Positions 1-64,000 of a stretch of 64,000 nucleotides of DNA are shown piece by piece (within the stretch, counting starts at the first letter, position 1; the number at the start of each line of letters is the position of its first letter). Where the stretch lies: NCBI GenBank assembly GCA_037157805.1, contig CP089983.1:12191001-12255000 (forward strand), written 5' to 3'. Source of the stretch: Sorangiineae bacterium MSr11367 (GTDB lineage Bacteria > Myxococcota_A > Polyangia > Polyangiales > Polyangiaceae). A model generated the notes under the pieces. That model was not told where the DNA came from. It worked only from the letters and a program-made list of their open reading frames with translations, and did not search any database. A program made the position numbers and the translations under genes.

Positions 1-53
1 TCGAGATCTCCGTCGAGGGTGTCGGCACCCTCGCGTGCGCGGTGCGGAAGTAA
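1..53 (+). CDS. 3' end of a fumarylacetoacetate hydrolase-family gene (partial)
   Basis: The frame running into the TAA at 51-53 reads EISVEGVGTLACAVRK. This matches the usual last residues of the FAH/2-keto-4-pentenoate hydratase family, which end in a motif like VEIEGIGTLxNxV. Only about 16 codons lie in the window, so the catalytic part cannot be checked. The next gene starts 11 bp downstream on the same strand, so the two may be co-transcribed. The family call rests on this short tail alone. Confidence 0.45.
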   Translation, partial: EISVEGVGTLACAVRK

Positions 54-64
54 CGCGGGCGCGC

Positions 65-934
65 ATGCCCGGCCGCTCCTGGATGCACATCGCGCTGGGC
101 GCCGGCATCGTCATCGTGAGCGTCCTCGCCGTCGTGCTCCGCAAGAGCGACGTGCACATCGAGTGCGGCCCCGGCTTTCTCGCGAAAGCACCCCGCTGCC
201 TCGGCTGCCCGCCGCCCTTGGTCGCGCGAGCGGGCAACGGCAGCAGCGGCTGCGATGCGCCCGACGTGCGCATCGCCGTGCCGGCCACCACGCTTCTTCT
301 CGGGCCCTCGGACTGGGAGGCGGAAGGCCGCGTCGCCCCGCGCACCGTCGAGGTCGCAGCCTTCGCCATCGACGCCTTCGAGGCCACCGTCGCCAAGGTG
401 GAGCATCGCGCCTCCCCCGACGGAGCCCGCGCGGCCGCCAACCTGACCCGCGACGAAGCCGCGGCGTACTGCGCCGCCCGCGGAGGGCGCCTCCCCACCG
501 AGGACGAGTGGATGGCCGCGGCCGCCGCGAACGCGAGCACCCTGCGCCGCTACCCCTGGGGCGACACCGGAGCCGTGTGCCGCCGCGCCGCCTGGGGACT
601 CGAACGCGGCCCCTGCGCGCACGGTGCCCTCGGACCGGACACCGTGGGCGCCCATCCCGACGGCGACACGCCCTCGGGCATCCACGATCTCGCCGGCAAC
701 GTCGCGGAATGGGTGCAGCCCGTGATGCCCACACCGGCTTCCGGCGCCAGCGCCAACAGCGGCCTGGCCGTCGCCCGCGGCGGAAGTTACCGCACCGCGC
801 TAGCTACCGAGCTCCGCACCTGGAGCCGCATGGAAATTCCGCCCGGTTCCCGAAATCCCGACGTGGGCGTGCGATGTGCCTACGAAGGCGCATCCGGCGA
901 GGCGAATCCGGGTTACCCTCGTCGATCCCCATGA
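65..934 (+). CDS. membrane-anchored formylglycine-generating-enzyme (SUMF1/FGE-sulfatase) domain protein
   Basis: The 289-residue product has an N-terminal hydrophobic anchor (about residues 6-25), a short Cys-rich stretch, then an FGE-sulfatase-type domain. Hallmarks are RLPTEDEWMAAA, RYPWGD, HDLAGNVAEWV, ARGGSYRT and a closing GVRCAYE. I see no clear counterpart of the paired catalytic cysteines of true sulfatase-activating enzymes, so it is probably a non-catalytic or differently acting member, as is common in bacteria with many such domains. I chose ATG 65; a GTG at 35 in the same frame would overlap the upstream gene. The stop overlaps the cinA start (ATGA), which implies translational coupling. 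Confidence 0.7.
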   Translation: MPGRSWMHIALGAGIVIVSVLAVVLRKSDVHIECGPGFLAKAPRCLGCPPPLVARAGNGSSGCDAPDVRIAVPATTLLLGPSDWEAEGRVAPRTVEVAAFAIDAFEATVAKVEHRASPDGARAAANLTRDEAAAYCAARGGRLPTEDEWMAAAAANASTLRRYPWGDTGAVCRRAAWGLERGPCAHGALGPDTVGAHPDGDTPSGIHDLAGNVAEWVQPVMPTPASGASANSGLAVARGGSYRTALATELRTWSRMEIPPGSRNPDVGVRCAYEGASGEANPGYPRRSP

Positions 935-2169
935 CGTGCGCCGTTCTCTCCATCGGGACCGAACTAACTCGCGGTGAACTCGTCAACTCGAACGCCGCCT
1001 GGCTCTCCGCGAGCCTCACGGACCTCGGCTTCGACGTGCCCCTCGGCGCCACCGTCGACGACGATTTGAAGCGCATCGTCCAAGAGCTCGAGCGCCTCGC
1101 GTCCTTCGCGCGGGTCATCGTCTGCACCGGAGGCCTCGGCCCGACGACGGACGACATCACCACCCAGGCCGTGGCCACCTTGCTCGGCGTGCCGCTCGTG
1201 CGGGACGAAGCCTCGCTCGAGCACATTCGCCGTCGCCTGGCGAAGTTCGGCCGCACCGTCAGCGAGACCAACTCCAAGCAGGCCGACTTCCCCGAGGGTG
1301 CAGACATTCTGCCCAACCCCATCGGCACGGCCCCCGGCTTCTCCGTGCGCATCGGCAACGCGCTCGCCTTCTTCATGCCGGGCGTTCCCCGCGAGATGAA
1401 GCAGATCTACGAGGAGCAAATCGTACCGCGTGTGCGTGCGCTCGCGCCGAACGACAGCTACCAGATCCGCCTGCGCACCTTCGGCCTCCCCGAGAGCACC
1501 GTCGGCGAGCGCCTCGCCGGTGTCGAAGAAGCCTTCCCCGGCGTGATTCTCGGCTACCGCGCGACCTTCCCGGAGATCGAGGTCAAAGTCCTCGCCCGCG
1601 GCCTCTCCACGGCCGCCGCGCGCGAACTCTGCGAGCGCGCCACTCTCGAGGTGAAGCAGCGCCTCGCCGACGTCATCTACGGCGAGGCCGACGACACCTT
1701 CGCCGGCGTCACCGGCCGCCTCCTTCGCAAAAAGGAATACACCCTCGCGGTCGCCGAATCGTGCACCGGCGGCCTCGTGGGCCACCTGCTCACGCGCGAG
1801 CCTGGGGCGAGCGATTTCCTCCTGGTCGACGTGGTCACCTACGCCAACAGCGCCAAAACGCGGTTGCTCGGCATCGACGAAGAAGTCATTCGCGGCCACG
1901 GCGCCGTGAGCAGCGAGGTCGCCTGCGCGATGGCCGAGGGCGTGAAGCGCGTCTCCGGCGCCGACGTTGCCCTTTCGCTCACCGGCATCGCGGGCCCCAG
2001 CGGCGGGTCGCCGGAAAAGCCGGTCGGCACGGTCTTCATCGCCGTGGCCGGCCCCGGCGGCGTCAAAGTCGTCGAACGGCATTTCCCGGGCGATCGCCAC
2101 ATGATCCAAACCTTGGCGGCGTACGTGGGATTGAACCTCATCCGCCAAGCGTGCGTCACTTCAACTTAA
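931..2169 (+). CDS. cinA: CinA-family protein (nicotinamide-nucleotide amidohydrolase)
   Basis: The 412-residue product has the classic two-domain CinA layout. An N-terminal molybdopterin-binding-like domain covers about residues 1-170 (LSIGTELTRGELVNSN, VCTGGLGPTTDD, FFMPGVPREM). The C-terminal PncC domain begins near residue 267 (LAVAESCTGGLVGHLLT, SLTGIAGPSGG, KPVGTVFIAV). PncC domains deamidate nicotinamide mononucleotide to nicotinate mononucleotide in NAD recycling. Length is normal for the family. The ATG overlaps the preceding stop by 4 bp. The same frame is open far upstream of 931, but that part is antisense-like noise over the preceding gene and was excluded. The 3' end overlaps the convergent gene by 14 bp. 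Confidence 0.95.
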   Translation: MTCAVLSIGTELTRGELVNSNAAWLSASLTDLGFDVPLGATVDDDLKRIVQELERLASFARVIVCTGGLGPTTDDITTQAVATLLGVPLVRDEASLEHIRRRLAKFGRTVSETNSKQADFPEGADILPNPIGTAPGFSVRIGNALAFFMPGVPREMKQIYEEQIVPRVRALAPNDSYQIRLRTFGLPESTVGERLAGVEEAFPGVILGYRATFPEIEVKVLARGLSTAAARELCERATLEVKQRLADVIYGEADDTFAGVTGRLLRKKEYTLAVAESCTGGLVGHLLTREPGASDFLLVDVVTYANSAKTRLLGIDEEVIRGHGAVSSEVACAMAEGVKRVSGADVALSLTGIAGPSGGSPEKPVGTVFIAVAGPGGVKVVERHFPGDRHMIQTLAAYVGLNLIRQACVTST

Positions 2170-4123
2170 CGCACGACGCATAGGCGCCCACGCGATCCGA
2201 GCCATCGGTGGGCGCCACCCGCAGCCGCACGTCCTTGCCCGGTCCCACGTAGATCTCGGCATACGGCTGCACCGTGCCGCCATTGCGCGTGCTCGACCAT
2301 GCGCCGGTGATGCCGGTGATGTAGCAACGCCCTTTCTTGGAATTGGCCGCCGACAGCAATTGCGTATCCGACGTCGTATACACGTCTTTGGCCAAGTACG
2401 CCGGACTCCACGCGTTGCAGGTCGTCGAATAGGCCTCACCGGTGAGCGGTCCCTGGACGAGCGGTGCCATCGGCTGCACGTGCTCCTGCGCCAAGAGTGC
2501 GTTGGTGCCCGATTCGTAGACGCGAAGGAAATCCGGTTTCACCGTCGTCGCGATGTTCGTCTGGGCGACGTTGCCGATGAACCCGGACAAGATGTTGAGG
2601 TATTGTCCGGCCGGCGCAATCGTCGCGCTCTGCGTGTAATGCGTTCCATCGGAATCATTGAGCTTCGACGTCTGCATCGAGCAAGCATCGGGATTGGGAA
2701 TCGCCTGAATCTCGTTGAAGCGCGAGCACTCCAACGTACCGCCCGGTGCCGCCTTGCCCGGTGCCGGCGAGTTGTCGGAGAAGTACCGCGTCTTCCACGC
2801 ACCGTCGGCGGCGTACACGCGCAAAAAGCTTCCGCGGTAATCGGTGCCGCCAATGGGAATCGAGTTGTCGCTCTTTTGCCAGAACGGCCCGTGCATCGTG
2901 CGCCAATAGCAAAAGGCCAGCGGACACTCGCCCGGCGTCGAGCACTCGGAAACAGTCTCTTCCTCGTCCACGCGTCCGTCGTGCGGATCGGATTGCGTGG
3001 CGCCATTGATGATGACCCGCTTCGGCCCCCCGCGGCAGGTATCACCCTGCCCATATTGGGCAATCTTGCACTTCGAAGGAGGCTGCGGGGCCCGCGGGTT
3101 GTTTCCATATTCCGCAATCGCCTGGGCACACTCCGCCACGTCGAGGGCTTCACCCTCCACGGACGCGTTGTACGTGGTTTGGCCGGGCTTCATCCAAATG
3201 GGGGAATCGGCGGAGTGCGCATTCTTGTGCGTCTGCGTGGCCGCCGTCGCAATCGGTCCGAGCGCGATGGACGTGCCCCGCGTCGTGGAGAAGGCGCCGT
3301 CGAGGGCGGAGAGGCCCATGCGATGGCACACGCCCGTGCACCCGGCCCCGGCACCCGTAGACTTGATCTCGTACACCTTCCACGATTGGAAATCGGCGCC
3401 GACGAAGTTGTATGGATTGGTCTTGTTCCAACCCAGGTCGTGCGATCCCGGGAGCACGTTGCCTTTGTTGACCGCATCCGGAATGTCGATGAGCTGTGAA
3501 ATGTACGGCGAGCGAATGAAAGGCCCATTGTCGTGGCAACGCACGCAGTTGTCGCTCGCCGTTCCCGCGGGCGTCTTCCAAGGGAAGTTCTCGCCCCCAT
3601 TTCCTTTCTTGGGCGCGGTCACCTTGGCCGGCAGATCTCCCAGCGCCTGATAGAAGCAGGTATTACCATTTTGCTTGTTGTACTGAATGACCGCGATATC
3701 GCCGTAATCCGCTCCGAGCCCTTTCTTGCGGCAGTGGGCCACGACCATGTGCGTCCCGTCGTTCTTCAATACTTGAAAGCGACTGCCGGGATCGCATTCG
3801 TGGTTGAGCACATTGGGACGGTCGCAATCCTGATCGGGGTAGCTGCCGCCGCTCAGGTGCGTCTCGGGCACTTCGGAGCCATCGTCGCAATCGAAGTCGG
3901 GGACGGTGGCGCCGATGGCCGTGTCGCATTTCTTGGAGAATTCCTCCAGCGTATCGTGACGGCCGACATCGCACTCCGCCTCCGGGTCGTTCGGATCGAG
4001 GGGATCGATCGCCTGCTCCGTGCTGCCCACCGTCTCGTCCACGGTGGTGGGCGCCGACGAACACGCCGCCAACCATGCCGCCGCGCCCACGACGCTCAAC
4101 CCAATGCAACTGGCCCTTCGCAT
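2156..4123 (-). CDS. secreted lipoprotein with a c-type heme motif (CxxCH)
   Basis: The 655-residue product starts with a lipoprotein signal peptide with lipobox LAAC at the cleavage site and a low-complexity tether. A CVRCH motif lies near residue 190 in a context (CHDNGPFIRSP) typical of c-type cytochrome heme sites, and a CTGVCH (CxxxCH) sequence near residue 261 could be a second, atypical site. The C-terminal third looks beta-rich and ends with VGAYASCVKLK. No named family was recognised. It may be a surface-exposed multidomain cytochrome-like protein. ATG 4123 gives the cleanest signal peptide; an in-frame GTG at 4141 is an alternative. A CcmE homologue lies in the same window at 19763. 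Confidence 0.7.
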   Translation of the reverse strand: MRRASCIGLSVVGAAAWLAACSSAPTTVDETVGSTEQAIDPLDPNDPEAECDVGRHDTLEEFSKKCDTAIGATVPDFDCDDGSEVPETHLSGGSYPDQDCDRPNVLNHECDPGSRFQVLKNDGTHMVVAHCRKKGLGADYGDIAVIQYNKQNGNTCFYQALGDLPAKVTAPKKGNGGENFPWKTPAGTASDNCVRCHDNGPFIRSPYISQLIDIPDAVNKGNVLPGSHDLGWNKTNPYNFVGADFQSWKVYEIKSTGAGAGCTGVCHRMGLSALDGAFSTTRGTSIALGPIATAATQTHKNAHSADSPIWMKPGQTTYNASVEGEALDVAECAQAIAEYGNNPRAPQPPSKCKIAQYGQGDTCRGGPKRVIINGATQSDPHDGRVDEEETVSECSTPGECPLAFCYWRTMHGPFWQKSDNSIPIGGTDYRGSFLRVYAADGAWKTRYFSDNSPAPGKAAPGGTLECSRFNEIQAIPNPDACSMQTSKLNDSDGTHYTQSATIAPAGQYLNILSGFIGNVAQTNIATTVKPDFLRVYESGTNALLAQEHVQPMAPLVQGPLTGEAYSTTCNAWSPAYLAKDVYTTSDTQLLSAANSKKGRCYITGITGAWSSTRNGGTVQPYAEIYVGPGKDVRLRVAPTDGSDRVGAYASCVKLK

Positions 4124-4185
4124 GAACGAAACGATGCCCACGCCCGCCCGTCACCGGCAGTCGCTCAAATGAAGGACGAGCGCTA

Positions 4186-5628
4186 CTACGGTGCAGGTGT
4201 CGAGGCGCTCAACTCCGTGAGCCACTTTTGGACCACGGCGCAGTCGGACGTCTCCTTGGACGCACCGGCCTGCGTGGTCTCCGTGGGGCCCACCACCACG
4301 AGGAGGTCGCGTCCCTTGCGCGCCAGTCCCAGCGGGCCGAGCCCCTTGCGCGCGATGCACGCCGTTTGACCGGGCCCCTTCTTCGCGGGTCCCACCTTCG
4401 CTTCGATCGGCGGAAGCAACGCGGTGTACGCGCGCTCCGCGTAGGCGGCGGGGTTCTTCCCCGGCCCGCGGTCGTAGCGAATGCGCCACCCGAAGGCGAA
4501 CTCGTTGTTCCCCTTTTGCAAGAGCACGCCCTTGTCGCCGCCCCAATGGGCCGCCACCACCGCGGCCTTTTCCGGCTCCATCCATTCGGCGAAGGTGATG
4601 CGGATCCCCAGCTCGCCGTACACGTCGTTCTCTTTTTCGGTCCACCCGGCGCCCAGCGCATTGCGCGTCGGCACCCCGACGTCGATGGCCGGCTCGTGCG
4701 ACTCGTACTTGTCCAGGTGCAGAATCTGCTCGCTGGTCAGCGGCGGCTTTTCCCAGGCGCGGTTGACCGCCTCCCAGCCACCCTTGCGCCGCAGCGCATG
4801 CACGAACAGGGTCCCATCCAGGTACGGCGCAATCAGCGACGCGCGCATCACATGCGGCGCCGACGACCCCGGCCCCTTGTCCATGCTCTGCGCGATCGTC
4901 GCCGAGAACAGCTCTTCCGGCATGTCCAGCGCCGTCCGCCCCGTCTCCGAGATGATCACGTCCAGCATCGCGCTGGTCGCGTCGCCCTCGGCCAGTGCGG
5001 AGCGCGCGGCCGATTCGTCGCCGTGGCCCGGCTTGTACTTGCTGCGCGTGCCCAGGTCCCAGTTTTGATCCTGCAGCGCGTGCACCAACTCATGCGCGAG
5101 CGTGGCCTGCGCATTCTCCTCGTCGAGATCGGCCGCCATGTACATCGTCCGATCCGCCGGCTCGTAGTAGCCCGCCAGCTGCGCCTCCAGCAGGCCGAAC
5201 GTCTCCGCCTCGTAATCGAAGGCCATGGGGATGAACCCCAAAAGCTGCAGCACCAGCCCCTCGTCCCGGATGGCCGCCGGCGGGATTTCGCGCGCCACGT
5301 GCTCCTTCACCCGGGCCAGCAGCTTTTCGCGGGCCAAGGTGCGCCCCGGCACCTCCTTCTTCGCCTCGATCCCGCGCACCCCGCTCACCTTCTTCAGCAT
5401 GCGCGCAATGAGCCGTTGCTGCTTGGCGGCTTCCTCCGGTGACACATCGTTCCCCGGTGCGGGTGCGGCGGTCGGTGCCGCCGGCGCCGTGGACACCGGG
5501 ACCACCGCCACGGGTTGCGGTGCGGGTTTGGAGCTGCCGCACCCCGCAAGCCCCCCCACGCCCGCGGCCCCCAACGACGAAAACAAGAAGACGGACAAGA
5601 ACGTTCGGCCGCGCATGGAGCGTGTCAT
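4186..5628 (-). CDS. lipoprotein with zinc-metallopeptidase motif (HExxH)
   Basis: The 480-residue product has a lipoprotein signal peptide (lipobox LAGC) and a Pro/Ala-rich linker. The core contains ATLAHELVHALQDQNWDL, a canonical HExxH zinc-protease helix. A possible downstream metal-ligand segment (GDESAARSALAEGDATS) would place a Glu in the gluzincin position. Similar proteins of unknown substrate occur in myxobacteria. An AAAGG ribosome site precedes the start; GTG 5631 and GTG 5640 are in-frame alternatives to ATG 5628. Whether it is an active peptidase is inferred from the motif only. Confidence 0.7.
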   Translation of the reverse strand: MTRSMRGRTFLSVFLFSSLGAAGVGGLAGCGSSKPAPQPVAVVPVSTAPAAPTAAPAPGNDVSPEEAAKQQRLIARMLKKVSGVRGIEAKKEVPGRTLAREKLLARVKEHVAREIPPAAIRDEGLVLQLLGFIPMAFDYEAETFGLLEAQLAGYYEPADRTMYMAADLDEENAQATLAHELVHALQDQNWDLGTRSKYKPGHGDESAARSALAEGDATSAMLDVIISETGRTALDMPEELFSATIAQSMDKGPGSSAPHVMRASLIAPYLDGTLFVHALRRKGGWEAVNRAWEKPPLTSEQILHLDKYESHEPAIDVGVPTRNALGAGWTEKENDVYGELGIRITFAEWMEPEKAAVVAAHWGGDKGVLLQKGNNEFAFGWRIRYDRGPGKNPAAYAERAYTALLPPIEAKVGPAKKGPGQTACIARKGLGPLGLARKGRDLLVVVGPTETTQAGASKETSDCAVVQKWLTELSASTPAP

Positions 5629-5647
5629 CACTCGGATCACCTTTGGA

Positions 5648-6331
5648 TCAAACGAGCCCTTTTTGAGCTTCGGTCAAAATAGCCGAAATGGCGCGTTCGT
5701 AGGGCGGATGCGTGAAAATAGCGTTTCCGGCGACCAACGCCCGGGCCCCCGCGCGCACGGCACGCTCCGCCGTTTCGGGCGAAATCCCGCCGTCGATCTC
5801 CAAATCGATCGCCCGCCCGCTTTGGTCGATCATCTTGCGGATGGCCGTCAGTTTGGGCAGCGTCGATTCGATGAACGACTGCCCTCCGAATCCCGGGTTG
5901 ACGCTCATCACCAGCACCAGGTCGACCAGGTCCATCACGTAGCGAAGGGTCTCTTCGCTGGTGGACGGGTTGAGGACCACCCCGGCGCGCAGCCCGAGAT
6001 GTCGAATGCGCTCCAGCGTGCGATGCAAGTGCGTGCAAGCCTCCACGTGCACCGTCAGACCATCGGCCCCGGCCTCGGCGAAGGCATCGATGTATTTTTC
6101 CGGCTCGACGATCATCAGGTGGGTATCGAGCCTCAGCTTGGTGACCTTGCGCACCGCCTTCACCACCGGCGGGCCAATGGTGATGTTCGGGACGAACCGA
6201 CCGTCCATGACGTCCACGTGGATCCAGTCCGCACCCGCGGCCTCGACGGTGCGAACCTCCTCCGCAAGGCGGCCGAAATCGGCGGACAATATCGAGGGGG
6301 CGATGATGATGCGATCCTTGTCGGGCTTCAT
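5648..6331 (-). CDS. rpe: ribulose-phosphate 3-epimerase
   Basis: The 227-residue protein covers the complete TIM-barrel family length. It interconverts ribulose 5-phosphate and xylulose 5-phosphate in the pentose phosphate pathway. Family motifs are all present: IIAPSILSADFGRL at the N-terminus, DWIHVDVMDGRFVPNITIG with the metal-binding His and catalytic Asp, DTHLMI, VMSVNPGFGGQSF and LEIDGGI. AAGGAAATC immediately precedes ATG 6331. The frame continues open upstream over a divergent gene, but homologues start at this methionine. The gene ends 19 bp before the HExxH lipoprotein start on the same strand and could be co-transcribed with it. Confidence 0.96.
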   Translation of the reverse strand: MKPDKDRIIIAPSILSADFGRLAEEVRTVEAAGADWIHVDVMDGRFVPNITIGPPVVKAVRKVTKLRLDTHLMIVEPEKYIDAFAEAGADGLTVHVEACTHLHRTLERIRHLGLRAGVVLNPSTSEETLRYVMDLVDLVLVMSVNPGFGGQSFIESTLPKLTAIRKMIDQSGRAIDLEIDGGISPETAERAVRAGARALVAGNAIFTHPPYERAISAILTEAQKGLV

Positions 6332-6394
6332 GATTTCCTTGCTCGAAAACGAATTCGGGAAGACTCTATCTACTACCGAGAACCTACGCGTCCC

Positions 6395-6931
6395 ATGGAA
6401 ACCCGCCGCATTACCAAAGCCGACTTCGATCACATCGTCGAAGTGATTGACCGCTGGTGGGGAGGGCCCATCCACGCGCAGGTCCACCCAATGTTCTTTT
6501 ACGAGCTCGGCGATCACGCCCTCATCGTGGAAGAAGGGGGCCTCATCATCGGGTTTCTGCTCGGGTTCGTCGCCCGGGCCGAGGTCGACCGAGCGTTCCC
6601 GGCGAGCCCCGGTGCCGGCCTCGGGGTGAGGACGGGCTATGTCCACCTCGTTGGCATCCACCCGGAGTACCGGCGCCGCGGTGTGGGCCGGCTTCTGTAC
6701 AAAGACTTCGTCAAGGAGTGCATCGCCGCCGGCTGCACGCGCATGAAGGCCATCACCACCACCGGCAATGAGGGGTCGATCCGCTTTCACGTTGCCCTTG
6801 GCTGGCAGGCCACCGAGATGGATCACTACGCCGGCTACAAGCGAAAGCGCCTGGTGTTCACGAGGGATCTCACGCAGGACGTCCCGGCGGCGCCGCAAGC
6901 TGGATCGGGGTCGGAGAACGGCCATGAGTGA
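6395..6931 (+). CDS. GNAT-family N-acetyltransferase
   Basis: The 178-residue protein has the GNAT acetyl-CoA loop VHLVGIHPEYRRRGVGRLLY, the standard V/I-x-x-x-x-x-R-x-x-G-x-G/A motif A, followed by the motif B helix and RFHVALGWQATEMDHYAGYKRKRLVF at the C-terminus. The substrate is unknown. The chosen ATG starts METRRITKADFDHIVEVI, a typical GNAT N-terminus. It is divergent from rpe with about 60 bp between starts. Its 3' end overlaps the start of the next gene by 8 bp, so the two are probably translated from one message. Confidence 0.85.
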   Translation: METRRITKADFDHIVEVIDRWWGGPIHAQVHPMFFYELGDHALIVEEGGLIIGFLLGFVARAEVDRAFPASPGAGLGVRTGYVHLVGIHPEYRRRGVGRLLYKDFVKECIAAGCTRMKAITTTGNEGSIRFHVALGWQATEMDHYAGYKRKRLVFTRDLTQDVPAAPQAGSGSENGHE

Positions 6932-7421
6932 GTCCGAGGTCACGCCGGCCCGCCTGCGCGAAATCGGCCTCTTCGGCGCGCTCTCCGACGAGGTGATCGC
7001 CCACCTGGCCGTCGCGCTCAAGCCGCACAAGGTTCCGCCCGGCGAAACCATCTTCCGCGAGGGCGATCCGGCCCGCGAGATGTACGTCGTGCTCGACGGG
7101 GAAATCGAGGTGCTCAAGCGAAGTCGCCGCGGCCGCGATTTGCGCGTGGCCATCCTCGGCCCGAACGACACCTTCGGCGAGATGTCCCTCATCGACGTGC
7201 AGGCGCGCTCCGCCACAGTCCGCGCCGTCGCCCACACGCGCCTGCTGCGCATGAGCAGCGAAGACCTCGACTGGCTTTACCGCCACGATCTGAAGTCGTA
7301 CGCGATCATCACGTTGAACATCGCGCGCGATCTGTCCCGCCGACTTCGCGTCGCCGACGGCATCCTGGCGGACTTCGCCGCCAGCGTTCTCGACGAATAC
7401 GTCATCGGCGATCGCAAGTAG
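6924..7421 (+). CDS. cyclic-nucleotide-binding (Crp/Fnr-type sensor) domain protein
   Basis: The 165-residue protein is essentially a single cyclic-nucleotide-monophosphate-binding beta-roll: LREIGLFGALSDEVIAHLA at the N-terminus, PPGETIFREGDPAREMYVVLDGEIEV, and the phosphate-binding-cassette-like FGEMSLIDVQARSATVRA. The C-terminal helix (DLSRRLRVADGIL) is not followed by a helix-turn-helix, so it is a stand-alone sensor and not a Crp transcription factor. The partner is unknown. It overlaps the GNAT gene upstream by 8 bp, so the two may act together; cNMP-gated acetyltransferases exist, but here the domains are on separate chains. Confidence 0.88.
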   Translation: MSESEVTPARLREIGLFGALSDEVIAHLAVALKPHKVPPGETIFREGDPAREMYVVLDGEIEVLKRSRRGRDLRVAILGPNDTFGEMSLIDVQARSATVRAVAHTRLLRMSSEDLDWLYRHDLKSYAIITLNIARDLSRRLRVADGILADFAASVLDEYVIGDRK

Positions 7422-7427
7422 ACGGCT

Positions 7428-7730
7428 CTAGCCCGCGTCGGCATCGGGCCCTGCATCGCCCGCGTCGGCATCGGGCCCTGCATCGCCCGCGTCGACATCG
7501 GCCGCGCCCGCGTCCGCGTCCCCTGCGTCGGCGGGCATGGGCGGCGCGCCGGCATCGCGCCAGTCGCCGGAGGCTGCATCACCCTTGCCCTCGCCGCCGG
7601 CGTTCAGCGAGCCATCCGGATCGGCACCGGGCGGGATTGGCTGCGGGTTGAGCGTGCACGCCATCCAAAGCATCGCCGGGAAAACCAGCGCCAAGAGCAT
7701 CCACACCGCGAAGCGATCGCGCGCCTTCAT
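7428..7730 (-). CDS. short lipoprotein, NPQPIPPG type, with Asp-Ala-Gly-rich tail (copy 2)
   Basis: The 100-residue product has a lipoprotein signal peptide ending WMAC, then TLNPQPIPPGADPDGS and a long tail made almost wholly of D/A/G, ending in near-perfect DAGDAGPDADAG-type repeats. It is a paralogue of the gene immediately upstream, sharing the LNPQPIPPG motif right after the lipidated Cys. The start ATG overlaps the stop of that gene (ATGA), so the pair is translationally coupled. The function is unknown. The repetitive tail is encoded by a 27-bp direct repeat and may vary in length between strains. Confidence 0.7.
   Translation of the reverse strand: MKARDRFAVWMLLALVFPAMLWMACTLNPQPIPPGADPDGSLNAGGEGKGDAASGDWRDAGAPPMPADAGDADAGAADVDAGDAGPDADAGDAGPDADAG
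7431..7503. repeat. 27-bp direct repeat inside a lipoprotein tail
   Basis: Two perfect, adjacent 27-bp units occupy 7431-7457 and 7458-7484, followed by a diverged partial third unit to about 7503. The unit length is a multiple of three, so gain or loss of units keeps the lipoprotein frame. It encodes the terminal D/A/G/P repeats of the gene at 7428-7730. Confidence 0.85.
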
Positions 7731-8035
7731 CCGGCATCCCCTGCATCGCCGGCGTCGCCCGCATCCCCGGCGTCGCCTGCATCTTCGCCGGCGTCGCCGG
7801 CGTCGGTCCCTGCGGTCGCGTCTTCCACGCTTCGGGCGTCGGGAACGCTCGCATCGTCCTTCGGGTTTCCGCTGCCGTTTCCGTCGCCGCCGCCCATCCC
7901 CGTGGGGGACCCGCTATCGGTCTCGGCGCCAGGCGGAATCGGCTGCGGATTGAGGTTGCACGCGCCCATCCAGGCGGCGATCCCGACGGCAAGGACCAGG
8001 CGCAGACGGGCACCCAAACCCATGCCTCGCGGCAT
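7727..8035 (-). CDS. short lipoprotein, NPQPIPPG type, with (Asp-Ala-Gly)n tail (copy 1)
   Basis: The 102-residue product has a signal peptide with lipobox MGAC, then NLNPQPIPPG, a Gly/Ser/Asp linker and a C-terminal run of DAG triplets. ATG 8035 is preceded by AAGGGG at good spacing; upstream in-frame starts (for example 8074) lack this. The next gene (7428-7730) is a paralogue overlapping by 4 bp, so this is a tandem duplication. The strong conservation of the LNPQPIPPG nonapeptide next to the lipid anchor, against an otherwise low-complexity sequence, suggests the anchor-proximal motif is the functional part. Confidence 0.7.
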   Translation of the reverse strand: MPRGMGLGARLRLVLAVGIAAWMGACNLNPQPIPPGAETDSGSPTGMGGGDGNGSGNPKDDASVPDARSVEDATAGTDAGDAGEDAGDAGDAGDAGDAGDAG

Positions 8036-8340
8036 GGGCACATTCCCCTTGGACTGTGCCGCTCGCGGATCCATCGCCGATAAGGTGATACCCCTCGATC
8101 CCACTGCCTTTCGCTGGCCGATCGCTCGCCAAACGCTTCCATAGCATCGAGGGTGCCATCTCGAATATCGCGGAAAATCGGCGCCTCAGGGATCGTCCTC
8201 GGCTGACAGGCGTGCCGTTTCGGCGCAACCTGGCACACGACGCATCGGTGGGCTGCGGAATCGAAATCCACCACGGAGCACGGCGTCCAGCCCTACGTTT
8301 TGCTAAGGGAAATCGACAGCGTGCTACTCGCGCGAACGCC

Positions 8341-8607
8341 ATGACCTCTCCGGCCACCCCGCTGCCACCGAAGCTCCGCCGTGCCCTCGAGTTGGTCTAC
8401 GCGCTGGAGGGCGTGGCTTCGGCCCGCGTCTGGCAGTGGGGCGATCGCATCGCGCTCGGCGTTCGTGCCGGTCGTGCGGCCGCCCCGGCCGAGCTTTTGC
8501 GGCGGGTGGAAGACGCGGTCGCCGCCCTGCGCGAGCCAGGCGAAATCTGGGATTTCGGCCTGCTCGATGACGACGACACGCGCTCGACGGAGCCGCCGGC
8601 CCCGTAG
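8341..8607 (+). CDS. small protein of unknown function
   Basis: The 88-residue product starts MTSPATPLPPKLRRALELVY and has a compact predicted alpha/beta core (VASARVWQWGDRIALGVRA) followed by an acidic C-terminal tail (LLDDDDTRSTEPPAP). The motif pattern suggests a small soluble domain, but no family was recognised. The frame is open further upstream to 8212; ATG 8341 is chosen because codon use becomes clearly gene-like from there. It converges on cdnL, with only 13 bp between the stops. Confidence 0.55.
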   Translation: MTSPATPLPPKLRRALELVYALEGVASARVWQWGDRIALGVRAGRAAAPAELLRRVEDAVAALREPGEIWDFGLLDDDDTRSTEPPAP

Positions 8608-8620
8608 AATTTCGACGAAA

Positions 8621-9127
8621 TCAGTTGGCGACGAAGAGGGCTTCGATTTCCGTCTTCACGTCGTCTTCGGTCTGCGCGCGGGCCACCGCGATCTCTTTGA
8701 CGATCAAGCCGCGGGCGGTCTCGAGCATGCGGCGCTCGCCGAACGAAAGCTGCTTGTCGGTCTTGAGGCGGTACAGATCGCGAAGCACCTCGGCCACGTC
8801 GTAAATCGAGCCGGTCTTGATCTTATCCATGAAGCCGCGGTAGCGCCGATTCCACGTTTGGTTGTCGAACGCGATCGTGCGCTCCTTCAGGATGTCGAAG
8901 ATCTCGCGGATCTCCTGCTCGTTGATGACTTGCCGGAGGCCTACCGCGCTGGCGTTCGTCACCGGGACCATAATTTTGCGGTCCGTATCGAGGATGCGGA
9001 GCACGTAAAAACGCTGACGGCTCCCGGCGATGTCTTTTTCCTCGATCTTGATGACTTCGGCGACCCCTTGGGCGGGATAAACAGCCTTGTCACCAACATT
9101 GAATTTGACGTCCGTCCCAGCTTGCAT
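8621..9127 (-). CDS. cdnL: CarD/CdnL-type RNA polymerase-binding transcription regulator
   Basis: The 168-residue protein carries an N-terminal CarD/TRCF RNA-polymerase-interaction domain (FNVGDKAVYPAQGVAEV, QRFYVLRILDTDRKIMVPV) and a C-terminal helical CdnL domain with WNRRYRGFMDKIKTGS, the conserved Trp patch that props open the promoter bubble. CdnL proteins bind the RNAP beta subunit and stabilise open complexes, notably at rRNA promoters, and are essential in Myxococcus. A strong AAGGAGAT ribosome site lies 3 nt before ATG 9127. It lacks the HMGA-like tail of the true myxobacterial CarD, so CdnL is the better name. Confidence 0.94.
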   Translation of the reverse strand: MQAGTDVKFNVGDKAVYPAQGVAEVIKIEEKDIAGSRQRFYVLRILDTDRKIMVPVTNASAVGLRQVINEQEIREIFDILKERTIAFDNQTWNRRYRGFMDKIKTGSIYDVAEVLRDLYRLKTDKQLSFGERRMLETARGLIVKEIAVARAQTEDDVKTEIEALFVAN

Positions 9128-9591
9128 GGTATCTCCTTGTACGAGTGATTCACGGTAGTGGCGTCCACACAGAGGTGGTACACCCCGGCCGACCGGGCGC
9201 TCGTGAAAGGCGGCCCGGTTCGTAAACGCACTTTCTCCCGGCGCCAGACCAAAAGAGGCGCGGCAGCCAGGACGCAACGAAATGAAACGCCTTGGACCGA
9301 GCGTTCGAAATGGTCCAGGCAACGGAATCGAGATGGGTGCTATCGGGGAATGCGCGGGTGCGCGGTGCACATATGAGTGCATGCGGCCCAGCCGATTTGG
9401 AGGCTGAGGCCTAACGGTCGGCCTTACTTGTGTGAAGGCTACAGGCTTGATGCCGACTTAGCTTTTCACGCGTTTAGGTGTGAAACGTGTGAAAATGCTT
9501 TCGCTCCTGGCGACCGGTGGATATGAAGCGAGGCGAGCGCACTCTAGTTCCCCCGCCATAGGTTTGTCAAACTTATTCGGTCGCTGCGGGA
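9128..9591. other. 464-bp intergenic region upstream of cdnL
   Basis: No supported gene. The part next to cdnL must hold its promoter and leader, but I could not fix -35/-10 boxes. The centre contains repeated TGTGTGAA/GTGTGAAA words and one inverted repeat, described separately. Short open frames here lack ribosome sites and gene-like codon use. Confidence 0.6.
9463..9495. repeat. inverted repeat between ppx and cdnL
   Basis: Arms at 9463-9475 and 9483-9495 pair at 12 of 13 positions around a 7-nt loop. No run of T follows on either strand, so a classic terminator is doubtful. It lies downstream of ppx on the minus strand and far upstream of cdnL, so it could be a ppx 3'-end structure or a protein-binding site. 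Confidence 0.5.
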
Positions 9592-10563
9592 TCACAATGT
9601 AGCAGCCGATCGAGAGAGCGCAACCGCCAGGCCCCACCGCACACCTCGGTCCGAAATCACCAACGATTCCGCGGCCAAGTGCTCGAGCAGGGCCAGCACG
9701 ACGAGTCCTCCGGCCACGATGACGTCGGCACGTTTGGGTTCCAGGCCAGGGACTTCACGACGCAGTGCAAGAGGGAGCGACGCGAGGTGCTCCACCACGC
9801 TGCGCAACACGCGCGTGGTGAGGTGGTGTCCGTGCACGCGCGTCGCATCGTAGGTCTCCATCGTCATCGCGACGGCCGCCAACGTCGTCACCGTGCCCGC
9901 GATGCCGATGGGCACCATCGCGTGTGCGCCCGTCACGCCCAGGTCACGTCCCAGGCTCGAGAACGTTGCATCGAGGTCCGCGCGGATCGCATCGAGCTCG
10001 CCCGCCGACGGAGGGTCGCTCCGCACATGGCGCTCGGTGAGCCTCACGCTGCCCACGTCGAAGCTTTTCTTGTAACCGATGCTTCGCACCGCACCGGCGT
10101 CGTCGAGCGTGCCGCGCACCACCTCGGTACTGCCGCCGCCGATGTCGAACACGACGAGGTCGCGCCCCGGCACCGCCTCGGTGAGACCGACGAGCGCTCC
10201 GGCGAAGGTGAGCTCCGCCTCCTCGTCACCGCCAATGACGCGCAGCTCGACACCGAAGGTCTTCCCGATGTGCTCTGCAATGACCTCGCTGCCGCGCGCA
10301 TCGCGCATGGCGCTCGTTCCGACCACCGCCACGTGGGTGACCCCCAGGCGCTTCACGATCGCCCCGTAAACGTCCAAGCAGGCGCACGTGCGGGCGATGG
10401 CGTCGGGGTGCAGGGTGCGCGACTTGTCGACACCCTGGCCGAGGCGCGTGATGGTCGCGTGCTCCTCCACGGCGCGCAGCGAGCCGTTGCCGGTGCGCTC
10501 GGCAACGAGCAGGAGCACGGTGTTGGTTCCAATGTCGATGGTGGCGATGCGGCCTTCGGTCAT
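9592..10563 (-). CDS. ppx: Ppx/GppA-family exopolyphosphatase
   Basis: The 323-residue product belongs to the ASKHA-fold Ppx/GppA family, which hydrolyses polyphosphate or (p)ppGpp. Diagnostic blocks are ATIDIGTNTVLLLVAE (phosphate 1 loop), VGTSAMRDARG, GGDEEAELTFAGA, VVFDIGGGSTEVV (phosphate 2 loop) and GIAGTVTTLAAV. Its length matches the short, single-module form without the C-terminal HD domain. The start is ATG 10563; no ribosome site is visible because a terminator T-run lies directly upstream. A CHAD-domain protein, a family that can bind polyphosphate, is encoded at 27714. Confidence 0.9.
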   Translation of the reverse strand: MTEGRIATIDIGTNTVLLLVAERTGNGSLRAVEEHATITRLGQGVDKSRTLHPDAIARTCACLDVYGAIVKRLGVTHVAVVGTSAMRDARGSEVIAEHIGKTFGVELRVIGGDEEAELTFAGALVGLTEAVPGRDLVVFDIGGGSTEVVRGTLDDAGAVRSIGYKKSFDVGSVRLTERHVRSDPPSAGELDAIRADLDATFSSLGRDLGVTGAHAMVPIGIAGTVTTLAAVAMTMETYDATRVHGHHLTTRVLRSVVEHLASLPLALRREVPGLEPKRADVIVAGGLVVLALLEHLAAESLVISDRGVRWGLAVALSRSAATL

Positions 10564-10567
10564 GAAC

Positions 10568-10605
10568 AAAAAACTAAAGGGCCGACCCTCTCCGGATCGA
10601 CCCTT
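10568..10605 (-). terminator. rho-independent terminator after the OmpA-like gene
   Basis: On the minus strand, a 9-bp stem (arms 10597-10605 and 10577-10585, one G-T pair) is followed by AG and six T (10573-10568). It ends transcription from the gene at 10631. It abuts the ppx start, leaving ppx almost no leader. Confidence 0.8.
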
Positions 10606-10630
10606 TTTTGCGCCGTGCGCAAAAAGCGAA

Positions 10631-11479
10631 CTACTTGATGTTGTTCAGATTGAGCATTTCCTCCACGTTCGGCTGGAGGACCAGCTCGACGCGGCGGTTC
10701 TTGTTGCGGTCGTCCTTCGACTGATTCTCGACGGTGCCCGCGAGCGGATCGGTCTCGCCGTAGCCGGCCGCCGACCAGTTCTTCGGGTTCAGACCGCCGC
10801 CGCCCTTGCCCGCCGGTGCGGCCTTCGCACCCGGCTTCGCCGGCGCATCGGCCCGCGGCGTCACCAAGTACAGAAGCGTTGAGCGCGCGCGATTAAGCGA
10901 CAGTCCCCAGTTGTCTTTGAAGGGTCCTCCGCCGTACGGTTCATTATCGGTGTGCCCCGCAACTTGGAAGATGCGTTGCGACAGCGTCGCATCGCTGCCA
11001 ATGACCTGCGCGACCTGCGCGAGGACGTCCTTGCCTCCTGCTTTGAGCTCGTCCTTGCCTGAGTCGAAGAGCACGTCGCCGGGCAGCTGGATGACCATGC
11101 GGTTGTTGCGCACGACCACCTTGAGACCCACCTGCGTGAGCTTGTCGAGGCGGTTCTTCAGGTCACGAAAGCGCTGCTCGATCGCCGCGAGCTGCTCGGA
11201 GCGCTGCTTGTACTCCGAGACGGCTTGGCGAAGCTTGTCGGAGTCGATGCCCGCTTGCTTGAGTTGCCCGCGGAGATCTTCGATCTCGCCCTGCGCCTTG
11301 CCGTACTTGGCCTGGTCCTCGGCCAACTGGCTCTGGGCCGTCTTCAAATCGGCGGAGAGCTTGTCGATCTCGCGCTGTTTGCCGGCCATCTCCTCGTCCG
11401 TGTGGCCGCAGCCCACGAGCGTGAGCAGCAATGCCGCCATCGTGGCGAGCATGCTCCATCTAAAACTCTCTCTTGCCAT
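10631..11479 (-). CDS. OmpA-family peptidoglycan-binding lipoprotein with coiled coil
   Basis: The 282-residue product has a lipoprotein signal peptide (lipobox VGC after a long hydrophobic run). A coiled coil covers about residues 35-110 (DKLSADLKTAQSQLAEDQAKY and following heptads). The C-terminal OmpA domain has VLFDSGKDELKAGG, QVAGHTDNEPY, NWGLSLNRARSTLLYL and DRNKNRRVELVLQP. The DxxxxNRRVE/R signature binds the diaminopimelate of peptidoglycan. A Pro/Ala/Gly insertion sits inside the OmpA domain (TPRADAPAKPGAK). It probably tethers the outer membrane to the cell wall, in the MotB/OmpA/Pal manner. AGGAGGT lies 9 nt before ATG 11479, which fixes the start. Confidence 0.9.
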   Translation of the reverse strand: MARESFRWSMLATMAALLLTLVGCGHTDEEMAGKQREIDKLSADLKTAQSQLAEDQAKYGKAQGEIEDLRGQLKQAGIDSDKLRQAVSEYKQRSEQLAAIEQRFRDLKNRLDKLTQVGLKVVVRNNRMVIQLPGDVLFDSGKDELKAGGKDVLAQVAQVIGSDATLSQRIFQVAGHTDNEPYGGGPFKDNWGLSLNRARSTLLYLVTPRADAPAKPGAKAAPAGKGGGGLNPKNWSAAGYGETDPLAGTVENQSKDDRNKNRRVELVLQPNVEEMLNLNNIK

Positions 11480-11938
11480 CACCACCGCACCTCCTGTAGC
11501 CGGCGCCTTGCCGGAGCTCTTGGAAAACCGACGCGAAAACGCGGTCAAAGTCATTGATTGGGAATGCATCCGATTCCGCGCGCCGACCCTAGCTTTGGCC
11601 CGTTTCGCGCGTCAAGTCGGGCGTCGAGGGCGCGCGGAGGCGGCGTCCATGCGGGATCGCGACACGCGATCGCGTGGCCTGTGGAAAAAAAACGAGGCGC
11701 TTCGAAGCCGGGCTCGGCGACATGGCATCGGAACCAACCGAAAGCACACATTCGAAGGTGATTGCTCGAGGATTCCTAGCCTTTCCGAGCCGTGTCACCG
11801 CGATGAGCGGGAAATAATGAAAACGGAACGAGTCAAGCTGGGAAATGCATCGATGTCAGACAAATCAACTTTTTCGTTTGACAACTGACGTAGGTGACCA
11901 TATACGTCATGTAAATCACCTTCTAGGAGGGATAGGGA
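11480..11938. other. 459-bp divergent intergenic region
   Basis: It separates the OmpA-like lipoprotein (minus) from the histone-like gene (plus). No supported gene; short open frames on both strands are mutually antisense and lack ribosome sites. The last 60 bp hold a good promoter and a palindrome (separate entries). GC content visibly drops near 11800-11900, as expected at a promoter. Confidence 0.6.
11878..11909 (+). promoter_or_regulatory. promoter of the histone-like gene with overlapping palindrome
   Basis: TTGACA (11878-11883), a 17-bp spacer and TATACG (11901-11906) form a near-consensus vegetative promoter. An inverted repeat TGACGTA (11886-11892) / TACGTCA (11903-11909) with a 10-nt spacer covers the spacer and -10 box, where a bound repressor would block RNA polymerase. 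The ribosome site AGGAGG follows at 11925-11930. Confidence 0.65.
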
Positions 11939-12307
11939 ATGGCTGCTAAGAAGGCTGCAAAGAAGACCGCTGCAAAGAAGACGACGAAGACGACCAAGAC
12001 CCCGAAGAAGGCCGCGGGAAAGACGGTCAAGAAGCCGGCGAAGCGGAAGGCCGCTAAGAAAGCCGCCACCAAAAAGGGAGGAGCCAAGAAGGCTGCCAAA
12101 AAACCGGCTAAAAAAGCCGCCCCAAAGGCGGCGAAGGCGGCAAAGGCGGGGAAGTCCCGTGGCCGGGCGGCAGCAAAGCGCTCATCTGGCGGCCGCGGCA
12201 AGGCTTCTGGCGCTAAGGCGGCCAAAGCCGCACCTCCTGCAGGTGTACCGTCCATGCTGGGTGGCGCCCCCACCTCCAGCCAAGGCCTCGACGACGGCGA
12301 GGAGTAG
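11939..12307 (+). CDS. histone H1-like Lys/Ala-rich DNA-binding protein
   Basis: The 122-residue protein is made of KKAAKK/PAKKA-type repeats over residues 2-75, an SRGRAAAKRSSGGRGK segment with AT-hook-like basic character (about 75-90), and a non-basic tail ending GLDDGEE. Such proteins resemble eukaryotic H1 tails and bind DNA without sequence specificity, compacting the nucleoid; HU- or FKBP-fused versions occur in myxobacteria, but here the basic domain stands alone. It has its own strong promoter, an AGGAGG site at 8 nt and a terminator, so it is a monocistronic and probably abundant product. Confidence 0.8.
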   Translation: MAAKKAAKKTAAKKTTKTTKTPKKAAGKTVKKPAKRKAAKKAATKKGGAKKAAKKPAKKAAPKAAKAAKAGKSRGRAAAKRSSGGRGKASGAKAAKAAPPAGVPSMLGGAPTSSQGLDDGEE

Positions 12308-12314
12308 ACCCAAC

Positions 12315-12344
12315 CGCTACCTCACGGTAGCGCCCGATATCGGG
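12315..12344. repeat. two short palindromes after the histone-like gene
   Basis: CGCTACC-TCAC-GGTAGCG (12315-12332) is directly followed by the perfect palindrome CCCGATATCGGG (12333-12344). Together with the stronger hairpin at 12354-12394 they give three consecutive structures within 80 bp of the stop codon, perhaps stabilising the mRNA 3' end. Confidence 0.6.
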
Positions 12345-12353
12345 TGGGTTAAG

Positions 12354-12400
12354 CGAAGGGCGTCGAAATCGCATTGTGCGGTCGACGCCCTTCGTATTTA
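12354..12400 (+). terminator. terminator hairpin of the histone-like gene
   Basis: Perfect 13-bp arms (12354-12366 and 12382-12394) are followed by the T-rich TATTTA. The T-run is short, but the stem is very stable. It lies between two convergent genes and could act on both strands. Confidence 0.7.
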
Positions 12401-12470
12401 AGGCGCCAAGTACAGCGCTTCGCGCCACGCGCGCAGTGGCCCTCTCTACTATGAAGAGGAGCCCGCGGCG

Positions 12471-14081
12471 TCAGGCGCCCAAGTAGAGCTTCAACGCTTC
12501 CGCGGCGGCGCGCCGGTCGAACGGCACCGAGGCGAGCTCATCGCGTTTGCCGATCTGCTCGAACAGGTCGACCAGGAAGTCCTGGAACTGATCGGCCTCG
12601 ACAATGGCCCGGTGGAGTCGAGCGGGCTCGAGCAGATCCGTCTCTTCCAGGGCGGTCATGGCGCTGACGAACGCATCCACACGCGGATAGTCCGCGGTTC
12701 GGAGGAGCGGGTAGCCCATGGCGCGGAAGTACACGAGGAACTCGCGCACGAACTCGAGCGGTGAAGCGCCGCTCCAGCGCACCTCGCCCGCGGGAACGGC
12801 GCGCGCCTTTTGCGCAAAGGCGCGCACGATTTGGGCGAACATCCACACGTCGCGTCGCAGACGCTCGGACAAGTTGCGTCGCGCCGCCTGGTCGTCGAAG
12901 ACGCCCTGCGCCTCGAGGCGGGCGCCCAAGGTTGCGCAGAGAAAGAGAATCCCGTTCTGCAGTGCCGGCCGCAGGGTCCCAATGACCTGCAAGGTTGCGC
13001 GGCGCACCTCGTCGGAGCTCGGTGCGTACTCGGGCGCGGGAAACTCGTGCTCGAACGCGCGACGCAGCTCGAGGCGGAGGTTGGCCGCGAGCCCCTCGAG
13101 CGAGGCCTTGATGTCGAGCAAGCGATGCCCATCGGCGAGGAGCGATTCGTAACGCTGTGCGATGTGGCTCGCGGGCACGTTGAACAGATCGCGCTCGTAG
13201 CCCTCGGCCAGAAGACGCCCCGCGCGGTGCCGCAAATGGCTCGTGAGCGCGCGCGCATCGGAGCGAAGGACGCTGAGCACCAGGTAGATGATCCCGGACG
13301 TGCGCCGCGGCTCGCGGCTGTCGCGCGTGGTCGCCTCGAGCAGCCCCAGGTAACGCAGCATGCGAAAGAGCGAGAGGAACGTCAGCGCCACCAGCCGCCG
13401 CGCATGCTCCTGCGTGACGGAGCGGGTCAGCTCCAAGATGCGCTGGTTGGTGATGCGGTCGAACTCCGGGCGGAACTCCAGGGCCGAGAGCGAATTGAAG
13501 TACACCGACTGGGCCACCTCCCGCTGCGCGACGCCGAGCATCGCGTAGAAGGTGCGGAAGGGCACGCGGGGCAGCCGCGAGATGCCGCTGGCCACTTCGA
13601 CCATGTTCGTCATCGCGTGGCGCATGACGAAGAGCGAGCCGGCGGGCGTGTCCTGCGTCAGGTTCTCGCTGACCAGCCGCGAGCGCGCACCGTCGTCGGG
13701 CAGCACCGTCTCGAGGTAGCGCTGAAACACGAACGAGCGCTCCCGCTCCATGAGCAAGGTGCGGCAAAGGGAGATGATGCGGCCGATCGCCTCCCGTGCG
13801 AGCGCCACCGGTTCGCGGAAGTCCTGCGCGACCACGGGGGTGCGCCGAGGCTGCCCGGGGTGGTTGCGCGGGTTGGCGAAGCACGCGAGGCCCTTGAGCA
13901 GAATCTCCAGCTCGAAAAGGTGCTCTTCCTTGCGCTCGGCACCGAGCATGGAAAACCATGCCTCGCGTGCTTGGGCGTGCTCCCGCCGCAGCCCGCGCGT
14001 GTCGCGGAGGAGATCGGCGTAGGCGTCGCGTTCCCCAGGAACGGCGGTGCGCGGCGGGACGAGCGAGGTGGTGTGGGCCAC
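12471..14081 (-). CDS. large helical protein of unknown function
   Basis: The 536-residue product starts MAHTTSLVPPRTAVPGERDAY. No signal peptide or transmembrane segment is apparent; the sequence is dominated by amphipathic, Arg/Leu-rich helices (for example RILELTRSVTQEHARRLVAL and LKGLACFANPRNHPGQPRR). I do not recognise a family or catalytic motif. It stands alone between the convergent histone-like gene and the divergent RiPP-type operon. Codon use and length strongly support a real gene. Long open frames on the opposite strand and in another minus frame over the same region are composition artefacts. Confidence 0.75.
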   Translation of the reverse strand: MAHTTSLVPPRTAVPGERDAYADLLRDTRGLRREHAQAREAWFSMLGAERKEEHLFELEILLKGLACFANPRNHPGQPRRTPVVAQDFREPVALAREAIGRIISLCRTLLMERERSFVFQRYLETVLPDDGARSRLVSENLTQDTPAGSLFVMRHAMTNMVEVASGISRLPRVPFRTFYAMLGVAQREVAQSVYFNSLSALEFRPEFDRITNQRILELTRSVTQEHARRLVALTFLSLFRMLRYLGLLEATTRDSREPRRTSGIIYLVLSVLRSDARALTSHLRHRAGRLLAEGYERDLFNVPASHIAQRYESLLADGHRLLDIKASLEGLAANLRLELRRAFEHEFPAPEYAPSSDEVRRATLQVIGTLRPALQNGILFLCATLGARLEAQGVFDDQAARRNLSERLRRDVWMFAQIVRAFAQKARAVPAGEVRWSGASPLEFVREFLVYFRAMGYPLLRTADYPRVDAFVSAMTALEETDLLEPARLHRAIVEADQFQDFLVDLFEQIGKRDELASVPFDRRAAAEALKLYLGA

Positions 14082-14193
14082 GGAAGAGACGGAGGATACA
14101 CCAGAGCACCGCCCCGGTGCGCACCGAGCTGGGGGGCGACGTTTCGGCGCGCGTAAGAAAAAGTGCGATCCTGGAAAAAATTGGTTCGCGGCC

Positions 14194-14224
14194 GGGATAC
14201 CTCGCTAGCCTTGGCGCGTATCCC
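14194..14224. promoter_or_regulatory. inverted repeat upstream of the RiPP-type operon
   Basis: Perfect 7-bp arms GGGATAC (14194-14200) and GTATCCC (14218-14224) flank a 17-nt spacer, about 95 bp before the precursor gene. Spacing and symmetry suit an operator for a dimeric regulator, or a leader hairpin. A second small hairpin (CCCGCG-ACAT-CGCGGG, 14281-14296) sits just before the ribosome site. No regulator gene is adjacent. Confidence 0.4.
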
Positions 14225-14316
14225 TGGGACGACTCGACCCGAATCGATTCGGGCGAGCGCAATCGCCAGGAAAAATGGCCCCCGCGACATCGCGGGCAAT
14301 TGGAGGAGAGATCATC

Positions 14317-14625
14317 ATGAAGATGGGTAAGGTTCTCGCGGTGTCTGCGGTTTCGGGCATTCTGATGGGCGTCGTCGCCGGGTGTGGCGGCGACAAGGCA
14401 GCCGCGGCGCCTGCGGCCGACCCCGCCACCACCTCCGGCGAGAAGAAGAGCTGCGGTGCGGATGGCAAGAGCGGTTGCGGCGGCGCCGGCGGTGCGGCCG
14501 GTGCAAGCTCGGCGACGGCGCCGGCCGGTTCGGCGGCCCCGTCGGGAGAGAAGAAGAGCTGCGGCGGTGGCAAGGGCAGCTGCGGCGGCGGCAGTGGTGC
14601 GACCACGACGCCCCCGAAGAAGTAA
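14317..14625 (+). CDS. Cys-repeat lipoprotein, probable MNIO-modified RiPP precursor (HvfA/bufferin-like)
   Basis: The 102-residue product has a lipoprotein signal peptide (lipobox VAGC, Cys23). The mature part is Ala/Gly/Ser-rich with two matching modules: GEKKSCGADGKSGCGG (Cys46, Cys54) and GEKKSCGGGKGSCGGG (Cys82, Cys89). It is followed 13 bp downstream by a DUF692 enzyme and then a DUF2063 protein, the standard trio for copper-responsive ribosomal peptides in which an MNIO enzyme modifies Cys in xKCG/SCG repeats. I infer that these Cys become thiooxazole/oxazolone-type copper ligands. Unusually, the lipobox predicts a lipid-anchored product. GGAGGAG lies 9 nt before ATG 14317. Confidence 0.75.
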   Translation: MKMGKVLAVSAVSGILMGVVAGCGGDKAAAAPAADPATTSGEKKSCGADGKSGCGGAGGAAGASSATAPAGSAAPSGEKKSCGGGKGSCGGGSGATTTPPKK

Positions 14626-14638
14626 CGGAGTCGACGAC

Positions 14639-15493
14639 ATGAGCTTCCGCGCGCGGCACGGCCTCCCGGATCTCGGCGTGGGCGTTGGCGCGCGCGTGAG
14701 GCATTACCCCGCGATTTTCGACGAGGCGCCCGATGCGCCGGTGTCGAAGATCGACTGGTTCGAGATCATCAGCGACAACTTTTTCTGTCCCGGCGGGCCA
14801 CCGCAGAAGAACCTGCAGCGTCTGCGTGCCCTTCGCCCGGTCGTGCCCCACGGCGTGTCCCTCTCCATCGGGGCGAGCCATGCGCTGGACCAAGAATACC
14901 TGCGCGGGCTGAAAGGGGTCGTGGCCAAGCTTCGCCCGCCGTGGGCCTCGGATCACCTCTGTTGGTCCGGTGTGCCGGGCGCGGATCTGCACGACCTTCT
15001 TCCGTTGCCGTACACGCGTGAGGCCCTGTCGCACGTCGTCGAACGGGTGCGTCAGGTGCAGGATTTCCTCGAGCTGCCGTTCGCCCTCGAGAACGTGTCC
15101 AGCTACATGACGTACCGCGCGAGCACGATGCCCGAGTGGGAATTTTTGGCCGAGGTCGCCGAGCGCGCTGATTGCGGCATTCTGCTCGACTGCAACAACG
15201 TGTTCGTCAGCGCGCACAACCACGGCTTCGACCCGAACGTGTACATCGACGCCATTCCCGCCGACCGCGTGGTGCAGATCCACCTCGCCGGCTACACCGA
15301 CAAGGGCTCGTACTTGCTCGACACGCACTCGGCGCCGGTGGTGGATGCCGTGTGGGAGCTCTACCGCCGCACCCTTCGGCGCATCGGGCCCATCTCGACG
15401 CTCATCGAGTGGGACGACGACCTGCCCACGTTCGACGTGTTGGTGGCCGAGGCCGAGCGTGCCCGCCGCATCCGCGAAGAGGTGGCCTCGTGA
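14639..15493 (+). CDS. bufB: DUF692-family MNIO enzyme (BufB/HvfB/MbnB-like)
   Basis: The 284-residue protein belongs to the multinuclear non-heme iron oxidative enzymes, a TIM-barrel family that oxidises Cys residues of peptide precursors. Expected metal ligands are visible in order: WFEIISDNFF, PHGVSLSIG, ASDHLCW, ALENVSSY, LLDCNNVFVSAHNHG, VQIHLAGY and LIEWDDD. Length is typical. CGGAG precedes ATG 14639. It sits between the Cys-repeat precursor and the DUF2063 partner; its stop overlaps the partner start (GTGA). The family assignment is firm; the substrate (the 14317 product) is inferred from position. The bufB symbol is by analogy only. Confidence 0.9.
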   Translation: MSFRARHGLPDLGVGVGARVRHYPAIFDEAPDAPVSKIDWFEIISDNFFCPGGPPQKNLQRLRALRPVVPHGVSLSIGASHALDQEYLRGLKGVVAKLRPPWASDHLCWSGVPGADLHDLLPLPYTREALSHVVERVRQVQDFLELPFALENVSSYMTYRASTMPEWEFLAEVAERADCGILLDCNNVFVSAHNHGFDPNVYIDAIPADRVVQIHLAGYTDKGSYLLDTHSAPVVDAVWELYRRTLRRIGPISTLIEWDDDLPTFDVLVAEAERARRIREEVAS

Positions 15494-16284
15494 CGAGCCT
15501 GGCCGAGTTGCAAGCGTTCCTCGCGCGGGCGGCCACGTGCCCACGGCCCATCCCGGAGGATGCGCCGCTGGCCGCCGAGGCGGAGCTCGTGGCCACCGGC
15601 AGCGCGCGCCTTTCGCCCGCCGAGCAGGTGGACATCTACCGCGAGCAGTTCTGGCTGCGCCACCGGGGCTCGCTTCTGGAGGACTACCAGACGTTGCAGC
15701 ATTTGCTGGGCGACGAGGGGTTCGATGCCCTCTGCCGCCGTTACCTGGAGGTGCACCCGCCGGACTGCCCTTCCTTGCGCGATCTCGCCGCCAAGATGCC
15801 GAGCTTTCTCGCGCACACGGACCCCTACCGCGACGATGGGCTGCTGGCCGACTGTGCGCAGGTCGAGTGGGCCTTCATCGAAGCGTTCGACGCAGCCGAT
15901 GCGCCGCCGTTCGATGCCTCGGTGCTGGCCACCACCGAGGAGGACGCGTGGGAGCGAGCGGTCATCCTCTTTCACCCGTCCTTGCAGGTTCTTTCGCTCG
16001 CCCACCCCGCGCAAACCTTCCGCGAAGCCATTCGCCGCGGCGAAACGCCGGAGCGTCCCGCCCCGCAGCGAACGCACCTCGTCGTGTACCGCGCCAACGA
16101 CGTCCTCCGCGTCGAGGTCGTCGAGCCGATGGCGTTCGCCCTGCTCGAACGCCTCGCGCGCGGGATGCCACTTGGCCCCGCGGGCGAGGAGATCGCGGCG
16201 ATGGACGACTCCGTGGAGTCGAGCATCGGGGCATGGTTCCAGAACTGGGTGGCCTTGGGCTGGCTCGCCGACGTGCGCGTATAG
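15490..16284 (+). CDS. bufC: DUF2063-family RiPP partner protein (BufC/HvfC-like)
   Basis: The 264-residue product has the N-terminal DUF2063 helical domain (YREQFWLRHRGSLLEDY, LLGDEGFDALCRRYLEVHPP, CPSLRDLAAKMPSFL) and a C-terminal domain resembling a RiPP recognition fold. In this family the protein binds the precursor and presents it to the MNIO enzyme. GTG 15490 overlaps the stop of the DUF692 gene by 4 bp, the usual translational coupling for the pair. No transporter or regulator follows; the next gene is on the opposite strand, so the operon is the minimal three-gene form. Confidence 0.88.
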   Translation: MTSLAELQAFLARAATCPRPIPEDAPLAAEAELVATGSARLSPAEQVDIYREQFWLRHRGSLLEDYQTLQHLLGDEGFDALCRRYLEVHPPDCPSLRDLAAKMPSFLAHTDPYRDDGLLADCAQVEWAFIEAFDAADAPPFDASVLATTEEDAWERAVILFHPSLQVLSLAHPAQTFREAIRRGETPERPAPQRTHLVVYRANDVLRVEVVEPMAFALLERLARGMPLGPAGEEIAAMDDSVESSIGAWFQNWVALGWLADVRV

Positions 16285-16311
16285 ACGGCTACTTCGCCCC
16301 GCCCCCCTTCT

Positions 16312-16917
16312 CTACTTGCCCCGCTGGTTGCCGCGCGGGTGGAAGTTGAACGGGTAGTGCATGCGCGACTCGAAGCCCTTGGGGCTCTCGGCGAACTTGA
16401 CGTTCTTGATGATCGCGATGATGCACTTGCCCAGGCCCTCGTCGTGGATCTGGCTCTTCGAGTCGTCCACGGCGATGTCGGTCACGATGCCCTTGGGGTC
16501 GATCGTCCACTTGATGTCGATGTCGCCTTCGAGGCTTGGATTGCGCTTCACCGCGTCGTCGTAGCACTTGCGCGCTTCGTCGCGGCGCGAGCCGACGATG
16601 GTCTGCACGTCCTCGCGTCGGCGCCCGATTTCCCCATCTCCGCTCGGGCGCGGACCGCCTTGGCCCTTCGTCTCCACGGTGGTCGTCGACGACGTCGTGA
16701 GCTTGGCGCCTTGCAGATCGCCGTTGCCGCTCAGGGTGGAGGTCGTCGTGGTGGGCGGGCCGGCATCGACCGCCTGTGCGGGCGGAGGGCTCGTCGTTTC
16801 CGCCGACGCAGGCTCGGGCGTCTTCGGCGGCTCGGACGAGCCTCCGGATCCGCCGCATGCGGCAACGCCAAGAAGGGAAGTGACCACTGCCACGGTGGCA
16901 AAAAGCGGAGCGCGCAT
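16312..16917 (-). CDS. lipoprotein with AgmX/PglI (TonB-like) C-terminal domain
   Basis: The 201-residue product has a lipoprotein signal peptide (lipobox VAAC), a Pro/Thr/Ser-rich periplasmic linker (about residues 25-100) and a C-terminal domain beginning RRREDVQTIVGSRRDEARKCYDD and continuing DIDIKWTIDPKGIV and GLGKCIIAIIKNVKF, ending YPFNFHP. The two Cys (ARKCYDD and GLGKCII) and the G-x-x-I/V-I-P-G-x-V pattern match the AgmX/PglI C-terminal domain of myxobacterial gliding and adventurous-motility proteins. GGAGG 8 nt upstream supports ATG 16917. The role here is unknown; the linker suggests it spans part of the periplasm. Confidence 0.78.
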   Translation of the reverse strand: MRAPLFATVAVVTSLLGVAACGGSGGSSEPPKTPEPASAETTSPPPAQAVDAGPPTTTTSTLSGNGDLQGAKLTTSSTTTVETKGQGGPRPSGDGEIGRRREDVQTIVGSRRDEARKCYDDAVKRNPSLEGDIDIKWTIDPKGIVTDIAVDDSKSQIHDEGLGKCIIAIIKNVKFAESPKGFESRMHYPFNFHPRGNQRGK

Positions 16918-17009
16918 GGGAAAACCTCCGACAATGTCAGACGGGTACAATGTTATCACGATGCTAGACGCCACGGGCGCGCTGCCGCATCATCCAACGT
17001 GTCGGGACG

Positions 17010-18614
17010 GTGCGAAAGATTCCTTCCATTCCGCCCGCTGGCGGTCACTCGCATCCTCCGCCGCTTCACGCGGCAGGCCCACCTCCATCCACGCCACCCG
17101 TGGTACGTCCAACGGAGGTGGCGCGCGCGGGCACCTACGACCTTTTGCTCGAGCTGGCGAGTGGCGGCATGGCCACCGTTTACCTGGCGCGCTCGCACGA
17201 TGACGATGAGGGCGATGCGCCGCTCGTGGCCATCAAGAGGCCGCACCGCCACCTGGCGAAAGATAAAGCGTTCCTCTCGATGCTGCTCGATGAGGCGCGC
17301 CTCGCTTCGGCCATCGACCACCCCAACGTGGTCAAGGTGCGTGAGCTGGGCTTCGAGCAAGCGGAGCCCTTCATCGTGCTCGACTACGTCGAGGGCGCAT
17401 CGCTCTCCGAGCTTCGCAAGGAGCTGGCGGCGGCCGAGAGGGCCGTCGATACCCGCGTGGCCGTGCGCGTGGTGCTCGATGCGCTGGCCGGCTTGCACGC
17501 CGCGCACGATCTCACCGACGACAAGGGCCGCTCGCTCGGGATCATTCACCGCGATGTGTCGCCGCACAACGTTCTCATCGGCTCCGACGGGCGGGTGCGC
17601 CTCACGGACTTCGGCATCGCCAAGGCCGAGGATCGCATGCAGGAGACGCGCACCCACGAGGTGAAAGGCAAGCTCGCCTACCTCGCGCCCGAGCGCATCG
17701 ACAAGCGGCGCATCTGCACCAAGCAGAGCGACATTTTCTCCATGGCCGTCGTGCTCTGGGAGTGCCTCGCCGGCCGGCGCCTCTTTCGCGGGGACGAGGC
17801 CCTCGACACGTTGCACGAGGTGATGGAGGCCCCCATCCCGCGCCTTCGCCAGCTCGGCGCGGACATTCCGGCGGCGCTCGACGAGGCGGTGGCGCGCGGC
17901 CTCTCGCGCGATTTGTCCGTGCGCTATGCGAGCGCGGCCGAGTTCGGGCAAGCCATCGAGCGGGGGGCAGGCCCAGCCAACGTCGGCACCGCCGCCGATG
18001 TGGCGCGGGTCATTGCCGCCGTGTTCGGGGCGAGCCTTCGCCATCGGCATCAAGAGGTCCGCAGCGCGGTGGGCGAAGAGGCCGCGGAGCACCTGCTCAA
18101 GGCGACGGGCATCACGCCGCGTCCACCGCCCACGCCGAACATGCCGCTGTCGACGCCCGCGCTCTACGCGGCGGTGGCGCCTCCCGCCCCGAGCGAGCGT
18201 TACGCCTACGGCAACGTGCGCGATCTCATCCCGTCGCGCGGGCTCTCGGGCCGGTGGAGGACGGTCGCGGCCATCGCGGCGGGCGGCCTTCTGGGCGGCA
18301 CGGCGGCCCTCATGCTCTTCTCCGCGGTGTACGGTGCCGCACCCGCGCATCCTGCGGCGCCTCTCGAGCCGGCGCGCCCGGCCACGTCCAGCGAATCCGC
18401 GGAGAGCCCACCGTCGGTCGATCCGCGCAAAACCATGGGTGCGGCTTGGTATGGGACGCCGAGCGCCGAGGAGCCCTCGCACGCGGAGCTCGTCCCGCAA
18501 GCCTCGCCCCCGCCGACGGAGGCGAAACCCTCCATGCGCGACGCCGGAAAATCGCGGGCGCCGCACGAATCGGATGTGGGCACGACCCGAAATGGGTTTA
18601 CCAAGCTGAAATGA
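17010..18614 (+). CDS. Hanks-type Ser/Thr protein kinase, membrane-anchored
   Basis: The 534-residue product has a Pro-rich N-terminus and a kinase domain over about residues 42-310: glycine loop ELASGGMATVYLA, catalytic Lys in VAIKRPHRH, HRDVSPHNVLI, LTDFGIAKAE, and APE in YLAPERID. All catalytic residues are intact. A linker leads to one transmembrane helix (about 418-440) and a short Pro/Ser-rich periplasmic tail without a recognisable sensor domain. GTG 17010 is used. The stop overlaps the start of a Cys-rich lipoprotein (ATGA), which could be its extracytoplasmic partner. Kinases of this layout are abundant in myxobacteria. Confidence 0.92.
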   Translation: MRKIPSIPPAGGHSHPPPLHAAGPPPSTPPVVRPTEVARAGTYDLLLELASGGMATVYLARSHDDDEGDAPLVAIKRPHRHLAKDKAFLSMLLDEARLASAIDHPNVVKVRELGFEQAEPFIVLDYVEGASLSELRKELAAAERAVDTRVAVRVVLDALAGLHAAHDLTDDKGRSLGIIHRDVSPHNVLIGSDGRVRLTDFGIAKAEDRMQETRTHEVKGKLAYLAPERIDKRRICTKQSDIFSMAVVLWECLAGRRLFRGDEALDTLHEVMEAPIPRLRQLGADIPAALDEAVARGLSRDLSVRYASAAEFGQAIERGAGPANVGTAADVARVIAAVFGASLRHRHQEVRSAVGEEAAEHLLKATGITPRPPPTPNMPLSTPALYAAVAPPAPSERYAYGNVRDLIPSRGLSGRWRTVAAIAAGGLLGGTAALMLFSAVYGAAPAHPAAPLEPARPATSSESAESPPSVDPRKTMGAAWYGTPSAEEPSHAELVPQASPPPTEAKPSMRDAGKSRAPHESDVGTTRNGFTKLK

Positions 18615-19117
18615 GATTTCGCTGGGCCCTGCTTCTTGGCGCCGGCGCCGCGCTGCTCACGTTGGCCGCGGTGGCCGCCGGGTGCGAAGACTCGCTCATC
18701 ACCCTCGCGCCCTGCGGCGAGATCCCCGCCGGTGGCTGCCCGCGGCGCGGCGACACGTGCGCCGACGTCACCTGCGACGCGGTCTACACGTGCACCGAGG
18801 GCGCATGGACCCGCATCGCCACGTGCCCCACGCGCGAGGCGGGCCCGCGTTTCGACGCGGGCAACGACGATGCGGACGCCGCCCCGCCCAGCGACGCCAG
18901 TTGGCTCGACGTCCCAGGTTCCAACGGCGGTCCCGGTTGCGCCGACCTCGAACCGCCCGATTGCCCCCTGGGCTTGGCCGCGTCCTGCCCGAACGGATGC
19001 TGTGGCTGCGAGGACCTGTTCGTTTGCCGCAACCGCGGGTGGGAATTTTGGGGGACGTGCCCGCCCCAGGCCCCGCTTTGGGGGTCGCTCTCAAAATCCG
19101 GGCTCAGCTCGCCTTGA
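18611..19117 (+). CDS. Cys-rich lipoprotein coupled to the kinase
   Basis: The 168-residue product has a signal peptide with lipobox AAGC. The mature chain has two Cys-rich modules separated by a D/A/P linker: one from the anchor to about residue 75 (PCGEIPAGGCPRRGDTCADV, CDAVYTC, TRIATCP) and one near the C-terminus (CADLEPPDCPLG, SCPNGCCGCEDLFVC, WGTCPPQ). The even spacing suggests disulfide knots. Each module carries a C-x-x-x-x-W-x-x-x-x-x-C pattern. No family name can be given. ATG 18611 overlaps the kinase stop, so the pair is co-translated. The 3' end overlaps the convergent HNH gene by 14 bp. Confidence 0.72.
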   Translation: MRFRWALLLGAGAALLTLAAVAAGCEDSLITLAPCGEIPAGGCPRRGDTCADVTCDAVYTCTEGAWTRIATCPTREAGPRFDAGNDDADAAPPSDASWLDVPGSNGGPGCADLEPPDCPLGLAASCPNGCCGCEDLFVCRNRGWEFWGTCPPQAPLWGSLSKSGLSSP

Positions 19118-19679
19118 GGAACGGGTCCCACTCTTTGTAACGCGAGCTGGCACCGAGCAGCAGCTGCGCGCAGGTGGACCACTTGGGCCGGAAGGGGCGT
19201 CGGGCCAGCCGCATGTTCGCTTCGTCCGGCGTCTTCCAGCCCTTGCGCAGATTGCACACCCGGCAGGCGGTCACCAGATTTTCCCAAGAATCGACCCCGC
19301 CGCGCGAACGCGGAAGCACGTGATCGATGTTCAGCTCCCGAAGGGGCGGGCGCTTGCCGCAGTATTGGCATTGGTGCGCATCGCGAAACATCAGGTTGCG
19401 ACGGGTCAATCGCACCGTGAGGCGGGGTGTCCGATCGTACCGATGTAGGTGCAAGATTCGCGGGACACGCAAATGCCCGCCCACGATGGCCACCGCATCG
19501 TCCTGGTCGCGCACGGGCAGATAACGCCACGTTTCGAAGGCATGGGGCTCACCGTCATCGTCCAGGGCCTGCGCCGCACCCCCGTAAAGGAGAACGAACG
19601 CGCGGCGTGCCGTGGTGAGCTGAACAGCCTCGAAATGTCGGTTTAACACCAGTACCGGAATCGTGAGCACGTCGCCCAT
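19104..19679 (-). CDS. HNH endonuclease-family protein
   Basis: The 191-residue protein has a classic zinc-finger HNH core: CQYCGKRPP, LNIDHVLPRSRGG, WENLVTACRVCNLRKG, with paired CxxC zinc ligands. The N-terminal part (VLTIPVLVLNRHFEAVQLTTARRAFVLLYGG) matches the stand-alone HNH proteins common in delta-proteobacteria, cyanobacteria and actinobacteria, whose cellular role is unsettled. The core suggests DNA nicking. The start at ATG 19679 matches the family (MGDVLTIPVLVLN); the frame is open upstream but not gene-like. No toxin, intron or phage gene is nearby. Confidence 0.88.
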   Translation of the reverse strand: MGDVLTIPVLVLNRHFEAVQLTTARRAFVLLYGGAAQALDDDGEPHAFETWRYLPVRDQDDAVAIVGGHLRVPRILHLHRYDRTPRLTVRLTRRNLMFRDAHQCQYCGKRPPLRELNIDHVLPRSRGGVDSWENLVTACRVCNLRKGWKTPDEANMRLARRPFRPKWSTCAQLLLGASSRYKEWDPFLKAS

Positions 19680-19762
19680 ATCCAAGTGATGCTCAATGTA
19701 GCACCGTTGGCGCGGGCCGCCCGTTGACGGGCGCACACGGGCAGCTAAGAATTCGCGGAACG

Positions 19763-20308
19763 ATGGCACAAGACGAAGTGGTCGAAGGGGAGAAGGACGA
19801 CGGCATCGCGGTGCCCATCCGGCGGCGCGGCCCCGCAAAACAGGACGAACAGGCCCGCAAACGCGGTGTTTTGATCGTCGTGGGCATGGTCGGGCTCGGC
19901 GGGCTTTTGGCGGGTGTCTTCCTCACGCAGATGAAGGACAGCGCCGTCTATTCGAAGCCCGTGGATGAGCTTGTCGCCCAAAAGACCAAATTTGCAGGGC
20001 GGCCGGTGCGCGCCGAGGGAAACCTGGTCCACGGCACCTTGGTGAAGCGCGACCAGCCCTGCGAATACCGCTTCACCATCACCAAGAACGGTGTCGACGT
20101 GCCCGTGCGCTTCGCACAATGTGTGGTGCCCGACACGTTCCGCGACGTCGCGGGGATGGACGTCGGCGTCACCGTCGAGGGCGAGCTTCGCGCCGACAAC
20201 AGCTTCGAGGCCACCAACGTGCTGGCCAAGTGCCCGAGCAAATACGAGATGAAGGAGCGCGCCACGAAGGGCGAGCAAATGCCGCACGCGCAGGTCGACG
20301 GGACCTAA
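19763..20308 (+). CDS. ccmE: cytochrome c maturation protein CcmE, CxxxY variant
   Basis: The 181-residue product is an inner-membrane heme chaperone: a basic cytoplasmic N-terminus, one transmembrane helix (about 35-55) and a periplasmic OB-fold (residues 70-155: AGRPVRAEGNLVHGTLV, YRFTITKNG, VRFAQCVVPDTFRD, VTVEGEL). The heme-attachment site is the notable part: after LAK the sequence is CPSKY (Cys157, Tyr161), where most bacteria have HxxxY. The Cys variant is known from some archaea and sulfate reducers. No other ccm gene is adjacent, so its partners must be elsewhere. ATG 19763 is preferred over 19724. Confidence 0.88.
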   Translation: MAQDEVVEGEKDDGIAVPIRRRGPAKQDEQARKRGVLIVVGMVGLGGLLAGVFLTQMKDSAVYSKPVDELVAQKTKFAGRPVRAEGNLVHGTLVKRDQPCEYRFTITKNGVDVPVRFAQCVVPDTFRDVAGMDVGVTVEGELRADNSFEATNVLAKCPSKYEMKERATKGEQMPHAQVDGT

Positions 20309-20334
20309 ACGAGATTCGGACGGAAGCCGCCACC

Positions 20335-20943
20335 GTGACCCATACCGTGCCCGTCGGCTGGATGGTCGACTATGCCGCACGACAGGGACTTCGCTACGAG
20401 CCCGACGCCGACGAGCGGTGGCTGCGCGCGTGGGAGCCTTACGCGACGCTGAAGGTTCCCTACCGTTACGAGCACGCGCTGCAGGCGACCGGCGAAACGG
20501 GATCGTTGACCGTGGCCCGCATGGTCATGTCCTTCGATTACGAGGTCGCCGGTGTTCGCCATAGCCGTGAATCGGGGACGTGGATTGCGATTGTGCAAGA
20601 TGTGCGCATCGATGCCGTCGCGGCGGCTACGAGCGATCCGGGGCGCACGTTCTCCGAGACGCTGGATTTGGTCACCATGCCGCGACGCCGCACCGGCGAT
20701 TCGGCATTCGACGCCGTTTTTGCCGCTTTTTCGCCCACGCCGGAGAGCCTCGCGCGGGCTATTACCCCGAGTCTGCGCAAACTCGTGTTGGGGTGGCGCA
20801 TTCCATTGCACTTCGAATTGCGAAAAGGCGGATTCGTCCTCGTGCCCGTTGCCTTGACACCCGATGTTCAGGGGCTCTCCTGGTTGGTGCGCTCGCTCGA
20901 ACTTTTCGGTGAGAAGGCGACGAAGCACCGCGCGTCGGGGTAA
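20335..20943 (+). CDS. protein of unknown function
   Basis: The 202-residue product (GTG 20335) starts with PVGWMVDYAARQGLRYEPDADERW and has an alternation of beta strands and charged loops (YATLKVPYRYEHALQATG, VARMVMSFDYEVAG, SGTWIAIVQDVRIDAV). There is no signal peptide or transmembrane helix. No family was recognised; the sequence conservation pattern within the frame and the codon use support a real gene. It follows ccmE by 26 bp and precedes the TPR protein by 10 bp, so the three may form one transcript. The start is uncertain; GTG 20347 is an alternative. Confidence 0.6.
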   Translation: MTHTVPVGWMVDYAARQGLRYEPDADERWLRAWEPYATLKVPYRYEHALQATGETGSLTVARMVMSFDYEVAGVRHSRESGTWIAIVQDVRIDAVAAATSDPGRTFSETLDLVTMPRRRTGDSAFDAVFAAFSPTPESLARAITPSLRKLVLGWRIPLHFELRKGGFVLVPVALTPDVQGLSWLVRSLELFGEKATKHRASG

Positions 20944-20953
20944 GCTACGCCCC

Positions 20954-21868
20954 ATGTCCGTCTTGCGTCACCCGATGGCGTTGACGATCTTCCTTACGAG
21001 TCTCGTCGCGGCGCCGGCCTTTGCTCAATCACCGTCGGCACCGGCTTCCAAGCCTGCCGAGGCGCCATCGTCCGGGTTGACCGTCTATCCTGAATGCAAA
21101 ACGATGCCGACGGAGGCCGAGAGCGAAGCGGCCCACGGCGCCTACCTCGCCGGCAAAGGTTCGTTCGACGAGGCCGACTACACGACGGCCATCACGTATT
21201 TCAAAGACGCCTACCGGCGCGATTGCACGAAGTACGAATTGCTCAATGCCCTCGCCCGCGCCTTCGAGGCCAAAGGCGAGCCGCCCGAGGCGATCCACGC
21301 GCTCGAGACCTACTTGCGCCGCGCACCCGCCACCAACCCGGGAAATGCCGATGTGCAGCGCCGCATCGCCGCGCTGAAAGCCCAAATGGCGCCGCCGCCG
21401 GCGGGTGGTTCCGGGTCCGCACCTTCGCAGGTGACGCCGTCCACCACCTCGTCGACCACCACCACGACGGCGCCCGCGCCGCACGAAGGTGACCGGCCCG
21501 CGCCGGTGCACACGATCTATCCGTGGATCGTCGCGGGTGGCGGTGCCGTGGTCGCCATCGTGGGCGTCTCGCTTTGGGCCATTGGCAATGGCCAAGTGAG
21601 TCAATCGAAGGACGACGCGTCCGCCGCCGGATGCAGCGGGACGAGCTGCCCGGATGGGGTCAACGTGAAGCCGTTCCAGGACAAGAACGACAGCGGCACC
21701 ACGAAGAAGACCCTGGGCGTGGTTCTCGTGGGCGTGGGCGCGGCCGCGATTGCGGGCGGGCTCGTCTGGCACTTCGTCGAGCCATCGCTGGCGCGGTCGC
21801 GCAAGGTGCACGCGCGCCCGGACGTCGGCCCGGGCTATGCGGGGTTGTCGCTGGGTGGCGCGTTCTAG
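20954..21868 (+). CDS. secreted/membrane TPR-repeat protein
   Basis: The 304-residue product has a Sec signal peptide cleaved after AFA (about residue 24). Two to three TPR-like helices follow (residues 55-140: AHGAYLAGKGSFDEADYTTA, FKDAYRRDCTKYELLNALAR, EAIHALETYLRRAP), then a Thr/Pro/Ser-rich linker, a hydrophobic helix (about 195-213), a Cys-containing loop (GCSGTSCPD) and a second hydrophobic helix near 240-262. This layout is common among myxobacterial envelope proteins of unknown partner; TPRs usually scaffold protein complexes. ATG 20954 is 10 bp after the preceding stop. Confidence 0.75.
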   Translation: MSVLRHPMALTIFLTSLVAAPAFAQSPSAPASKPAEAPSSGLTVYPECKTMPTEAESEAAHGAYLAGKGSFDEADYTTAITYFKDAYRRDCTKYELLNALARAFEAKGEPPEAIHALETYLRRAPATNPGNADVQRRIAALKAQMAPPPAGGSGSAPSQVTPSTTSSTTTTTAPAPHEGDRPAPVHTIYPWIVAGGGAVVAIVGVSLWAIGNGQVSQSKDDASAAGCSGTSCPDGVNVKPFQDKNDSGTTKKTLGVVLVGVGAAAIAGGLVWHFVEPSLARSRKVHARPDVGPGYAGLSLGGAF

Positions 21869-21880
21869 CGGCGAAACCAG

Positions 21881-22351
21881 CTAGAGCAGCTCGACGCCGG
21901 TGGCGTCGAACTCGAGCTGAGCGCCGGTGGCGGACATCTCGTCGCACTCCTTGCCGTCCTTCACGAGGACGACGGTGCCCTGAACCTTTGCCTGCTTGCC
22001 GCTCGACGACTTGGGAACGAAAAAGGCGTGGCCGTGCATGCGCACGTTGGCGTGGCTCTCGGTGTCCACGATTTCCATCCAACAGCCGCGCTCTTGGCAG
22101 ACGGCGCGCACGGTGCCCGTCGTGGCGATGGTCTTGCCCTTGAAGGCCGACGGATTCTTCGCCACATCGGCCAGGGCCACGCGGTCCGCGGTGACGGGCT
22201 CGCCCAGCTTGATGGGGTCGGCCTTGGCCTGCTGCGCGGGCTGCGATGCCGGAGCCGCGGTTGCCTTTGAGGGATCTTCCGCGGCGGGATCGCTCATCTT
22301 GCAGCCGGCGGCGAGGGTCAGAAAAATCACGAGCCACGAGTGGAATCGCAT
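21881..22351 (-). CDS. DUF4920-type lipoprotein
   Basis: The 156-residue product has a lipoprotein signal peptide (lipobox AAGC), an Ala/Pro/Gln linker and a C-terminal beta-barrel-like domain: LADVAKNPSAFKGKTIATTG, TVRAVCQERGCWMEIVD, VRMHGHAFFVPKSSSGKQAK and VQGTVVLVKDG. The C-x4-GCWM segment and the RMHGHAFFVP strand are the hallmarks of DUF4920, an OB-like fold. The conserved Cys pair and His suggest metal or redox binding, which is not established. ATG 22351 overlaps by 2 bp an alternative upstream start of the divergent sppA gene. Confidence 0.8.
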   Translation of the reverse strand: MRFHSWLVIFLTLAAGCKMSDPAAEDPSKATAAPASQPAQQAKADPIKLGEPVTADRVALADVAKNPSAFKGKTIATTGTVRAVCQERGCWMEIVDTESHANVRMHGHAFFVPKSSSGKQAKVQGTVVLVKDGKECDEMSATGAQLEFDATGVELL

Positions 22352-22391
22352 GGCTACGTTTGTAGCACGGCGCAAAAAGAGAGAGACCTAC

Positions 22392-24110
22392 ATGCTCGTC
22401 CTTCGATTGGTGCTGCAATTTTTCCGTTTGCTCCTCTGGCCTTTGTCCCGGTTGCGGCGGGCCAAGGCGGCGCCGGATGGGGCGTACGTGCACCTCGAAA
22501 TCGACGGAGCCGTGACCGACGTCGCGGCGCCGGCGCGGCCGTGGGATGCGTGGGTGCGCAAGCGCGCGGTCACCGTGCACGGCATCGCGGAGCTCGTGGA
22601 TGCGATCCTCGACGACCCCAAGCCCCGCGGCCTGTTGGTCACGCTCAAGTCGCTCCACGCCGGCATGGCCACCGCCACGTCGCTGCGCGCGCAGCTTTCG
22701 CGGCTTCGGGATGCGGGGCGGGACGTGGTGGTCTTTCTCCCGCTGGGCGGCGACACGCGCGAGTACTACGTGGCCACGGCCGCGGCGCGCATCTTCGTGG
22801 GGCCGCAGACGACGGTGGCGCCGCTCGGGTTCGCCGTGAATGCGCGCTACCTGCGCGGGGCGTTGGAAAAGGCGGGGCTCACCCCCGAGGTGTTCGCGCG
22901 CGGTACGTACAAGAGCGCCGGGGAGACCCTGGTGCGCGATTCGATGAGCGACGCCCAGCGCGAACAGATGGAAGCGCTGCTCGCGACCTTTTACGACGAG
23001 CTGGTCGACGCCGTGGCCGAGGGCCGGCACCTCGACGTGGAAACGGCACGGGCGCGCATCGATGCGGCGCCGTACCGCGCGGCCGATGCGGTGACCGCCG
23101 GCATGGCCGACGGCGAAGCCTACGACGACGAGGTCGCGCACAAGCTGGAGGACGCGAAGCTCGTTCCCGCGGCGGCGTACCTGGCCGCGCGTGCCGGCGG
23201 ACGCATCGGGCCGCTGCGGCCGGAGCCCTTCATCGGCGTGGTGCGCGTCCACGGTCCGATTGCGACGGACAACGCGATGCACCTTCCCTTTGCGACGGAC
23301 GAGCCGCTCATCCAGGTCGTGCGCCGCGCCCGGCGGGATCCGAAGGTGCGCGCGGTGATCCTCCACATCGACTCACCCGGCGGCAGTGCGCTCGCGTCGG
23401 ACCGCATCCACCACGAGCTGGTTCGCCTTGCCGCCGAGAAGCCGCTCATCGCGTGCATGGCCAACGTGGCGGCAAGCGGTGGCTATTACGTCGCGGCGCC
23501 GGCGCACGTCATCGTGGCCGAGCCCACCACGGTGACCGGCTCCATCGGCGTGGTCGCGGCGCGTTTCACGCCGGAGCCGCTGCTTTCGCGGCTCGGCATC
23601 ACCACGAGCAGCCTGCGCCGTGGGGAACACGCGGGGTTGCTCAATCCCGCCGGCCCCCTCAGCGACGGCGAGCGAGGTGCGATCGAGAAAGAGCTCGACG
23701 GCGTCTACCGCGGCTTCGTCCAGGTCGTCTCCGATGGCCGAAAAAAGAGCTACGACGAGGTGCACGCCGTGGCGCAGGGGCGCGTGTGGGTCGGGCGCGA
23801 TGCCCGTGCGCGGGGGTTGGTGGACGAACTCGGTGGCTTCGCGACGGCGCTTCGGCTGGCGCGTGAGCGGGGCGGAGCACGAGACGAGAGCCAGGGGAGG
23901 AAGCTCGCACCCAAGGTTTTGCGTCCGCCGCGCTCTCCGCTGCCGCCGCTCTCGCCCGAGCACCGCGAAAAGCGCGTGGCCCGCGTGGCCGCGCTGCGCT
24001 TGCTCGCGCTGCTGGGGCTCGGGCCCAGTGCGTTGCTCTTCGGGTCGGCGCGCAAGGAGCGCCTGTTTCTCTGGTCCGAACTGGGCGAGCGCTTCTCCCA
24101 AATCGAGTAA
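22392..24110 (+). CDS. sppA: signal peptide peptidase SppA, long form
   Basis: The 572-residue product has an N-terminal hydrophobic helix and two ClpP-fold S49 domains. The catalytic dyad of long SppA is present and split between the halves: Lys174 in ARGTYKSAGE and Ser362 in NVAASGGYYVAAP. The second domain also shows ILHIDSPGGSALASD and TTVTGSIGVVA. SppA degrades cleaved signal peptides in the membrane. After the protease domains is an Arg/Pro-rich stretch and a short hydrophobic segment (LLALLGLGPSALLFG) near the C-terminus. ATG 22392 follows AAAGAGAGAG; an in-frame ATG at 22350 would add 14 residues. Confidence 0.9.
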   Translation: MLVLRLVLQFFRLLLWPLSRLRRAKAAPDGAYVHLEIDGAVTDVAAPARPWDAWVRKRAVTVHGIAELVDAILDDPKPRGLLVTLKSLHAGMATATSLRAQLSRLRDAGRDVVVFLPLGGDTREYYVATAAARIFVGPQTTVAPLGFAVNARYLRGALEKAGLTPEVFARGTYKSAGETLVRDSMSDAQREQMEALLATFYDELVDAVAEGRHLDVETARARIDAAPYRAADAVTAGMADGEAYDDEVAHKLEDAKLVPAAAYLAARAGGRIGPLRPEPFIGVVRVHGPIATDNAMHLPFATDEPLIQVVRRARRDPKVRAVILHIDSPGGSALASDRIHHELVRLAAEKPLIACMANVAASGGYYVAAPAHVIVAEPTTVTGSIGVVAARFTPEPLLSRLGITTSSLRRGEHAGLLNPAGPLSDGERGAIEKELDGVYRGFVQVVSDGRKKSYDEVHAVAQGRVWVGRDARARGLVDELGGFATALRLARERGGARDESQGRKLAPKVLRPPRSPLPPLSPEHREKRVARVAALRLLALLGLGPSALLFGSARKERLFLWSELGERFSQIE

Positions 24111-24144
24111 CACGATCGTAGAAGTTCGTGCTACGGTCGAGGCC

Positions 24145-24798
24145 ATGTGGGTCGCGGTGACCGGCGCCATCCTTGGGATTGCCAGCGGATTGCGTCATGC
24201 CATGGAGCCGGACCACCTGGCCGCCGTGTCGACGTTCGTCGCCGAACAACGCACGCCGCGCGCCACGGTCACGTTTGCCGCGGCATGGGGCTTCGGGCAC
24301 GCGATCATGCTGCTCCTCGTGGGCGGCGCGCTGATGCTCCTCGGCCGTGAGATGCCGCCGGCCCTGGCCGACATCTTCGAGCTCGGCGTCTCCTTCATGC
24401 TCGTGGGGCTCGGCGTGCGCGGTCTGCTCCACGCCGTCCGAGCGTACCGCGGCCAGTTGCTCCACCATCACCACCGGCACGATGGCCTGCCGGCGCACAC
24501 CCACGTCGGCCGTCCCCTGATCGTCGGCTTGATGCACGGCCTCGCGGGAAGCGGCGCGCTGACCGCCTTGGTGCTCGGCCAGATTGGCTCGCCGGTGGCG
24601 GGCCTCGGCTTCATGGCCCTCTACGGATTTGGCGCCATGCTTGGCATGGCCCTTCTCGCCGGAATCGCCGGCGTCCCGCTCGCGCGCATCGTGCGCTCGC
24701 CGCTCGGCATGCCGATCATGCTGGCCGTGACCGGCGTGATCTCGCTGGTGGTCGGCGCGAGCTGGGGCGCGCCCTTGGCGATGCGGATGCTGGGCTAG
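24145..24798 (+). CDS. nickel/cobalt transporter-like membrane protein
   Basis: The 217-residue integral membrane protein has about six helices. Helix 1 carries HAMEPDH (residues 18-24), the HX4DH motif that binds Ni/Co in NiCoT and UreH/HupE-like permeases. A His-rich loop (LLHHHHRHDGLPAHTHVG, near residues 105-122) and MHGLAGSGALTALVLGQ are further typical marks. Substrate could be nickel, cobalt or another divalent metal. The gene is shorter than full NiCoT proteins, like the UreH type. It follows sppA by 34 bp; no urease or hydrogenase gene is near. Confidence 0.82.
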   Translation: MWVAVTGAILGIASGLRHAMEPDHLAAVSTFVAEQRTPRATVTFAAAWGFGHAIMLLLVGGALMLLGREMPPALADIFELGVSFMLVGLGVRGLLHAVRAYRGQLLHHHHRHDGLPAHTHVGRPLIVGLMHGLAGSGALTALVLGQIGSPVAGLGFMALYGFGAMLGMALLAGIAGVPLARIVRSPLGMPIMLAVTGVISLVVGASWGAPLAMRMLG

Positions 24799-24800
24799 CT

Positions 24801-25292
24801 TCAGGCCAACGGATAGCCACCGGCGCGCTGCTCCAGCGGGGCGGTGAGGGGCAGGGGCGCATAGTAGTCGGCCAGCTCGTGAAGCACCTCCCGCGAGAGG
24901 GGCGTCACACCGTCGAGGCAAGCGAGCCCCTCGAGGAGGCGGGCCATCACGTCGTCGGTCTGGGTTTCGCGCTGGTCGTCCCAGCGAGAGGCGGCCAGGG
25001 CAAAGATGGCCATGGCGCGCACGCCATGATCGCCGCCGACTTTGCGCGCGATGCAGCGCGCGGTGGTCTCGGGCCAGGCGAGCTCGCCGGCGCGTTTCAC
25101 CCATTCCCACGGCATGCGCGAGTATTCGTAGAGCACCATGACCGACGCATGCATCGGCTCAGGAAACGTCGCGAGCGCGCGTGAGACGGGCCGCTTCGAC
25201 GAAGCGGGGGCGGCCATGGTGACGATTTGGCTCGGCGGGGCAGCGGCGTCGCACATGATCTTTCGCTCGCCCCTCAGCATGTCGAATGCCAT
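24801..25292 (-). CDS. protein of unknown function
   Basis: The 163-residue product has a mostly helical, Trp-containing core (SVMVLYEYSRMPWEWVKRAGEL, RWDDQRETQTDDVMARLLEGL) and ends LEQRAGGYPLA. No signal peptide, membrane segment or known motif. The start is uncertain among ATG 25292, 25280 and 25256; none has an ideal ribosome site. It lies 2 bp from the convergent transporter gene. An inverted repeat sits in its leader. Confidence 0.55.
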   Translation of the reverse strand: MAFDMLRGERKIMCDAAAPPSQIVTMAAPASSKRPVSRALATFPEPMHASVMVLYEYSRMPWEWVKRAGELAWPETTARCIARKVGGDHGVRAMAIFALAASRWDDQRETQTDDVMARLLEGLACLDGVTPLSREVLHELADYYAPLPLTAPLEQRAGGYPLA

Positions 25293-25362
25293 CGGCCCCG
25301 TTTCCAGGGGCGTGGCGCGAAGTTGCAGAAATGACGGACACTGCTTACCCCGGATGGTAGCG

Positions 25363-25409
25363 GGGTGTACCAAAGCTGGTCCACCGCACCGGAGCTGGCC
25401 GGTACACCC
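25363..25409. repeat. inverted repeat between the Nudix gene and the next minus-strand gene
   Basis: Perfect 9-bp arms (GGGTGTACC at 25363-25371, GGTACACCC at 25401-25409) enclose 29 nt. A further small hairpin (ACCCCG/CGGGGT) lies at about 25348-25365 and shares bases with the first arm, so the two structures are mutually exclusive. That arrangement resembles an attenuator, but no terminator T-run follows. Confidence 0.45.
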
Positions 25410-25501
25410 GGTACGATCCTCGACGACACGCGTGCCTCCACGCAGAGACTTTCGGTCCGCATGCCGACAATGTTTTGCGGTTTATCGTCGCAGGCGTCGT
25501 T

Positions 25502-25903
25502 TTACGGCGTGACGCCGAGCAGCGCATCCATCGAGGCTTCGTCGGCGGGCGTGAACGGGTACTGATCGAACTCGGCGCTCAGCACCCATTTGAAGCCGTT
25601 CACCGCGCGTGCCTCGAGCGAGTTCGACAGCAGTGCACACTCGTAGAGAAAAAGATCCACCACGTAGTGCTCGTACGGGTGGCTCACGAAGGAGATGAGC
25701 TTGCCACATTCGATCTCGGCCCCGAGGCGGTGCATCACCTCGCGGCGGAGAGCTTGCGCGTCGGTCTCGCCGGGTTCGACACGGCCGCCGGGAAACTCCC
25801 ACATCAGGGGAAGAACTGCCGTCGCGCGCCGTTGCGTGATGAGGTATCGGCCATCTTGCTCGAGCACGGCGGCCACGACCCGAATGGTGCGCTGCACGGT
25901 CAT
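25502..25903 (-). CDS. MutT-like Nudix-fold protein with degenerate catalytic box
   Basis: The 133-residue product matches the size and layout of MutT/8-oxo-dGTP diphosphatases (RVVAAVLEQDGRYLITQRR, LPLMWEFPGGRVEPGE at the N-terminal half). The Nudix box GX5EX7REUXEEXGU reads GRVEPGE-TDAQALR-REVMHRLGA: the first Glu and the RE are kept, but the catalytic EE pair is His-Arg. It may therefore bind but not hydrolyse a nucleotide, or hydrolyse poorly. It lies 10 bp downstream of the FHA gene on the same strand, so they probably share a transcript. Confidence 0.82.
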   Translation of the reverse strand: MTVQRTIRVVAAVLEQDGRYLITQRRATAVLPLMWEFPGGRVEPGETDAQALRREVMHRLGAEIECGKLISFVSHPYEHYVVDLFLYECALLSNSLEARAVNGFKWVLSAEFDQYPFTPADEASMDALLGVTP

Positions 25904-25913
25904 GGGGCTACTC

Positions 25914-27020
25914 TCACATGGTGATCCGGAAAAGCTGTTGACCCATCAGGAGTACGTCGCCGTTTTGCACTTCGACCTCCTCGCGTAGGCGGAGGAAGGT
26001 GCCGTTCGAGCTACCGAGATCCGTGAGCGTCAACTTTCCCCCCGCGTAAGCCAGATGGCAATGTAACCCGGAAACGTAGCCGTCTTCCGGAAAGAGAATG
26101 TCCCCGCGCTCGCGCCCGAGGTGCACGCCCGCTTCCGGTACGGGAAACGCGTTGCCGGTCGTGTCTCGTCCAATGATCAGGGCGATTCGACCCACGTAGC
26201 CTTTGGAGGGGGCACCGAGGCGCTCGACACCGTCCGGCGAGGCCGGCAGCGGTGCCAGGGGCTCGAACCGAATGATCTCCTGGCCGATGCGGAAGATGTC
26301 GTTCGCCTGAAGTTCGACCGGTGAATCACGGAAGAGCTTGCGGTAGACGCCGTTGAGCGAGCCCTCGTCCTTTACGTGCAGGCGCGCGTTTGCCTGGCGG
26401 AAGGTGGCGTGGCGTGGGGACAGGTAGCTGTCTCCGGCGAAGATGCCGCCCGTGTCCCGGCCCACCGTCATGGTCGTCGAGGGCAGGGTGTAGTTCCCCG
26501 CCTCGCTCCCATCCGCGCGAAGCGCCGTGAGGACGATGGTGCCCGAGGCTGCGGCGGCCGGTGGGGCCACGGAACGCGCGGCCGGGGCCGCGCCGAGGCG
26601 AAATCCGCACGAGCCGCAGAACACGTTGTTGGCCGCGTTCATGTGGCCGCACTGCGGGCAGTTCATCCCGCCGGGCGGCGGGGCCGCGGTGACGGGCGCA
26701 GCCGACGGGGTGGCCCCCGATGGAACTGGGCTCGCCGCCGGCACCTGCGGAACGCTGGGCACGACCTGCGGCGGCGCCTGCGTTGGCTGATGCGATGGCA
26801 TCGACGGCGCCACCGCGGCCAGATCGCCGGGCGTGTACCCGGGAGGCGGGGCCTCGCTTGCGGCGGGCACGCGCGCGGCCGAAGCGGCCTTCACGCCGTG
26901 CGGAGGCGTCGACGCCGAGAACGCGCGGGGTGCCGCTTCGCGGGGAAGTTCCGCGCCGCAGCCGAGACAGAACTTGTAGTGGTCCTGATTCTCCTTGCTG
27001 CATTTCGGGCAAACGATCAC
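25914..27020 (-). CDS. double zinc-ribbon, double FHA domain protein
   Basis: The 368-residue product starts with a zinc ribbon ([18 protein letters not shown]), a long Pro/Ala/Val linker, a second zinc ribbon ([18 protein letters not shown], near residues 118-135) and two FHA domains: FHA1 with [29 protein letters not shown] and FHA2 with [21 protein letters not shown] and [15 protein letters not shown] domains bind phosphothreonine, so it is likely a target-recognition partner of Ser/Thr kinases such as the one at 17010. GTG 27020 is the start, with GGAGG 5 nt upstream. Confidence 0.9.
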
Positions 27021-27124
27021 AAGGGCCTCCGGTTATGCTGTCATTGAGTATCCCGCGGCCGGGCGAAGGCGGTCAAGCGCGTGACGACTTTCGGTCCTGG
27101 GAGCCCCGTGATAGCACCCGGGGC

Positions 27125-27709
27125 ATGCCCAAAGCCCAATTTCCCGATATCGCGGTCCCCGGAACCGGAAAGCTCTACGCTCGTTTCGTTACCAGCGTGG
27201 GCAACATCGTCCTCGAGCTGGCCGAGACCAAGGCCCCGAATACGGTGAAAAACTTCGTCGGTCTCGCCACCGGCACCCAGGAATGGACGGATCCGCGCCG
27301 TGAAGCCAAAGGCGCCGTCCGCAAGGGCGTGCCGCTCTACGATGGCACCATTTTCCACCGTGTGATCCCGGGCTTCATGATCCAGGGCGGCGATCCCAAG
27401 GGAGAGGGCACCGGCGGTCCCGGCTACGATTTCGCCGACGAGTTCCACCCCGAGCTCAAACATGACCGCCCGGGCGTTCTCTCGATGGCCAACGCAGGCC
27501 CCGGCACCAACGGCTCGCAGTTCTTCATTACCGAGGGGCCGACGCCGCACCTCAATGGACGGCACTCGGTGTTTGGCCACACGGTGGCTGGCTTGGAGTT
27601 GGTCAAGAAGATCACCAACAGCCCGCGCGGAAGGAACGACCGTCCGAATACGGACATCGTCGTTCAGAAGGTCGAGATCTTCCGCAGCGAGACCGAGCCT
27701 ACGGCGTAG
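27125..27709 (+). CDS. cyclophilin-type peptidyl-prolyl isomerase
   Basis: The 194-residue cytoplasmic protein covers one cyclophilin domain. Active-site motifs are intact: [25 protein letters not shown] (catalytic Arg in FHRVI), [20 protein letters not shown] and [17 protein letters not shown]. It has an insert after [10 protein letters not shown] ([20 protein letters not shown]), as in many PpiB-like bacterial enzymes. It catalyses proline cis-trans isomerisation during folding. No signal peptide, so it acts in the cytoplasm. ATG 27125 is consistent with homologues starting MPKAQFPDI. Confidence 0.95.
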
Positions 27710-27713
27710 CGGA

Positions 27714-28634
27714 CTACGGCCTGGCGGAAACCTGGGAGCTTCCTTGGGAGCTCCCCCCCACGCGCTTGGCAGCGTTCTCGTCGCTTGCCCCCCCTGGGGG
27801 GGGGCCGGGGGCGGGTTCGGGGGCTCGCAGGCTCTCGAACGTGGCCAATTTTTCCGCGCGGCGGGCGAAAATCGCGCGCGCGATGCGGTTGCGCAGCGTC
27901 AGCGGAAGACCGTGCTGGCGCTGCATGACCACGTGCGCCACGTCCAGGTCGTGCACGTCGCCCAGGACCTTTTGAAGCTTCACCGCGGGCTTGCGCAAGG
28001 CGCGCAGGTGTTCGGGGAGCACGTCCTCGAAGAACTCCACGGTGTAGCGCAGTTGCTTGCAGGCGATGCGCAGCTGGTGCAGCTCCTCGGAGTCGTCGGT
28101 CTGCCGCCGCGAGAGGCGCTCGGCCTCGGCCAGGGCGGTCTCCACCTGGCGCTGGGCGAACGCCATGAGATCGCGTTCGCGTTTGGGGTGCACGGGCAGG
28201 ATCAGGATGGCCTGCAGCATGTCGTGGGCGTGCGCCAGATCGCTCGACGATACGCGTGCCGCCACCGCCCGCCGTAGGCCCCGCGCCCGCGCCGCGCGGC
28301 GCCTTTGCCACGCCTCGAAGGCCCCATGTTGGATGGAGAGCGCGGCCACCGTTTCCTCGAGGGCCTCTTCGTCGCGCAGTTCGCCGGTGGCGCGATGCAT
28401 GGCCGTGAACGAGCCGCGCACGGCATCGGCGTGGAAGCGCCCGTAGAGCGGCCGCGAAAGCTTGAGCAGGGTGCGCAGCTGGCGGATGCTCACGCGGAAG
28501 TCGTGGACCGCCTCGGCGTCGTTTCCAGCGACGATGCGGGTGGCGCCTTGCCGGATCTCCTCGTCGAGCGTGCGGAACTTGGCGCCGACGTGCGCGGAGG
28601 CGGGGTGGATGGCAGGTACGGAGACGAAATTCAC
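27714..28634 (-). CDS. CHAD-domain protein
   Basis: The 306-residue product is an all-helical CHAD domain with its conserved histidines and basic residues: AVHDFRVSIRQLRTLLKLSRP, ELRDEEALEETV, ELHQLRIACKQLRYTVEFFED, KLQKVLGDVHDLDV. CHAD domains bind polyphosphate granules or other polyanions. A Pro/Gly/Ser tail of about 35 residues follows. GTG 28634 overlaps the stop of the RNase J gene by 4 bp (GTGA), so the two are translationally coupled. The link to polyphosphate is an inference from the family; a ppx gene lies at 9592 in the window. Confidence 0.9.
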   Translation of the reverse strand: MNFVSVPAIHPASAHVGAKFRTLDEEIRQGATRIVAGNDAEAVHDFRVSIRQLRTLLKLSRPLYGRFHADAVRGSFTAMHRATGELRDEEALEETVAALSIQHGAFEAWQRRRAARARGLRRAVAARVSSSDLAHAHDMLQAILILPVHPKRERDLMAFAQRQVETALAEAERLSRRQTDDSEELHQLRIACKQLRYTVEFFEDVLPEHLRALRKPAVKLQKVLGDVHDLDVAHVVMQRQHGLPLTLRNRIARAIFARRAEKLATFESLRAPEPAPGPPPGGASDENAAKRVGGSSQGSSQVSARP

Positions 28635-30292
28635 GGCGACTCGCGGTGGACGGATACGGTGGTGAGGGGTTTGAAGCCCAGGGCCTTGTAGAAGCTTTTT
28701 CGGGTGCCGAGGCGCGCGGCCTCGAGGATGGCGTTGTCGTCGGCGCCGCCCAGCTTGGCCAGGCGCGCCAGCTCCTCGTCCACGGCGGCCGCGGCATCGC
28801 GCTCGGCCCGCACGATCACGTTGCGGTCGAGCGCCTCGTCCACCACGCCGCGGGTCAGGATCTTCACCGCGCGCAAGGTGCCACGGGCGGTGAGCGACAC
28901 CACCACGAAGGCGCAACCCGACTCGGCGAGCCATGCCCGCTCGCGGAGGGCCTGTGCGGCCAGCGGGCGCCCGGCGAACGTGGCCACACGGCCCACCGGC
29001 ACGCGCTCGCGTCGGGTCAGGTACGGGCGATCCGCGTCCCGCGCGAGCTCCACCACGTCCCCGTTTTCGATGACGCACACGTCGGGCACGCCGCATTCGC
29101 GGGCCAGCTCCCCGTGGCGCATCAAGTGATGAATCGTCCCGTGCACGGGGATGAACGTCTTCGGGCGCACCAGTTCGAGCATGCGTCGCTGCTCGCCGCG
29201 GTGGGCATGCCCGCTCACGTGGATGTTCCGATCCGTGCCGCGCGTGCGCACCACCACACCGCGCCGGAGCAGGTCGCCCATCACGGCGTACACCTCCGGC
29301 TCGTTGCCCGGGATGATGCGGCTCGAGAGCGCCACCACGTCGCCGGGCTCCAGCTTCAAATACGGGTGCTCGCCGCGGGCCAGCCGCGCCAGCGCCGCGC
29401 GCCCCTCGGCTTGCGTGCCCGTGGCCAAGCCCAAAATCGTGTTGCGCGGCAGCTCGTTCACCCGCTCTTGCGGGAACAGCAGATCGCTCGGCCAGGCCAG
29501 ATAGCCCGTGTCGTGGGCCACCCGCGTGTGCGTGAGGATGCTTCGCCCGAGCGGCACGATGCGCCGGCCGGTGCGCCGGGCAATGTCGCCCAGCATGCGC
29601 AGGCGGTGCACGTTCGAGGCAAACAGCGCCACCACCACCGCGCTCGAGGCCTGCGCCACGATGGTCTCCAGCGCGTCGCCCACGGTTTGCTCGCTCCCCG
29701 AGCCTCCCTCGGAGTCGACGTTGGTCGAATCGGAAAAGAGCAGCGCGGTGCCCTCGTCGCCGAGCTCGCGCAGGCGCTCCTCGTCGAAGGCTTCTCCATC
29801 GGGCGGGTTCTCGTCGAACTTGAAATCGCCGGTGTGCACGACCAAGCCGGCATCGGTGCGGATGGCCAGCGCCGTGGCATCCGCGATGGAGTGCGTGACC
29901 CGCACCGGCTCCACCTCGAACGAGCCCACCGTCACGCGCGTGCGCGCCTTCGTTTCGATGAGCCGCGCGTGCGCAAGCACCTCGTGCTCGCCGAGCCGTT
30001 CGCGCACCAGCCCCAGCGCGTAGCGGGGACCCCACACGGGCACGTCGTAGCGCTTGAGCAGGTAGGGCAGGGCGCCGATGTGATCTTCGTGGCCGTGGGT
30101 GATGAACACGCCGGCAATGCGATCGCGGTACGCATCGAGGGCCGTGAAGTCGGGGTGCACCACGTCGATGCCGAGGCCGCGGTCGTCGAAGGTGATGCCG
30201 CAGTCGATGAGCAACACCTGGCCCCGTTGCTCCAAGGCCAGGCAATTCATGCCAATTTCGCCGAGCCCGCCAAGCGGAAAGACGCGCAGCAT
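28631..30292 (-). CDS. rnj: ribonuclease J
   Basis: The 553-residue metallo-beta-lactamase/beta-CASP nuclease degrades and matures RNA, acting as a 5'-3' exonuclease and endonuclease. Visible motifs: LGGLGEIGMNCLALE, DCGITFDD, FITHGHEDHIGALPYLL (zinc ligands), HSIADATALAI, HTGDFKFDE, beta-CASP blocks ALFASNVHR, ATGTQAEGRAALARLARGEH and SGHAHRGEQ, and FIPVHG. The C-terminal domain is present. The length is that of RNase J1/J2. It heads a two-gene operon with the CHAD protein. Together with the RNase E/G at 39046, both major mRNA decay nuclease types occur in this window. Confidence 0.95.
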   Translation of the reverse strand: MLRVFPLGGLGEIGMNCLALEQRGQVLLIDCGITFDDRGLGIDVVHPDFTALDAYRDRIAGVFITHGHEDHIGALPYLLKRYDVPVWGPRYALGLVRERLGEHEVLAHARLIETKARTRVTVGSFEVEPVRVTHSIADATALAIRTDAGLVVHTGDFKFDENPPDGEAFDEERLRELGDEGTALLFSDSTNVDSEGGSGSEQTVGDALETIVAQASSAVVVALFASNVHRLRMLGDIARRTGRRIVPLGRSILTHTRVAHDTGYLAWPSDLLFPQERVNELPRNTILGLATGTQAEGRAALARLARGEHPYLKLEPGDVVALSSRIIPGNEPEVYAVMGDLLRRGVVVRTRGTDRNIHVSGHAHRGEQRRMLELVRPKTFIPVHGTIHHLMRHGELARECGVPDVCVIENGDVVELARDADRPYLTRRERVPVGRVATFAGRPLAAQALRERAWLAESGCAFVVVSLTARGTLRAVKILTRGVVDEALDRNVIVRAERDAAAAVDEELARLAKLGGADDNAILEAARLGTRKSFYKALGFKPLTTVSVHRESP

Positions 30293-30371
30293 CTAGGCCC
30301 TCGCCCCAGGCCCGGCCGTTCTTGCCTGCGGCTGGTTACGTGTTCTCGCCGAGTAGGGTAGAAGTTGGGAG

Positions 30372-31289
30372 GTGTCGGCTCTCGAAGACAAACGGTTTCT
30401 CATCGTGACGGGCAAAGGCGGCGTTGGAAAAACGACCGTCGCCGCGGCCACCGCCGTTTCCTTGGCGGCGAAAGGCAAGCGCGTGCTCGTGGCGATGTGC
30501 AACGCCAAAGAGCGCCTGTCGGCCATGCTCGGGTCGGACCTCATTGGCGAGGACGTTTCGGAAGTCGCGAAAAACATTTGGGCCGTCAACATGAACCCCG
30601 AGCGAGCCCTCGAGGAATACGGCCTGATGACCCTCAAGTCGAGGGTGCTCTACAATCTGCTCTTCGACAATAAGTACGCCCGTAGCTTTTTTCGTGCGGT
30701 TCCCGGCATGAGCGAATGGTCCATGCTCGGCAAAGCCTGGTGGCACACGACCGAGGTCCGGGCGGACGGTTCGCCGCGCTTCGACGTGGTCATCTTGGAC
30801 GCGCCTGCCACCGGCCACGGGCTCGACATGCTGCGTGTGCCCAAGGTCATCGTCGACGTGACGCCGCCGGGGCTCCTGCGGCGTGATGCCGAGCGCGCCA
30901 TCCAGCTTTTCCGCGATCCGAAGTTTTGCGCTGTCATTCTCGTCACGTTGCCCGAGGAAATGCCCACCAGCGAGACCATCGAGCTGGCCGCGGCGCTCAC
31001 CGGCGAGCTGGCCATGCCCATCGGGCAGATCGTGGTCAATGGCGTCCTGCCGCCGCTGTTTTCTCGCGACGAGCGTGCCACGCTGGAGGCCTTCTCCCTG
31101 CCGGAAATTCGCAATGCCGGCGACGGTGCCCTCGCCGCCGGGCGCGATCGGGCCATCCGCGAGCGCGTGCAGGCCGAGAGCCTCGCGCGCCTTTCGCGCG
31201 AGCTGCCGGTGAAGCCCGCCTTCCTCCCGCTCCTGTTCGACAATGCCTCGACCCCCCATGCGATCCACGAGCTCGCCAAACGCGTCTGA
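30372..31289 (+). CDS. ArsA/GET3-like anion-transporting ATPase
   Basis: The 305-residue single-module ATPase has a deviant P-loop GKGGVGKTT (residues 14-22), the switch region VILDAPATGHGLDML and the NTP-binding helix LLRRDAERAIQLF. It belongs to the ArsA/Get3 family, whose bacterial single-domain members act in uncharacterised cell-envelope or tail-anchored-protein roles. No arsenite genes (arsB, arsR) are near, so arsenic export is unlikely. GTG 30372 overlaps the GGGAGG word that would be its ribosome site, so the true start could be slightly downstream. It precedes the NrtR-like gene by 7 bp. Confidence 0.85.
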   Translation: MSALEDKRFLIVTGKGGVGKTTVAAATAVSLAAKGKRVLVAMCNAKERLSAMLGSDLIGEDVSEVAKNIWAVNMNPERALEEYGLMTLKSRVLYNLLFDNKYARSFFRAVPGMSEWSMLGKAWWHTTEVRADGSPRFDVVILDAPATGHGLDMLRVPKVIVDVTPPGLLRRDAERAIQLFRDPKFCAVILVTLPEEMPTSETIELAAALTGELAMPIGQIVVNGVLPPLFSRDERATLEAFSLPEIRNAGDGALAAGRDRAIRERVQAESLARLSRELPVKPAFLPLLFDNASTPHAIHELAKRV

Positions 31290-31296
31290 TCGCACC

Positions 31297-31935
31297 GTGC
31301 CGTTCACGTACCCCTACCCGCGCCCGTCCCTCACCGTCGACACCGTCGTCTTCGCGCTTCGTGCGACCGATCTCGCGGTGCTCTTGATCCGCCGCAAGAA
31401 GGCTCCCTTTCAAGATGCGTGGGCGCTACCCGGTGGCTTCGTCGACGAGAACGAACCGCTCGAAGTGGCCGCCCGGCGCGAGCTCCACGAGGAGACGGGG
31501 ATCTCCGGCGTGAGCCTCGAGCAGCTCGGGGCCTTCGGCGATCCGGGTCGCGATCCGCGCGGGCATACGGTCAGCGCGGTCTACTACACTTTCGTCCTGT
31601 CGGAGACGCGCCCCTCGGCCGGCGACGATGCGGCCGACGCTGCGTGGCACGGGCTTCGTTCCCTGCGCAAGCTGCCGCTCGCGTTCGACCATGGGCGCAT
31701 CATTGCAGCTGCGCGCGTGCGGCTTCAGGAGAAGCTGCATACGCCGACATTGGGCACGGCATTTCGGCTCGTGCCCCAACATTTCACGCTCACCCAACTT
31801 CAGCGCGTGTACGAGGCCGTTTTCGGCCGCACACTCGATGCGCGGAACTTCCGCGCACGTCTCCTCCAGTCGAAGGCGGTTGTCGCACTTGACGCACGCA
31901 AGACTGGACGCCACCAACTCTACCGCTGGGCCTGA
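31297..31935 (+). CDS. nrtR: NrtR-like Nudix transcription regulator
   Basis: The 212-residue product has an N-terminal Nudix domain (YPRPSLTVDTVVFALR, LPGGFVDENEPLEVAARREL) and a C-terminal winged helix of the NrtR kind (FTLTQLQRVYEAVFGRTLDARNFRARLLQ). NrtR regulators sense ADP-ribose and repress NAD biosynthesis genes. The Nudix box GX5EX7REUXEETGI is fully intact here, so it may also hydrolyse ADP-ribose. GTG 31297 (7 bp after the ATPase stop) was chosen because homologues begin shortly before YPRP; ATG 31258 and 31243 are upstream alternatives. It is followed by a nicotinate phosphoribosyltransferase homologue. Confidence 0.85.
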   Translation: MPFTYPYPRPSLTVDTVVFALRATDLAVLLIRRKKAPFQDAWALPGGFVDENEPLEVAARRELHEETGISGVSLEQLGAFGDPGRDPRGHTVSAVYYTFVLSETRPSAGDDAADAAWHGLRSLRKLPLAFDHGRIIAAARVRLQEKLHTPTLGTAFRLVPQHFTLTQLQRVYEAVFGRTLDARNFRARLLQSKAVVALDARKTGRHQLYRWA

Positions 31936-31970
31936 GCCCGACATGCCTTAGGCTACCGTCCCACCGGTCC

Positions 31971-33413
31971 ATGCCGCCTGCTCCTCCCGCGTTCCTCCCC
32001 GTCAGTGCGCTCTCCGTCGAGCTCGAAGCGTACGTGGCCGTCACCGCGTCGATCCACGCCGGCTTCGCCGAAGCGCGCACCACCTTCGAGTGCGTCCTGC
32101 CGCCGCTGCGCGATGCGGGCTTTCTCGTTCTGGCCGGCCTCGAGCCGCTGCTCGATGCGCTCGAGCGGTTCAAACTGAAGAACGACGAGCTGACCTGGCT
32201 CGAAGGCCTCGGTGCGATCGACGAGGCCGCGCGGCGAAAGCTCGTGGACATGCGCTTCTCGTGCGACGTCGATGCGGCGCTCGAGGGCACGGTCGTCTTT
32301 CCGGGCGAGCCGGTGCTCACCGTCGAAGGGCCCTTTTGGCAGGCGCAGCTCGTGAGCGCGCTCGTGCGCGGTGGCCTCACGTCGTCGACGTTGACGGCGA
32401 CGCGTGCGGCCCGTTGTTACCTGGCCGCCGATGGTGCGGAGGTCATCGAGGGAAGCGCCACCACCGCGCACCGCCTCGGCGGCAATCCTTTGGGCGCGCG
32501 CGCCGCGTACATCGGTGGCGCCAGCGCGACCACGTGTGCCCTGGCGGCGCGTCGCTACCGGCTGCCGGTGCGCGCATCGCTCCCGCGGCAGTTTGCGCTG
32601 GGCGATGCGAACCCGCGCCAGATGTTCGAGTCGTGGCTGCGCGCCTCGCAGGACAAAGCCATCCTGCGCTTCGAGGCGAGCGAGGCCGAGACGGCCATCC
32701 CGGGCATCGTCGAGGCGGTGAGGAGCCGCGCGTCGCAGCCGTCCTGGCACCAGGGCGACATCGCCGTGGAAATCGCCGGCGGCGATCACGCCGAGGCCGC
32801 GCAAATGCTCATCGCCGCCTTCGACAAGGCGCGCCTCGGCGAGCCGGTCATCGTCGCGTCGGGGGATCTCGACGAGCATGCCATCGCGACCCTGCGGCTG
32901 CGCGAGGCGCCCATTTCCGCATACATCGTGCCGTCGTTCGACGTGGACGATGGCACGTGGCCGGCGCGCTACGATTTGACGGCCATCGAGTCGCACGGCC
33001 AATGGTCGCCGCGCATGCGGCGTGGCGCCACCGTCGCCGACAGCGGCGATCCCGGGCGCAAGGTCGTCGTGCGCTACGCCGATGCCGAGGGCCAATGGCT
33101 CGCCGACGTGGCGCATGCCACGAACGAACGCGTGCAAAATGCACGCGACGTGGAATTCGTCGATCGCGCCACCGGCTTTCCGGCGCGCTTGTCCGCCGCT
33201 TCCGGCGCGCCCCTGCTCACCAACGTGATGCGCGCAGGCAAGCGCGTCTCCTCGCCCGAGGCCGCCCGCGCCTTGCGCGATCGCACCACGCGCAGCCTGG
33301 TCGCGCTGCCCGAGCGCTACCGAAGGCTGCGCGGTCCTGCGCTCTACCCCGTTGGAACGACGCCTGCGCTCGCGGCCATCAAGCAAGAGATGCTCGGCCG
33401 CGGCTCCGGCTGA
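31971..33413 (+). CDS. nicotinate phosphoribosyltransferase homologue lacking catalytic motifs
   Basis: The 480-residue product is full length for NAPRTase and aligns through YIGGASATTCALAARRY and VIVASGDLDEHAIATL. However, the motifs that define the active site look replaced: the GTxAHS loop with the phosphorylatable His reads ASLPRQFA, the LLVDTYDT strand reads AILRFEASEA, the VRLDSGD strand reads IAVEIAGGD, and the N-terminal GFRR segment reads AHRLGG. It is therefore probably catalytically dead or altered, while the fold is kept. It follows the NrtR-like gene by 35 bp. Its 3' end overlaps the convergent P450 gene by 70 bp. Confidence 0.75.
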   Translation: MPPAPPAFLPVSALSVELEAYVAVTASIHAGFAEARTTFECVLPPLRDAGFLVLAGLEPLLDALERFKLKNDELTWLEGLGAIDEAARRKLVDMRFSCDVDAALEGTVVFPGEPVLTVEGPFWQAQLVSALVRGGLTSSTLTATRAARCYLAADGAEVIEGSATTAHRLGGNPLGARAAYIGGASATTCALAARRYRLPVRASLPRQFALGDANPRQMFESWLRASQDKAILRFEASEAETAIPGIVEAVRSRASQPSWHQGDIAVEIAGGDHAEAAQMLIAAFDKARLGEPVIVASGDLDEHAIATLRLREAPISAYIVPSFDVDDGTWPARYDLTAIESHGQWSPRMRRGATVADSGDPGRKVVVRYADAEGQWLADVAHATNERVQNARDVEFVDRATGFPARLSAASGAPLLTNVMRAGKRVSSPEAARALRDRTTRSLVALPERYRRLRGPALYPVGTTPALAAIKQEMLGRGSG

Positions 33414-34774
33414 GGGGTCCGCCACACCAGGGTCATGGGCATGCCGTGCAGCGGCCGCAACGTGACGACCGGCTCCAGCTCGACGCGCGCCCCGGCGGGA
33501 AGCTGCAGGCGGTAGCGCGTCGCGATCATCGCGAGGAGGATCTGCGCCTCCATCATCGCGAAGGCGTTGCCGATGCAGATGCGCGGCCCGCCGCCGAAGG
33601 GCAGGTACGCGTAGCGCGGGCGCTCGGTGCCGGCGGTGAATCGGTCGGGGTCGAACCCCTCGGGGTTGTCCCAATACGCCGGGTGACGGTGCAGCACGTA
33701 CGGCAGAATGGCCACCATCGTTCCTTTGGGGATGTGGTAGCCGCCGAGCACGTCGTCCGCGAGCGCCTCGCGCTCGACGGCCCATACCGGCGGATAGAGC
33801 CGCATCGACTCCTCGATGACCGCCCGCGCGTACGGCATGCGGGGTAGATCCTCCAGCGCGGGCAGCCGCGTGCCGAGGACGGCATCGGCCTCCGCCTCGA
33901 CCCGACGCGCCACGTCGGGGTGGCGCGAGAGCAGGTACAGCGTCCAGGACATCGCGTTGGCCGTCGTTTCGTGCCCCGCGGTGACGATGGTCATCACCTC
34001 GTCTTTCAGCTGCTGATCGGTCATCGCCTCGTTGGTCTCTTCGTCGCGCGCGGCCATCAGCATCGACAAGAGATCGCGCCGCCCCACGTCGGAGGTTTTC
34101 CGCCGCTCGGCGATGATGTCCAGCACCAGCGCGTCCAAGGTGCGCTTGGCGCGTTTGAAGCGGAGATTTTTCGGCGTCGGCACCCACATGGGCAGCGGAA
34201 AAGGCGTTGCGGCGTAGTCCGATGCGATGCGCACGGTGACCGCCATGGCGTCGCCGATCCCTTCGGCCCGCTCGTCCAGGCTCTGGCTGAGCAAGGTGCG
34301 CCCGACGACGTCGAGCGTGACCCGCATCATCTCCGCGTGCACGTCCAGCGTGGTTCCCGAGGGATGCCGGTACCAGCGCGCGAGCATGTCGCTCGCCGCG
34401 TCGGTCATGCGCTGTGCGAGATCGGCGAGCTTTTCGCGGTGAAATGCGGGCTGGGCCAATTTGCGCTGGCGCCGCCAGAAGTCGCCCTCGCTCGTCACGA
34501 GGCCCTGGCCCAGGATCAACCGGAGCCCGCGGTAGCTGTAGCCCTTGATGTAGTTCTTCGCGTTGTCGACGAGCACGCGCTTGATGGATTCGGGCTCGTT
34601 CGCCAGCACGTAGCGGTACGGGCCGAAGTCGAACTGGACGATGTCGCCGTGATCGCGCGCGGCCTTGCCGAAGAAGCCGAGCGGATCGCGCCCCGCTTCG
34701 AAGGTGTGCCCGAAATAGGGCAAGCCCCCGGACGGGCTCGGGGGCTGCGCGTTCGTCTCACGTTTCATGGGCAC
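33344..34774 (-). CDS. cytochrome P450
   Basis: The 476-residue soluble heme monooxygenase shows every class signature: oxygen-binding I-helix AGHETTAN (near residue 263), K-helix ESMRLYP (ExxR, near 321), PERF-like FDPDRF, and heme-ligand loop FGGGPRICIGNAFA (Cys in residues 393-402). The sequence style (GLPYFGHTFEAGRDPLGFF, RLILGQGLVTSEGDFWRRQRK) is close to CYP102/CYP4-like fatty-acid hydroxylases, but the substrate is unknown. GTG 34774 is 6 nt after AGGAGG; ATG 34768 is an alternative. It is divergent from a TetR gene and its start region contains the shared operator. The 3' end overlaps the convergent gene by 70 bp. Confidence 0.93.
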   Translation of the reverse strand: MPMKRETNAQPPSPSGGLPYFGHTFEAGRDPLGFFGKAARDHGDIVQFDFGPYRYVLANEPESIKRVLVDNAKNYIKGYSYRGLRLILGQGLVTSEGDFWRRQRKLAQPAFHREKLADLAQRMTDAASDMLARWYRHPSGTTLDVHAEMMRVTLDVVGRTLLSQSLDERAEGIGDAMAVTVRIASDYAATPFPLPMWVPTPKNLRFKRAKRTLDALVLDIIAERRKTSDVGRRDLLSMLMAARDEETNEAMTDQQLKDEVMTIVTAGHETTANAMSWTLYLLSRHPDVARRVEAEADAVLGTRLPALEDLPRMPYARAVIEESMRLYPPVWAVEREALADDVLGGYHIPKGTMVAILPYVLHRHPAYWDNPEGFDPDRFTAGTERPRYAYLPFGGGPRICIGNAFAMMEAQILLAMIATRYRLQLPAGARVELEPVVTLRPLHGMPMTLVWRTPQPEPRPSISCLMAASAGVVPTG

Positions 34775-34788
34775 CGGCTCCCTCCTTG

Positions 34789-34812
34789 AAACGTGAGGAA
34801 AGCCTCACGTTT
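34789..34812. promoter_or_regulatory. TetR operator between P450 and tetR
   Basis: A perfect palindrome: AAACGTGAGG (34789-34798), AAAG, CCTCACGTTT (34803-34812). It lies between the divergent genes, adjacent to the P450 ribosome site and abutting the -35 box of the tetR promoter. Position and symmetry strongly suggest the binding site of the adjacent TetR-family repressor for autoregulation and control of the P450. Confidence 0.8.
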
Positions 34813-34846
34813 GACAGAACTGTGCGCTTGTCCTCAAAATTGTCAA
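34811..34846. promoter_or_regulatory. divergent promoters of tetR (+) and P450 (-)
   Basis: Plus strand: TTGACA at 34811-34816, an 18-bp spacer, CAAAAT at 34835-34840, giving a transcription start at about 34847, exactly at the tetR GTG. Minus strand: TTGACA at 34846-34841, with only a weak -10 (ACAGTT, 34823-34818). The two perfect -35 boxes face each other over the same 36 bp, so the promoters overlap. Confidence 0.6.
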
Positions 34847-35503
34847 GTGACCCAGGCGTCGGGAGCGCGACGTATCCCCTTGCAGCAACGCAGCCGCGAG
34901 CGGCTCGAGCGCATACTCGAGAGGGCGGCATCTCTTTTCGTCGAGCGCGGCTACGAGTCGACGACGATGGAAAACATCGCCGAGCGTGCGCAGACGTCGA
35001 TCGGCTCCGTGTATCAATTCTTCCCGAACAAGCGCGCCATTTTCGACGCCATGGCGCAGCGCTACATCGAGCTTTCGCGCGAGCAGTTCGAGCAGCTGTT
35101 CGCGAGCTTCGCCGCCATCGAGCGATGGGACGAGATGCTCGATCGCGCCATCGATGCCTTCGCGGCCTTCGACAGGTCCAGCGTGGTCATTCGCGCGGTG
35201 TGGCTCAATTTGGCGCTCTCGCCCGAGTTTCTGCTCGCCGGCGAAGCGCTGAACCGCGAATTCGCGCGCCGTGCGGTGGATCTCTTCGCCGATCGGGCCA
35301 AAGATCTTTCCGCGGACAAGCTGCTGGTCATCGCCACGATGGTCGTCGAGCACATCTCCGCGATGATGATCGTCAACGTGCGCCGCAACGACGCGTTGGG
35401 CGAGGCCGTGCTCGAGGAAACCAAAGTTCTCTTACGCCGTTATTTGCAGCCGTACCTCGGCGCGCCCGAAGGCAAGAAGAGCAAGAAAAAGAGCCGCACG
35501 TAG
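34847..35503 (+). CDS. TetR-family transcriptional repressor
   Basis: The 218-residue regulator has an N-terminal TetR helix-turn-helix (RERLERILERAASLFVERGY, ESTTMENIAERAQTSIGSVY, QFFPNKRAIF) and an all-helical ligand domain ending in a Lys-rich tail (KKSKKKSRT). GTG 34847 was chosen over GTG 34793 because it coincides with the predicted transcription start and gives a normal N-terminus; 34793 lies inside the operator. The transcript would then be leaderless, with no ribosome site. It is divergent from the P450 gene, whose expression it probably represses until a lipid-like ligand binds. Confidence 0.9.
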   Translation: MTQASGARRIPLQQRSRERLERILERAASLFVERGYESTTMENIAERAQTSIGSVYQFFPNKRAIFDAMAQRYIELSREQFEQLFASFAAIERWDEMLDRAIDAFAAFDRSSVVIRAVWLNLALSPEFLLAGEALNREFARRAVDLFADRAKDLSADKLLVIATMVVEHISAMMIVNVRRNDALGEAVLEETKVLLRRYLQPYLGAPEGKKSKKKSRT

Positions 35504-35512
35504 CGGTCCCGC

Positions 35513-35582
35513 AAACGTGCCCGTGCCCGTGCCCCTGCCCGGTGGCGAAGAACGGGAACGGGCAAAGGGCACGGGCACGTTT
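35513..35582. terminator. long bidirectional hairpin between tetR and sod
   Basis: Perfect 16-bp arms (35513-35528 and 35567-35582), built from GTGCCC/GGGCAC repeats, enclose an imperfectly paired 38-nt interior. It lies exactly between two convergent genes (stops at 35503 and 35597), so it probably terminates both, although the flanking T/A runs are only three long. Confidence 0.7.
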
Positions 35583-35596
35583 ACGGGGAGAGAGTT

Positions 35597-36193
35597 CTAT
35601 TTAATCCACTGGTTGGCGCGCGTTTCCACGACATCCCAATGGATGCTTTCCCAGAACTTATTCAAATAGTCGGGACGCTTGGTTTGATAATCGAGGAAGT
35701 ACGCGTGCTCGAACTCGTCGAGGATGAGCAGCGGGATGGCGCCCCACGGCGTGTGGTTCTGGTGCTGCTCCACCACGTAGACGTGGGTCTTGTTGTCGAG
35801 CAGCGAATGCGCCCAGACGGCCCAGCCCACCGGCGCGACCTTGCCGCCACCGAGCAGCTGCGCCTTGAAGTTATCGAGGCTGCCGAAGTCGCGGTTGATG
35901 AGCTCCACCGTCTTCTTGCCGGGTGAGGTGCCCTTGCCGCCGATGTTCTCGAAGTACCACTCGTGCAGGATGACGCCGTTGTGCGCCCACGTCTCGCGGC
36001 GCTTCAACTCACCCCACTCCGAGAAGTGCGGGTTGGCCTTCGTGACGTCGGCCTTCTCCAGCGCAGCCTGGATGTTGTTGTACTGCGTGACGTATCCCTT
36101 GTAGAGCACGTCGCGGTGCTCGGTCAGGGCTTTGTTGGAGAGAAAGCCCTCCACTTTGCCTTCCAGCGGGAAATTCTTCGCGTCGATCGCCAT
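35597..36193 (-). CDS. sod: Fe/Mn superoxide dismutase
   Basis: The 198-residue enzyme converts superoxide to hydrogen peroxide and oxygen. Metal ligands can be placed: His in LTEHRDVLYKGYV, His in GVILHEWYF, then Asp and His in LILDEFEHAYFLDY. The sequence around GWAVWAHSLLDNKTHVY is divergent from the GSGWAWL block of standard SodA/SodB, so metal preference cannot be read. No signal peptide, so it is cytoplasmic. AAGGAGG 4 nt before ATG 36193 is a strong ribosome site. It is flanked by terminators on both sides and is monocistronic. Confidence 0.92.
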   Translation of the reverse strand: MAIDAKNFPLEGKVEGFLSNKALTEHRDVLYKGYVTQYNNIQAALEKADVTKANPHFSEWGELKRRETWAHNGVILHEWYFENIGGKGTSPGKKTVELINRDFGSLDNFKAQLLGGGKVAPVGWAVWAHSLLDNKTHVYVVEQHQNHTPWGAIPLLILDEFEHAYFLDYQTKRPDYLNKFWESIHWDVVETRANQWIK

Positions 36194-36283
36194 GGCTCCT
36201 CCTTGGGTCGAACGGTTCCGTTTTTCTCGGGAACCGGGAGTCTAGGCACCGGCTGGCGATGTGAAAAGAGGCAGGGCCGGGAC

Positions 36284-36316
36284 AAAAAAAGAGCGCCCTC
36301 GCGAACGAGGACGCTC
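36284..36316 (-). terminator. rho-independent terminator after the 36423 lipoprotein gene
   Basis: On the minus strand an 11-bp stem (arms 36306-36316 and 36291-36301, one mismatch-like G-T) closes a TTCG tetraloop and is followed by seven T (36290-36284). A textbook terminator for the gene ending at 36423, about 90 bp before the sod start. Confidence 0.9.
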
Positions 36317-36422
36317 TCACGCAGCCCGAAAGGCTACTGCTTACCCTACGGCGTGGCCTCCCTTCAGGTCACGCCGTAGCTTCTCCGCCATCAGATGATG
36401 ATTGGGAACGAGTGACGAGATC

Positions 36423-37301
36423 TCAGTGGTCGCCGCGGCCGCAGGTGACGTCCGCGTGAACTTGCGCGATCTCGACTTCGATGCTGTTCAACAGTTCGAC
36501 GTACAGAGCCGCCGCGTTGATGCTCCCGCCGTCGCTCGACTGGTAGTTGATGATGACCTTGCCCACGTTGAGGCCGGCCACGTCAGTCAGGTCGATGGTG
36601 GCGTTCGGGCCAAACGCAACGGTGATCGGCTTGCCGTTGATCTTCACTTCCGCGATGTTGCTGGAAGCTTCCGTCGACGCCTTGCCGCTCTTGTCGCACG
36701 AGGCGCTCGCGGATGCGTCGGCCGCACTGTACGAGATGCCCAGCTTGAGCGCCCCGTCGTCCCCGAAGAGACCGTCCAAGAGATCCGACACGCCGAGGTT
36801 CTCGAGGAGCTTGCGCAGGTCGAGGTCGATCACGCCCACTTCTGCGTCGTCGCTGAGGACGTCCGCGAGGACGCCTTCGGCCGGTGCGTTGAGAACGGTG
36901 CCGGCGGCAACCGAGGCGGCCGACTTCGCACCGCTCGACGTGCCCTGCGTCGACGCATTGGCTGCAGCGTCACGGGTCAGGTTGCCCGCGTTCACGCGTG
37001 CCACGGTGCGCGCCCGAAGAGCGCCGTCTGCACCGAGATCACCCGTGTCCGAAGAAACCTTGTCCGGCAGGATGTTGGCGAAGCTGTCCGGGCCGAACGG
37101 CTTGCCGGTGTTGACCCTGACCGCGACCGCGCGGCCCGAGATGGCCTTCGGCTTGCCACCCTGCGGCTGCTGGGCAGCCGGATCGCCCATCAGTTGATCG
37201 CTGGACGAAGTGCCGGAGTCCCCGGAAGCGCATCCGAGTACGCCCATGGACGCAGCAAAAAATCCGACGATACCCAAACGTGCGAGTTTCGATGTAATCA
37301 T
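36423..37301 (-). CDS. lipoprotein of a two-copy paralogous family (copy B)
   Basis: The 292-residue product has a lipoprotein signal peptide (lipobox LGC, in GVLGCASGDSG). The mature chain repeats a pattern of beta strands shared with the paralogue 37667: AVAVRVN near the start, VIDLDLRKLLENLGVSDLLD, ASCDKSGKASTEAS, NGKPITVAFGPNATIDL, and a final strand pair ending HADVTCGRG. A Cys pair is conserved between copies. No family name was recognised with confidence. A Ser/Ala-rich central part suggests an extended surface protein. ATG 37301 is preceded by a G-run ribosome site. It has its own terminator. Confidence 0.72.
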   Translation of the reverse strand: MITSKLARLGIVGFFAASMGVLGCASGDSGTSSSDQLMGDPAAQQPQGGKPKAISGRAVAVRVNTGKPFGPDSFANILPDKVSSDTGDLGADGALRARTVARVNAGNLTRDAAANASTQGTSSGAKSAASVAAGTVLNAPAEGVLADVLSDDAEVGVIDLDLRKLLENLGVSDLLDGLFGDDGALKLGISYSAADASASASCDKSGKASTEASSNIAEVKINGKPITVAFGPNATIDLTDVAGLNVGKVIINYQSSDGGSINAAALYVELLNSIEVEIAQVHADVTCGRGDH

Positions 37302-37512
37302 TGTTTCCCCCCCCGACGACCGCCTACATCCTCGTAAGCGCCCGTCCTTGGGCATTCTGATGCGAGGTGCGACAAAGGGGCTGCGCACAATGCACATCGA
37401 GGTAGGGAAATTTGGGATAGGTAGGCCGAGCTCGCTCCGCTCAGATTCTTGGGTCCGGTAGGTACTTCCTTCTTCTATGAGAACGGCCCGCACGTGGGCC
37501 TGGGTCTACAAA

Positions 37513-37565
37513 CGACGAAACTGGATTTGCTGCGAGATTTTCGCGAGCAGAATCCAGATTCGTCG
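37513..37565. repeat. long inverted repeat downstream of lipoprotein copy A
   Basis: Arms 37513-37527 and 37551-37565 pair at 14 of 15 positions, and the enclosed 23 nt can extend the stem imperfectly (GCTGCGAG against CGCGAGCAG). It may act as a factor-dependent transcript end or mRNA-stabilising structure for copy A on the minus strand. Confidence 0.55.
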
Positions 37566-37585
37566 GGGTTTCGTCTGTACGCCGT

Positions 37586-37652
37586 GCTCGCCTCGGCGTC
37601 ACTCACCTCATCAGTTCATCCCTGAGAAGAAGCGAGCGCCGCCGAGGCGAGC
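37586..37652. repeat. second long inverted repeat just after lipoprotein copy A
   Basis: Perfect 13-bp arms (GCTCGCCTCGGCG at 37586-37598 and its complement at 37640-37652) enclose 41 nt. It begins 15 bp after the stop of copy A on the minus strand, so it is the first structure in the 3' untranslated region. There is no T-run. Confidence 0.6.
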
Positions 37653-37666
37653 CGTCTCTCAGTGGA

Positions 37667-38578
37667 TCAGTGGGCGCCGCAGCCGCCGCCCCCGTCGGAA
37701 CCCGCGCACTCGACGCCAGCCTGTGCGCGCGCAACTTTCACATCGATTCGTCCGTCGAGCAGATTCACGTGGAGGCCCGTGGCATCCATGCTGCTCTTGG
37801 TCGGGTCTTCGGACGTGGTGATCTGCTCGTTGATGGTGATGGTCACCAACCCGGGCAGATCGAGAATCTTCTGGTTCGGTCCCAGCGTGATATCGACCGG
37901 CGTGCCGCCGATCACGAGGCCCACCACTTTGCCGGTGGCCTCCGAGTGTGCCTTGCCCCCGGCGTCGCAGTAGGACTTCGCGCTTTCCTGAACGACGTCC
38001 GCCTGAATGCCGCCCTTGAGCGGGCCGGTGAAGATCACGGCGAGGAGATCGTCGTTGATGCCGAGGTCCTCGAGCACCTTCTGCAAGTTGATCGCGACGG
38101 TGCCCCCGCTTCCGTCCTCACCGAGGACGTCTTTGAGGAAGCCGTCCGGCGCGGTGTGGAACAACGAAGCATTCGTGGCTGCCGTGATGGCCTCGGCGGT
38201 GCCGCCCGATCCCTTCGCCTGGGAACTCGTTGTCGCGGCCTGCGCCACGGCGCCCGCATTGGCCGTCGCCGCGCTCTTGATGATGTTGCCCCCCGACGCG
38301 GGCAGTGCCTTCGTATCCGTCACGTTGGCGATGCCATCCCATGCCGTGGTCGACGGATTCTTGAGATCCACACGAACGGCGACGACGACGCCGCGAGCCG
38401 AATACGTCTTCGCGCTTCCCTGAGGCGCCATGGCTCCCGGGCAAGCCGGCTGCACGGCATCACCCGTCAAATTTCCGTCTTGCTGCCCCGTGGAATCCCC
38501 CGAGGCGCACCCGACCATACCGACCGCTGTGAACACGATTCCCAACAGGCCGGTCTTGAACCCCCTCGAACTGATCAT
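37667..38578 (-). CDS. lipoprotein of a two-copy paralogous family (copy A)
   Basis: The 303-residue product has a lipoprotein signal peptide (lipobox VGC in GMVGCASGDST). It shares with the 36423 product the CASGDS anchor, a GVVVAVRVDLKNPS strand, VAINLQKVLEDLGINDDLL, YCDAGGKAHSEATGKVVG, GGTPVDITLGPNQKILDL and a Cys-containing C-terminal strand (RAQAGVEC). The extreme C-terminus is Gly/Cys-rich (GGGGCGAH). The two genes are tandem duplicates. ATG 38578 is the start. The function is unknown; repeated beta strands and the lipid anchor suggest an outer-surface role. Confidence 0.72.
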   Translation of the reverse strand: MISSRGFKTGLLGIVFTAVGMVGCASGDSTGQQDGNLTGDAVQPACPGAMAPQGSAKTYSARGVVVAVRVDLKNPSTTAWDGIANVTDTKALPASGGNIIKSAATANAGAVAQAATTSSQAKGSGGTAEAITAATNASLFHTAPDGFLKDVLGEDGSGGTVAINLQKVLEDLGINDDLLAVIFTGPLKGGIQADVVQESAKSYCDAGGKAHSEATGKVVGLVIGGTPVDITLGPNQKILDLPGLVTITINEQITTSEDPTKSSMDATGLHVNLLDGRIDVKVARAQAGVECAGSDGGGGCGAH

Positions 38579-38723
38579 GATGTAATCCCCCCACTACACG
38601 CGGCTCCTACGTTCGATTACGTTGGCGCCGCGTCTACGGGATAGGATGCGCCGCACTTACGGTCCGGTTTCAGACTCCGAACTAGGAAATGCGTTTGTCG
38701 ACGGCTCTAACCAATCAGAGCGA

Positions 38724-39044
38724 TCAGAGCGTCGATCGATGGGTCAATAGCTTCTCGATCAAGTCCTTCGAGTAGGCGGACAATTCGCGGAAAACCACGC
38801 CCATACCGGGCGGATCCTTCTCCACGCGCACCACCTCGCCAATGCCCTCGATCGTCTCGATGTCGTCCATGATCACGGTGAATCGGAGATTCACGCGGGT
38901 GCCCACGGGAAGCACGCTCGTCGATTTGATGAAGACGCCGCTCGCCGAAATGTTGGTCACGTACTCTTGAATGAACGCGTCGAACGACTCGAATTCCTTG
39001 TTGATCGTGACGCGTTCGGCAATGCGCTTCTTGCCTTCGTCCAT
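38724..39044 (-). CDS. PilZ-domain protein
   Basis: The 106-residue single-domain protein matches the short PilZ family of myxobacteria: RVTINKEFESFDAFIQEYVTNISASGVFIKS, VGTRVNLRFTVIMDDIETIEG, IGEVVRVEKDPPGMGVVFREL. The N-terminal RxxxR c-di-GMP motif is incomplete (KKRIAERV), while the D/NxSxxG motif reads NISASG. Binding of c-di-GMP is therefore uncertain. ATG 39044 starts 1 nt after the stop of the RNase E/G gene (TGAcATG), so it is translationally coupled to it. Confidence 0.85.
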   Translation of the reverse strand: MDEGKKRIAERVTINKEFESFDAFIQEYVTNISASGVFIKSTSVLPVGTRVNLRFTVIMDDIETIEGIGEVVRVEKDPPGMGVVFRELSAYSKDLIEKLLTHRSTL

Positions 39045-39045
39045 G

Positions 39046-41457
39046 TCACTTCCCCTGAAGGTCGAATTGTTCGAGGTGGTACTCTTTGCGCGGAATGACG
39101 GTGATCTTGCGCATGTAGCGGTTCTCCGCGTCGGCGACCGCTTCCTTTTCCTTGTTGGCAAGCACGTCGGCCACGGCGGGGTGGGCATTCACGAGCACGG
39201 TGTAGCCCGGTAGATCCCCGCGTTTCCGGCGGATTTCGCGCAGAATTTCGTACGCGATGGTCTCCTTCGATTGGAGCTGCCCGGTGCCATCGCAATAAAA
39301 GCAGGGCTCGTGGAGCAAACGACCGAGGCTCTCTCGAGTGCGTTTCCGGGTCATCTCGATGAGGCCGAGATCGGATATGCGATTGAGCGTGGTCTTCGCC
39401 TTGTCCTTTTGAAGGAGCTCCTCGAGCGAGCGGCGCACTTTCTCGCGATTTTGGTGCCGCTCCATGTCAATCAGGTCGAGGATGATGAGGCCGCCGATGT
39501 TGCGGAATCGGAGCTGATAGGCGATCTCGTGCACGGCCTCCAAGTTGGTCTTGAGGATGGTTTCCTCCATGTCCTTGGAGCCTTTGCCCACGAATCGACC
39601 GGTGTTCACGTCGATGGCGGTGAGGGCCTCGGCCTGATCGATAATGAGATATCCACCTGACGGGAGCGGCACTTTGCGCGAAAGCGCTCGGCCGATTTCG
39701 TCTTCGATTCCATAGGCATCGAAGATGGGTTCGTCTCCCGAGTAGTAGACGATGTCCTTCAGACGATCCGGAGCAAACATCTCCACGAAGCGGCAAAGAC
39801 GCTCGTATTGATGGCGATCGTCGATGACGATCTGGTGCACTTCGTCGGTGAAGAGATCGCGCGCCGTCTTGAGTACGAGATCGAGCTCGCTCATGAGGAC
39901 CGCCGGCGACCTGGCACCCTCTTCCTTCTTTTTGGCAATCTCGCCCCACAATCGAACGAGATAACCGACGTCTTGCTTCAATTGCTTCTTCGTGAGGCCT
40001 TCGGCGACGGTGCGCACGATGAGACCGCCGCTCGGGGGCTTCACCGTCTCGATGGCTTCGCGCAGGCGGTGACGCTCTTTCTCCGAGCCGATTCGCTTGG
40101 AAATGCCGATATGTTCGACCGTCGGCAGGTACACGACGTAACGGCCAGGCAACGAGACGTGGCTCGAACAACGCGCGCCCTTGGTGCCAATCGGGTCTTT
40201 GGTGACCTGGACGATGATCTCCTGCCCCTCGCGCACGACGTCTCGAATCGGGGTCGTCTTGGAGATGCGATTGGGCATGCTGCTGCGATCGCCGCGTGAA
40301 CGCCCGTCGCGTCCCTCGCGCCCGTCGCGATCCCGGTTGTCGCCCCGTCCTCCACGTCGCTCGCGATCCTGATCGCGATCGCGTCCACGACGATGGCGCG
40401 ATCGCTTGTTCGATTGGCCGCGCGTCCCGCGGGCGTTGCGCTCGTTGTTGGCGCGCGGCGGGCTCGGTGCGCGGGGAACGGGCGCGTTGGGATCGGTGAT
40501 GGTGAAGCCAGGCATCCCCGGGAAATCGGGAAGCGGCTCCAACGTCGCGCGGGGAGCCGCAGGGAAATCCGGCGGCGCGTCCCAGGCGGCGTCTTCCGCG
40601 TCGTCGCGGGCTTCGAGCGCGGGGGCATCTTCGGCCTCCGCGGCGGCGACGGGCAGCTCCGGGGACGAAGCCACCGGTGCGGCGGCCTCGATTTCCGGGT
40701 TCGTCGGGCGGGTGCCCTCTTCGTCGTCGTCCTCGTCGTCGATGGAATCGAGCGACGGGGCCGCCTCGTCAGCGAGGTCGACGCGCGACGGTTCTTCATC
40801 GGTGAGATCGAGTCGGGAAGCCTCGTCGGCGAGATCGAGTCGGGAAGGTTCGTCCTCGTCGATGGAGTCTTCGCTCGACGGGCCCTCTTCTTCTTCGTCT
40901 TGCTCGTCCTGCTCCTCGGGCTCGTCGTCGTCTTCATCGTCGATGGCCACCGCCAACGCGGGCAGGCTGACGCGCGAGTCCTCGATCCTGTCATCGATTT
41001 GGACGACGTCGTGATCGAGCGCAGCGCCATTCTGGTGGGCCGGGTCGGCCTCCGGCTCCAGGCTGGCCGCGACATTTTCCACCGACTTGGCCGTCGGCGG
41101 CGGGGCGGTCTCCAGGATTTCTTCCGCCTCGGCGTCGAGCTCCTCGTCGCCGGTCACCTCGGGCAGGGCGGTGCCCTCTTTGACGCGCTTGGCGCCACCA
41201 GCGAGGTAGGTCTCGAAATCGTCCGGTCGGATGAGGTCTTCGACGTGGAGGAACGCGGCGCGCTCCTGCCCGATGTCGACGAAGGCGGCCTGGAGGCCCG
41301 GCAACACGCGGGTGACCTTCCCCAGGTACACATTCCCTACGGTGTAGGCACTCTTGCCGCGCCGCTCGATGTGCAGCTCGGCGATGATGCCCCCCTCGAT
41401 GAGGGCTACGCGTGTTTCTCGAATATCGACGCTGATAACAAGGATGTTCTTCGACAT
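39046..41457 (-). CDS. rng: RNase E/G family ribonuclease with a ~310-residue insertion in the S1 domain
   Basis: The 803-residue product has the N-terminal Rne/Rng sequence ILVISVDIRETRVALIEGG and the first half of the S1 domain (GNVYLGKVTRVLPGLQAAFVDI, ERAAFLHVEDLI). A large insertion follows at about residues 80-395: very acidic (DEDDDEPEEQDEQDEEEEG), then RG/RD-rich. The S1 domain resumes with IRDVVREGQEIIVQVTKDPIG and the catalytic region with IDVNTGRFVGKG, IILDLIDM and the zinc-link CFYCDGTG. Catalytic Asp residues are intact. It cleaves mRNA and rRNA precursors. MSKNI at ATG 41457 matches homologue starts. The insertion probably binds RNA or degradosome partners. Confidence 0.92.
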   Translation of the reverse strand: MSKNILVISVDIRETRVALIEGGIIAELHIERRGKSAYTVGNVYLGKVTRVLPGLQAAFVDIGQERAAFLHVEDLIRPDDFETYLAGGAKRVKEGTALPEVTGDEELDAEAEEILETAPPPTAKSVENVAASLEPEADPAHQNGAALDHDVVQIDDRIEDSRVSLPALAVAIDDEDDDEPEEQDEQDEEEEGPSSEDSIDEDEPSRLDLADEASRLDLTDEEPSRVDLADEAAPSLDSIDDEDDDEEGTRPTNPEIEAAAPVASSPELPVAAAEAEDAPALEARDDAEDAAWDAPPDFPAAPRATLEPLPDFPGMPGFTITDPNAPVPRAPSPPRANNERNARGTRGQSNKRSRHRRGRDRDQDRERRGGRGDNRDRDGREGRDGRSRGDRSSMPNRISKTTPIRDVVREGQEIIVQVTKDPIGTKGARCSSHVSLPGRYVVYLPTVEHIGISKRIGSEKERHRLREAIETVKPPSGGLIVRTVAEGLTKKQLKQDVGYLVRLWGEIAKKKEEGARSPAVLMSELDLVLKTARDLFTDEVHQIVIDDRHQYERLCRFVEMFAPDRLKDIVYYSGDEPIFDAYGIEDEIGRALSRKVPLPSGGYLIIDQAEALTAIDVNTGRFVGKGSKDMEETILKTNLEAVHEIAYQLRFRNIGGLIILDLIDMERHQNREKVRRSLEELLQKDKAKTTLNRISDLGLIEMTRKRTRESLGRLLHEPCFYCDGTGQLQSKETIAYEILREIRRKRGDLPGYTVLVNAHPAVADVLANKEKEAVADAENRYMRKITVIPRKEYHLEQFDLQGK

Positions 41458-42007
41458 GAAGCGCTGAAGACTTTCCCGCTCCCGCCTCGTCTCCGCCCGC
41501 GCACGAGCCCGCCGTGCCACGGCCCTAGCCCCGTAAGGTGGGGATGGGGGTGGCGTACTCGGTCCTCGTCGTCGCGGAAATAAAGCTCTGAGCGCATTTT
41601 TGCTGGCGCACCGAACGTGAACATTTTTTGGTGGTTCGTGGTTCGTACTGCGCGGCGCGTAAACTAAAACCTGCGGGGAGTGAAAATCACGTGACCCCTA
41701 AGAGGGGCAGTACCAGAGCTTCCCGTTCGGGGCCACAGATTTCTCGATCGTATCGTCCCCGAGCCCGCTACCGAAAGGACCGGTCGAGCTCCGTCTGGAA
41801 GAAAGACTCTCGCGTTCCAAAAAAAGACCTGCTAGAGACGCGGGGCAGTTTCAATCCGTGCCGGTTGGCCGATTGTGGCCTCACCGACTTGGAAGCGTGA
41901 ACCCCGCCAGGCCCGAGAGGGAGCAACGGTAGCGCGGAAGAGTGTGGTGGGGCCTTTACCATTTTGGGCTAGCATCCCCCGCGTTCGCCCAAACGGAGGA
42001 GCACGGA
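41458..42007. other. 550-bp intergenic region between rng and the ABC operon
   Basis: Divergent region with no supported gene. A 90-codon open frame on the plus strand (41628-41900) has atypical codon use and no ribosome site. One GTGA-AAA-TCAC word (41680-41690) resembles the siderophore operators but lacks the flanks. Promoters for rng and the ABC genes must lie here; I could not place convincing boxes. Confidence 0.55.
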
Positions 42008-42847
42008 GTGACCGCACTGAACGAAGTTGGCCTCATCGCGTCCCGTGAGATGCGGAAGAATCTGCGGAGCCTGAAAGGACTCGCGCTGGTCATCCTGTCC
42101 CTGCTCGGGGCGATCGCCGTCGCGTTTCTCATTAATAAGGGGCACAAGCTGCAGGAGGGGCGCTTCGGGGCCGAGGAACTGCGGGCCGGGCAGGAGATGG
42201 TGCTCTCCCAGGCCTACGACGATCCGCAGATGGGCAAGTACCTCGCGGAGGCGCCTGCGGTGCTCTTGGCGCTGCTGGCCATCACCATTTGGCTCAGCCC
42301 GCTGATTGCGGGCGTTCTCGGCTTCGACGCGGTGTCGGGCGAACTTCAACACCGCACGGTGCGGTATTGGACCGTGCGCGCGCGGCGGGCCTCGTACTTC
42401 GCCGGCAAAGTGCTGGGTCTCTGGGGCGTGGTCGCGGCGCTCACCCTGGTGATGCACGTCTTCATTTGGGTCGTGACCCTCATCGTGGGCGGGGCGGGGA
42501 CGGCGCCCGTCTCGGCCACCGTGGGATGGGGCTTCCAGTTTTACCTGGTGACACTTCCGATCAGCGCGGCATGGTGCGGATTGGTGATCCTGATTTCCGC
42601 GCAATTCCGTAATCCGATTTTCACCCTTTTCGTGATCAGCGCGGCGTTCGGCGGCCTTTGGATCGTCAACATCATCGGCCGCGTGGCGCAGGTCAAACCG
42701 CTCACGTACCTGTACCCCAATTCGTACGACGGGCTTCTTCTGTCGCCGCATTTGAACAAGGTGGCGTTGGGGGCGGCCATCTGCTTCGGCATTTGCGCGC
42801 TGGCCACGGCAGTGGGCACGATCGTGTTCGTGCGGAGGGACGTCTGA
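42008..42847 (+). CDS. ABC-2-type exporter permease
   Basis: The 279-residue membrane protein has six predicted helices in the ABC-2 pattern: a cytoplasmic start (NEVGLIASREMRKNLRSLKG), helix 1 LALVILSLLGAIAVAFLI, a long periplasmic loop, then helices ending FGICALATAVGTIVFVRRDV. The conserved AGVLGFDAVSGELQHRTVRYWTVRARR segment couples to the ATPase. GTG 42008 lies 8 nt after GGAGG. Its stop overlaps the ATPase ATG (TGATG). The substrate is unknown; the absence of other cargo genes suggests a general drug, lipid or peptide exporter. Confidence 0.88.
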   Translation: MTALNEVGLIASREMRKNLRSLKGLALVILSLLGAIAVAFLINKGHKLQEGRFGAEELRAGQEMVLSQAYDDPQMGKYLAEAPAVLLALLAITIWLSPLIAGVLGFDAVSGELQHRTVRYWTVRARRASYFAGKVLGLWGVVAALTLVMHVFIWVVTLIVGGAGTAPVSATVGWGFQFYLVTLPISAAWCGLVILISAQFRNPIFTLFVISAAFGGLWIVNIIGRVAQVKPLTYLYPNSYDGLLLSPHLNKVALGAAICFGICALATAVGTIVFVRRDV

Positions 42848-43935
42848 TGTCGCCGGAAACGTCATTGGCGCGCGAGCAAGAGAAGATCGACGACGCGACC
42901 GCAAGCACGACCACGACCGCCCAGGAAAAGCCCAAAAAGAAGAAGGTGGCCGAAGCCGCCGTGCGCATGAAGCACGTGACGAAGCGCTTCGGTTCGAAGC
43001 TCGCCGTCGACGATTTGTCGCTCGAAATTCGGGCGGGCCGCGTGTACGGCCTCATTGGGCCGAACGGTGCGGGCAAGACCACGACGTTCTCGATGCTGGC
43101 CGGCTACCTTCAACCGACGGACGGCAGCATCGAGGTGCTGGGCTTCAGCCCGCACCAAGTCTCCGAGTTGAAGTCGCGCGTGGGCGTGCTCCCACAAGAC
43201 GCGATTTTGCCGCCGCTCGACAAGGTGGGCGAGTTTCTCATGCACATGGCCCGCCTTCAGGGCACCTCGCGCGATCGGGCCGAGTCCATGGCCCGTGCGG
43301 TGCTCGACGAGGTGGAGGGGCGCGACTGGTGGAACCAGCGCTGCGCGAGCCTGTCGCACGGTATGGCCAAGCGCGTGCAGCTCGCGCAGGCGCTCTTGGG
43401 CGAGCCCGACGTGGTGTTGCTCGACGAGCCCACCGGTGGTCTCGATCCGCGCAGCGCCTACGAGGTGCGCCAACTCATCAAAGGGCGCAAAGGGCGCTGC
43501 ACGCTCATCGTCTCGAGCCACAATCTGCAGGAGCTCGAGGAAATCTGCGACGGCGCGGCGATCCTCGATCGCGGCAAGTTGGTCGCCTCCGGCACCATCG
43601 CGCAGTTGACCGGCGCGTCCGAGGAGGTGCACGTCAAGATCGGGCGGCCGCCGCGCGGAATGGACGCGTCTGCCTACCGCGCCACATCGGCCGACAGCAT
43701 CGTCTCCCGCGGCATCCAGCGCGTGCGCGATCTGCCCGTGGTCAAACGCGTGGAATACGATGACGAGAAAAGTGAACTCGTCGTGTACTTCGAACGCAGC
43801 GGCGAGGTCGATGCCGAGATGGTGATTGGCCACGTTCTGTGGGCGCTCTTGCAGGAGCAAGTGCGCATCAGTGGTGTGATCAAGGGCCGCGGCCTCGAAC
43901 GGCGCGTGATGGATCTCACCGACGAAGAAGACTGA
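42847..43935 (+). CDS. ABC exporter ATPase
   Basis: The 362-residue ATP-binding subunit powers the permease encoded just upstream. Motifs: Walker A GPNGAGKTT (residues 71-79), Q-loop VLPQDAILPP, signature LSHGMAKRVQLAQAL (near 167), Walker B VVLLDEPTGGLDP (near 189) and switch SSHNLQELE. An N-terminal extension of about 40 residues is Thr/Lys-rich (TASTTTTAQEKPKKKKV), and a C-terminal regulatory domain of about 90 residues follows the NBD. The two genes form one unit, with a TGATG overlap. Confidence 0.93.
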   Translation: MSPETSLAREQEKIDDATASTTTTAQEKPKKKKVAEAAVRMKHVTKRFGSKLAVDDLSLEIRAGRVYGLIGPNGAGKTTTFSMLAGYLQPTDGSIEVLGFSPHQVSELKSRVGVLPQDAILPPLDKVGEFLMHMARLQGTSRDRAESMARAVLDEVEGRDWWNQRCASLSHGMAKRVQLAQALLGEPDVVLLDEPTGGLDPRSAYEVRQLIKGRKGRCTLIVSSHNLQELEEICDGAAILDRGKLVASGTIAQLTGASEEVHVKIGRPPRGMDASAYRATSADSIVSRGIQRVRDLPVVKRVEYDDEKSELVVYFERSGEVDAEMVIGHVLWALLQEQVRISGVIKGRGLERRVMDLTDEED

Positions 43936-43976
43936 GGCTCCCGGCGCTTCGGGTACTTCGGGTACACTCGATCCGA

Positions 43977-45347
43977 ATGACAGGAGCTCCGCCCGCGCCG
44001 CCGGCGCACCAGACCGAGCTCTTGCGCGTCGTTCTAGGCCTTGCGCTGGCCTTCGGGCTCGCCATCGTCGCGGCGCATCCGCTGGTGCGCCGCATCGAGC
44101 GTCGGCTGGGGCTCACCGTGCTCTTGTCGAGCGGCATCCCCTTCATTGCGATGGGGGTCATCTTCCGTCTGCCCAGCGTGGGCATCCTCACGAACGAGGT
44201 GGTGGCCGATCTGCGTCCGGCCCTGGAGTTCGGCATCGGGTGGCTCGGCTTCGTCGTGGGCATGCAGTTCGACGTTCGCGATCTCGATTTGGTGCCGCCC
44301 AAGACCGGCGCCGTCGTGGTCGCGGAGACGGTGATCCCGTTCATTCTGACGGCGCTTGCGTGCGCCATCTTCTTGGCCACGCTCGATCCGGCGTGGTCGC
44401 TGTCCGACCATAGTACGTGGCGAGCGACCTTGCGCGCGGCGGTGCACCATGCGCCGCTGCGTGATGCGCTGGCCCTGGGCGCGTGCGCGGCGCAGGCGGC
44501 GCCGGTGGCCGCGGTGGCGATTGCGCGCGGCTCGGGATCGGTGGCGGCGAAGCTCTTGTCCTATGTCACGCAGCTCGATGACGTGGCGGGCGTGCTCGTG
44601 CTGGGGCTCATTTGCGCGGCCTTCCGCCCGACGGACGCCGTGGCGGCGTGGAAGCTTCCGCACATTGCGTGGATCTTCGTCACCTTGGGCATGGGCGGCG
44701 TGTTCGGCATTCTGACGTACGCGCTCTTGCGCAGCGCGAAGAATTCGAACGAGGAATTCGCCTACCTGCTGGGGGCGATTGCGCTCTCCGCGGGCATGAG
44801 CGGCTATTTGGCCATCTCGCCGCTGGTCACGTGCGCCATTGCCGGGGCGCTGCTCACGAACCTGCCGCACAAGAACTTCGACCAGCTCAAAGAGACGATG
44901 CTCCAGGTCGAGCGGCCGCTGTACCTCATCTTCCTCCTCGTGGCCGGCGCGATGTGGGACGTGACCGCATGGCAAGGGTGGCTGCTCGCGCCGGTGTTCG
45001 TCGCATCGCGCGTCGGGGGCAAGTTGATCGGCGCGCACGTGGCCAAGGTCACCGGCCCCGAGGGGCTGCCCGATGCGACGACCTTGGGCTTGGCGCTGGC
45101 GCCGCAATCGCCCGCAGCCATTGCGACCATCGTGAGCTACGCCACGGTGTACAAACCGCACGCGACGGAGTCGGCGTCGCTCGGATGGCTCATGACCGCC
45201 TGCATCGCGGGCGCGGTCCTCACGGAGCTCATCGTGCAGGCCACGGTGCGGATGCGCGGCGGACTGCGCATCGATTTCCGCAGCCCGTCGCTGGTGACCA
45301 TTCCGCCCCCCGCGTTGACGCAGGGAGAAGAAGGAGAGCACTCGTGA
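43977..45347 (+). CDS. CPA2-type cation:proton antiporter (first of a pair)
   Basis: The 456-residue membrane protein has about 12-13 helices of the Na+/H+ exchanger fold (GLALAFGLAIVAAHPLVRR, LEFGIGWLGFVVGMQFDVRD, LSAGMSGYLAISPLVTCAIAGALL, ESASLGWLMTACIAGAVLTELI). Its conserved core is weaker than in typical KefB/CPA2 proteins, and there is no TrkA-N domain. It ends in a hydrophilic tail (TIPPPALTQGEEGEHS). It starts 41 bp after the ABC ATPase. The next gene starts inside its last codons (GTGA) and encodes a second CPA2-type protein, so the two are probably made in equal amounts. Confidence 0.82.
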   Translation: MTGAPPAPPAHQTELLRVVLGLALAFGLAIVAAHPLVRRIERRLGLTVLLSSGIPFIAMGVIFRLPSVGILTNEVVADLRPALEFGIGWLGFVVGMQFDVRDLDLVPPKTGAVVVAETVIPFILTALACAIFLATLDPAWSLSDHSTWRATLRAAVHHAPLRDALALGACAAQAAPVAAVAIARGSGSVAAKLLSYVTQLDDVAGVLVLGLICAAFRPTDAVAAWKLPHIAWIFVTLGMGGVFGILTYALLRSAKNSNEEFAYLLGAIALSAGMSGYLAISPLVTCAIAGALLTNLPHKNFDQLKETMLQVERPLYLIFLLVAGAMWDVTAWQGWLLAPVFVASRVGGKLIGAHVAKVTGPEGLPDATTLGLALAPQSPAAIATIVSYATVYKPHATESASLGWLMTACIAGAVLTELIVQATVRMRGGLRIDFRSPSLVTIPPPALTQGEEGEHS

Positions 45348-46657
45348 TCCGCGCCATCATGCTCCTGGCCATCGTGGTGATCCTCATCGCCGCGGCCCGG
45401 TCGTTCCTGCCGCAGGAGACCTCGCTCGTGGGCTCGGGTGCGGCGCTCGCGTTTGGCTTCGTGCTGTTGGCGGCCCTGCAATCGGGCACCATTTTCGCGT
45501 CGCTGCGGCTGCCGCGCCTCACCGGTTACTTGATGTGCGGCTTCATCGCCGGCCCGAGCTGCTTCAACTTCGTCACCGAGGGCATGGTGCACGATCTCAA
45601 GCTGGTGAACGGCGTGGCCATTGGCCTCATCGCGCTGTCGGCCGGCGGGGAGCTGAGCTTTCGCCGGTTGCGTCCGCGCTTCCGCGCCATTCTGTCCGTG
45701 GGCGCGGTGTCCATCGTCATCGCGATCCTGTGCATCTCGAGCGCGTGCTTCCTGCTGAGCAGCCGACTGCCCTTCATGGACGGCATGAGCACCTTCCACC
45801 GCTTCGTGGTGTCGCTGACCATGGGGGTCGTCCTCTCGGCGCTCTCGCCCGCGGTCACCTTGGCCATCGTCGCGGAGACCGGCTCCTCGGGTCCGATCAG
45901 CGAAACCATCCTCGGCATCGTGATCATGGCCGACCTGGCCATCGTCTTCACCTTCGCCGGGGCGAACGCGCTCGCCAACGCGGTCTTCGGGGCCGTCGGC
46001 GGCGGCTCGGGAGGCGGATTCGTCGAGCTGATGATCCACATCTTCGGGTCCATCGGCGTGGGCTCCGTGCTCGGTTTGGTCCTCGCGTTTTACTTGAAGA
46101 AGATCGCCCAGCGCGTCGCGCTCTTCGTCTTTGGTATCTGTTTTCTCTGCGCCGAAGCCGGCACGCGGTTGCATCTCGATCCGCTTCTCATGTGCCTCGT
46201 GGCCGGTCTATTCCTAGAGAACGCCACATCCATCGAGGGCGCGAAGCTCGTACACGACATCGAGTCCGCATCGATGCCGGTCTTTGCGGTCTTCTTCGCC
46301 GTCGCCGGTGCGGGATTGCACTGGGATATCCTGAAGCGCGTGCTCGTGGTCGCGGTCATCCTGGCCGTCGTGCGCGCCATCGCGCTCGTCGTGGGGTCGC
46401 ACATCGGCATGGCCCTCGGCAAGGTGCCCGCGTTTCACCGCAAAATCATTCCATACGGGACGATCTCACAGTCCGGCGTGGCCATCGGCCTCTGCATCCT
46501 CCTTGCGAAGCACTTTGCAGGTTGGGGCGAGCAGGCCGCGACCTGTCTGCTCGGGGCTGTGATGATCAACGAGTTGATCGGGCCCGTGTTGTTCCGCAAT
46601 GCGCTCATGAGGAGTGGCGAGGCCGGCCGTCGCCAAGCGGTCGCTGGCGCCCACTGA
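45344..46657 (+). CDS. CPA2-type cation:proton antiporter (second of a pair)
   Basis: The 437-residue membrane protein has the CPA2 signature closer to canonical: LRLPRLTGYLMCGFIAGPSCF in helices 2-3, LSALSPAVTLAIVAETGSSGPISETILG with the ion-binding helix, and IPYGTISQSGVAIGLCI. Around 12 helices are predicted; no regulatory domain follows. GTG 45344 lies 7 nt after AAGGAG and overlaps the stop of the preceding antiporter by 4 bp. The two proteins may form a heteromeric transporter. Ion specificity (Na+, K+ or other) cannot be told. Confidence 0.86.
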   Translation: MIRAIMLLAIVVILIAAARSFLPQETSLVGSGAALAFGFVLLAALQSGTIFASLRLPRLTGYLMCGFIAGPSCFNFVTEGMVHDLKLVNGVAIGLIALSAGGELSFRRLRPRFRAILSVGAVSIVIAILCISSACFLLSSRLPFMDGMSTFHRFVVSLTMGVVLSALSPAVTLAIVAETGSSGPISETILGIVIMADLAIVFTFAGANALANAVFGAVGGGSGGGFVELMIHIFGSIGVGSVLGLVLAFYLKKIAQRVALFVFGICFLCAEAGTRLHLDPLLMCLVAGLFLENATSIEGAKLVHDIESASMPVFAVFFAVAGAGLHWDILKRVLVVAVILAVVRAIALVVGSHIGMALGKVPAFHRKIIPYGTISQSGVAIGLCILLAKHFAGWGEQAATCLLGAVMINELIGPVLFRNALMRSGEAGRRQAVAGAH

Positions 46658-46702
46658 GTTCGGCTCGGAGTGTAAGCATTTCGTGACGGTACATGGCGCC
46701 TC

Positions 46703-46731
46703 TTGACGCGGCGTCCAAAGTCCCGTACGAG
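46703..46731 (+). promoter_or_regulatory. promoter of siderophore operon 1
   Basis: TTGACG (46703-46708), a 17-bp spacer and TACGAG (46726-46731). The likely transcription start is near 46738, immediately before the operator at 46741. It has the same architecture as the promoter of siderophore operon 2 at 55414. Confidence 0.55.
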
Positions 46732-46740
46732 GCGTTGTTG

Positions 46741-46757
46741 AAAGTGAATATCACTTT
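46741..46757. promoter_or_regulatory. iron-type operator of siderophore operon 1
   Basis: Perfect inverted repeat AAAGTGA-ATA-TCACTTT, just downstream of the predicted transcription start and 42 bp before the MFS start codon. The sister site at 55454-55470 (AAAATGA-AAA-TCACTTT) controls the decarboxylase operon. The site is AT-rich, like Fur- or DtxR-type iron boxes, but its exact consensus is not that of E. coli Fur. Confidence 0.72.
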
Positions 46758-46798
46758 TGTTTTCTTGACGGGGGGGAGGTCGGGAAAGGCGTTCTGGG

Positions 46799-47956
46799 AT
46801 GAAACTGAAATCCTTCTTGGTCTCGACGACCGCCATCGCGGTGGTCTCGGATTCCATGTTGATTCCGTTTTATCCGAAGTTTTTCGCCGACGCCTTTGGC
46901 GTAACGGATCCGCGGCACATTGGCATCTACCTCGCCGCGACGTGCTTCACCGTCATGCTCGCCTTCCCGGGTTGGGCACGTTTGGCCAAGAAGGTCCCCA
47001 CGCTGAGGGTCCTGCTCTTCACACAGCTCGCCGCGGGGCTTTTGAGCATTGGGTGCTACGCGTGCACGAACGTCGTCGCGTTCTGGCTCGTATCGCTCGC
47101 CATGCTGGTGTTCAAAGCGAGCTACCTGCTCATCTACCCGTACGTGATGAGCCTGGAGGACAAGGCGAATCACGGGGCCACCATCGGACTGCTCTCCGTG
47201 ATCGTGCACCTCGGCGGGATTGCCGGTGCGCTTCTCGGGGGCGCGGTCCTGCAAGCCTTCGAGCCGCGCCACGCCTTCATCGTCATGGCCGCCGGCGACT
47301 TCATCCAAATGGGCGTCTGCCTCTTTTCGTCTGGCAGCGCGGCCGCGGCATCGACGAACGACGCCCCCGACGCCGCGCCCGCCTCGGCCCGCAAAGGCAT
47401 GGTCCATCGCCTCGGGCTCGTGATGTTCGTCTTTTATTTCAGCGCCTTTTTGGTGCGCCCGTTCTTCGCGACCTATTGGGAATCGATATCGTCGGTGCGT
47501 AGCCCCGTCGTATCGGGGTTCGTCTTTGCCATCCCCGGATGGGTGGCCCTGGTGGCACTTTGGCTGCGCAAGGGCAACACGCCGATCCCCTTGGCCCTCG
47601 CGCTGGGAACCGTGGGCCTGTTGCTTCAGGCTGCGCCGTTTGGGGTCGTCGTGCTCGTCGGGCGCTGCGTCTTTGGCTGGGCCTTGTTCCACGGCATCGT
47701 CAAATTGGATGTCTTGCTCTTCGAGCTGAGCACCCCCGAGTCGTACGCGACCGACTTCGGCAAGATCAACATCTGCCAGCAGCTCGGCGTGCTGGTCTCT
47801 TCCTTCACCGCCGGCACGCTCGTCGTGTCGCACGGCCAGCGCATTCCCTTTTTCGCGGCGGCCGTTGGATTCGTTCTCACCCTCGTCTCGTACGGCCGCC
47901 TGCTGACTTCGGAGAAGCCGAAGACGGCCGACAAGGGAGCCATGGCCATATCATGA
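46799..47956 (+). CDS. MFS transporter, probable siderophore exporter
   Basis: The 385-residue membrane protein has 12 predicted helices in two halves, with a charged middle loop (SAAAASTNDAPDAAPASARKG, about residues 178-200). N-terminal helix KSFLVSTTAIAVVSDSMLIPFYPKFF and loop motif ARLAKKVPTLR after helix 2 fit the major facilitator superfamily. It is the first gene of the operon and overlaps the synthetase gene by 4 bp (ATGA). In NIS siderophore clusters an MFS protein in this place (as in alcaligin AlcS) exports the product, which is the inferred role here. Confidence 0.85.
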   Translation: MKLKSFLVSTTAIAVVSDSMLIPFYPKFFADAFGVTDPRHIGIYLAATCFTVMLAFPGWARLAKKVPTLRVLLFTQLAAGLLSIGCYACTNVVAFWLVSLAMLVFKASYLLIYPYVMSLEDKANHGATIGLLSVIVHLGGIAGALLGGAVLQAFEPRHAFIVMAAGDFIQMGVCLFSSGSAAAASTNDAPDAAPASARKGMVHRLGLVMFVFYFSAFLVRPFFATYWESISSVRSPVVSGFVFAIPGWVALVALWLRKGNTPIPLALALGTVGLLLQAAPFGVVVLVGRCVFGWALFHGIVKLDVLLFELSTPESYATDFGKINICQQLGVLVSSFTAGTLVVSHGQRIPFFAAAVGFVLTLVSYGRLLTSEKPKTADKGAMAIS

Positions 47957-50346
47957 GTACCTGCTTCGAGAAGTACGTGCCCCAGGCGGGCATCTTCGCA
48001 TTGCGCCCGCTGCGCATTCCCGAGGATATGCCCCTCGTGCACGGGTGGGTGACCCAGGAGTACGCCAAATATTGGGGTCTGCAGGGTAAATCCGTCGACG
48101 AGGTCGCGGCGGCGTACCGCGACATCGTAAGCCCCGAGCACGTCCACGCGTACATCGGACTTCACGACGGAAAACCGGCGTTCCTCGTCGAGTGCTACCA
48201 CTCGATGCACGACGCCATCGGCCGCTATTACGATGCGCTGCCGAGCGATCGCGGGATGCACGTCCTGGTCGCCCCGGCGGAAAAGCGCATTCCCGATTTC
48301 ACCTGGCACGTGTTCGCCGTCATCATGGACTTCCTGTTCAGTGACCAGACGGTGACACGCGTCGTCGTGGAGCCGGACGCCCGCAACGAGAAGATCCACG
48401 CGCTGAATCGCCGCGCGGGGTTCGAAGTCGTGCGCACCGTCGATCTGCCGGCAACCTCCGTGCAGCCGGCCAAGAAAGCCCTGTTGTCCTTCTGCACGCG
48501 TCAGCAATACGCGGCAGCGTCCACCGTGAGAACCGCACCCATGAAGACTTCCATTTCGTCCTCCCCCGGCGCGGCCGTCGCGCACCTCGATCCGCGCACC
48601 TGGGCCATCGTCAATCGGCAGCACGTTCGCAAGATCATCGGCGAGTTCGCCCACGAGTTGCTCGTCACCCCCGAGCTCGAAGGTACGGTCGACGGCTGGG
48701 GCCATTACCGGCTCGCGACCGATCAGGCCAACGTGGAATACCGCTTTCGCGCGCGCATTCTCCAGCTCGATCATTGGCACATCGACACCGAATCCATCGA
48801 GCGGTTCGTCGACGGCGCACGCACGCCCCTGGATTCGCTCGCGCTGATCCTCGAGCTCCACACGACGTTGGGCATCGCCCCCGCGATGCTTCCCACGTAC
48901 ATGGAGGAAATCACGAGTACGCTCTATGGCGCGGCGTACAAATACGAAACCCAGCGGTTGACCGCGGCGGAGCTCACGCGCGCGTCGTTCCAAGAGGTGG
49001 AGACGTCGATGACCGAGGGGCACCCCTCGTTCGTGGCCAACAACGGGCGCATCGGATTCGACGCCCTCGACTACCGCGCCTATGCGCCCGAGGCGGCGTC
49101 GCCGGTGTCGCTGATCTGGATTGCCGTCCACGAGAGCCGCGCGGCGTTTTCATCGATCGACGGCCTGACGTACGGCGACATGATCCACGAAGAGCTGGGC
49201 ACCACCGTGCTCGACTCGTTCCACGGCATCCTGCGCGGCAAGGGGCTGAACCCCGAGTCGTACCTGTTCATGCCGGTGCACCCGTGGCAGTGGTTCAACA
49301 AATTGGCCAGCATCTTCGCGCCGGACATTGCCGCGCACCGCCTCGTGTACCTGGGGAGCAGCGAAGATCGGTATTTCGCGCAGCAGAGCATTCGCACGTT
49401 CTTCAATACGACGAACCCGCACAAGCGCTACGTGAAGACCTCGCTCTCCATCTTGAACATGGGGTTCATGCGCGGGCTTTCGCCGTACTACATGATCGGC
49501 ACGCCGGCCATCAACCAATGGGTTCACGAGACCATCGGCAAGGATGCCTACCTTCGCGAAAATGGATTCAGCATTTTGCGCGAGGTGGCCACGGTCGGCT
49601 ACCGCAATACGTATTACGAGGCGGCCATCCCGGGCGACAGCCCGTACAAGAAGATGCTGGCGGCGCTCTGGCGCGAAAGCCCCATTCCGCCGCTGACCGA
49701 GGGCCAGCGCTTGATGACCATGGCTTCGCTGCTCCACCGCGATCGCGAGGGCGGCTCGGTTCTCATGGAGCTCATCGCGTCGTCGGGCGTGGGGGCGGAC
49801 ACGTGGCTCCGGAGCTACTTGAAGGCGTATTTGAGCCCGCTGCTGCACTGCTTCTACGCGTACGACATGGTCTTCATGCCGCACGGGGAGAATCTCATTC
49901 TCGTGCTGCAGAACAACGTGCCGGTGCGCGCGCTGATGAAGGACGTGGCCGAGGAGGTGGCGGTCATGAACAAGGACGCGGTTCTTCCGGAGAAGGTGAA
50001 ACGCCTGGCCGTGTCGGTGCCCGAGGAGTTGAAGGTCCTATCGATCTTCACCGACGTCTTCGATTGCATCTTCCGTTACGTGGGGCACGTTTTGGTGGAG
50101 CACGGCATTCCGGAAGAGCGCTTCTGGAAGTTGGTGGCCGAATGCGTCCACGACTACCATCGCGCACGGCCGGATTTGACCGAGAAGTTCGAGCGGTATG
50201 ACCTCTTCGCACCCGAGTTCACCCGGTCGTGCCTGAATCGATTGCAGCTCGGCAACAACCAACAGATGATCGATTTGGCCGATCCGGCGAAGAATCTCAA
50301 ATTCGCCGGGACGTTGAAAAATCCGATCGCTGCCTTCAAAGCCTGA
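47953..50346 (+). CDS. GNAT acyltransferase-NIS siderophore synthetase fusion (BibC-like)
   Basis: The 797-residue product joins two enzymes. Residues 1-about 190 are an IucB/AlcB-type GNAT domain (RPLRIPEDMPLVHGWVTQEYAKYWG, VVVEPDARNEKIHALNRRAGFE) that would acylate an N-hydroxydiamine. From about residue 205 it is an IucA/IucC synthetase that adenylates carboxylates and forms amide bonds; motifs VANNGRIGFD, HPWQWFNKL (near 443), IRTFFNTTNPHKRYVKTSLS and HGENLILVLQNN are intact. The same order of domains is found in BibC of bisucaberin biosynthesis. ATG 47953 overlaps the MFS stop. An internal ATG at 48541 could release the synthetase alone, but has no good ribosome site. Confidence 0.92.
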   Translation: MSTCFEKYVPQAGIFALRPLRIPEDMPLVHGWVTQEYAKYWGLQGKSVDEVAAAYRDIVSPEHVHAYIGLHDGKPAFLVECYHSMHDAIGRYYDALPSDRGMHVLVAPAEKRIPDFTWHVFAVIMDFLFSDQTVTRVVVEPDARNEKIHALNRRAGFEVVRTVDLPATSVQPAKKALLSFCTRQQYAAASTVRTAPMKTSISSSPGAAVAHLDPRTWAIVNRQHVRKIIGEFAHELLVTPELEGTVDGWGHYRLATDQANVEYRFRARILQLDHWHIDTESIERFVDGARTPLDSLALILELHTTLGIAPAMLPTYMEEITSTLYGAAYKYETQRLTAAELTRASFQEVETSMTEGHPSFVANNGRIGFDALDYRAYAPEAASPVSLIWIAVHESRAAFSSIDGLTYGDMIHEELGTTVLDSFHGILRGKGLNPESYLFMPVHPWQWFNKLASIFAPDIAAHRLVYLGSSEDRYFAQQSIRTFFNTTNPHKRYVKTSLSILNMGFMRGLSPYYMIGTPAINQWVHETIGKDAYLRENGFSILREVATVGYRNTYYEAAIPGDSPYKKMLAALWRESPIPPLTEGQRLMTMASLLHRDREGGSVLMELIASSGVGADTWLRSYLKAYLSPLLHCFYAYDMVFMPHGENLILVLQNNVPVRALMKDVAEEVAVMNKDAVLPEKVKRLAVSVPEELKVLSIFTDVFDCIFRYVGHVLVEHGIPEERFWKLVAECVHDYHRARPDLTEKFERYDLFAPEFTRSCLNRLQLGNNQQMIDLADPAKNLKFAGTLKNPIAAFKA

Positions 50347-50364
50347 CGTACTAGGAGTCGATCC

Positions 50365-51507
50365 GTGAAGTCCGCCTCGGTGAAGTCTTGGTACCTCGTG
50401 CACAAGTGGACGAGTTTGATCAGCACGTTGTTCCTGCTGTTGCTCTGCGTGACGGGTCTCCCGCTCATCTTCCACGAGGAGATCGATCATGCATTGGGCT
50501 ACAGCGCCGAGGCGCCCGACATGCCCGAGCCCGCACCGCGCGCGAACTTGGATGACATCGTCGCGGCGGCGAAAGCACGCCGCCCCGGCGACGCCATGCA
50601 ATTCGTGTTCAGGGATGCCGAAGATCCGCGCCTCTGGCTGGTGCGGCTCGGCGAAAAGGCCAACTCGGAAGATGCGTCGGCCTTTTATACGTACGACGGC
50701 CGCACCGGGGCATATCTCAACGAATATCCGCTGAACAAAGGCGTGACGAACTTCCTCTTGAGGCTTCACGTCGACATGTTCGCGGGGTTGCCGGGGACGC
50801 TCTTTCTGGGCCTGATGGGCCTCCTGCTGGTGGCCTCGCTGGTATCCGGCACGGTGCTCTATGGGCCATACATGCAGAAGCTGAATTTCGGCACGGTGCG
50901 ACGGGATCGATCGCCTCGCCTCAAGTGGCTCGATTTGCACAATCTGCTCGGGATCGCCACGTTGGTGTGGTTTCTCGTCGTCGGCTTCACGGGCGTGGTG
51001 AACACGTTGGCCGTTCCGGTGTTCGGTCAGTGGCAGGCGACGCAGCTTGCGGAGATGACCGCTCCGTACCGCGGCAAGCCGCCCCTCACGGAAATGGGCT
51101 CGGTGCAAAAGGCGCTCGACGCCGCGCACGCTGCGGCACCGGGGATGGAGCTCGGCTTCATGGCCTTTCCGGGCAACGATTTCGCGAGCCCGCACCATTA
51201 CGCCATTTTCATGAAGGGTACGACGCCCTGGACATCGAAGTTGCTCAAGCCCGTATTGGTCGATGCGCAAACCTTGATGGTGACCGACTCCCGGGATCTG
51301 CCTTGGTACGTGAGCACGCTGCTCGTTTCGCAGCCGCTGCACTTTGGCGACTACGGGGGAATGCCGCTCAAGGTGCTTTGGGGCTTGCTGGACGCACTGG
51401 CCATCGTGGTGCTGGGAAGCGGTGTGTATCTCTGGGCGCGCCGGCGCAATGTCTCGTTCGAAGCGTGGCTGCGCTCGATGCAGGGAGACAAAGAGGTGGC
51501 TGCATGA
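50365..51507 (+). CDS. PepSY-domain inner membrane protein, probable siderophore reductase
   Basis: The 380-residue membrane protein has four helices (starting TSLISTLFLLLLCVTGLPLI) and periplasmic PepSY segments. Family hallmarks are the helix-associated His residues in SWYLVHKWTSL, FLLRLHVDMFAGLPG, LDLHNLLGIATLVWF and QPLHFGDYGG, which probably bind heme for electron transfer. PepSY proteins of iron loci (FsrB, XusC) reduce ferric siderophores at the inner membrane. GTG 50365 follows AGGAG at 7 nt and is 18 bp after the synthetase stop. It overlaps the next small gene by 4 bp. Confidence 0.9.
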   Translation: MKSASVKSWYLVHKWTSLISTLFLLLLCVTGLPLIFHEEIDHALGYSAEAPDMPEPAPRANLDDIVAAAKARRPGDAMQFVFRDAEDPRLWLVRLGEKANSEDASAFYTYDGRTGAYLNEYPLNKGVTNFLLRLHVDMFAGLPGTLFLGLMGLLLVASLVSGTVLYGPYMQKLNFGTVRRDRSPRLKWLDLHNLLGIATLVWFLVVGFTGVVNTLAVPVFGQWQATQLAEMTAPYRGKPPLTEMGSVQKALDAAHAAAPGMELGFMAFPGNDFASPHHYAIFMKGTTPWTSKLLKPVLVDAQTLMVTDSRDLPWYVSTLLVSQPLHFGDYGGMPLKVLWGLLDALAIVVLGSGVYLWARRRNVSFEAWLRSMQGDKEVAA

Positions 51508-51680
51508 GCGCTCCGCTGACCAAAACGCAAATATGGGGAGCGCCCATTGCGCTGGGGGCGCTGAGCCTCGTGGGGCTGCTTGCGGCATTGCTCGCGGACG
51601 GCATTGGGGATGCTGCTTCGTGGGTGGCGTTGGGTGTGCCGGTGGTCGTCTCGATTTGGTATTGGGGCCGGCGGAGTTAG
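51504..51680 (+). CDS. 58-residue two-helix membrane protein
   Basis: The product starts MSAPLTKTQIWGAPIALGAL and holds two predicted transmembrane helices (about residues 13-32 and 37-54), ending WYWGRRS. Such small proteins commonly sit beside PepSY genes in siderophore operons and may stabilise or assemble the reductase; no function has been assigned that I know of. ATG 51504 overlaps the PepSY stop by 4 bp and the next gene starts 3 bp after its stop, so it is embedded in the operon and surely translated. Confidence 0.8.
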   Translation: MSAPLTKTQIWGAPIALGALSLVGLLAALLADGIGDAASWVALGVPVVVSIWYWGRRS

Positions 51681-51683
51681 GTC

Positions 51684-54182
51684 GTGCGTTTACGACGATG
51701 GATGATCGCCGCCGTTTTGGCGGCCGAGGGGATGTGCATTCGAGGCGGTAGCGCTCGCGCCCAAGAGGCGGTGACGCCGCCGGCGGTGGTGCAAGAGGTG
51801 CCGGCCGATTATCCGGCGGAGGCCAAGGCGGCGCGCCTCGAGGGACGCGTGGTGTTGCGTCTGACGATCGAGGCGGATGGCCGCGTGAGTGCGGCCGACG
51901 TGGTGGAATCGGCGGGGCACGGCTTCGACGAATCGGCGCGCGCGGCGGCGTTGCAATTCCGGTTTTCGCCGGCGCAGCGCGGGGGCACGGCGGTGCGTGC
52001 GCGGGTCTTGTATCCGTACGAGTTCCGTTTGCCGGCCGAAACCACCGCAGCACGAGGTACGGACGTTACGGCTCCCGGGGCGGGAGGGACAGGAGTGGCG
52101 GGAGGGCCGGGGAGGGGGAGTCCAGCTCCGGCCGACGTGACCGTTCGCGGAAAATCCGAGGCGGATCGATTGCGCGAATCGGCGCAGGCCGTGACGGTCA
52201 TCGAGACGGAGCAGGCGAAGCGGCAGACCGCGGACTTCGGCGAGGTCATGGCGCGAACGCAAGGCGTGAGCGTGCGCCGCGAGGGCGGTCTCGGCTCGGG
52301 GACGCGCTTTTCGCTCAATGGTCTCACCGACGACCAAATCCGCTTCTTCCTCGACGGCGTTCCCCTCGACCTCGCGGGCTACCCATTCGGCCTGGCCAAC
52401 GTGCCGGTGAACCTCGTCGAACGCGCCGAAGTGTACCGCGGCGTCGTCCCCGTCCGATTCGGCGCCGATGCCCTCGGCGGTGCGGTCAATCTCGTCACGG
52501 AGAAGATCACCCCGGGAACGCACGGTTCGGCGTCGTACCAAGTGGGCTCCTTCGAGACGCATCGCGCGACCTTGGCCCTTCGCCACCTCGACGTGGACAG
52601 TGGCTTCTTCGCGCGCGCGTCCGGCTTTTTCGACTACGCGAAGAACGATTACACCGTCGACGACGTTGGGTTGGCCAATCTAGCAGGTCAACAGACGCTC
52701 ATTCGCGCCACCCGATTTCACGACGGGTATCGAGCCGGCGGCGCCAATTTGGAAACCGGCTTCATCGATCGCTCCTGGGCCAAGAATCTTCGCCTACGCG
52801 TCTTCGCTGCGGATCACAGCAAGGAGCTCCAGAACAACGTCGTGATGACCGTGCCGTACGGTGAGGCCGAATTCGGCAAATTCACCACCGGCGCCACGGT
52901 TCGCTACGAGAATGCCTTTGCCACACGAGCCGGTCGCGTCTCCGTCGATGTGCTTGGCGGCTACACGTACGGTCGTACTTTCCTTCGAGACGTTTCGAAG
53001 TGTACCTATTTGTGGAACGGTGAACGTAACTGCACCGATCGCGTCGTGGGCGAAATCGACTCCAGCCACGGCCCATTTAACCAAGTCGTTCGAGTGCATA
53101 GTGGCTTTGCCCGGGCGAACGCCAGCTGGCAAATCCGTTCGGGTCACGCTCTTCGACTATCGCTTTCACCGACATACTCCACCCGCAGCGGCGAAGAACG
53201 CCAGCGGCAAAGCGATGTGCTTCCCGATCCACTGGGCGCGAAACGCGACCTTTTGACCACGGTGAGCGGTCTCGAATACCAAGCCGACTTATTCGGACGT
53301 CGCCTCGAGAATATCTTTTTCGTAAAGAGCTATTTTCAATCCCAGCGCTCGGAGGACCAACTCGTAGGCGGGGCCCGCGTCGATCGCGATCGCAGCACCC
53401 ACCGTTTTGGCGTGGGAGATGCCCTGCGCTATCGCTTCGTCGAGGGGTTGTACGCCAAGGCCTCCTACGAATGGGCCACGCGTCTTCCAAGCCCGGACGA
53501 ACTCTATGGCAACGGTATACTCGTTCTCCCCAACTTGAATCTTCAGCCCGAGACGAGCCATAACGTCAATCTTGGGCTGACCGTCGACCTGCGCACCACT
53601 CCCGTCGGTGCCGTTCGTGCCGACATCAATGGATTCCTCCGTGCAGCGGATCAGCTCATCACGCTGCTCAGTAATGACAAATATTTCAGCTACCAGAACG
53701 TCTTTTCAGCCCGCTCCGTTGGCGTCGAGGCAGCCGCCGGCTGGACTTCGCCCGGCGAATATGTCGTTCTCGACGGCAACGTCACCTATCAAGACTTTCG
53801 TAACGTCTCGTCCGACGGCTCATTTGGCACCTTCGAAGGAGATCGTATTCCCAATCGGCCGTATCTCTTTGCCAACGCCTCGGCGCGTCTTCAATTCCGG
53901 CGGGTGCGCCGCCCCGACGATGAGCTCTCGCTCACGTGGTTCACGCGGTACGTGCACGAGTTCTATCGCAGTTGGGAAAGCGCCGGCGTTCGCGAGTACA
54001 AGCCCACGGTCGACTCCCAACTCATTCACTCGGTGGCATTGACCTACCTCGTGCACGGCGATCCGGTGGCGATGTCCTTCACCGGTGAATTGCAAAACCT
54101 CACCGACGAGCGCGCCTACGACTTCTTCGGCGTTCAAAGGCCGGGTCGCGCTTTCTATTTCAAAACGACGCTCGATTTCTGA
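51684..54182 (+). CDS. TonB-dependent siderophore receptor with an N-terminal TonB-like domain
   Basis: The 832-residue outer-membrane protein has a signal peptide (cleavage near SARAQ). Residues about 30-115 form a TonB_C-like domain (VPADYPAEAKAARLEGRVVLRL, ADGRVSAADVVESAGHGFDESA, ALQFRFSPA). A Gly/Pro linker leads to a plug domain (ADRLRESAQAVTVIETEQAK, VMARTQGVSVRREGGLG, FFLDGVPLDLAGYPF, VEVYRGV-type strand VERAEVYRGVVPVRFG, GALGGAVNLVT-type ALGGAVNLVTEK) and a 22-strand barrel ending in FYFKTTLDF with the C-terminal Phe. GTG 51684, GGAG at 7 nt. The periplasmic TonB-like extension is in cis; it may substitute for or regulate TonB contact. Confidence 0.92.
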   Translation: MRLRRWMIAAVLAAEGMCIRGGSARAQEAVTPPAVVQEVPADYPAEAKAARLEGRVVLRLTIEADGRVSAADVVESAGHGFDESARAAALQFRFSPAQRGGTAVRARVLYPYEFRLPAETTAARGTDVTAPGAGGTGVAGGPGRGSPAPADVTVRGKSEADRLRESAQAVTVIETEQAKRQTADFGEVMARTQGVSVRREGGLGSGTRFSLNGLTDDQIRFFLDGVPLDLAGYPFGLANVPVNLVERAEVYRGVVPVRFGADALGGAVNLVTEKITPGTHGSASYQVGSFETHRATLALRHLDVDSGFFARASGFFDYAKNDYTVDDVGLANLAGQQTLIRATRFHDGYRAGGANLETGFIDRSWAKNLRLRVFAADHSKELQNNVVMTVPYGEAEFGKFTTGATVRYENAFATRAGRVSVDVLGGYTYGRTFLRDVSKCTYLWNGERNCTDRVVGEIDSSHGPFNQVVRVHSGFARANASWQIRSGHALRLSLSPTYSTRSGEERQRQSDVLPDPLGAKRDLLTTVSGLEYQADLFGRRLENIFFVKSYFQSQRSEDQLVGGARVDRDRSTHRFGVGDALRYRFVEGLYAKASYEWATRLPSPDELYGNGILVLPNLNLQPETSHNVNLGLTVDLRTTPVGAVRADINGFLRAADQLITLLSNDKYFSYQNVFSARSVGVEAAAGWTSPGEYVVLDGNVTYQDFRNVSSDGSFGTFEGDRIPNRPYLFANASARLQFRRVRRPDDELSLTWFTRYVHEFYRSWESAGVREYKPTVDSQLIHSVALTYLVHGDPVAMSFTGELQNLTDERAYDFFGVQRPGRAFYFKTTLDF

Positions 54183-54207
54183 TTTCCCAAAAGAAGGAGA
54201 ATATCCC

Positions 54208-55407
54208 ATGAGAAGGCTTACACTCTTGGCGGCCCTGGTGACCGTTGCGGGTTGCGGAAGCGACGATTCCAACGGTGGCAGCTCCTCGGGGCTCACGGGG
54301 ACGTCTCGATATGCCGTGCACAGCATCGTCACCTCTCCCGATGGGCAGGATGGTTACGTCACCATCCTCGACTCGCTCGTACAGCGACCCACCGTGGGTC
54401 TCTCCTCTGCGCGCGAGTTCTCGGGTCCCTCGGATATCTGGGTTTACGAAGGCTCCGTCTATGTCTCCGGCGGCGAAACGCCGACCGTCACCAAGTTCAC
54501 CCTCACCGACGACGGAAAGCTCGTCGACCCGAAGGTGCTCAACTTCTCCGCGCGCGGCCTTACCGATGCGGCGTTCTGGAACAACACGTTCATCAGCGCG
54601 ACCAAGGCCTACATGCTCAATGGCCTTGCCCAGTACATCGTGTGGAACCCCACCACGATGGAAATCACCAACACGGTCGATCTACCCAAAATCGAAAACC
54701 GCAATGGGTTGATCCCGCGTGCGGGCTCCGCCGATCGCTCCACCATCGTCCACGATGGGCGCCTTTACCAAACGGTGGCCTGGTACGACGAGCAATGGGC
54801 GCACCGTACGGATGATTCCCTCGTGCTCGTCTTCGACGTGAACGCCGACAAGTTCGTCCAAAATATCGCAGCGCCCTGCCCGGGCCTCGACGTTGGCACC
54901 AAAGACGATTCCGGCCATATCTATTTCAGCCCGTGGACCGGCGGCGCGGGTACGGCCCTCGTTCTCCACACCGCCCCCACGTGCGTCGTCGACGTGGACA
55001 CGGCCACGGCGACCGCCACCGTCGCGTTCAAATTCGCCGACGTGGCCGGTGGCCGTGAGGGCTCCGACTTCCACTATGTCGGAAATGGCAAATTCGTGTT
55101 CACGGCCTTTCACCACGAAAAGGTCGATCTCGCGAATGCCAAAGAGCCCTTCGGCATCATTGGCGGTCTGAATTGGCATGTCTGGAACTACGACCCGCAG
55201 ACGAAGACGGCGACCGAAATGCAAAGCGTCGATTGGAACAGCGGCGCGGCGTACTGGTTCAAAATCGACGGTGTCGACCTCGCGCTCATGCCGGCCACCG
55301 GATATACGTCGAGCACGGTTTACAATCTTGGAATTCCCAGCACCGACAAGGCCACACGGCTCTTCGACGTCACGGGATACAATATGCGCCTCTTCAAGGT
55401 TCGGTAG
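54208..55407 (+). CDS. large siderophore-locus lipoprotein (XusB/MxcI-like beta-propeller)
   Basis: The 399-residue product has a lipoprotein signal peptide (lipobox VAGC) and a mature region of regular beta blades: IVTSPDGQDGYVTILDSL, SDIWVYEGSVYVSGGETPTVTKF, WNNTFISATKAYMLNG, RSTIVHDGRLYQTVAWY and DFHYVGNGKFVFTAF. The size, anchor and placement after a receptor and PepSY gene match DUF4374/XusB-type proteins that capture ferric siderophores at the cell surface; MxcI of myxochelin loci may be related. This is an inference from architecture. AAGGAG 7 nt before ATG 54208; 25 bp after the receptor. Confidence 0.72.
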   Translation: MRRLTLLAALVTVAGCGSDDSNGGSSSGLTGTSRYAVHSIVTSPDGQDGYVTILDSLVQRPTVGLSSAREFSGPSDIWVYEGSVYVSGGETPTVTKFTLTDDGKLVDPKVLNFSARGLTDAAFWNNTFISATKAYMLNGLAQYIVWNPTTMEITNTVDLPKIENRNGLIPRAGSADRSTIVHDGRLYQTVAWYDEQWAHRTDDSLVLVFDVNADKFVQNIAAPCPGLDVGTKDDSGHIYFSPWTGGAGTALVLHTAPTCVVDVDTATATATVAFKFADVAGGREGSDFHYVGNGKFVFTAFHHEKVDLANAKEPFGIIGGLNWHVWNYDPQTKTATEMQSVDWNSGAAYWFKIDGVDLALMPATGYTSSTVYNLGIPSTDKATRLFDVTGYNMRLFKVR

Positions 55408-55413
55408 CGCGCC

Positions 55414-55442
55414 TTGACACATTGCATTGGCGCGTGTAGCTA
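55414..55442 (+). promoter_or_regulatory. promoter of siderophore operon 2
   Basis: TTGACA (55414-55419), a 17-bp spacer and TAGCTA (55437-55442), predicting transcription from about 55449, just before the operator at 55454. It starts 7 bp after the stop of operon 1, so operon 2 has its own promoter. Confidence 0.65.
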
Positions 55443-55453
55443 AACACGTACTG

Positions 55454-55470
55454 AAAATGAAAATCACTTT
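55454..55470. promoter_or_regulatory. iron-type operator of siderophore operon 2
   Basis: AAAATGA-AAA-TCACTTT (one mismatch between arms), 34 bp before the decarboxylase ATG and directly after the predicted start of transcription. It agrees with the operator at 46741-46757 at 14 of 17 positions, marking both promoters as targets of one regulator. Confidence 0.72.
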
Positions 55471-55503
55471 CTATTTCAGTGGCAAACCAGAGGAGGGTTC
55501 GTC

Positions 55504-57087
55504 ATGAGCACCGTCAACGAGTCGCCGGCGGGATCGTCCAAGGCGCTTCGAGTCTCTCAATCGCGACAGTCCCGAAGCGCCTTTCCGCTCGCCGGTACCG
55601 GCGATGGCCTCGTTGACGCGGCAGGCGTCCTCTCGCGGACCATTGGTGGGGCGCTCGCCGCACGCGGCGTGCGTGGTCCGCTCCCCATTGGAGCACCGGC
55701 CGACGTGCTGGCCAAGGCCGCGGAGATGCTCGGTCCCGCGACCCTGCGCGAGCACGGCATCGGCACTGACGCCGCACTTCAGCACGTGGCGCAGTTGCTT
55801 CTCGAGCATGGCATCCATCTCGCACACCCCCACGCGGCGGCGCACTTGCAGCCGCCGCCCCTTGCCGTTGCGGTTGCGGCCGACGTCTTGGTCAGCGCCG
55901 AAAACGGCTCGCAGGACACCTACGACTCCGGCCCCGCCGGCATCGCCGTCGAGCGCTGGGTCGTCTCGGCCCTCGCCAAGTTGGCTGGCTTGGGCGAGCA
56001 CGCCACCGGCGTCTTCACCCCTGGCGGCTCGCTCTCCAACATGATGGCGCTGCTCCTCGCACGCGATGCCGCGGCCGCGAAACACGGCATCAATGTGCGC
56101 AAGGACGGCGTCGCCGGCCTCCCGCGGCCGGTGATCCTCTGCTCGGAGCTCGCGCACTTCTCGGTGCATCGCGCGTGCGCCACCCTTGGCCTCGGCGAAG
56201 CCTCGGTCATCGGGGTGCCCGCCGACGAACAGCACCGCATGCACCCCGACGCGCTCGCCCCGATTTTGCGCGAGCTCGGTCCCAGTGCCACGCCGGTGTG
56301 CATCTTCGCCACCGCGGGCACCACGGACTTCGGCAGCATCGACCCGCTCCCGGTGCTCGCCAAAATCGCGCACCGGCACGGCGCATGGTTCCACGTCGAT
56401 GCCGCCTACGGCTTCGGCGCCCTCTTCTCCGAGCGTCTCGCGGGCAAGCTCGCGGGCATCGAGCTCGCGCACTCCATCACCGTGGACATGCACAAGATCG
56501 GCTGGCAACCCGCGGCCGCGAGCATGCTTCTCGTGCGCGACGCCAACCTGTTTCTCCCGCTGGAGCGCTCCGTCGACTACCTCAATCCGCCCGACGACGC
56601 GAGGGCCGGCTACGACGGGCTGCTCGGCCGTTCGCTGCAGACCACGCGGCGCGCGGACGCCGTGAAGGTCGCCACCACCTTGCTCGCATACGGCCGCCAA
56701 GGCTTGGGCGCCATGGTGGATGCGTGCCACGATCTCGCGCGCTACGCGGAGCAGAGCATCGCCTCGCACCCGCAGCTCGAGCTGGTCTCGCCGGCGAACC
56801 TCACCACCGTCGTCTTCCGCTACCGAGGCAACACCGCCCCGTGGGCGCTCGACGATCTGAACGCCGACCTGCGCCGCACCCTGCTCACCTCCGGCACGGC
56901 GCTCATCGGCCGCACCAGCGTGTGCCTCGAGGGGCGCGACGCCGCATCGAGCACGTGCCTCAAGTTCACCTTGCTCAACCCGAACAGCACCCCCGCGGAC
57001 ATCGATGGCCTCATCGACGCCGTCGTCGCCTGCGGCCAGCAGCGTGAAACCGCGTTTCGCATCCGCGGGGAGATCGGGGGCGCGTGA
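55504..57087 (+). CDS. PLP-dependent amino-acid decarboxylase (DesA-like)
   Basis: The 527-residue group II decarboxylase makes the diamine backbone from an amino acid, most likely lysine to cadaverine or ornithine to putrescine. Visible: GVFTPGGSLSNMMALLLARD, LCSELAHFSVHRA, CIFATAGTTDFGSIDPL, WFHVDAAYGFGALF (PLP Asp) and the Schiff-base Lys331 in VDMHKIGWQP. The final domain carries RTSVCLEGRDA. An N-terminal extension of about 30 residues is Ser-rich. AGGAGG 7 nt before ATG 55504. It belongs with the next two genes in one operon; the decarboxylase, monooxygenase and acyltransferase are the DesABC set of desferrioxamine. Confidence 0.92.
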   Translation: MSTVNESPAGSSKALRVSQSRQSRSAFPLAGTGDGLVDAAGVLSRTIGGALAARGVRGPLPIGAPADVLAKAAEMLGPATLREHGIGTDAALQHVAQLLLEHGIHLAHPHAAAHLQPPPLAVAVAADVLVSAENGSQDTYDSGPAGIAVERWVVSALAKLAGLGEHATGVFTPGGSLSNMMALLLARDAAAAKHGINVRKDGVAGLPRPVILCSELAHFSVHRACATLGLGEASVIGVPADEQHRMHPDALAPILRELGPSATPVCIFATAGTTDFGSIDPLPVLAKIAHRHGAWFHVDAAYGFGALFSERLAGKLAGIELAHSITVDMHKIGWQPAAASMLLVRDANLFLPLERSVDYLNPPDDARAGYDGLLGRSLQTTRRADAVKVATTLLAYGRQGLGAMVDACHDLARYAEQSIASHPQLELVSPANLTTVVFRYRGNTAPWALDDLNADLRRTLLTSGTALIGRTSVCLEGRDAASSTCLKFTLLNPNSTPADIDGLIDAVVACGQQRETAFRIRGEIGGA

Positions 57088-57704
57088 TGGATCTCGGAGG
57101 ATCGTCGCCCACCTTGCCGGGCCTGCGCACCGTCGAAGCGGTTCCGCCGCCGCCGGTGCCGCGGCTCGATCCTCCGTGGAACCTGCGCCCCGTCGATCCA
57201 CGGGGCGCCGACTTGGACTTGGTGCACGCGTGGATGCGCGCCGAGCACGTCGCCAAGTTCCTGCGCCAGCCGTGGTCGCGCGATCAGTGGCGCGAGGAGC
57301 TCACGCGCCAGTTGCAGGGTGCGCACGAGCTCCCGTGCCTGCTCCGTCGCGACACGCAGCCCATCATGTACCTCGAGATCTACCGTGCGGCGCACGATCC
57401 CGTGGCCGCCTGCTACCCGGCGCGCCCGCACGATCTCGGCTTGCACCTCGCCATCGGCGACCGCTCGCTGATCGGCATGGGGATCGCGCGCGCCGTGCTT
57501 CCGCGGATCATCGAGGCCCTCTGGCGCGCCGATCCGCGGTGCACGTGCATCCTCGTCGAGCCGGACGTCGGCAACGCCGCCGCGATCCGCACCTTCATGG
57601 CCAGCGGCTTTTCGCCGCGCGGCGAAATCACTTTGCCCAACAAAACGGCGTTGCTGCTCACGATTTCGCGACGTCAGGAAGACGTGTCCCGTGAACCCGA
57701 ATAA
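57087..57704 (+). CDS. IucB/AlcB-type GNAT siderophore acyltransferase
   Basis: The 205-residue protein acylates an N-hydroxydiamine with an acyl-CoA (succinyl, acetyl or other). It shows NLRPVDPRGADLDLVHAWM, AEHVAKFLRQPWSRDQW, MYLEIYRAAHDPVAACYP, LHLAIGDRSLIGMGIARAVLPRIIEAL and ILVEPDVGNAAAIRTFMASGF, the acyl-CoA motif region of the family. ATG 57087 overlaps the decarboxylase stop (TGATG). It is a second acyltransferase in the locus in addition to the one fused to the synthetase at 47953, so different acyl groups may be added. Confidence 0.9.
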   Translation: MDLGGSSPTLPGLRTVEAVPPPPVPRLDPPWNLRPVDPRGADLDLVHAWMRAEHVAKFLRQPWSRDQWREELTRQLQGAHELPCLLRRDTQPIMYLEIYRAAHDPVAACYPARPHDLGLHLAIGDRSLIGMGIARAVLPRIIEALWRADPRCTCILVEPDVGNAAAIRTFMASGFSPRGEITLPNKTALLLTISRRQEDVSREPE

Positions 57705-58998
57705 CCCCGAAAACGATTTCGACGTCATCGCCATCGGCTGCGGCCCCTTCAACTTGGGCCTCGCCGCCCTCGCGTCCACCGTCGACGGCGTGAAGCTCAC
57801 CGTGCTCGAGGCGCAGGCCGATCTGCGCTGGCACTCGGGCATGATGTTCGACGACGCCATGCTCCAGGTCAATTTCATGGCCGACCTGGTGACCCTCGTG
57901 GAGCCCTCGCACCCGCTCTCCTTCTTGGCGCACCTGCGGGACACGGACCGGCTCTACCCCTTCTACATTCGGCAGCAGTTTCACTCGACCCGCAAGGAAT
58001 ACGAGCACTACCTCCGCTGGGCGGCGGCGAAGCTGTCGTCGATTCGCTTCTCCCACCACGTCGACAAGGCGGCATGGGATCCCGAGAGCGAACGCTTCGT
58101 CGTGCACGCTGTGCGCGAGGGGGGCGAGCGCGTGGTCTTTCGCACGCGCCACCTGGTGCTCGGCGTCGGCACGGAGCCGTCGCTTCCGCCGTCGCTGCGG
58201 CATCTGCCGAAGGACAAGCTCCTGCACACAGCCGATTTCCTCCGCCGCGAGGCGGACATGGCACGCGCCAAACGCGTGACCGTGGTGGGCTCGGGCCAGT
58301 CGGGGGCGGAGGCGGCGCTCGATCTGCTGCGCAAGAACCTCACCGGCGGCCCCGCCGTCAGCTGGCTCACGCGCACCATTTCCTTTGCCCCGCTCGACTA
58401 CACGAAGCTCGTCCTGGAAATGACCACGCCCGCGTACGTGGGCTACTTCCATAGCCTCCCGCAGGCCAAACGCGACGAGCTCCTCGCCGAGCAGTGGCGC
58501 CATTACAAAGGCATCTCCACCGCCACCTTGGAGCTCATTCACGATGCCCTCTACCGTCGCGAATTCGAGACCGGCCTGGCCGATGTGGAGCTCCGCTGCG
58601 GCATTTCCATCGAGGCTTCCTCCGTGGCCGACGATGGCCAAGTCGTCCTGACCTGCCGCCAGCGCGATACGGACCGCCTCTTCGAGCACCGCACCGATAT
58701 GGTGGTCGCGGCCACCGGCTACACGCCCCGCCGCCCCGCCTTCCTCGAGCCCCTCGAATCCGTGATCCGGCGCGATGCGAAGAAGCGTTACATCGTCGGG
58801 CTCGATCACGCGGTGGAGCTGGCCCCGTCCGTTACTGGCCGCATTTTCGTAGCCAACGCCGATCTGCACAGCCATGGCGCGGCCGCCCCGGATTTGGGCA
58901 TCGGGGCCTATCGAAACGCCACCATCCTGAACGCGATCGCAGGTCGTCCCCTGTACCGCCTTCCGAAGCATACCGCGTACACGACCTTCGAGCCTTAA
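57691..58998 (+). CDS. L-lysine/ornithine or diamine N-monooxygenase (IucD/AlcA/DesB-like)
   Basis: The 435-residue flavoenzyme hydroxylates the amino group of the diamine with NADPH, FAD and oxygen, giving the hydroxamate precursor. FAD motif AIGCGPFNLGLA (residues 14-25), WHSGMMFDDAMLQVNFMADLV, NADPH motif VVGSGQSGAEA (near 198-208), ATGYTPRRP (near 340) and GAYRNATILN are all present. GTG 57691 overlaps the acyltransferase gene by 14 bp, so translation is coupled. It is the last gene of the siderophore locus; the next gene (pepA) starts 73 bp later and is probably independent. Confidence 0.94.
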   Translation: MNPNNPENDFDVIAIGCGPFNLGLAALASTVDGVKLTVLEAQADLRWHSGMMFDDAMLQVNFMADLVTLVEPSHPLSFLAHLRDTDRLYPFYIRQQFHSTRKEYEHYLRWAAAKLSSIRFSHHVDKAAWDPESERFVVHAVREGGERVVFRTRHLVLGVGTEPSLPPSLRHLPKDKLLHTADFLRREADMARAKRVTVVGSGQSGAEAALDLLRKNLTGGPAVSWLTRTISFAPLDYTKLVLEMTTPAYVGYFHSLPQAKRDELLAEQWRHYKGISTATLELIHDALYRREFETGLADVELRCGISIEASSVADDGQVVLTCRQRDTDRLFEHRTDMVVAATGYTPRRPAFLEPLESVIRRDAKKRYIVGLDHAVELAPSVTGRIFVANADLHSHGAAAPDLGIGAYRNATILNAIAGRPLYRLPKHTAYTTFEP

Positions 58999-59071
58999 CG
59001 AAGGGGGCAGGGGAGCCCCGAACGGCGAAACGCTTTTGCTACCAAGGCAAAGCGCTGTATTTGGGAAAGCC

Positions 59072-60568
59072 ATGCCCCTGTCCCTATCGATCCGCTCGGC
59101 GCAACCTTTGGAACTGGAGACGGACCTCACCGTTTTCGGTGTTTGGGCGTTTGATCCGTCCAAAAAACTCCCCGACGCCATCAAGGATGTCGACGAAGCC
59201 CTGGGTGGGGGGCTCCTGGCACTCCTCAAGAAGGAGGAATTCTCAGGCAAGCCGGACCAAAGCCTGTCCGTGCCCGCCTTGGGCCGGGTTCCCACGGGTC
59301 GCATCGTCTTTCTCGGGCTCGGCGAGCGCGCCAACGTCAAAGATCCCGCCACCCGGACCTTTGCCGCCAAGGCGGGCCGCGCAGCGGTGGCCGACAAGGC
59401 GAAGTCCCTCGTGGTCGTCCTCCCCGACGGCCTCGAGAAATACCTCCGCGCCGTGGGCGAGGGCATCGAGCTCGGCACCTACCGATTCACCAAGTACCTG
59501 ACCGGCGACCGCCGGCCCAAGGAATCCCTGGAGACCGTCACCTTCGTCGCGGGCAAAAAAGCCCCGGCCGACGCCAAGAAGGAAATCGCGCTCGGTCAGA
59601 AGATCGGCCAGGCCGTCAACCTCACGCGCGACCTGAGCAACGAGCCTTCGAACATCCTCACCCCCGCCGCCCTCGCCGCCGAGGCGCAAAAGGTGGCCAA
59701 GGCGAACGGCCTCAAGATCGAGGTGTTCGACTACAAGGAAATCCAGAAGCGCGGCATGCACCTGCTCGACGCTGTCGGCCGCGGCAGCGCCAACGAACCG
59801 CGTTTCGTGCACATCTCGTACACGCCCAGCAAGAAGGCGAAGAAGAAGCTCGTCTTCGTCGGCAAGGGCATCACCTTCGACACCGGCGGCATCAGCATCA
59901 AACCCGCCGCGGGCATGGGCGAGATGAAGCACGACATGTCCGGAGCCGCCAACATGGTGGGCCTCATGGCGGCCGTCGCGGCCATCAAGCCGAACGTGGA
60001 AGTCCACGCCCTGCTGGCCTGCGCGGAAAACATGCCCGACGGCAATGCCTACCGCCCCGGCGACGTGTGGCCCTCCCTCGACGGCAAGAGCGTCGAGATC
60101 ATCAACACCGACGCCGAAGGCCGCCTCGTTCTTGCCGACGCCCTCGCCTATGCCGCCAAGCTCGAGCCCGATCTGCTCGTCGACAATGCCACCCTCACCG
60201 GTGCGTGCATCGTGGCGCTCGGCAACACCTACTCGGGCTGGTTCGCCAACAGCGAGGACGCCGCGCATGAATTCTCTGGGGCGCTCAAGGCTTCCGGCGA
60301 GCAAATGTGGCGCATGCCCCTCATCGAGGACCTGCGCGATCAATTGAAGAGCGACAGCGCCGATCTGAAGCACATGGGCGATCGCTCGGGCGGCTCCATC
60401 ACCGCGGCGCTCTTCCTTCGCGAGTTCATCGGCAAGACGAAGAACTGGGTCCACGCCGACATCGCAGGCCCGGCCACCTCGGATCGCGCCAGCGGCTGGA
60501 ACCCCAAGGGGGCGACCGGCCACGGCGTTCTCACCTTCGTGTCCCTCATCGAGCACGCGGCGAAGTAG
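59072..60568 (+). CDS. pepA: leucyl aminopeptidase (M17)
   Basis: The 498-residue di-metal peptidase removes N-terminal residues from peptides. M17 hallmarks: GQAVNLTRDLSNEPSNILTP, VGKGITFDTGGISIKPAAGM, MKHDMSGAANMVG, NTDAEGRLVLADAL (residues 345-358, the catalytic signature) and LTGACIVALGN. Length is normal. ATG 59072 is chosen. A weak hairpin at about 59031-59054, in the 73 bp after the monooxygenase, may end the siderophore operon. A ttcA gene follows 24 bp downstream on the same strand. Confidence 0.96.
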   Translation: MPLSLSIRSAQPLELETDLTVFGVWAFDPSKKLPDAIKDVDEALGGGLLALLKKEEFSGKPDQSLSVPALGRVPTGRIVFLGLGERANVKDPATRTFAAKAGRAAVADKAKSLVVVLPDGLEKYLRAVGEGIELGTYRFTKYLTGDRRPKESLETVTFVAGKKAPADAKKEIALGQKIGQAVNLTRDLSNEPSNILTPAALAAEAQKVAKANGLKIEVFDYKEIQKRGMHLLDAVGRGSANEPRFVHISYTPSKKAKKKLVFVGKGITFDTGGISIKPAAGMGEMKHDMSGAANMVGLMAAVAAIKPNVEVHALLACAENMPDGNAYRPGDVWPSLDGKSVEIINTDAEGRLVLADALAYAAKLEPDLLVDNATLTGACIVALGNTYSGWFANSEDAAHEFSGALKASGEQMWRMPLIEDLRDQLKSDSADLKHMGDRSGGSITAALFLREFIGKTKNWVHADIAGPATSDRASGWNPKGATGHGVLTFVSLIEHAAK

Positions 60569-60592
60569 TCTTTCCGTAGTATTGGAGTAGCC

Positions 60593-61465
60593 GTGGTCGA
60601 CGTCGTCACATTGGAAAAGAAGCTCTCGCGCGCCGTGGGGCGCGCCGTGGGCGATTTCAACATGATCGCCGAGGGCGATCGCATCCTGGTGGCCGTCAGC
60701 GGCGGCAAAGACAGCTACACGATGCTGCACCTTCTCCGTCAGTTGGCGGAGAAGGCGCCGGTGAACTTCGAGCTCGAGGTGGTGAACATCGATCAGGGCC
60801 ACCCCGGCTACCCGGCCGATGTCCTGCACGACTACATGAAGCGGGAAAACTACCGCTTCACCATGATCGAGGAGGACACCTACTCGATCGTCACCGAGAA
60901 GATCCCCGCCAACAAGACGTTCTGCTCGCTCTGTTCGCGGTTGCGGCGCGGCATCCTTTACCGGGTCGCCACCGAACTTCGCTGCAACAAGATCGCGCTG
61001 GGCCACCACCGCGACGACGTCATCCAGACCTTCTTTCTCAACCTGATGTTCGCCGGCCAGCTCGCCGCGATGCCGCCCAAGCTGGTCGCCAGCTCCGGCC
61101 ACATCGTGCTGCGCCCCCTTTTGTACTGCGCCGAAGACGACATCGCGGCCTTCGCCGAGGCCAAGCAGTTTCCCATTTTGCCGTGCGATCTCTGCGGCTC
61201 GCAAGACAACCTGCAGCGCAAGGTCGTGGGCCGCATGATCGACCAGATGGAGCGCGAGCGCCCCGGCATGAAGGCGAGCTTTCTCGCGGCGCTTCAAAAC
61301 GTGCGCCCCAGCCAGCTCCTCGACAAAGAACTCTGGGCCAAACTGGGGCTCGAAGCCGCGCGCGATCTGCCCGAGGCCGGCGCTTCTTCTGGCATGGGCG
61401 GTATGGGCGGCGGGGAGTCCTCCGGCGTGATTGCCCCGACGCGCCTCGTGCGGAACACCGGCTAG
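60593..61465 (+). CDS. ttcA: tRNA 2-thiocytidine biosynthesis protein TtcA
   Basis: The 290-residue ATP-dependent enzyme thiolates C32 of some tRNAs and carries an Fe-S cluster. Seen: PP-loop VAVSGGKDSYTML (SGGKDS at residues 36-41), CSLCSRLRRGILY (first CxxC), LGHHRDDVIQTFFLNLMFAG and LPCDLCGSQDNLQRKVVG with the third cluster cysteine. The C-terminal Gly/Met-rich tail (SSGMGGMGGGESSG) is not part of the core. GTG 60593 is the start, 24 bp after pepA. The next gene begins 16 bp downstream. Confidence 0.95.
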   Translation: MVDVVTLEKKLSRAVGRAVGDFNMIAEGDRILVAVSGGKDSYTMLHLLRQLAEKAPVNFELEVVNIDQGHPGYPADVLHDYMKRENYRFTMIEEDTYSIVTEKIPANKTFCSLCSRLRRGILYRVATELRCNKIALGHHRDDVIQTFFLNLMFAGQLAAMPPKLVASSGHIVLRPLLYCAEDDIAAFAEAKQFPILPCDLCGSQDNLQRKVVGRMIDQMERERPGMKASFLAALQNVRPSQLLDKELWAKLGLEAARDLPEAGASSGMGGMGGGESSGVIAPTRLVRNTG

Positions 61466-61481
61466 CTCGGGCAGGGTGCGC

Positions 61482-62201
61482 ATGCTCACGGGGGATCAAA
61501 AGCGGCCGCGGTTGTTCGAGCTCGGGTCCGTCGCGCAGGCCAGCGTCCCCGGAATTTACGCGTGGTTCGTCACCGTCGCGCCGACGGCCTGGTCGCGCGG
61601 CGCACCCCCCCTGGCGAAAGTGTTCGCCCTCGCCGGTCTCGTGTTTCTCATCGTCCCCGCGGTGCTCGAACCGCGCTGGCCGAGGGGCGCGCGCATCGCC
61701 TCGGTCTGGGGACTCGCCTCCACCAGCGTCATCGTCTGGGCTTTGTGCCCCACGGCACTGGGAACCTTTGGCTCCGTGCGGTTCGACACCGCGCGCGGCA
61801 TCACCGGCATGATCGGCTGGGGCCTGTTTGCCTACGCATCCGCCGCCCCCGCGGTGATCCGCAGCACGCCGTCCGGGGTCGAAAATGCCGCCCCCCTGAA
61901 ACCGCGCGGCCGTGTTCCGCGCGGCGGGAGCGTCTTCATCGTCATCGGCACCGTGCTGGCGACCGCGCTGCAATTCATCGGATGGCAGACCACGTCTTCC
62001 CCGGAGCGCGGCGTCCTGGTCCGACTCGCATGCTTGGCCCTCGGTTTGGGACTCATCGGGTCCGCAACGCAAATTGCGCTGGCCCGGCACCAGACGCGCA
62101 TGAAGGCCGCGTCGCGCCACCGGTTGCGCATCGTCATCCCGTGGGTTTTGGCGATCTTCCTCTTTGCCGTGGTCGGCTTCGTCTATCGCCTCACACGGTA
62201 G
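61482..62201 (+). CDS. six-helix membrane protein of unknown function
   Basis: The 239-residue product has about six hydrophobic helices (for example VFALAGLVFLIVPAVLEPRW, SVWGLASTSVIVWALCPTAL, FIVIGTVLATALQFIGWQT and WVLAIFLFAVVGFVYRLT). Short hydrophilic loops contain a Pro/Arg-rich stretch (VENAAPLKPRGRVPRGG). No transporter or enzyme motif was found. ATG 61482 was chosen over the in-frame GTG 61476. It is followed 27 bp later by a 58-residue membrane protein. Confidence 0.68.
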   Translation: MLTGDQKRPRLFELGSVAQASVPGIYAWFVTVAPTAWSRGAPPLAKVFALAGLVFLIVPAVLEPRWPRGARIASVWGLASTSVIVWALCPTALGTFGSVRFDTARGITGMIGWGLFAYASAAPAVIRSTPSGVENAAPLKPRGRVPRGGSVFIVIGTVLATALQFIGWQTTSSPERGVLVRLACLALGLGLIGSATQIALARHQTRMKAASRHRLRIVIPWVLAIFLFAVVGFVYRLTR

Positions 62202-62228
62202 CGGCGCCCCGTTGTATTCTGCGCGAGG

Positions 62229-62405
62229 ATGCATCTTTACGACGTCCTCGCGGTCGTGCTCCTGGTGCTCGGCGCCATCGCCTTCGTCCTAGGCGGTACG
62301 GCCCTCGCGCGCGCCGAAGATCTCACCGCGCTGTACTGGATGGTCGCGGGCCTCACCACCATGCGCGCCTCGGTCCAGATCGCGCGCTCGGGCGTGCGCG
62401 GATGA
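62229..62405 (+). CDS. 58-residue membrane protein
   Basis: A short gene with ATG 62229 and TGA 62403-62405. The product starts MHLYDVLAVVLLVLGAIAF and has one or two hydrophobic helices (about 5-26 and 33-46), ending VQIARSGVRG. GCGAGG just precedes the ATG. It sits between the six-helix protein and the roadblock protein, with 7 bp to the latter, so the three may be one operon. Codon use is gene-like throughout; no homologue is known to me. Confidence 0.6.
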   Translation: MHLYDVLAVVLLVLGAIAFVLGGTALARAEDLTALYWMVAGLTTMRASVQIARSGVRG

Positions 62406-62412
62406 TGCAGCC

Positions 62413-63105
62413 ATGATGTCCGACGAGGTTCGCATCATCTACGTGCGTCCCGGCCGAGCGCCGAGCGCCAACCCACCGCCGCCGCGCCCCAGGCGCGATC
62501 AGGAGAAGAGCCCCTTCTCCATCATTTTGGAGGAGCTCATCGAGCGCATCCACGGTGCGTACGCGGCCGCCCTCGTCGACCAGGAAGGGGAGTCGGTCGA
62601 CTACGCCGGCAGCATCCCGCCGTTCGACATCAAAATCGCCGCCGCGTCATGGCGCATCACGCTGGCGCATCTCGAAGCGGTCCGCGGCATCGGCAAGGCG
62701 GGCTTCATCTCCATTCGGACCACCTCGCAGACGATTTCGCTCTATGCGCTGCCCGACGGGTACGCCCTCGTCGTGCTCATGCGTCCCCGGGTCGGACTCG
62801 CGGGGACCGCGCGCGCATTTTCGGCCTGCGCGTACGCCTTGGCGAATGAAGCCGGCTGGCAACTCACCAGCGAAATCGCCCCTTGGTTTCCCGTCACCGT
62901 CGACTGCGACACGCGCAACCGGCCCATCCGCATCGTCTACGGCGGCTTGGCCGAACCCGTGGAAGTGCTCGGGATCCTCTCGGGAACCCAGTCGCGACTC
63001 ACGCGCCGCGAGCGGGGCTTTCGCATCCGCCTGGCGTCCGGCCCGGAAATCACCGTGGTCCGTGAGGCGACGGGCCACTGGTACGCAGAAGAGCGGTTCG
63101 GCTGA
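62413..63105 (+). CDS. roadblock/LC7-like domain protein
   Basis: The 230-residue protein has a basic/Pro-rich N-terminus (about residues 1-33) and then a roadblock/LC7-type domain: FSIILEELIERIHGAYAAALVD, EGESVDYAGSIPPFDIKIAAA, ISLYALPDGYALVVLMRPRVG. A second, less clear alpha/beta part follows with WQLTSEIAPWFPVTVDCD and ends EATGHWYAEERFG. Roadblock proteins regulate small Ras-like GTPases such as MglA in myxobacterial polarity, but no GTPase gene lies in the window, so the partner is unknown. ATG 62413 or 62416 is the start. Confidence 0.78.
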   Translation: MMSDEVRIIYVRPGRAPSANPPPPRPRRDQEKSPFSIILEELIERIHGAYAAALVDQEGESVDYAGSIPPFDIKIAAASWRITLAHLEAVRGIGKAGFISIRTTSQTISLYALPDGYALVVLMRPRVGLAGTARAFSACAYALANEAGWQLTSEIAPWFPVTVDCDTRNRPIRIVYGGLAEPVEVLGILSGTQSRLTRRERGFRIRLASGPEITVVREATGHWYAEERFG

Positions 63106-63518
63106 CCGCGTTTGCCACGAGATCGGCCTACTTCTCGAAAATCGGCCCACATTTCCCGGAATTGCGAAGAATCGACGCACCCGTAAAAGATTCCTCGTGA
63201 CTTCAAAGTCCGGCTGAGTAGATTCCGCCGTCCTTCCGGTGGCGTTCCCCCTGAAGAAACTCCGCAGCGTTTGTGCAGTAGGCTGCGGAGATCATTGGGA
63301 CAATCTGTGGAAAAGAAATCGCAAACGAAATGCTTGCGGTTCCCCACGAAGGGTCCTAGAAGAGCGCCTCCCCAACGGTTCACCTGCCGGTCCGCCGGTT
63401 TCGGGTGCCAAACCCGTTGAGGGGTCAATGCCACAGGCGACGCACTTCCACGGAGGTGCATCTCTGAAGTTCGGTTGGTCGAGCCGACAAAGAGTTTCCA
63501 AAAAGTTTCGAAAGAATC
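63106..63518. other. 413-bp region without a supported gene, upstream of the rRNA-type promoter
   Basis: No gene is supported; a 99-codon open frame (63239-63538) runs into the promoter and is probably spurious. The downstream end has A-rich blocks (near 63499-63516) that could act as an UP element for the promoter at 63519. Confidence 0.5.
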
Positions 63519-63546
63519 TTGACGGAAAAAAGCCCTGAGGTAGAGT
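63519..63546 (+). promoter_or_regulatory. probable rRNA-operon promoter
   Basis: TTGACG (63519-63524), a 16-bp spacer and TAGAGT (63541-63546), followed by GACC. A/T-rich tracts just upstream fit an UP element. It precedes the structured leader at 63547-64000. Confidence 0.6.
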
Positions 63547-64000
63547 GACCGTCCCGCTTCTCTCGAGGAGAAGCAGCCTCGCCACCGAGAAAAGCTTCTC
63601 GGTCCCGAAGCAAAAAGTCCTCGACAAGGAGAAACGGCTGAACTAAAAGGCCGCCTCCTCGAATCGACTCCGGAAAGTCACTTCGGTGACGCTACTGCGG
63701 GTCGGTTGGCTCTCGAGTTCTTCGGACACCGTAACGTCCGAGAGCTCCTCGAAAAGAGAGCAGACGAAAAGATTTTGGTTGACGAACCGAAACGCTGAAA
63801 CTAAGGTTCGCAGCCCCAAAGTGTCGGAGCAGCAGTGCTCCCTCGGTCCTTGAAAACTGAATCGTACGCTCGCTTTTGAATAAAGAAAGCGGGCTCCCGA
63901 GAGCACGAGGTCCGGTTCGCATCATCTCGATGCACCGTCGACCGAAGTGACTCTCAGAATCCGGGTAAAACCGGGTTCGTTTCTGACCAAAAGTCAGATC
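63547..64000 (+). ncRNA. probable rRNA-operon leader (16S gene lies beyond the window)
   Basis: The 454-bp leader is built of hairpins: GCTTCTC-TCGAG-GAGAAGC (63555-63573), CCGAGA/TCTCGG (about 63584-63602), and TCTGAC-CAAAA-GTCAGA (63982-63998) at the window edge. The stretch TTGAAAACTGAAT near 63850 is a phrase typical of rRNA leader and spacer antitermination regions. The boxed sequences cannot be assigned exactly, and the mature 16S start (usually near AGAGTTTGATC) is not reached, so this is an inference from structure and style. Confidence 0.5.

Follow-up and report, generated by a model that had tools for sequence, protein, structure and literature searches.

A putative lipid-anchored bufferin/captophorin operon with a pared-down cysteine core in Sorangiineae bacterium MSr11367

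What kind of peptide is produced by a short gene set in which a cysteine-bearing lipoprotein precedes an MNIO enzyme and a DUF2063 protein, and which part of such a system is new? Here this was addressed for a locus in a 64,000-nt stretch of the Sorangiineae bacterium MSr11367 genome (contig CP089983.1, positions 12,191,001 to 12,255,000; hereafter the window). The three ORFs were recovered where the first-pass annotation had placed them (Table 1), with 13 nt between the precursor and MNIO genes and a 4-nt overlap (GTGA) between the MNIO and partner genes, a compact unit forming one operon. A GGAGGAG sequence lies upstream of the precursor ATG, and the start originally assigned to the unit, 14194, is 2 nt ahead of the promoter motif. 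None of six neighbouring genes compared with Pfam was metal-related: the minus-strand gene at 12471-14081 had no Pfam match, that at 16312-16920 (also minus) had a sub-threshold TonB_C match, and the other four encode an OmpA-family protein, a Ppx/GppA phosphatase, a protein kinase and an HNH protein. DoxX is absent from the three-gene unit.

Table 1. Features of the operon (positions are those of the window).
Feature	Position	Strand	Description
ECF-type promoter motif GATACC-N15-CGTA (GATACCTCGCTAGCCTTGGCGCGTA)	14196..14220	+	121 nt upstream of precursor ATG
Precursor (A)	14317..14625	+	102-aa lipoprotein, putative reduced-core bufferin-like RiPP precursor; genus-conserved
Lipoprotein signal, lipobox V-A-G-C, Cys23, +2 residue Gly	14317..14385	+	Sequence
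Cys module 1, GEKKSCGADGKSGCGG, aa 41-56, Cys46 and Cys54	14437..14484	+	Sequence
Cys module 2, GEKKSCGGGKGSCGGG, aa 77-92, Cys82 and Cys89	14545..14592	+	Sequence
MNIO (B), bufferin-maturase type	14639..15493	+	PF05114, NF050167, structure model
DUF2063 partner (C), starting with GTG; fold of the C-terminal half possibly RRE-like	15490..16284	+	PF09836, model

The hydrophobic signal of the precursor closes with V20-A21-G22-C23, the lipoprotein signal with a lipobox cysteine that characterizes DAG-RiPPs. The four core cysteines were confirmed at residues 46, 54, 82 and 89, as first annotated, and all five cysteines are kept in the three genus genomes compared, although these precursors differ pairwise by 16 to 25 non-synonymous codons. 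Finding at least four cysteines in 79 core residues has a probability of about 0.003 against a background of 19 cysteines in the 2457 residues of seven window genes. By genus conservation and cysteine count, the cysteine pattern exceeds chance. Among published precursor classes, Buf2 is defined by six conserved cysteines and KNxCKG-type motifs, and the core has four cysteines and lacks these motifs; Buf1 is defined by DUF2282, and the precursor gave no Pfam hit; the EGKCG repeats of the oxazolin type are absent, in agreement with the original description of a different repeat; and the C-x4-C arrangement of the CxxxxC group is replaced by C-x7-C and C-x6-C spacings. At the sequence level, the core matches no published precursor signature among those tested here.

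The MNIO scored 349 bits against PF05114 and 346 bits against the NCBIfam model NF050167 MNIO_BufB (cut-off 310), and fell below the NCBIfam cut-offs of HvfB (238.8 bits, cut-off 360), ApyH, MbnB and ChrH, which argues for a bufferin-type enzyme; assignments as a methanobactin, ChrH, ApyH or oxazolin enzyme were rejected on these scores. The top Foldseek hits of its structure model (pLDDT 93.1) were TglH, 3BWW and MbnB. Eight residues, H71, H106, E151, D184, H215, D228, H230 and E257, were invariant in 21/21 aligned MNIOs, and phmmer aligned them with identical residues in 3BWW and MbnB; these we take to be the iron ligands. The partner scored 65.7 bits against PF09836 (cut-off 27.2), consistent with the DUF2063 signature, and stayed under the cut-offs of NGO1945_C (23.8 bits, cut-off 27) and HvfC (53.9 bits, cut-off 142). 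No solved structure was matched by phmmer with the partner sequence; TglI and NGO1945 emerged through its model (pLDDT 94.6), which matched over its whole length 8hi7_A, a TglI chain (E 3.6e-7), and NGO1945 (3dee; E 1.7e-5), with a weak match to the stand-alone RRE TbiB1 (E 2.2).

The genome (13.6 Mb, one contig) carries three MNIOs. The second (L166:2601-3840; genome C1 about 6446100-6447339) also occurs at L087 and L089 and so in all three genus genomes. The lipoprotein ahead of it has a long linker rich in Ala and Pro with SCGAGTCG at its end, where the C-x4-C arrangement resembles that of the uncharacterized CxxxxC group of the literature; the DUF2063-like partner of this MNIO in the window genome is convergent, on the opposite strand (L166:3837-4631), and the ECF motif is absent from the 300 nt upstream of this unit. 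The third, distant MNIO (L167:1994-2893; genome C1:9588580-9589317) scored 82 bits on PF05114 and is preceded by a short ORF with three cysteines at its end, possibly another precursor.

The first-pass annotation had regarded membrane tethering of an MNIO-modified peptide as the novelty, a view that no longer holds. Chen et al. (2025) produced triacylated, MNIO-modified NedA, demonstrating triacylation and a change of -12 Da over three EGKCG motifs, and found more lipoprotein precursors by mining (PMC12636315); Antoine et al. (2025) predicted lipoprotein signals for about 16% of Buf2 bufferins (PMC12452194). The lipo-NedABC system shares with the window an MNIO, a partner and a lipobox precursor, whereas NedA, from Neisseria dentiae, has EGKCG repeats of the oxazolin type (PMC12636315) and the scores place the window enzyme with BufB rather than HvfB. 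Lipoprotein Buf2 bufferins (PMC12452194) share the A-MNIO-DUF2063 order and an orthologous MNIO; their signal is similar in the closest relatives, and some of their loci also have the promoter motif, but the window core lacks KN[ED]CKGKGGC-type motifs and has its four cysteines in K-x-S-C-[SG]-[GA] contexts. Peptides of the thiooxazole class are now called captophorins, and their precursors fall into three groups (PMC12668002); the window unit likewise has an MNIO with DUF2063 dependence, and 5-thiooxazoles would be its expected products, but its core, with cysteines preceded by Ser/Gly and followed by Gly, fits none of the three. The new part therefore looks to be the core. A description of the reduced core was not found in the open literature, and supplementary tables (e.g. 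the unclassified precursors in Table S2 of Antoine et al.) may list some.

The distribution of this core was examined across the family. An MNIO match was found in 90 of 108 genomes, and 70 loci from 69 genomes, covering the genus and the better-scoring matches, were analyzed (MNIO paralogues at about 40% identity were considered within the genus only). The gene before the MNIO encodes a lipoprotein Buf2 bufferin in 45 loci (e.g. Sorangium cellulosum So0157-2, L007), a reduced lipoprotein without Buf2 motifs in 18, among them the window, and no recognized precursor in seven (L118, at a contig end, L123, L129, L135, L152, L153 and L158), where a lipobox-free search gave nothing convincing. In the other 63, a cysteine-bearing lipoprotein lies upstream of the MNIO, the nearest within 370 nt. 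The main extraction rule, a lipobox and three cysteines, gave 59 of these, and the remaining four, L126, L132 (with a non-canonical lipobox, LQGC), L133 and L142, were picked out by eye; because the rule demanded a lipobox, its rate is not independent evidence. L150, which the motif rule had misplaced, was assigned to Buf2. A rough search found a partner ORF in 65 of the 70 loci, but for some, the window among them, the frame was clearly wrong; the partner comparison was based on 28 chosen, aligned relatives.

Core cysteines numbered six to eight in the 44 Buf2 lipoproteins counted and one to four in 17 of the 18 reduced ones, whose commonest cysteine context is K-x-S-C-[SG]-[GA]: of 60 core cysteines, 39 have Lys at -3, 36 Ser at -1, 53 Ser/Gly at +1 and 58 Gly/Ala at +2. 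GEKKSC also occurs in L162, from a different genus. On whether homologous loci keep the enzymes and lose the cysteine repeats, which the first-pass annotation had posed as a check, the outcome was divided: the GEKKSCG-type repeat is not general, 45 of 70 MNIO loci carrying a Buf2 core in its place, and cysteines as such persist, all 63 precursors having at least one in the core, a count on which the search rule, requiring at least two cysteines overall, has a bearing. At the extremes, the 66-residue lipoprotein before the MNIO of L126 (G034), recognized by eye, has a single core cysteine (SAKGSCGAK), and in L125 (G106) one MNIO is preceded by two tandem lipoprotein Buf2 precursors.

A search of 377 genomes of the phylum with the window precursor gave matches in six: its own genome, G012, G050 and G051 (reduced), G049 (Buf2, E 4.7e-6) and G254. 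The last (L202, E 7e-4) was rejected as a chance signal-peptide hit in a lipoprotein that appears by eye to be a lytic transglycosylase, and for this reason signal similarity alone was treated as weak evidence. Conversely, a Buf2 lipoprotein of G091 used as query matched the precursor in 3/3 genus genomes (E 7e-6 to 3e-5). These matches in both directions, with the lipoprotein Buf2 bufferins preceding the MNIOs of relatives, further point to a bufferin-type system. Identity to the window signal was 81% for L097 (reduced) and 71% for L102 (Buf2), against a shuffled mean of 17% and 95th percentile of 29%; across all Buf2 signals it averaged 25%, below that percentile, so that precursor homology rests on the near relatives and on gene position.

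An MNIO tree was built from 80 sequences, comprising 69 of the 70 family loci (L129 was dropped by length) and 11 chosen from a set of 80 loci; no branch has the outgroup rows as one of its sides. G040 grouped with the window and its two congeners in one clade (98/85). The reduced label required four changes on the tree, three of them forced by well-supported branches, compared with 16.4 for shuffled labels. A single clade for 17 reduced rows (L157 left out) was rejected (AU p 0.0009) and one for the ten reduced rows of the window's larger clade was not (p 0.49); both groups were defined with the tree already in view, and L162 sits on a long branch. Rejection of a single reduced clade suggests that the cysteine-bearing core was probably rewritten at least twice beside the same enzyme in this family. 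We infer that the change ran from Buf2 to reduced, because Buf2 cores are widespread and also occur in outgroups from other phyla. L157 (G054) encodes a 150-residue lipoprotein with eight core cysteines in SCGAK/GCG-type repeats; its MNIO groups with outgroup enzymes, perhaps marking a further origin of reduced cores.

The lower cysteine numbers of the reduced cores, down to one in L126, would also suit a decaying bufferin that is losing its cysteines beside the same operon and enzymes, the peptide being marginal or disappearing. We consider this unlikely, as all five cysteines are retained in the genus despite the codon differences given above, the enzyme and partner reading frames are intact in the window, and similar K-x-S-C contexts occur in lineages that do not form one clade.

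The operon's promoter motif is kept in G001, G002 and G040. Across the family, 26 of the 63 sequences upstream of precursor genes contain GA[AT]ACC-N15/16-CGTA, 15 of them at spacer 15 and 11 at spacer 16, and none has it at spacers 11-14 or 17-19, while 37 lack the strict motif; 100 dinucleotide shuffles gave a mean of 0.22 and a maximum of 2 for a slightly wider form. Since the motif was derived from the loci on which it was counted, its occurrence before other genes weighs more. One NrsF gene was detected in the window genome, with an ECF sigma gene before it that has the motif 61 nt ahead of its start. NrsF matches occurred in 71 genomes; of 30 NrsF loci listed from these, 27 include an ECF gene, and the strict motif precedes 16 of these (nine with spacer 15, seven with 16), with none at spacers 11-14 or 17-20; a broader form raised this to 20, leaving seven with neither (mononucleotide-shuffle means 0.01 for the strict and 0.055 for the broader form). 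Across precursor loci, association of the motif with NrsF is only modest: NrsF occurs in the genomes of 24/26 strict-motif loci and 26/37 loci without it (Fisher p 0.056), and in 29/31 against 21/32 for a still broader motif also allowing CATA (p 0.011), relatedness being ignored in both tests. The motif is also present at L097 and L114, whose genomes gave no NrsF among the part of the NrsF candidates scored. An extended motif, allowing up to three mismatches, occurs once in the genome, and with no second copy no wider regulon was read from it. A palindrome near 14240 was rejected as an element, not being kept letter for letter in relatives.

The motif is reminiscent of the copper-induced SigF/NrsF regulon of Caulobacter, which includes two DUF692 clusters and whose sigF mutant is copper-sensitive (PMC8224329). 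Both have an ECF-NrsF pair and a similar motif before the sigma gene, but the Caulobacter site is GTAACC-N16-CGAA (PMC3511200) and not GA[AT]ACC-N15/16-CGTA, and regulation in the window is predicted from motif occurrence. Antoine et al. place sigma/NrsF genes beside Buf1 and not Buf2 clusters (PMC12452194), which fits control in trans here. The motif before both precursor and NrsF-linked ECF genes, with the Caulobacter parallel, suggests metal-stress control.

The most satisfactory explanation, which we regard as likely, is that the three genes form a lipid-anchored bufferin/captophorin operon with a pared-down core under metal-stress control. Gene order, homology, lipobox, core classes and the promoter motif shared with ECF-NrsF genes are visible in the DNA itself; modification, lipidation, metal and regulation are predicted. 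Under metal stress, the anti-sigma factor NrsF, whose gene lies outside this locus, would free its ECF sigma factor, and RNA polymerase would then transcribe the operon from the GATACC-N15-CGTA promoter. In the cytoplasm, the DUF2063/RRE partner would deliver the precursor to the MNIO, which would oxidize core cysteines to 5-thiooxazoles; after export by Sec, the lipoprotein pathway would put lipid on Cys23. The product would be a metal buffer of the thiol-heterocycle type fixed to the envelope, with Cu(I) as the likeliest metal. Against this explanation stand the six neighbours without a metal gene, the missing DoxX, a core outside the tested signatures, motif absence from 37/63 precursor and 11/27 ECF upstream regions, and the substrate limits of the EGKCG enzyme FonBC, which modified NVCGG only once, needed a small residue after the cysteine and left a single-repeat substrate unmodified (PMC12668002).

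The same lack of neighbouring metal genes would agree with a peptide serving another metal or stress (gold, silver, cadmium, chromate, mercury or oxidants), the reduced core reflecting an altered preference; Caulobacter SigF responds to chromate and cadmium besides copper (PMC3511200, PMC8224329) and MerC-bufferin fusions point to mercury (PMC12452194). This is improbable given that the thiooxazole peptide fontiphorin binds copper (PMC12668002) and that the window MNIO is orthologous to those adjoining Buf2 cores. That the MNIO acts on some substrate encoded elsewhere and has the lipoprotein as an incidental neighbour is very improbable, for although seven of 70 loci (one at a contig end) have no recognized precursor beside the MNIO, the other 63 have a cysteine-bearing lipoprotein upstream, and in the three genus genomes DUF2282 was found in none and one Buf2 query matched known precursors only.

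Beyond this locus, the lipid-anchored bufferin/captophorin reading may extend to the K-x-S-C-[SG]-[GA] lipoproteins as a further captophorin core type, arisen at least twice by rewriting of Buf2 with the signal, the MNIO-partner pair and, in part, SigF-type control retained. This wider proposal is tentative, our assessment having moved from evenly balanced to slightly on the doubtful side because FonBC did not modify its single-repeat substrate. If true, substrate choice by the MNIO-partner pair would rest on the signal/linker region and a minimal cysteine site rather than on the repeat motif, and that site could shrink to one core cysteine, as in L126. One family with an orthologous modifying enzyme and two very different cores offers a natural experiment on what MNIOs need in a substrate, and precursors this small (102 residues and four core cysteines in the window; 66 residues and a single core cysteine in L126) lend themselves to experiments in vitro. 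Through the common ECF motif, lipo-bufferin operons would be tied to a single regulator of metal stress, at a great distance from Caulobacter, where that regulator was discovered.
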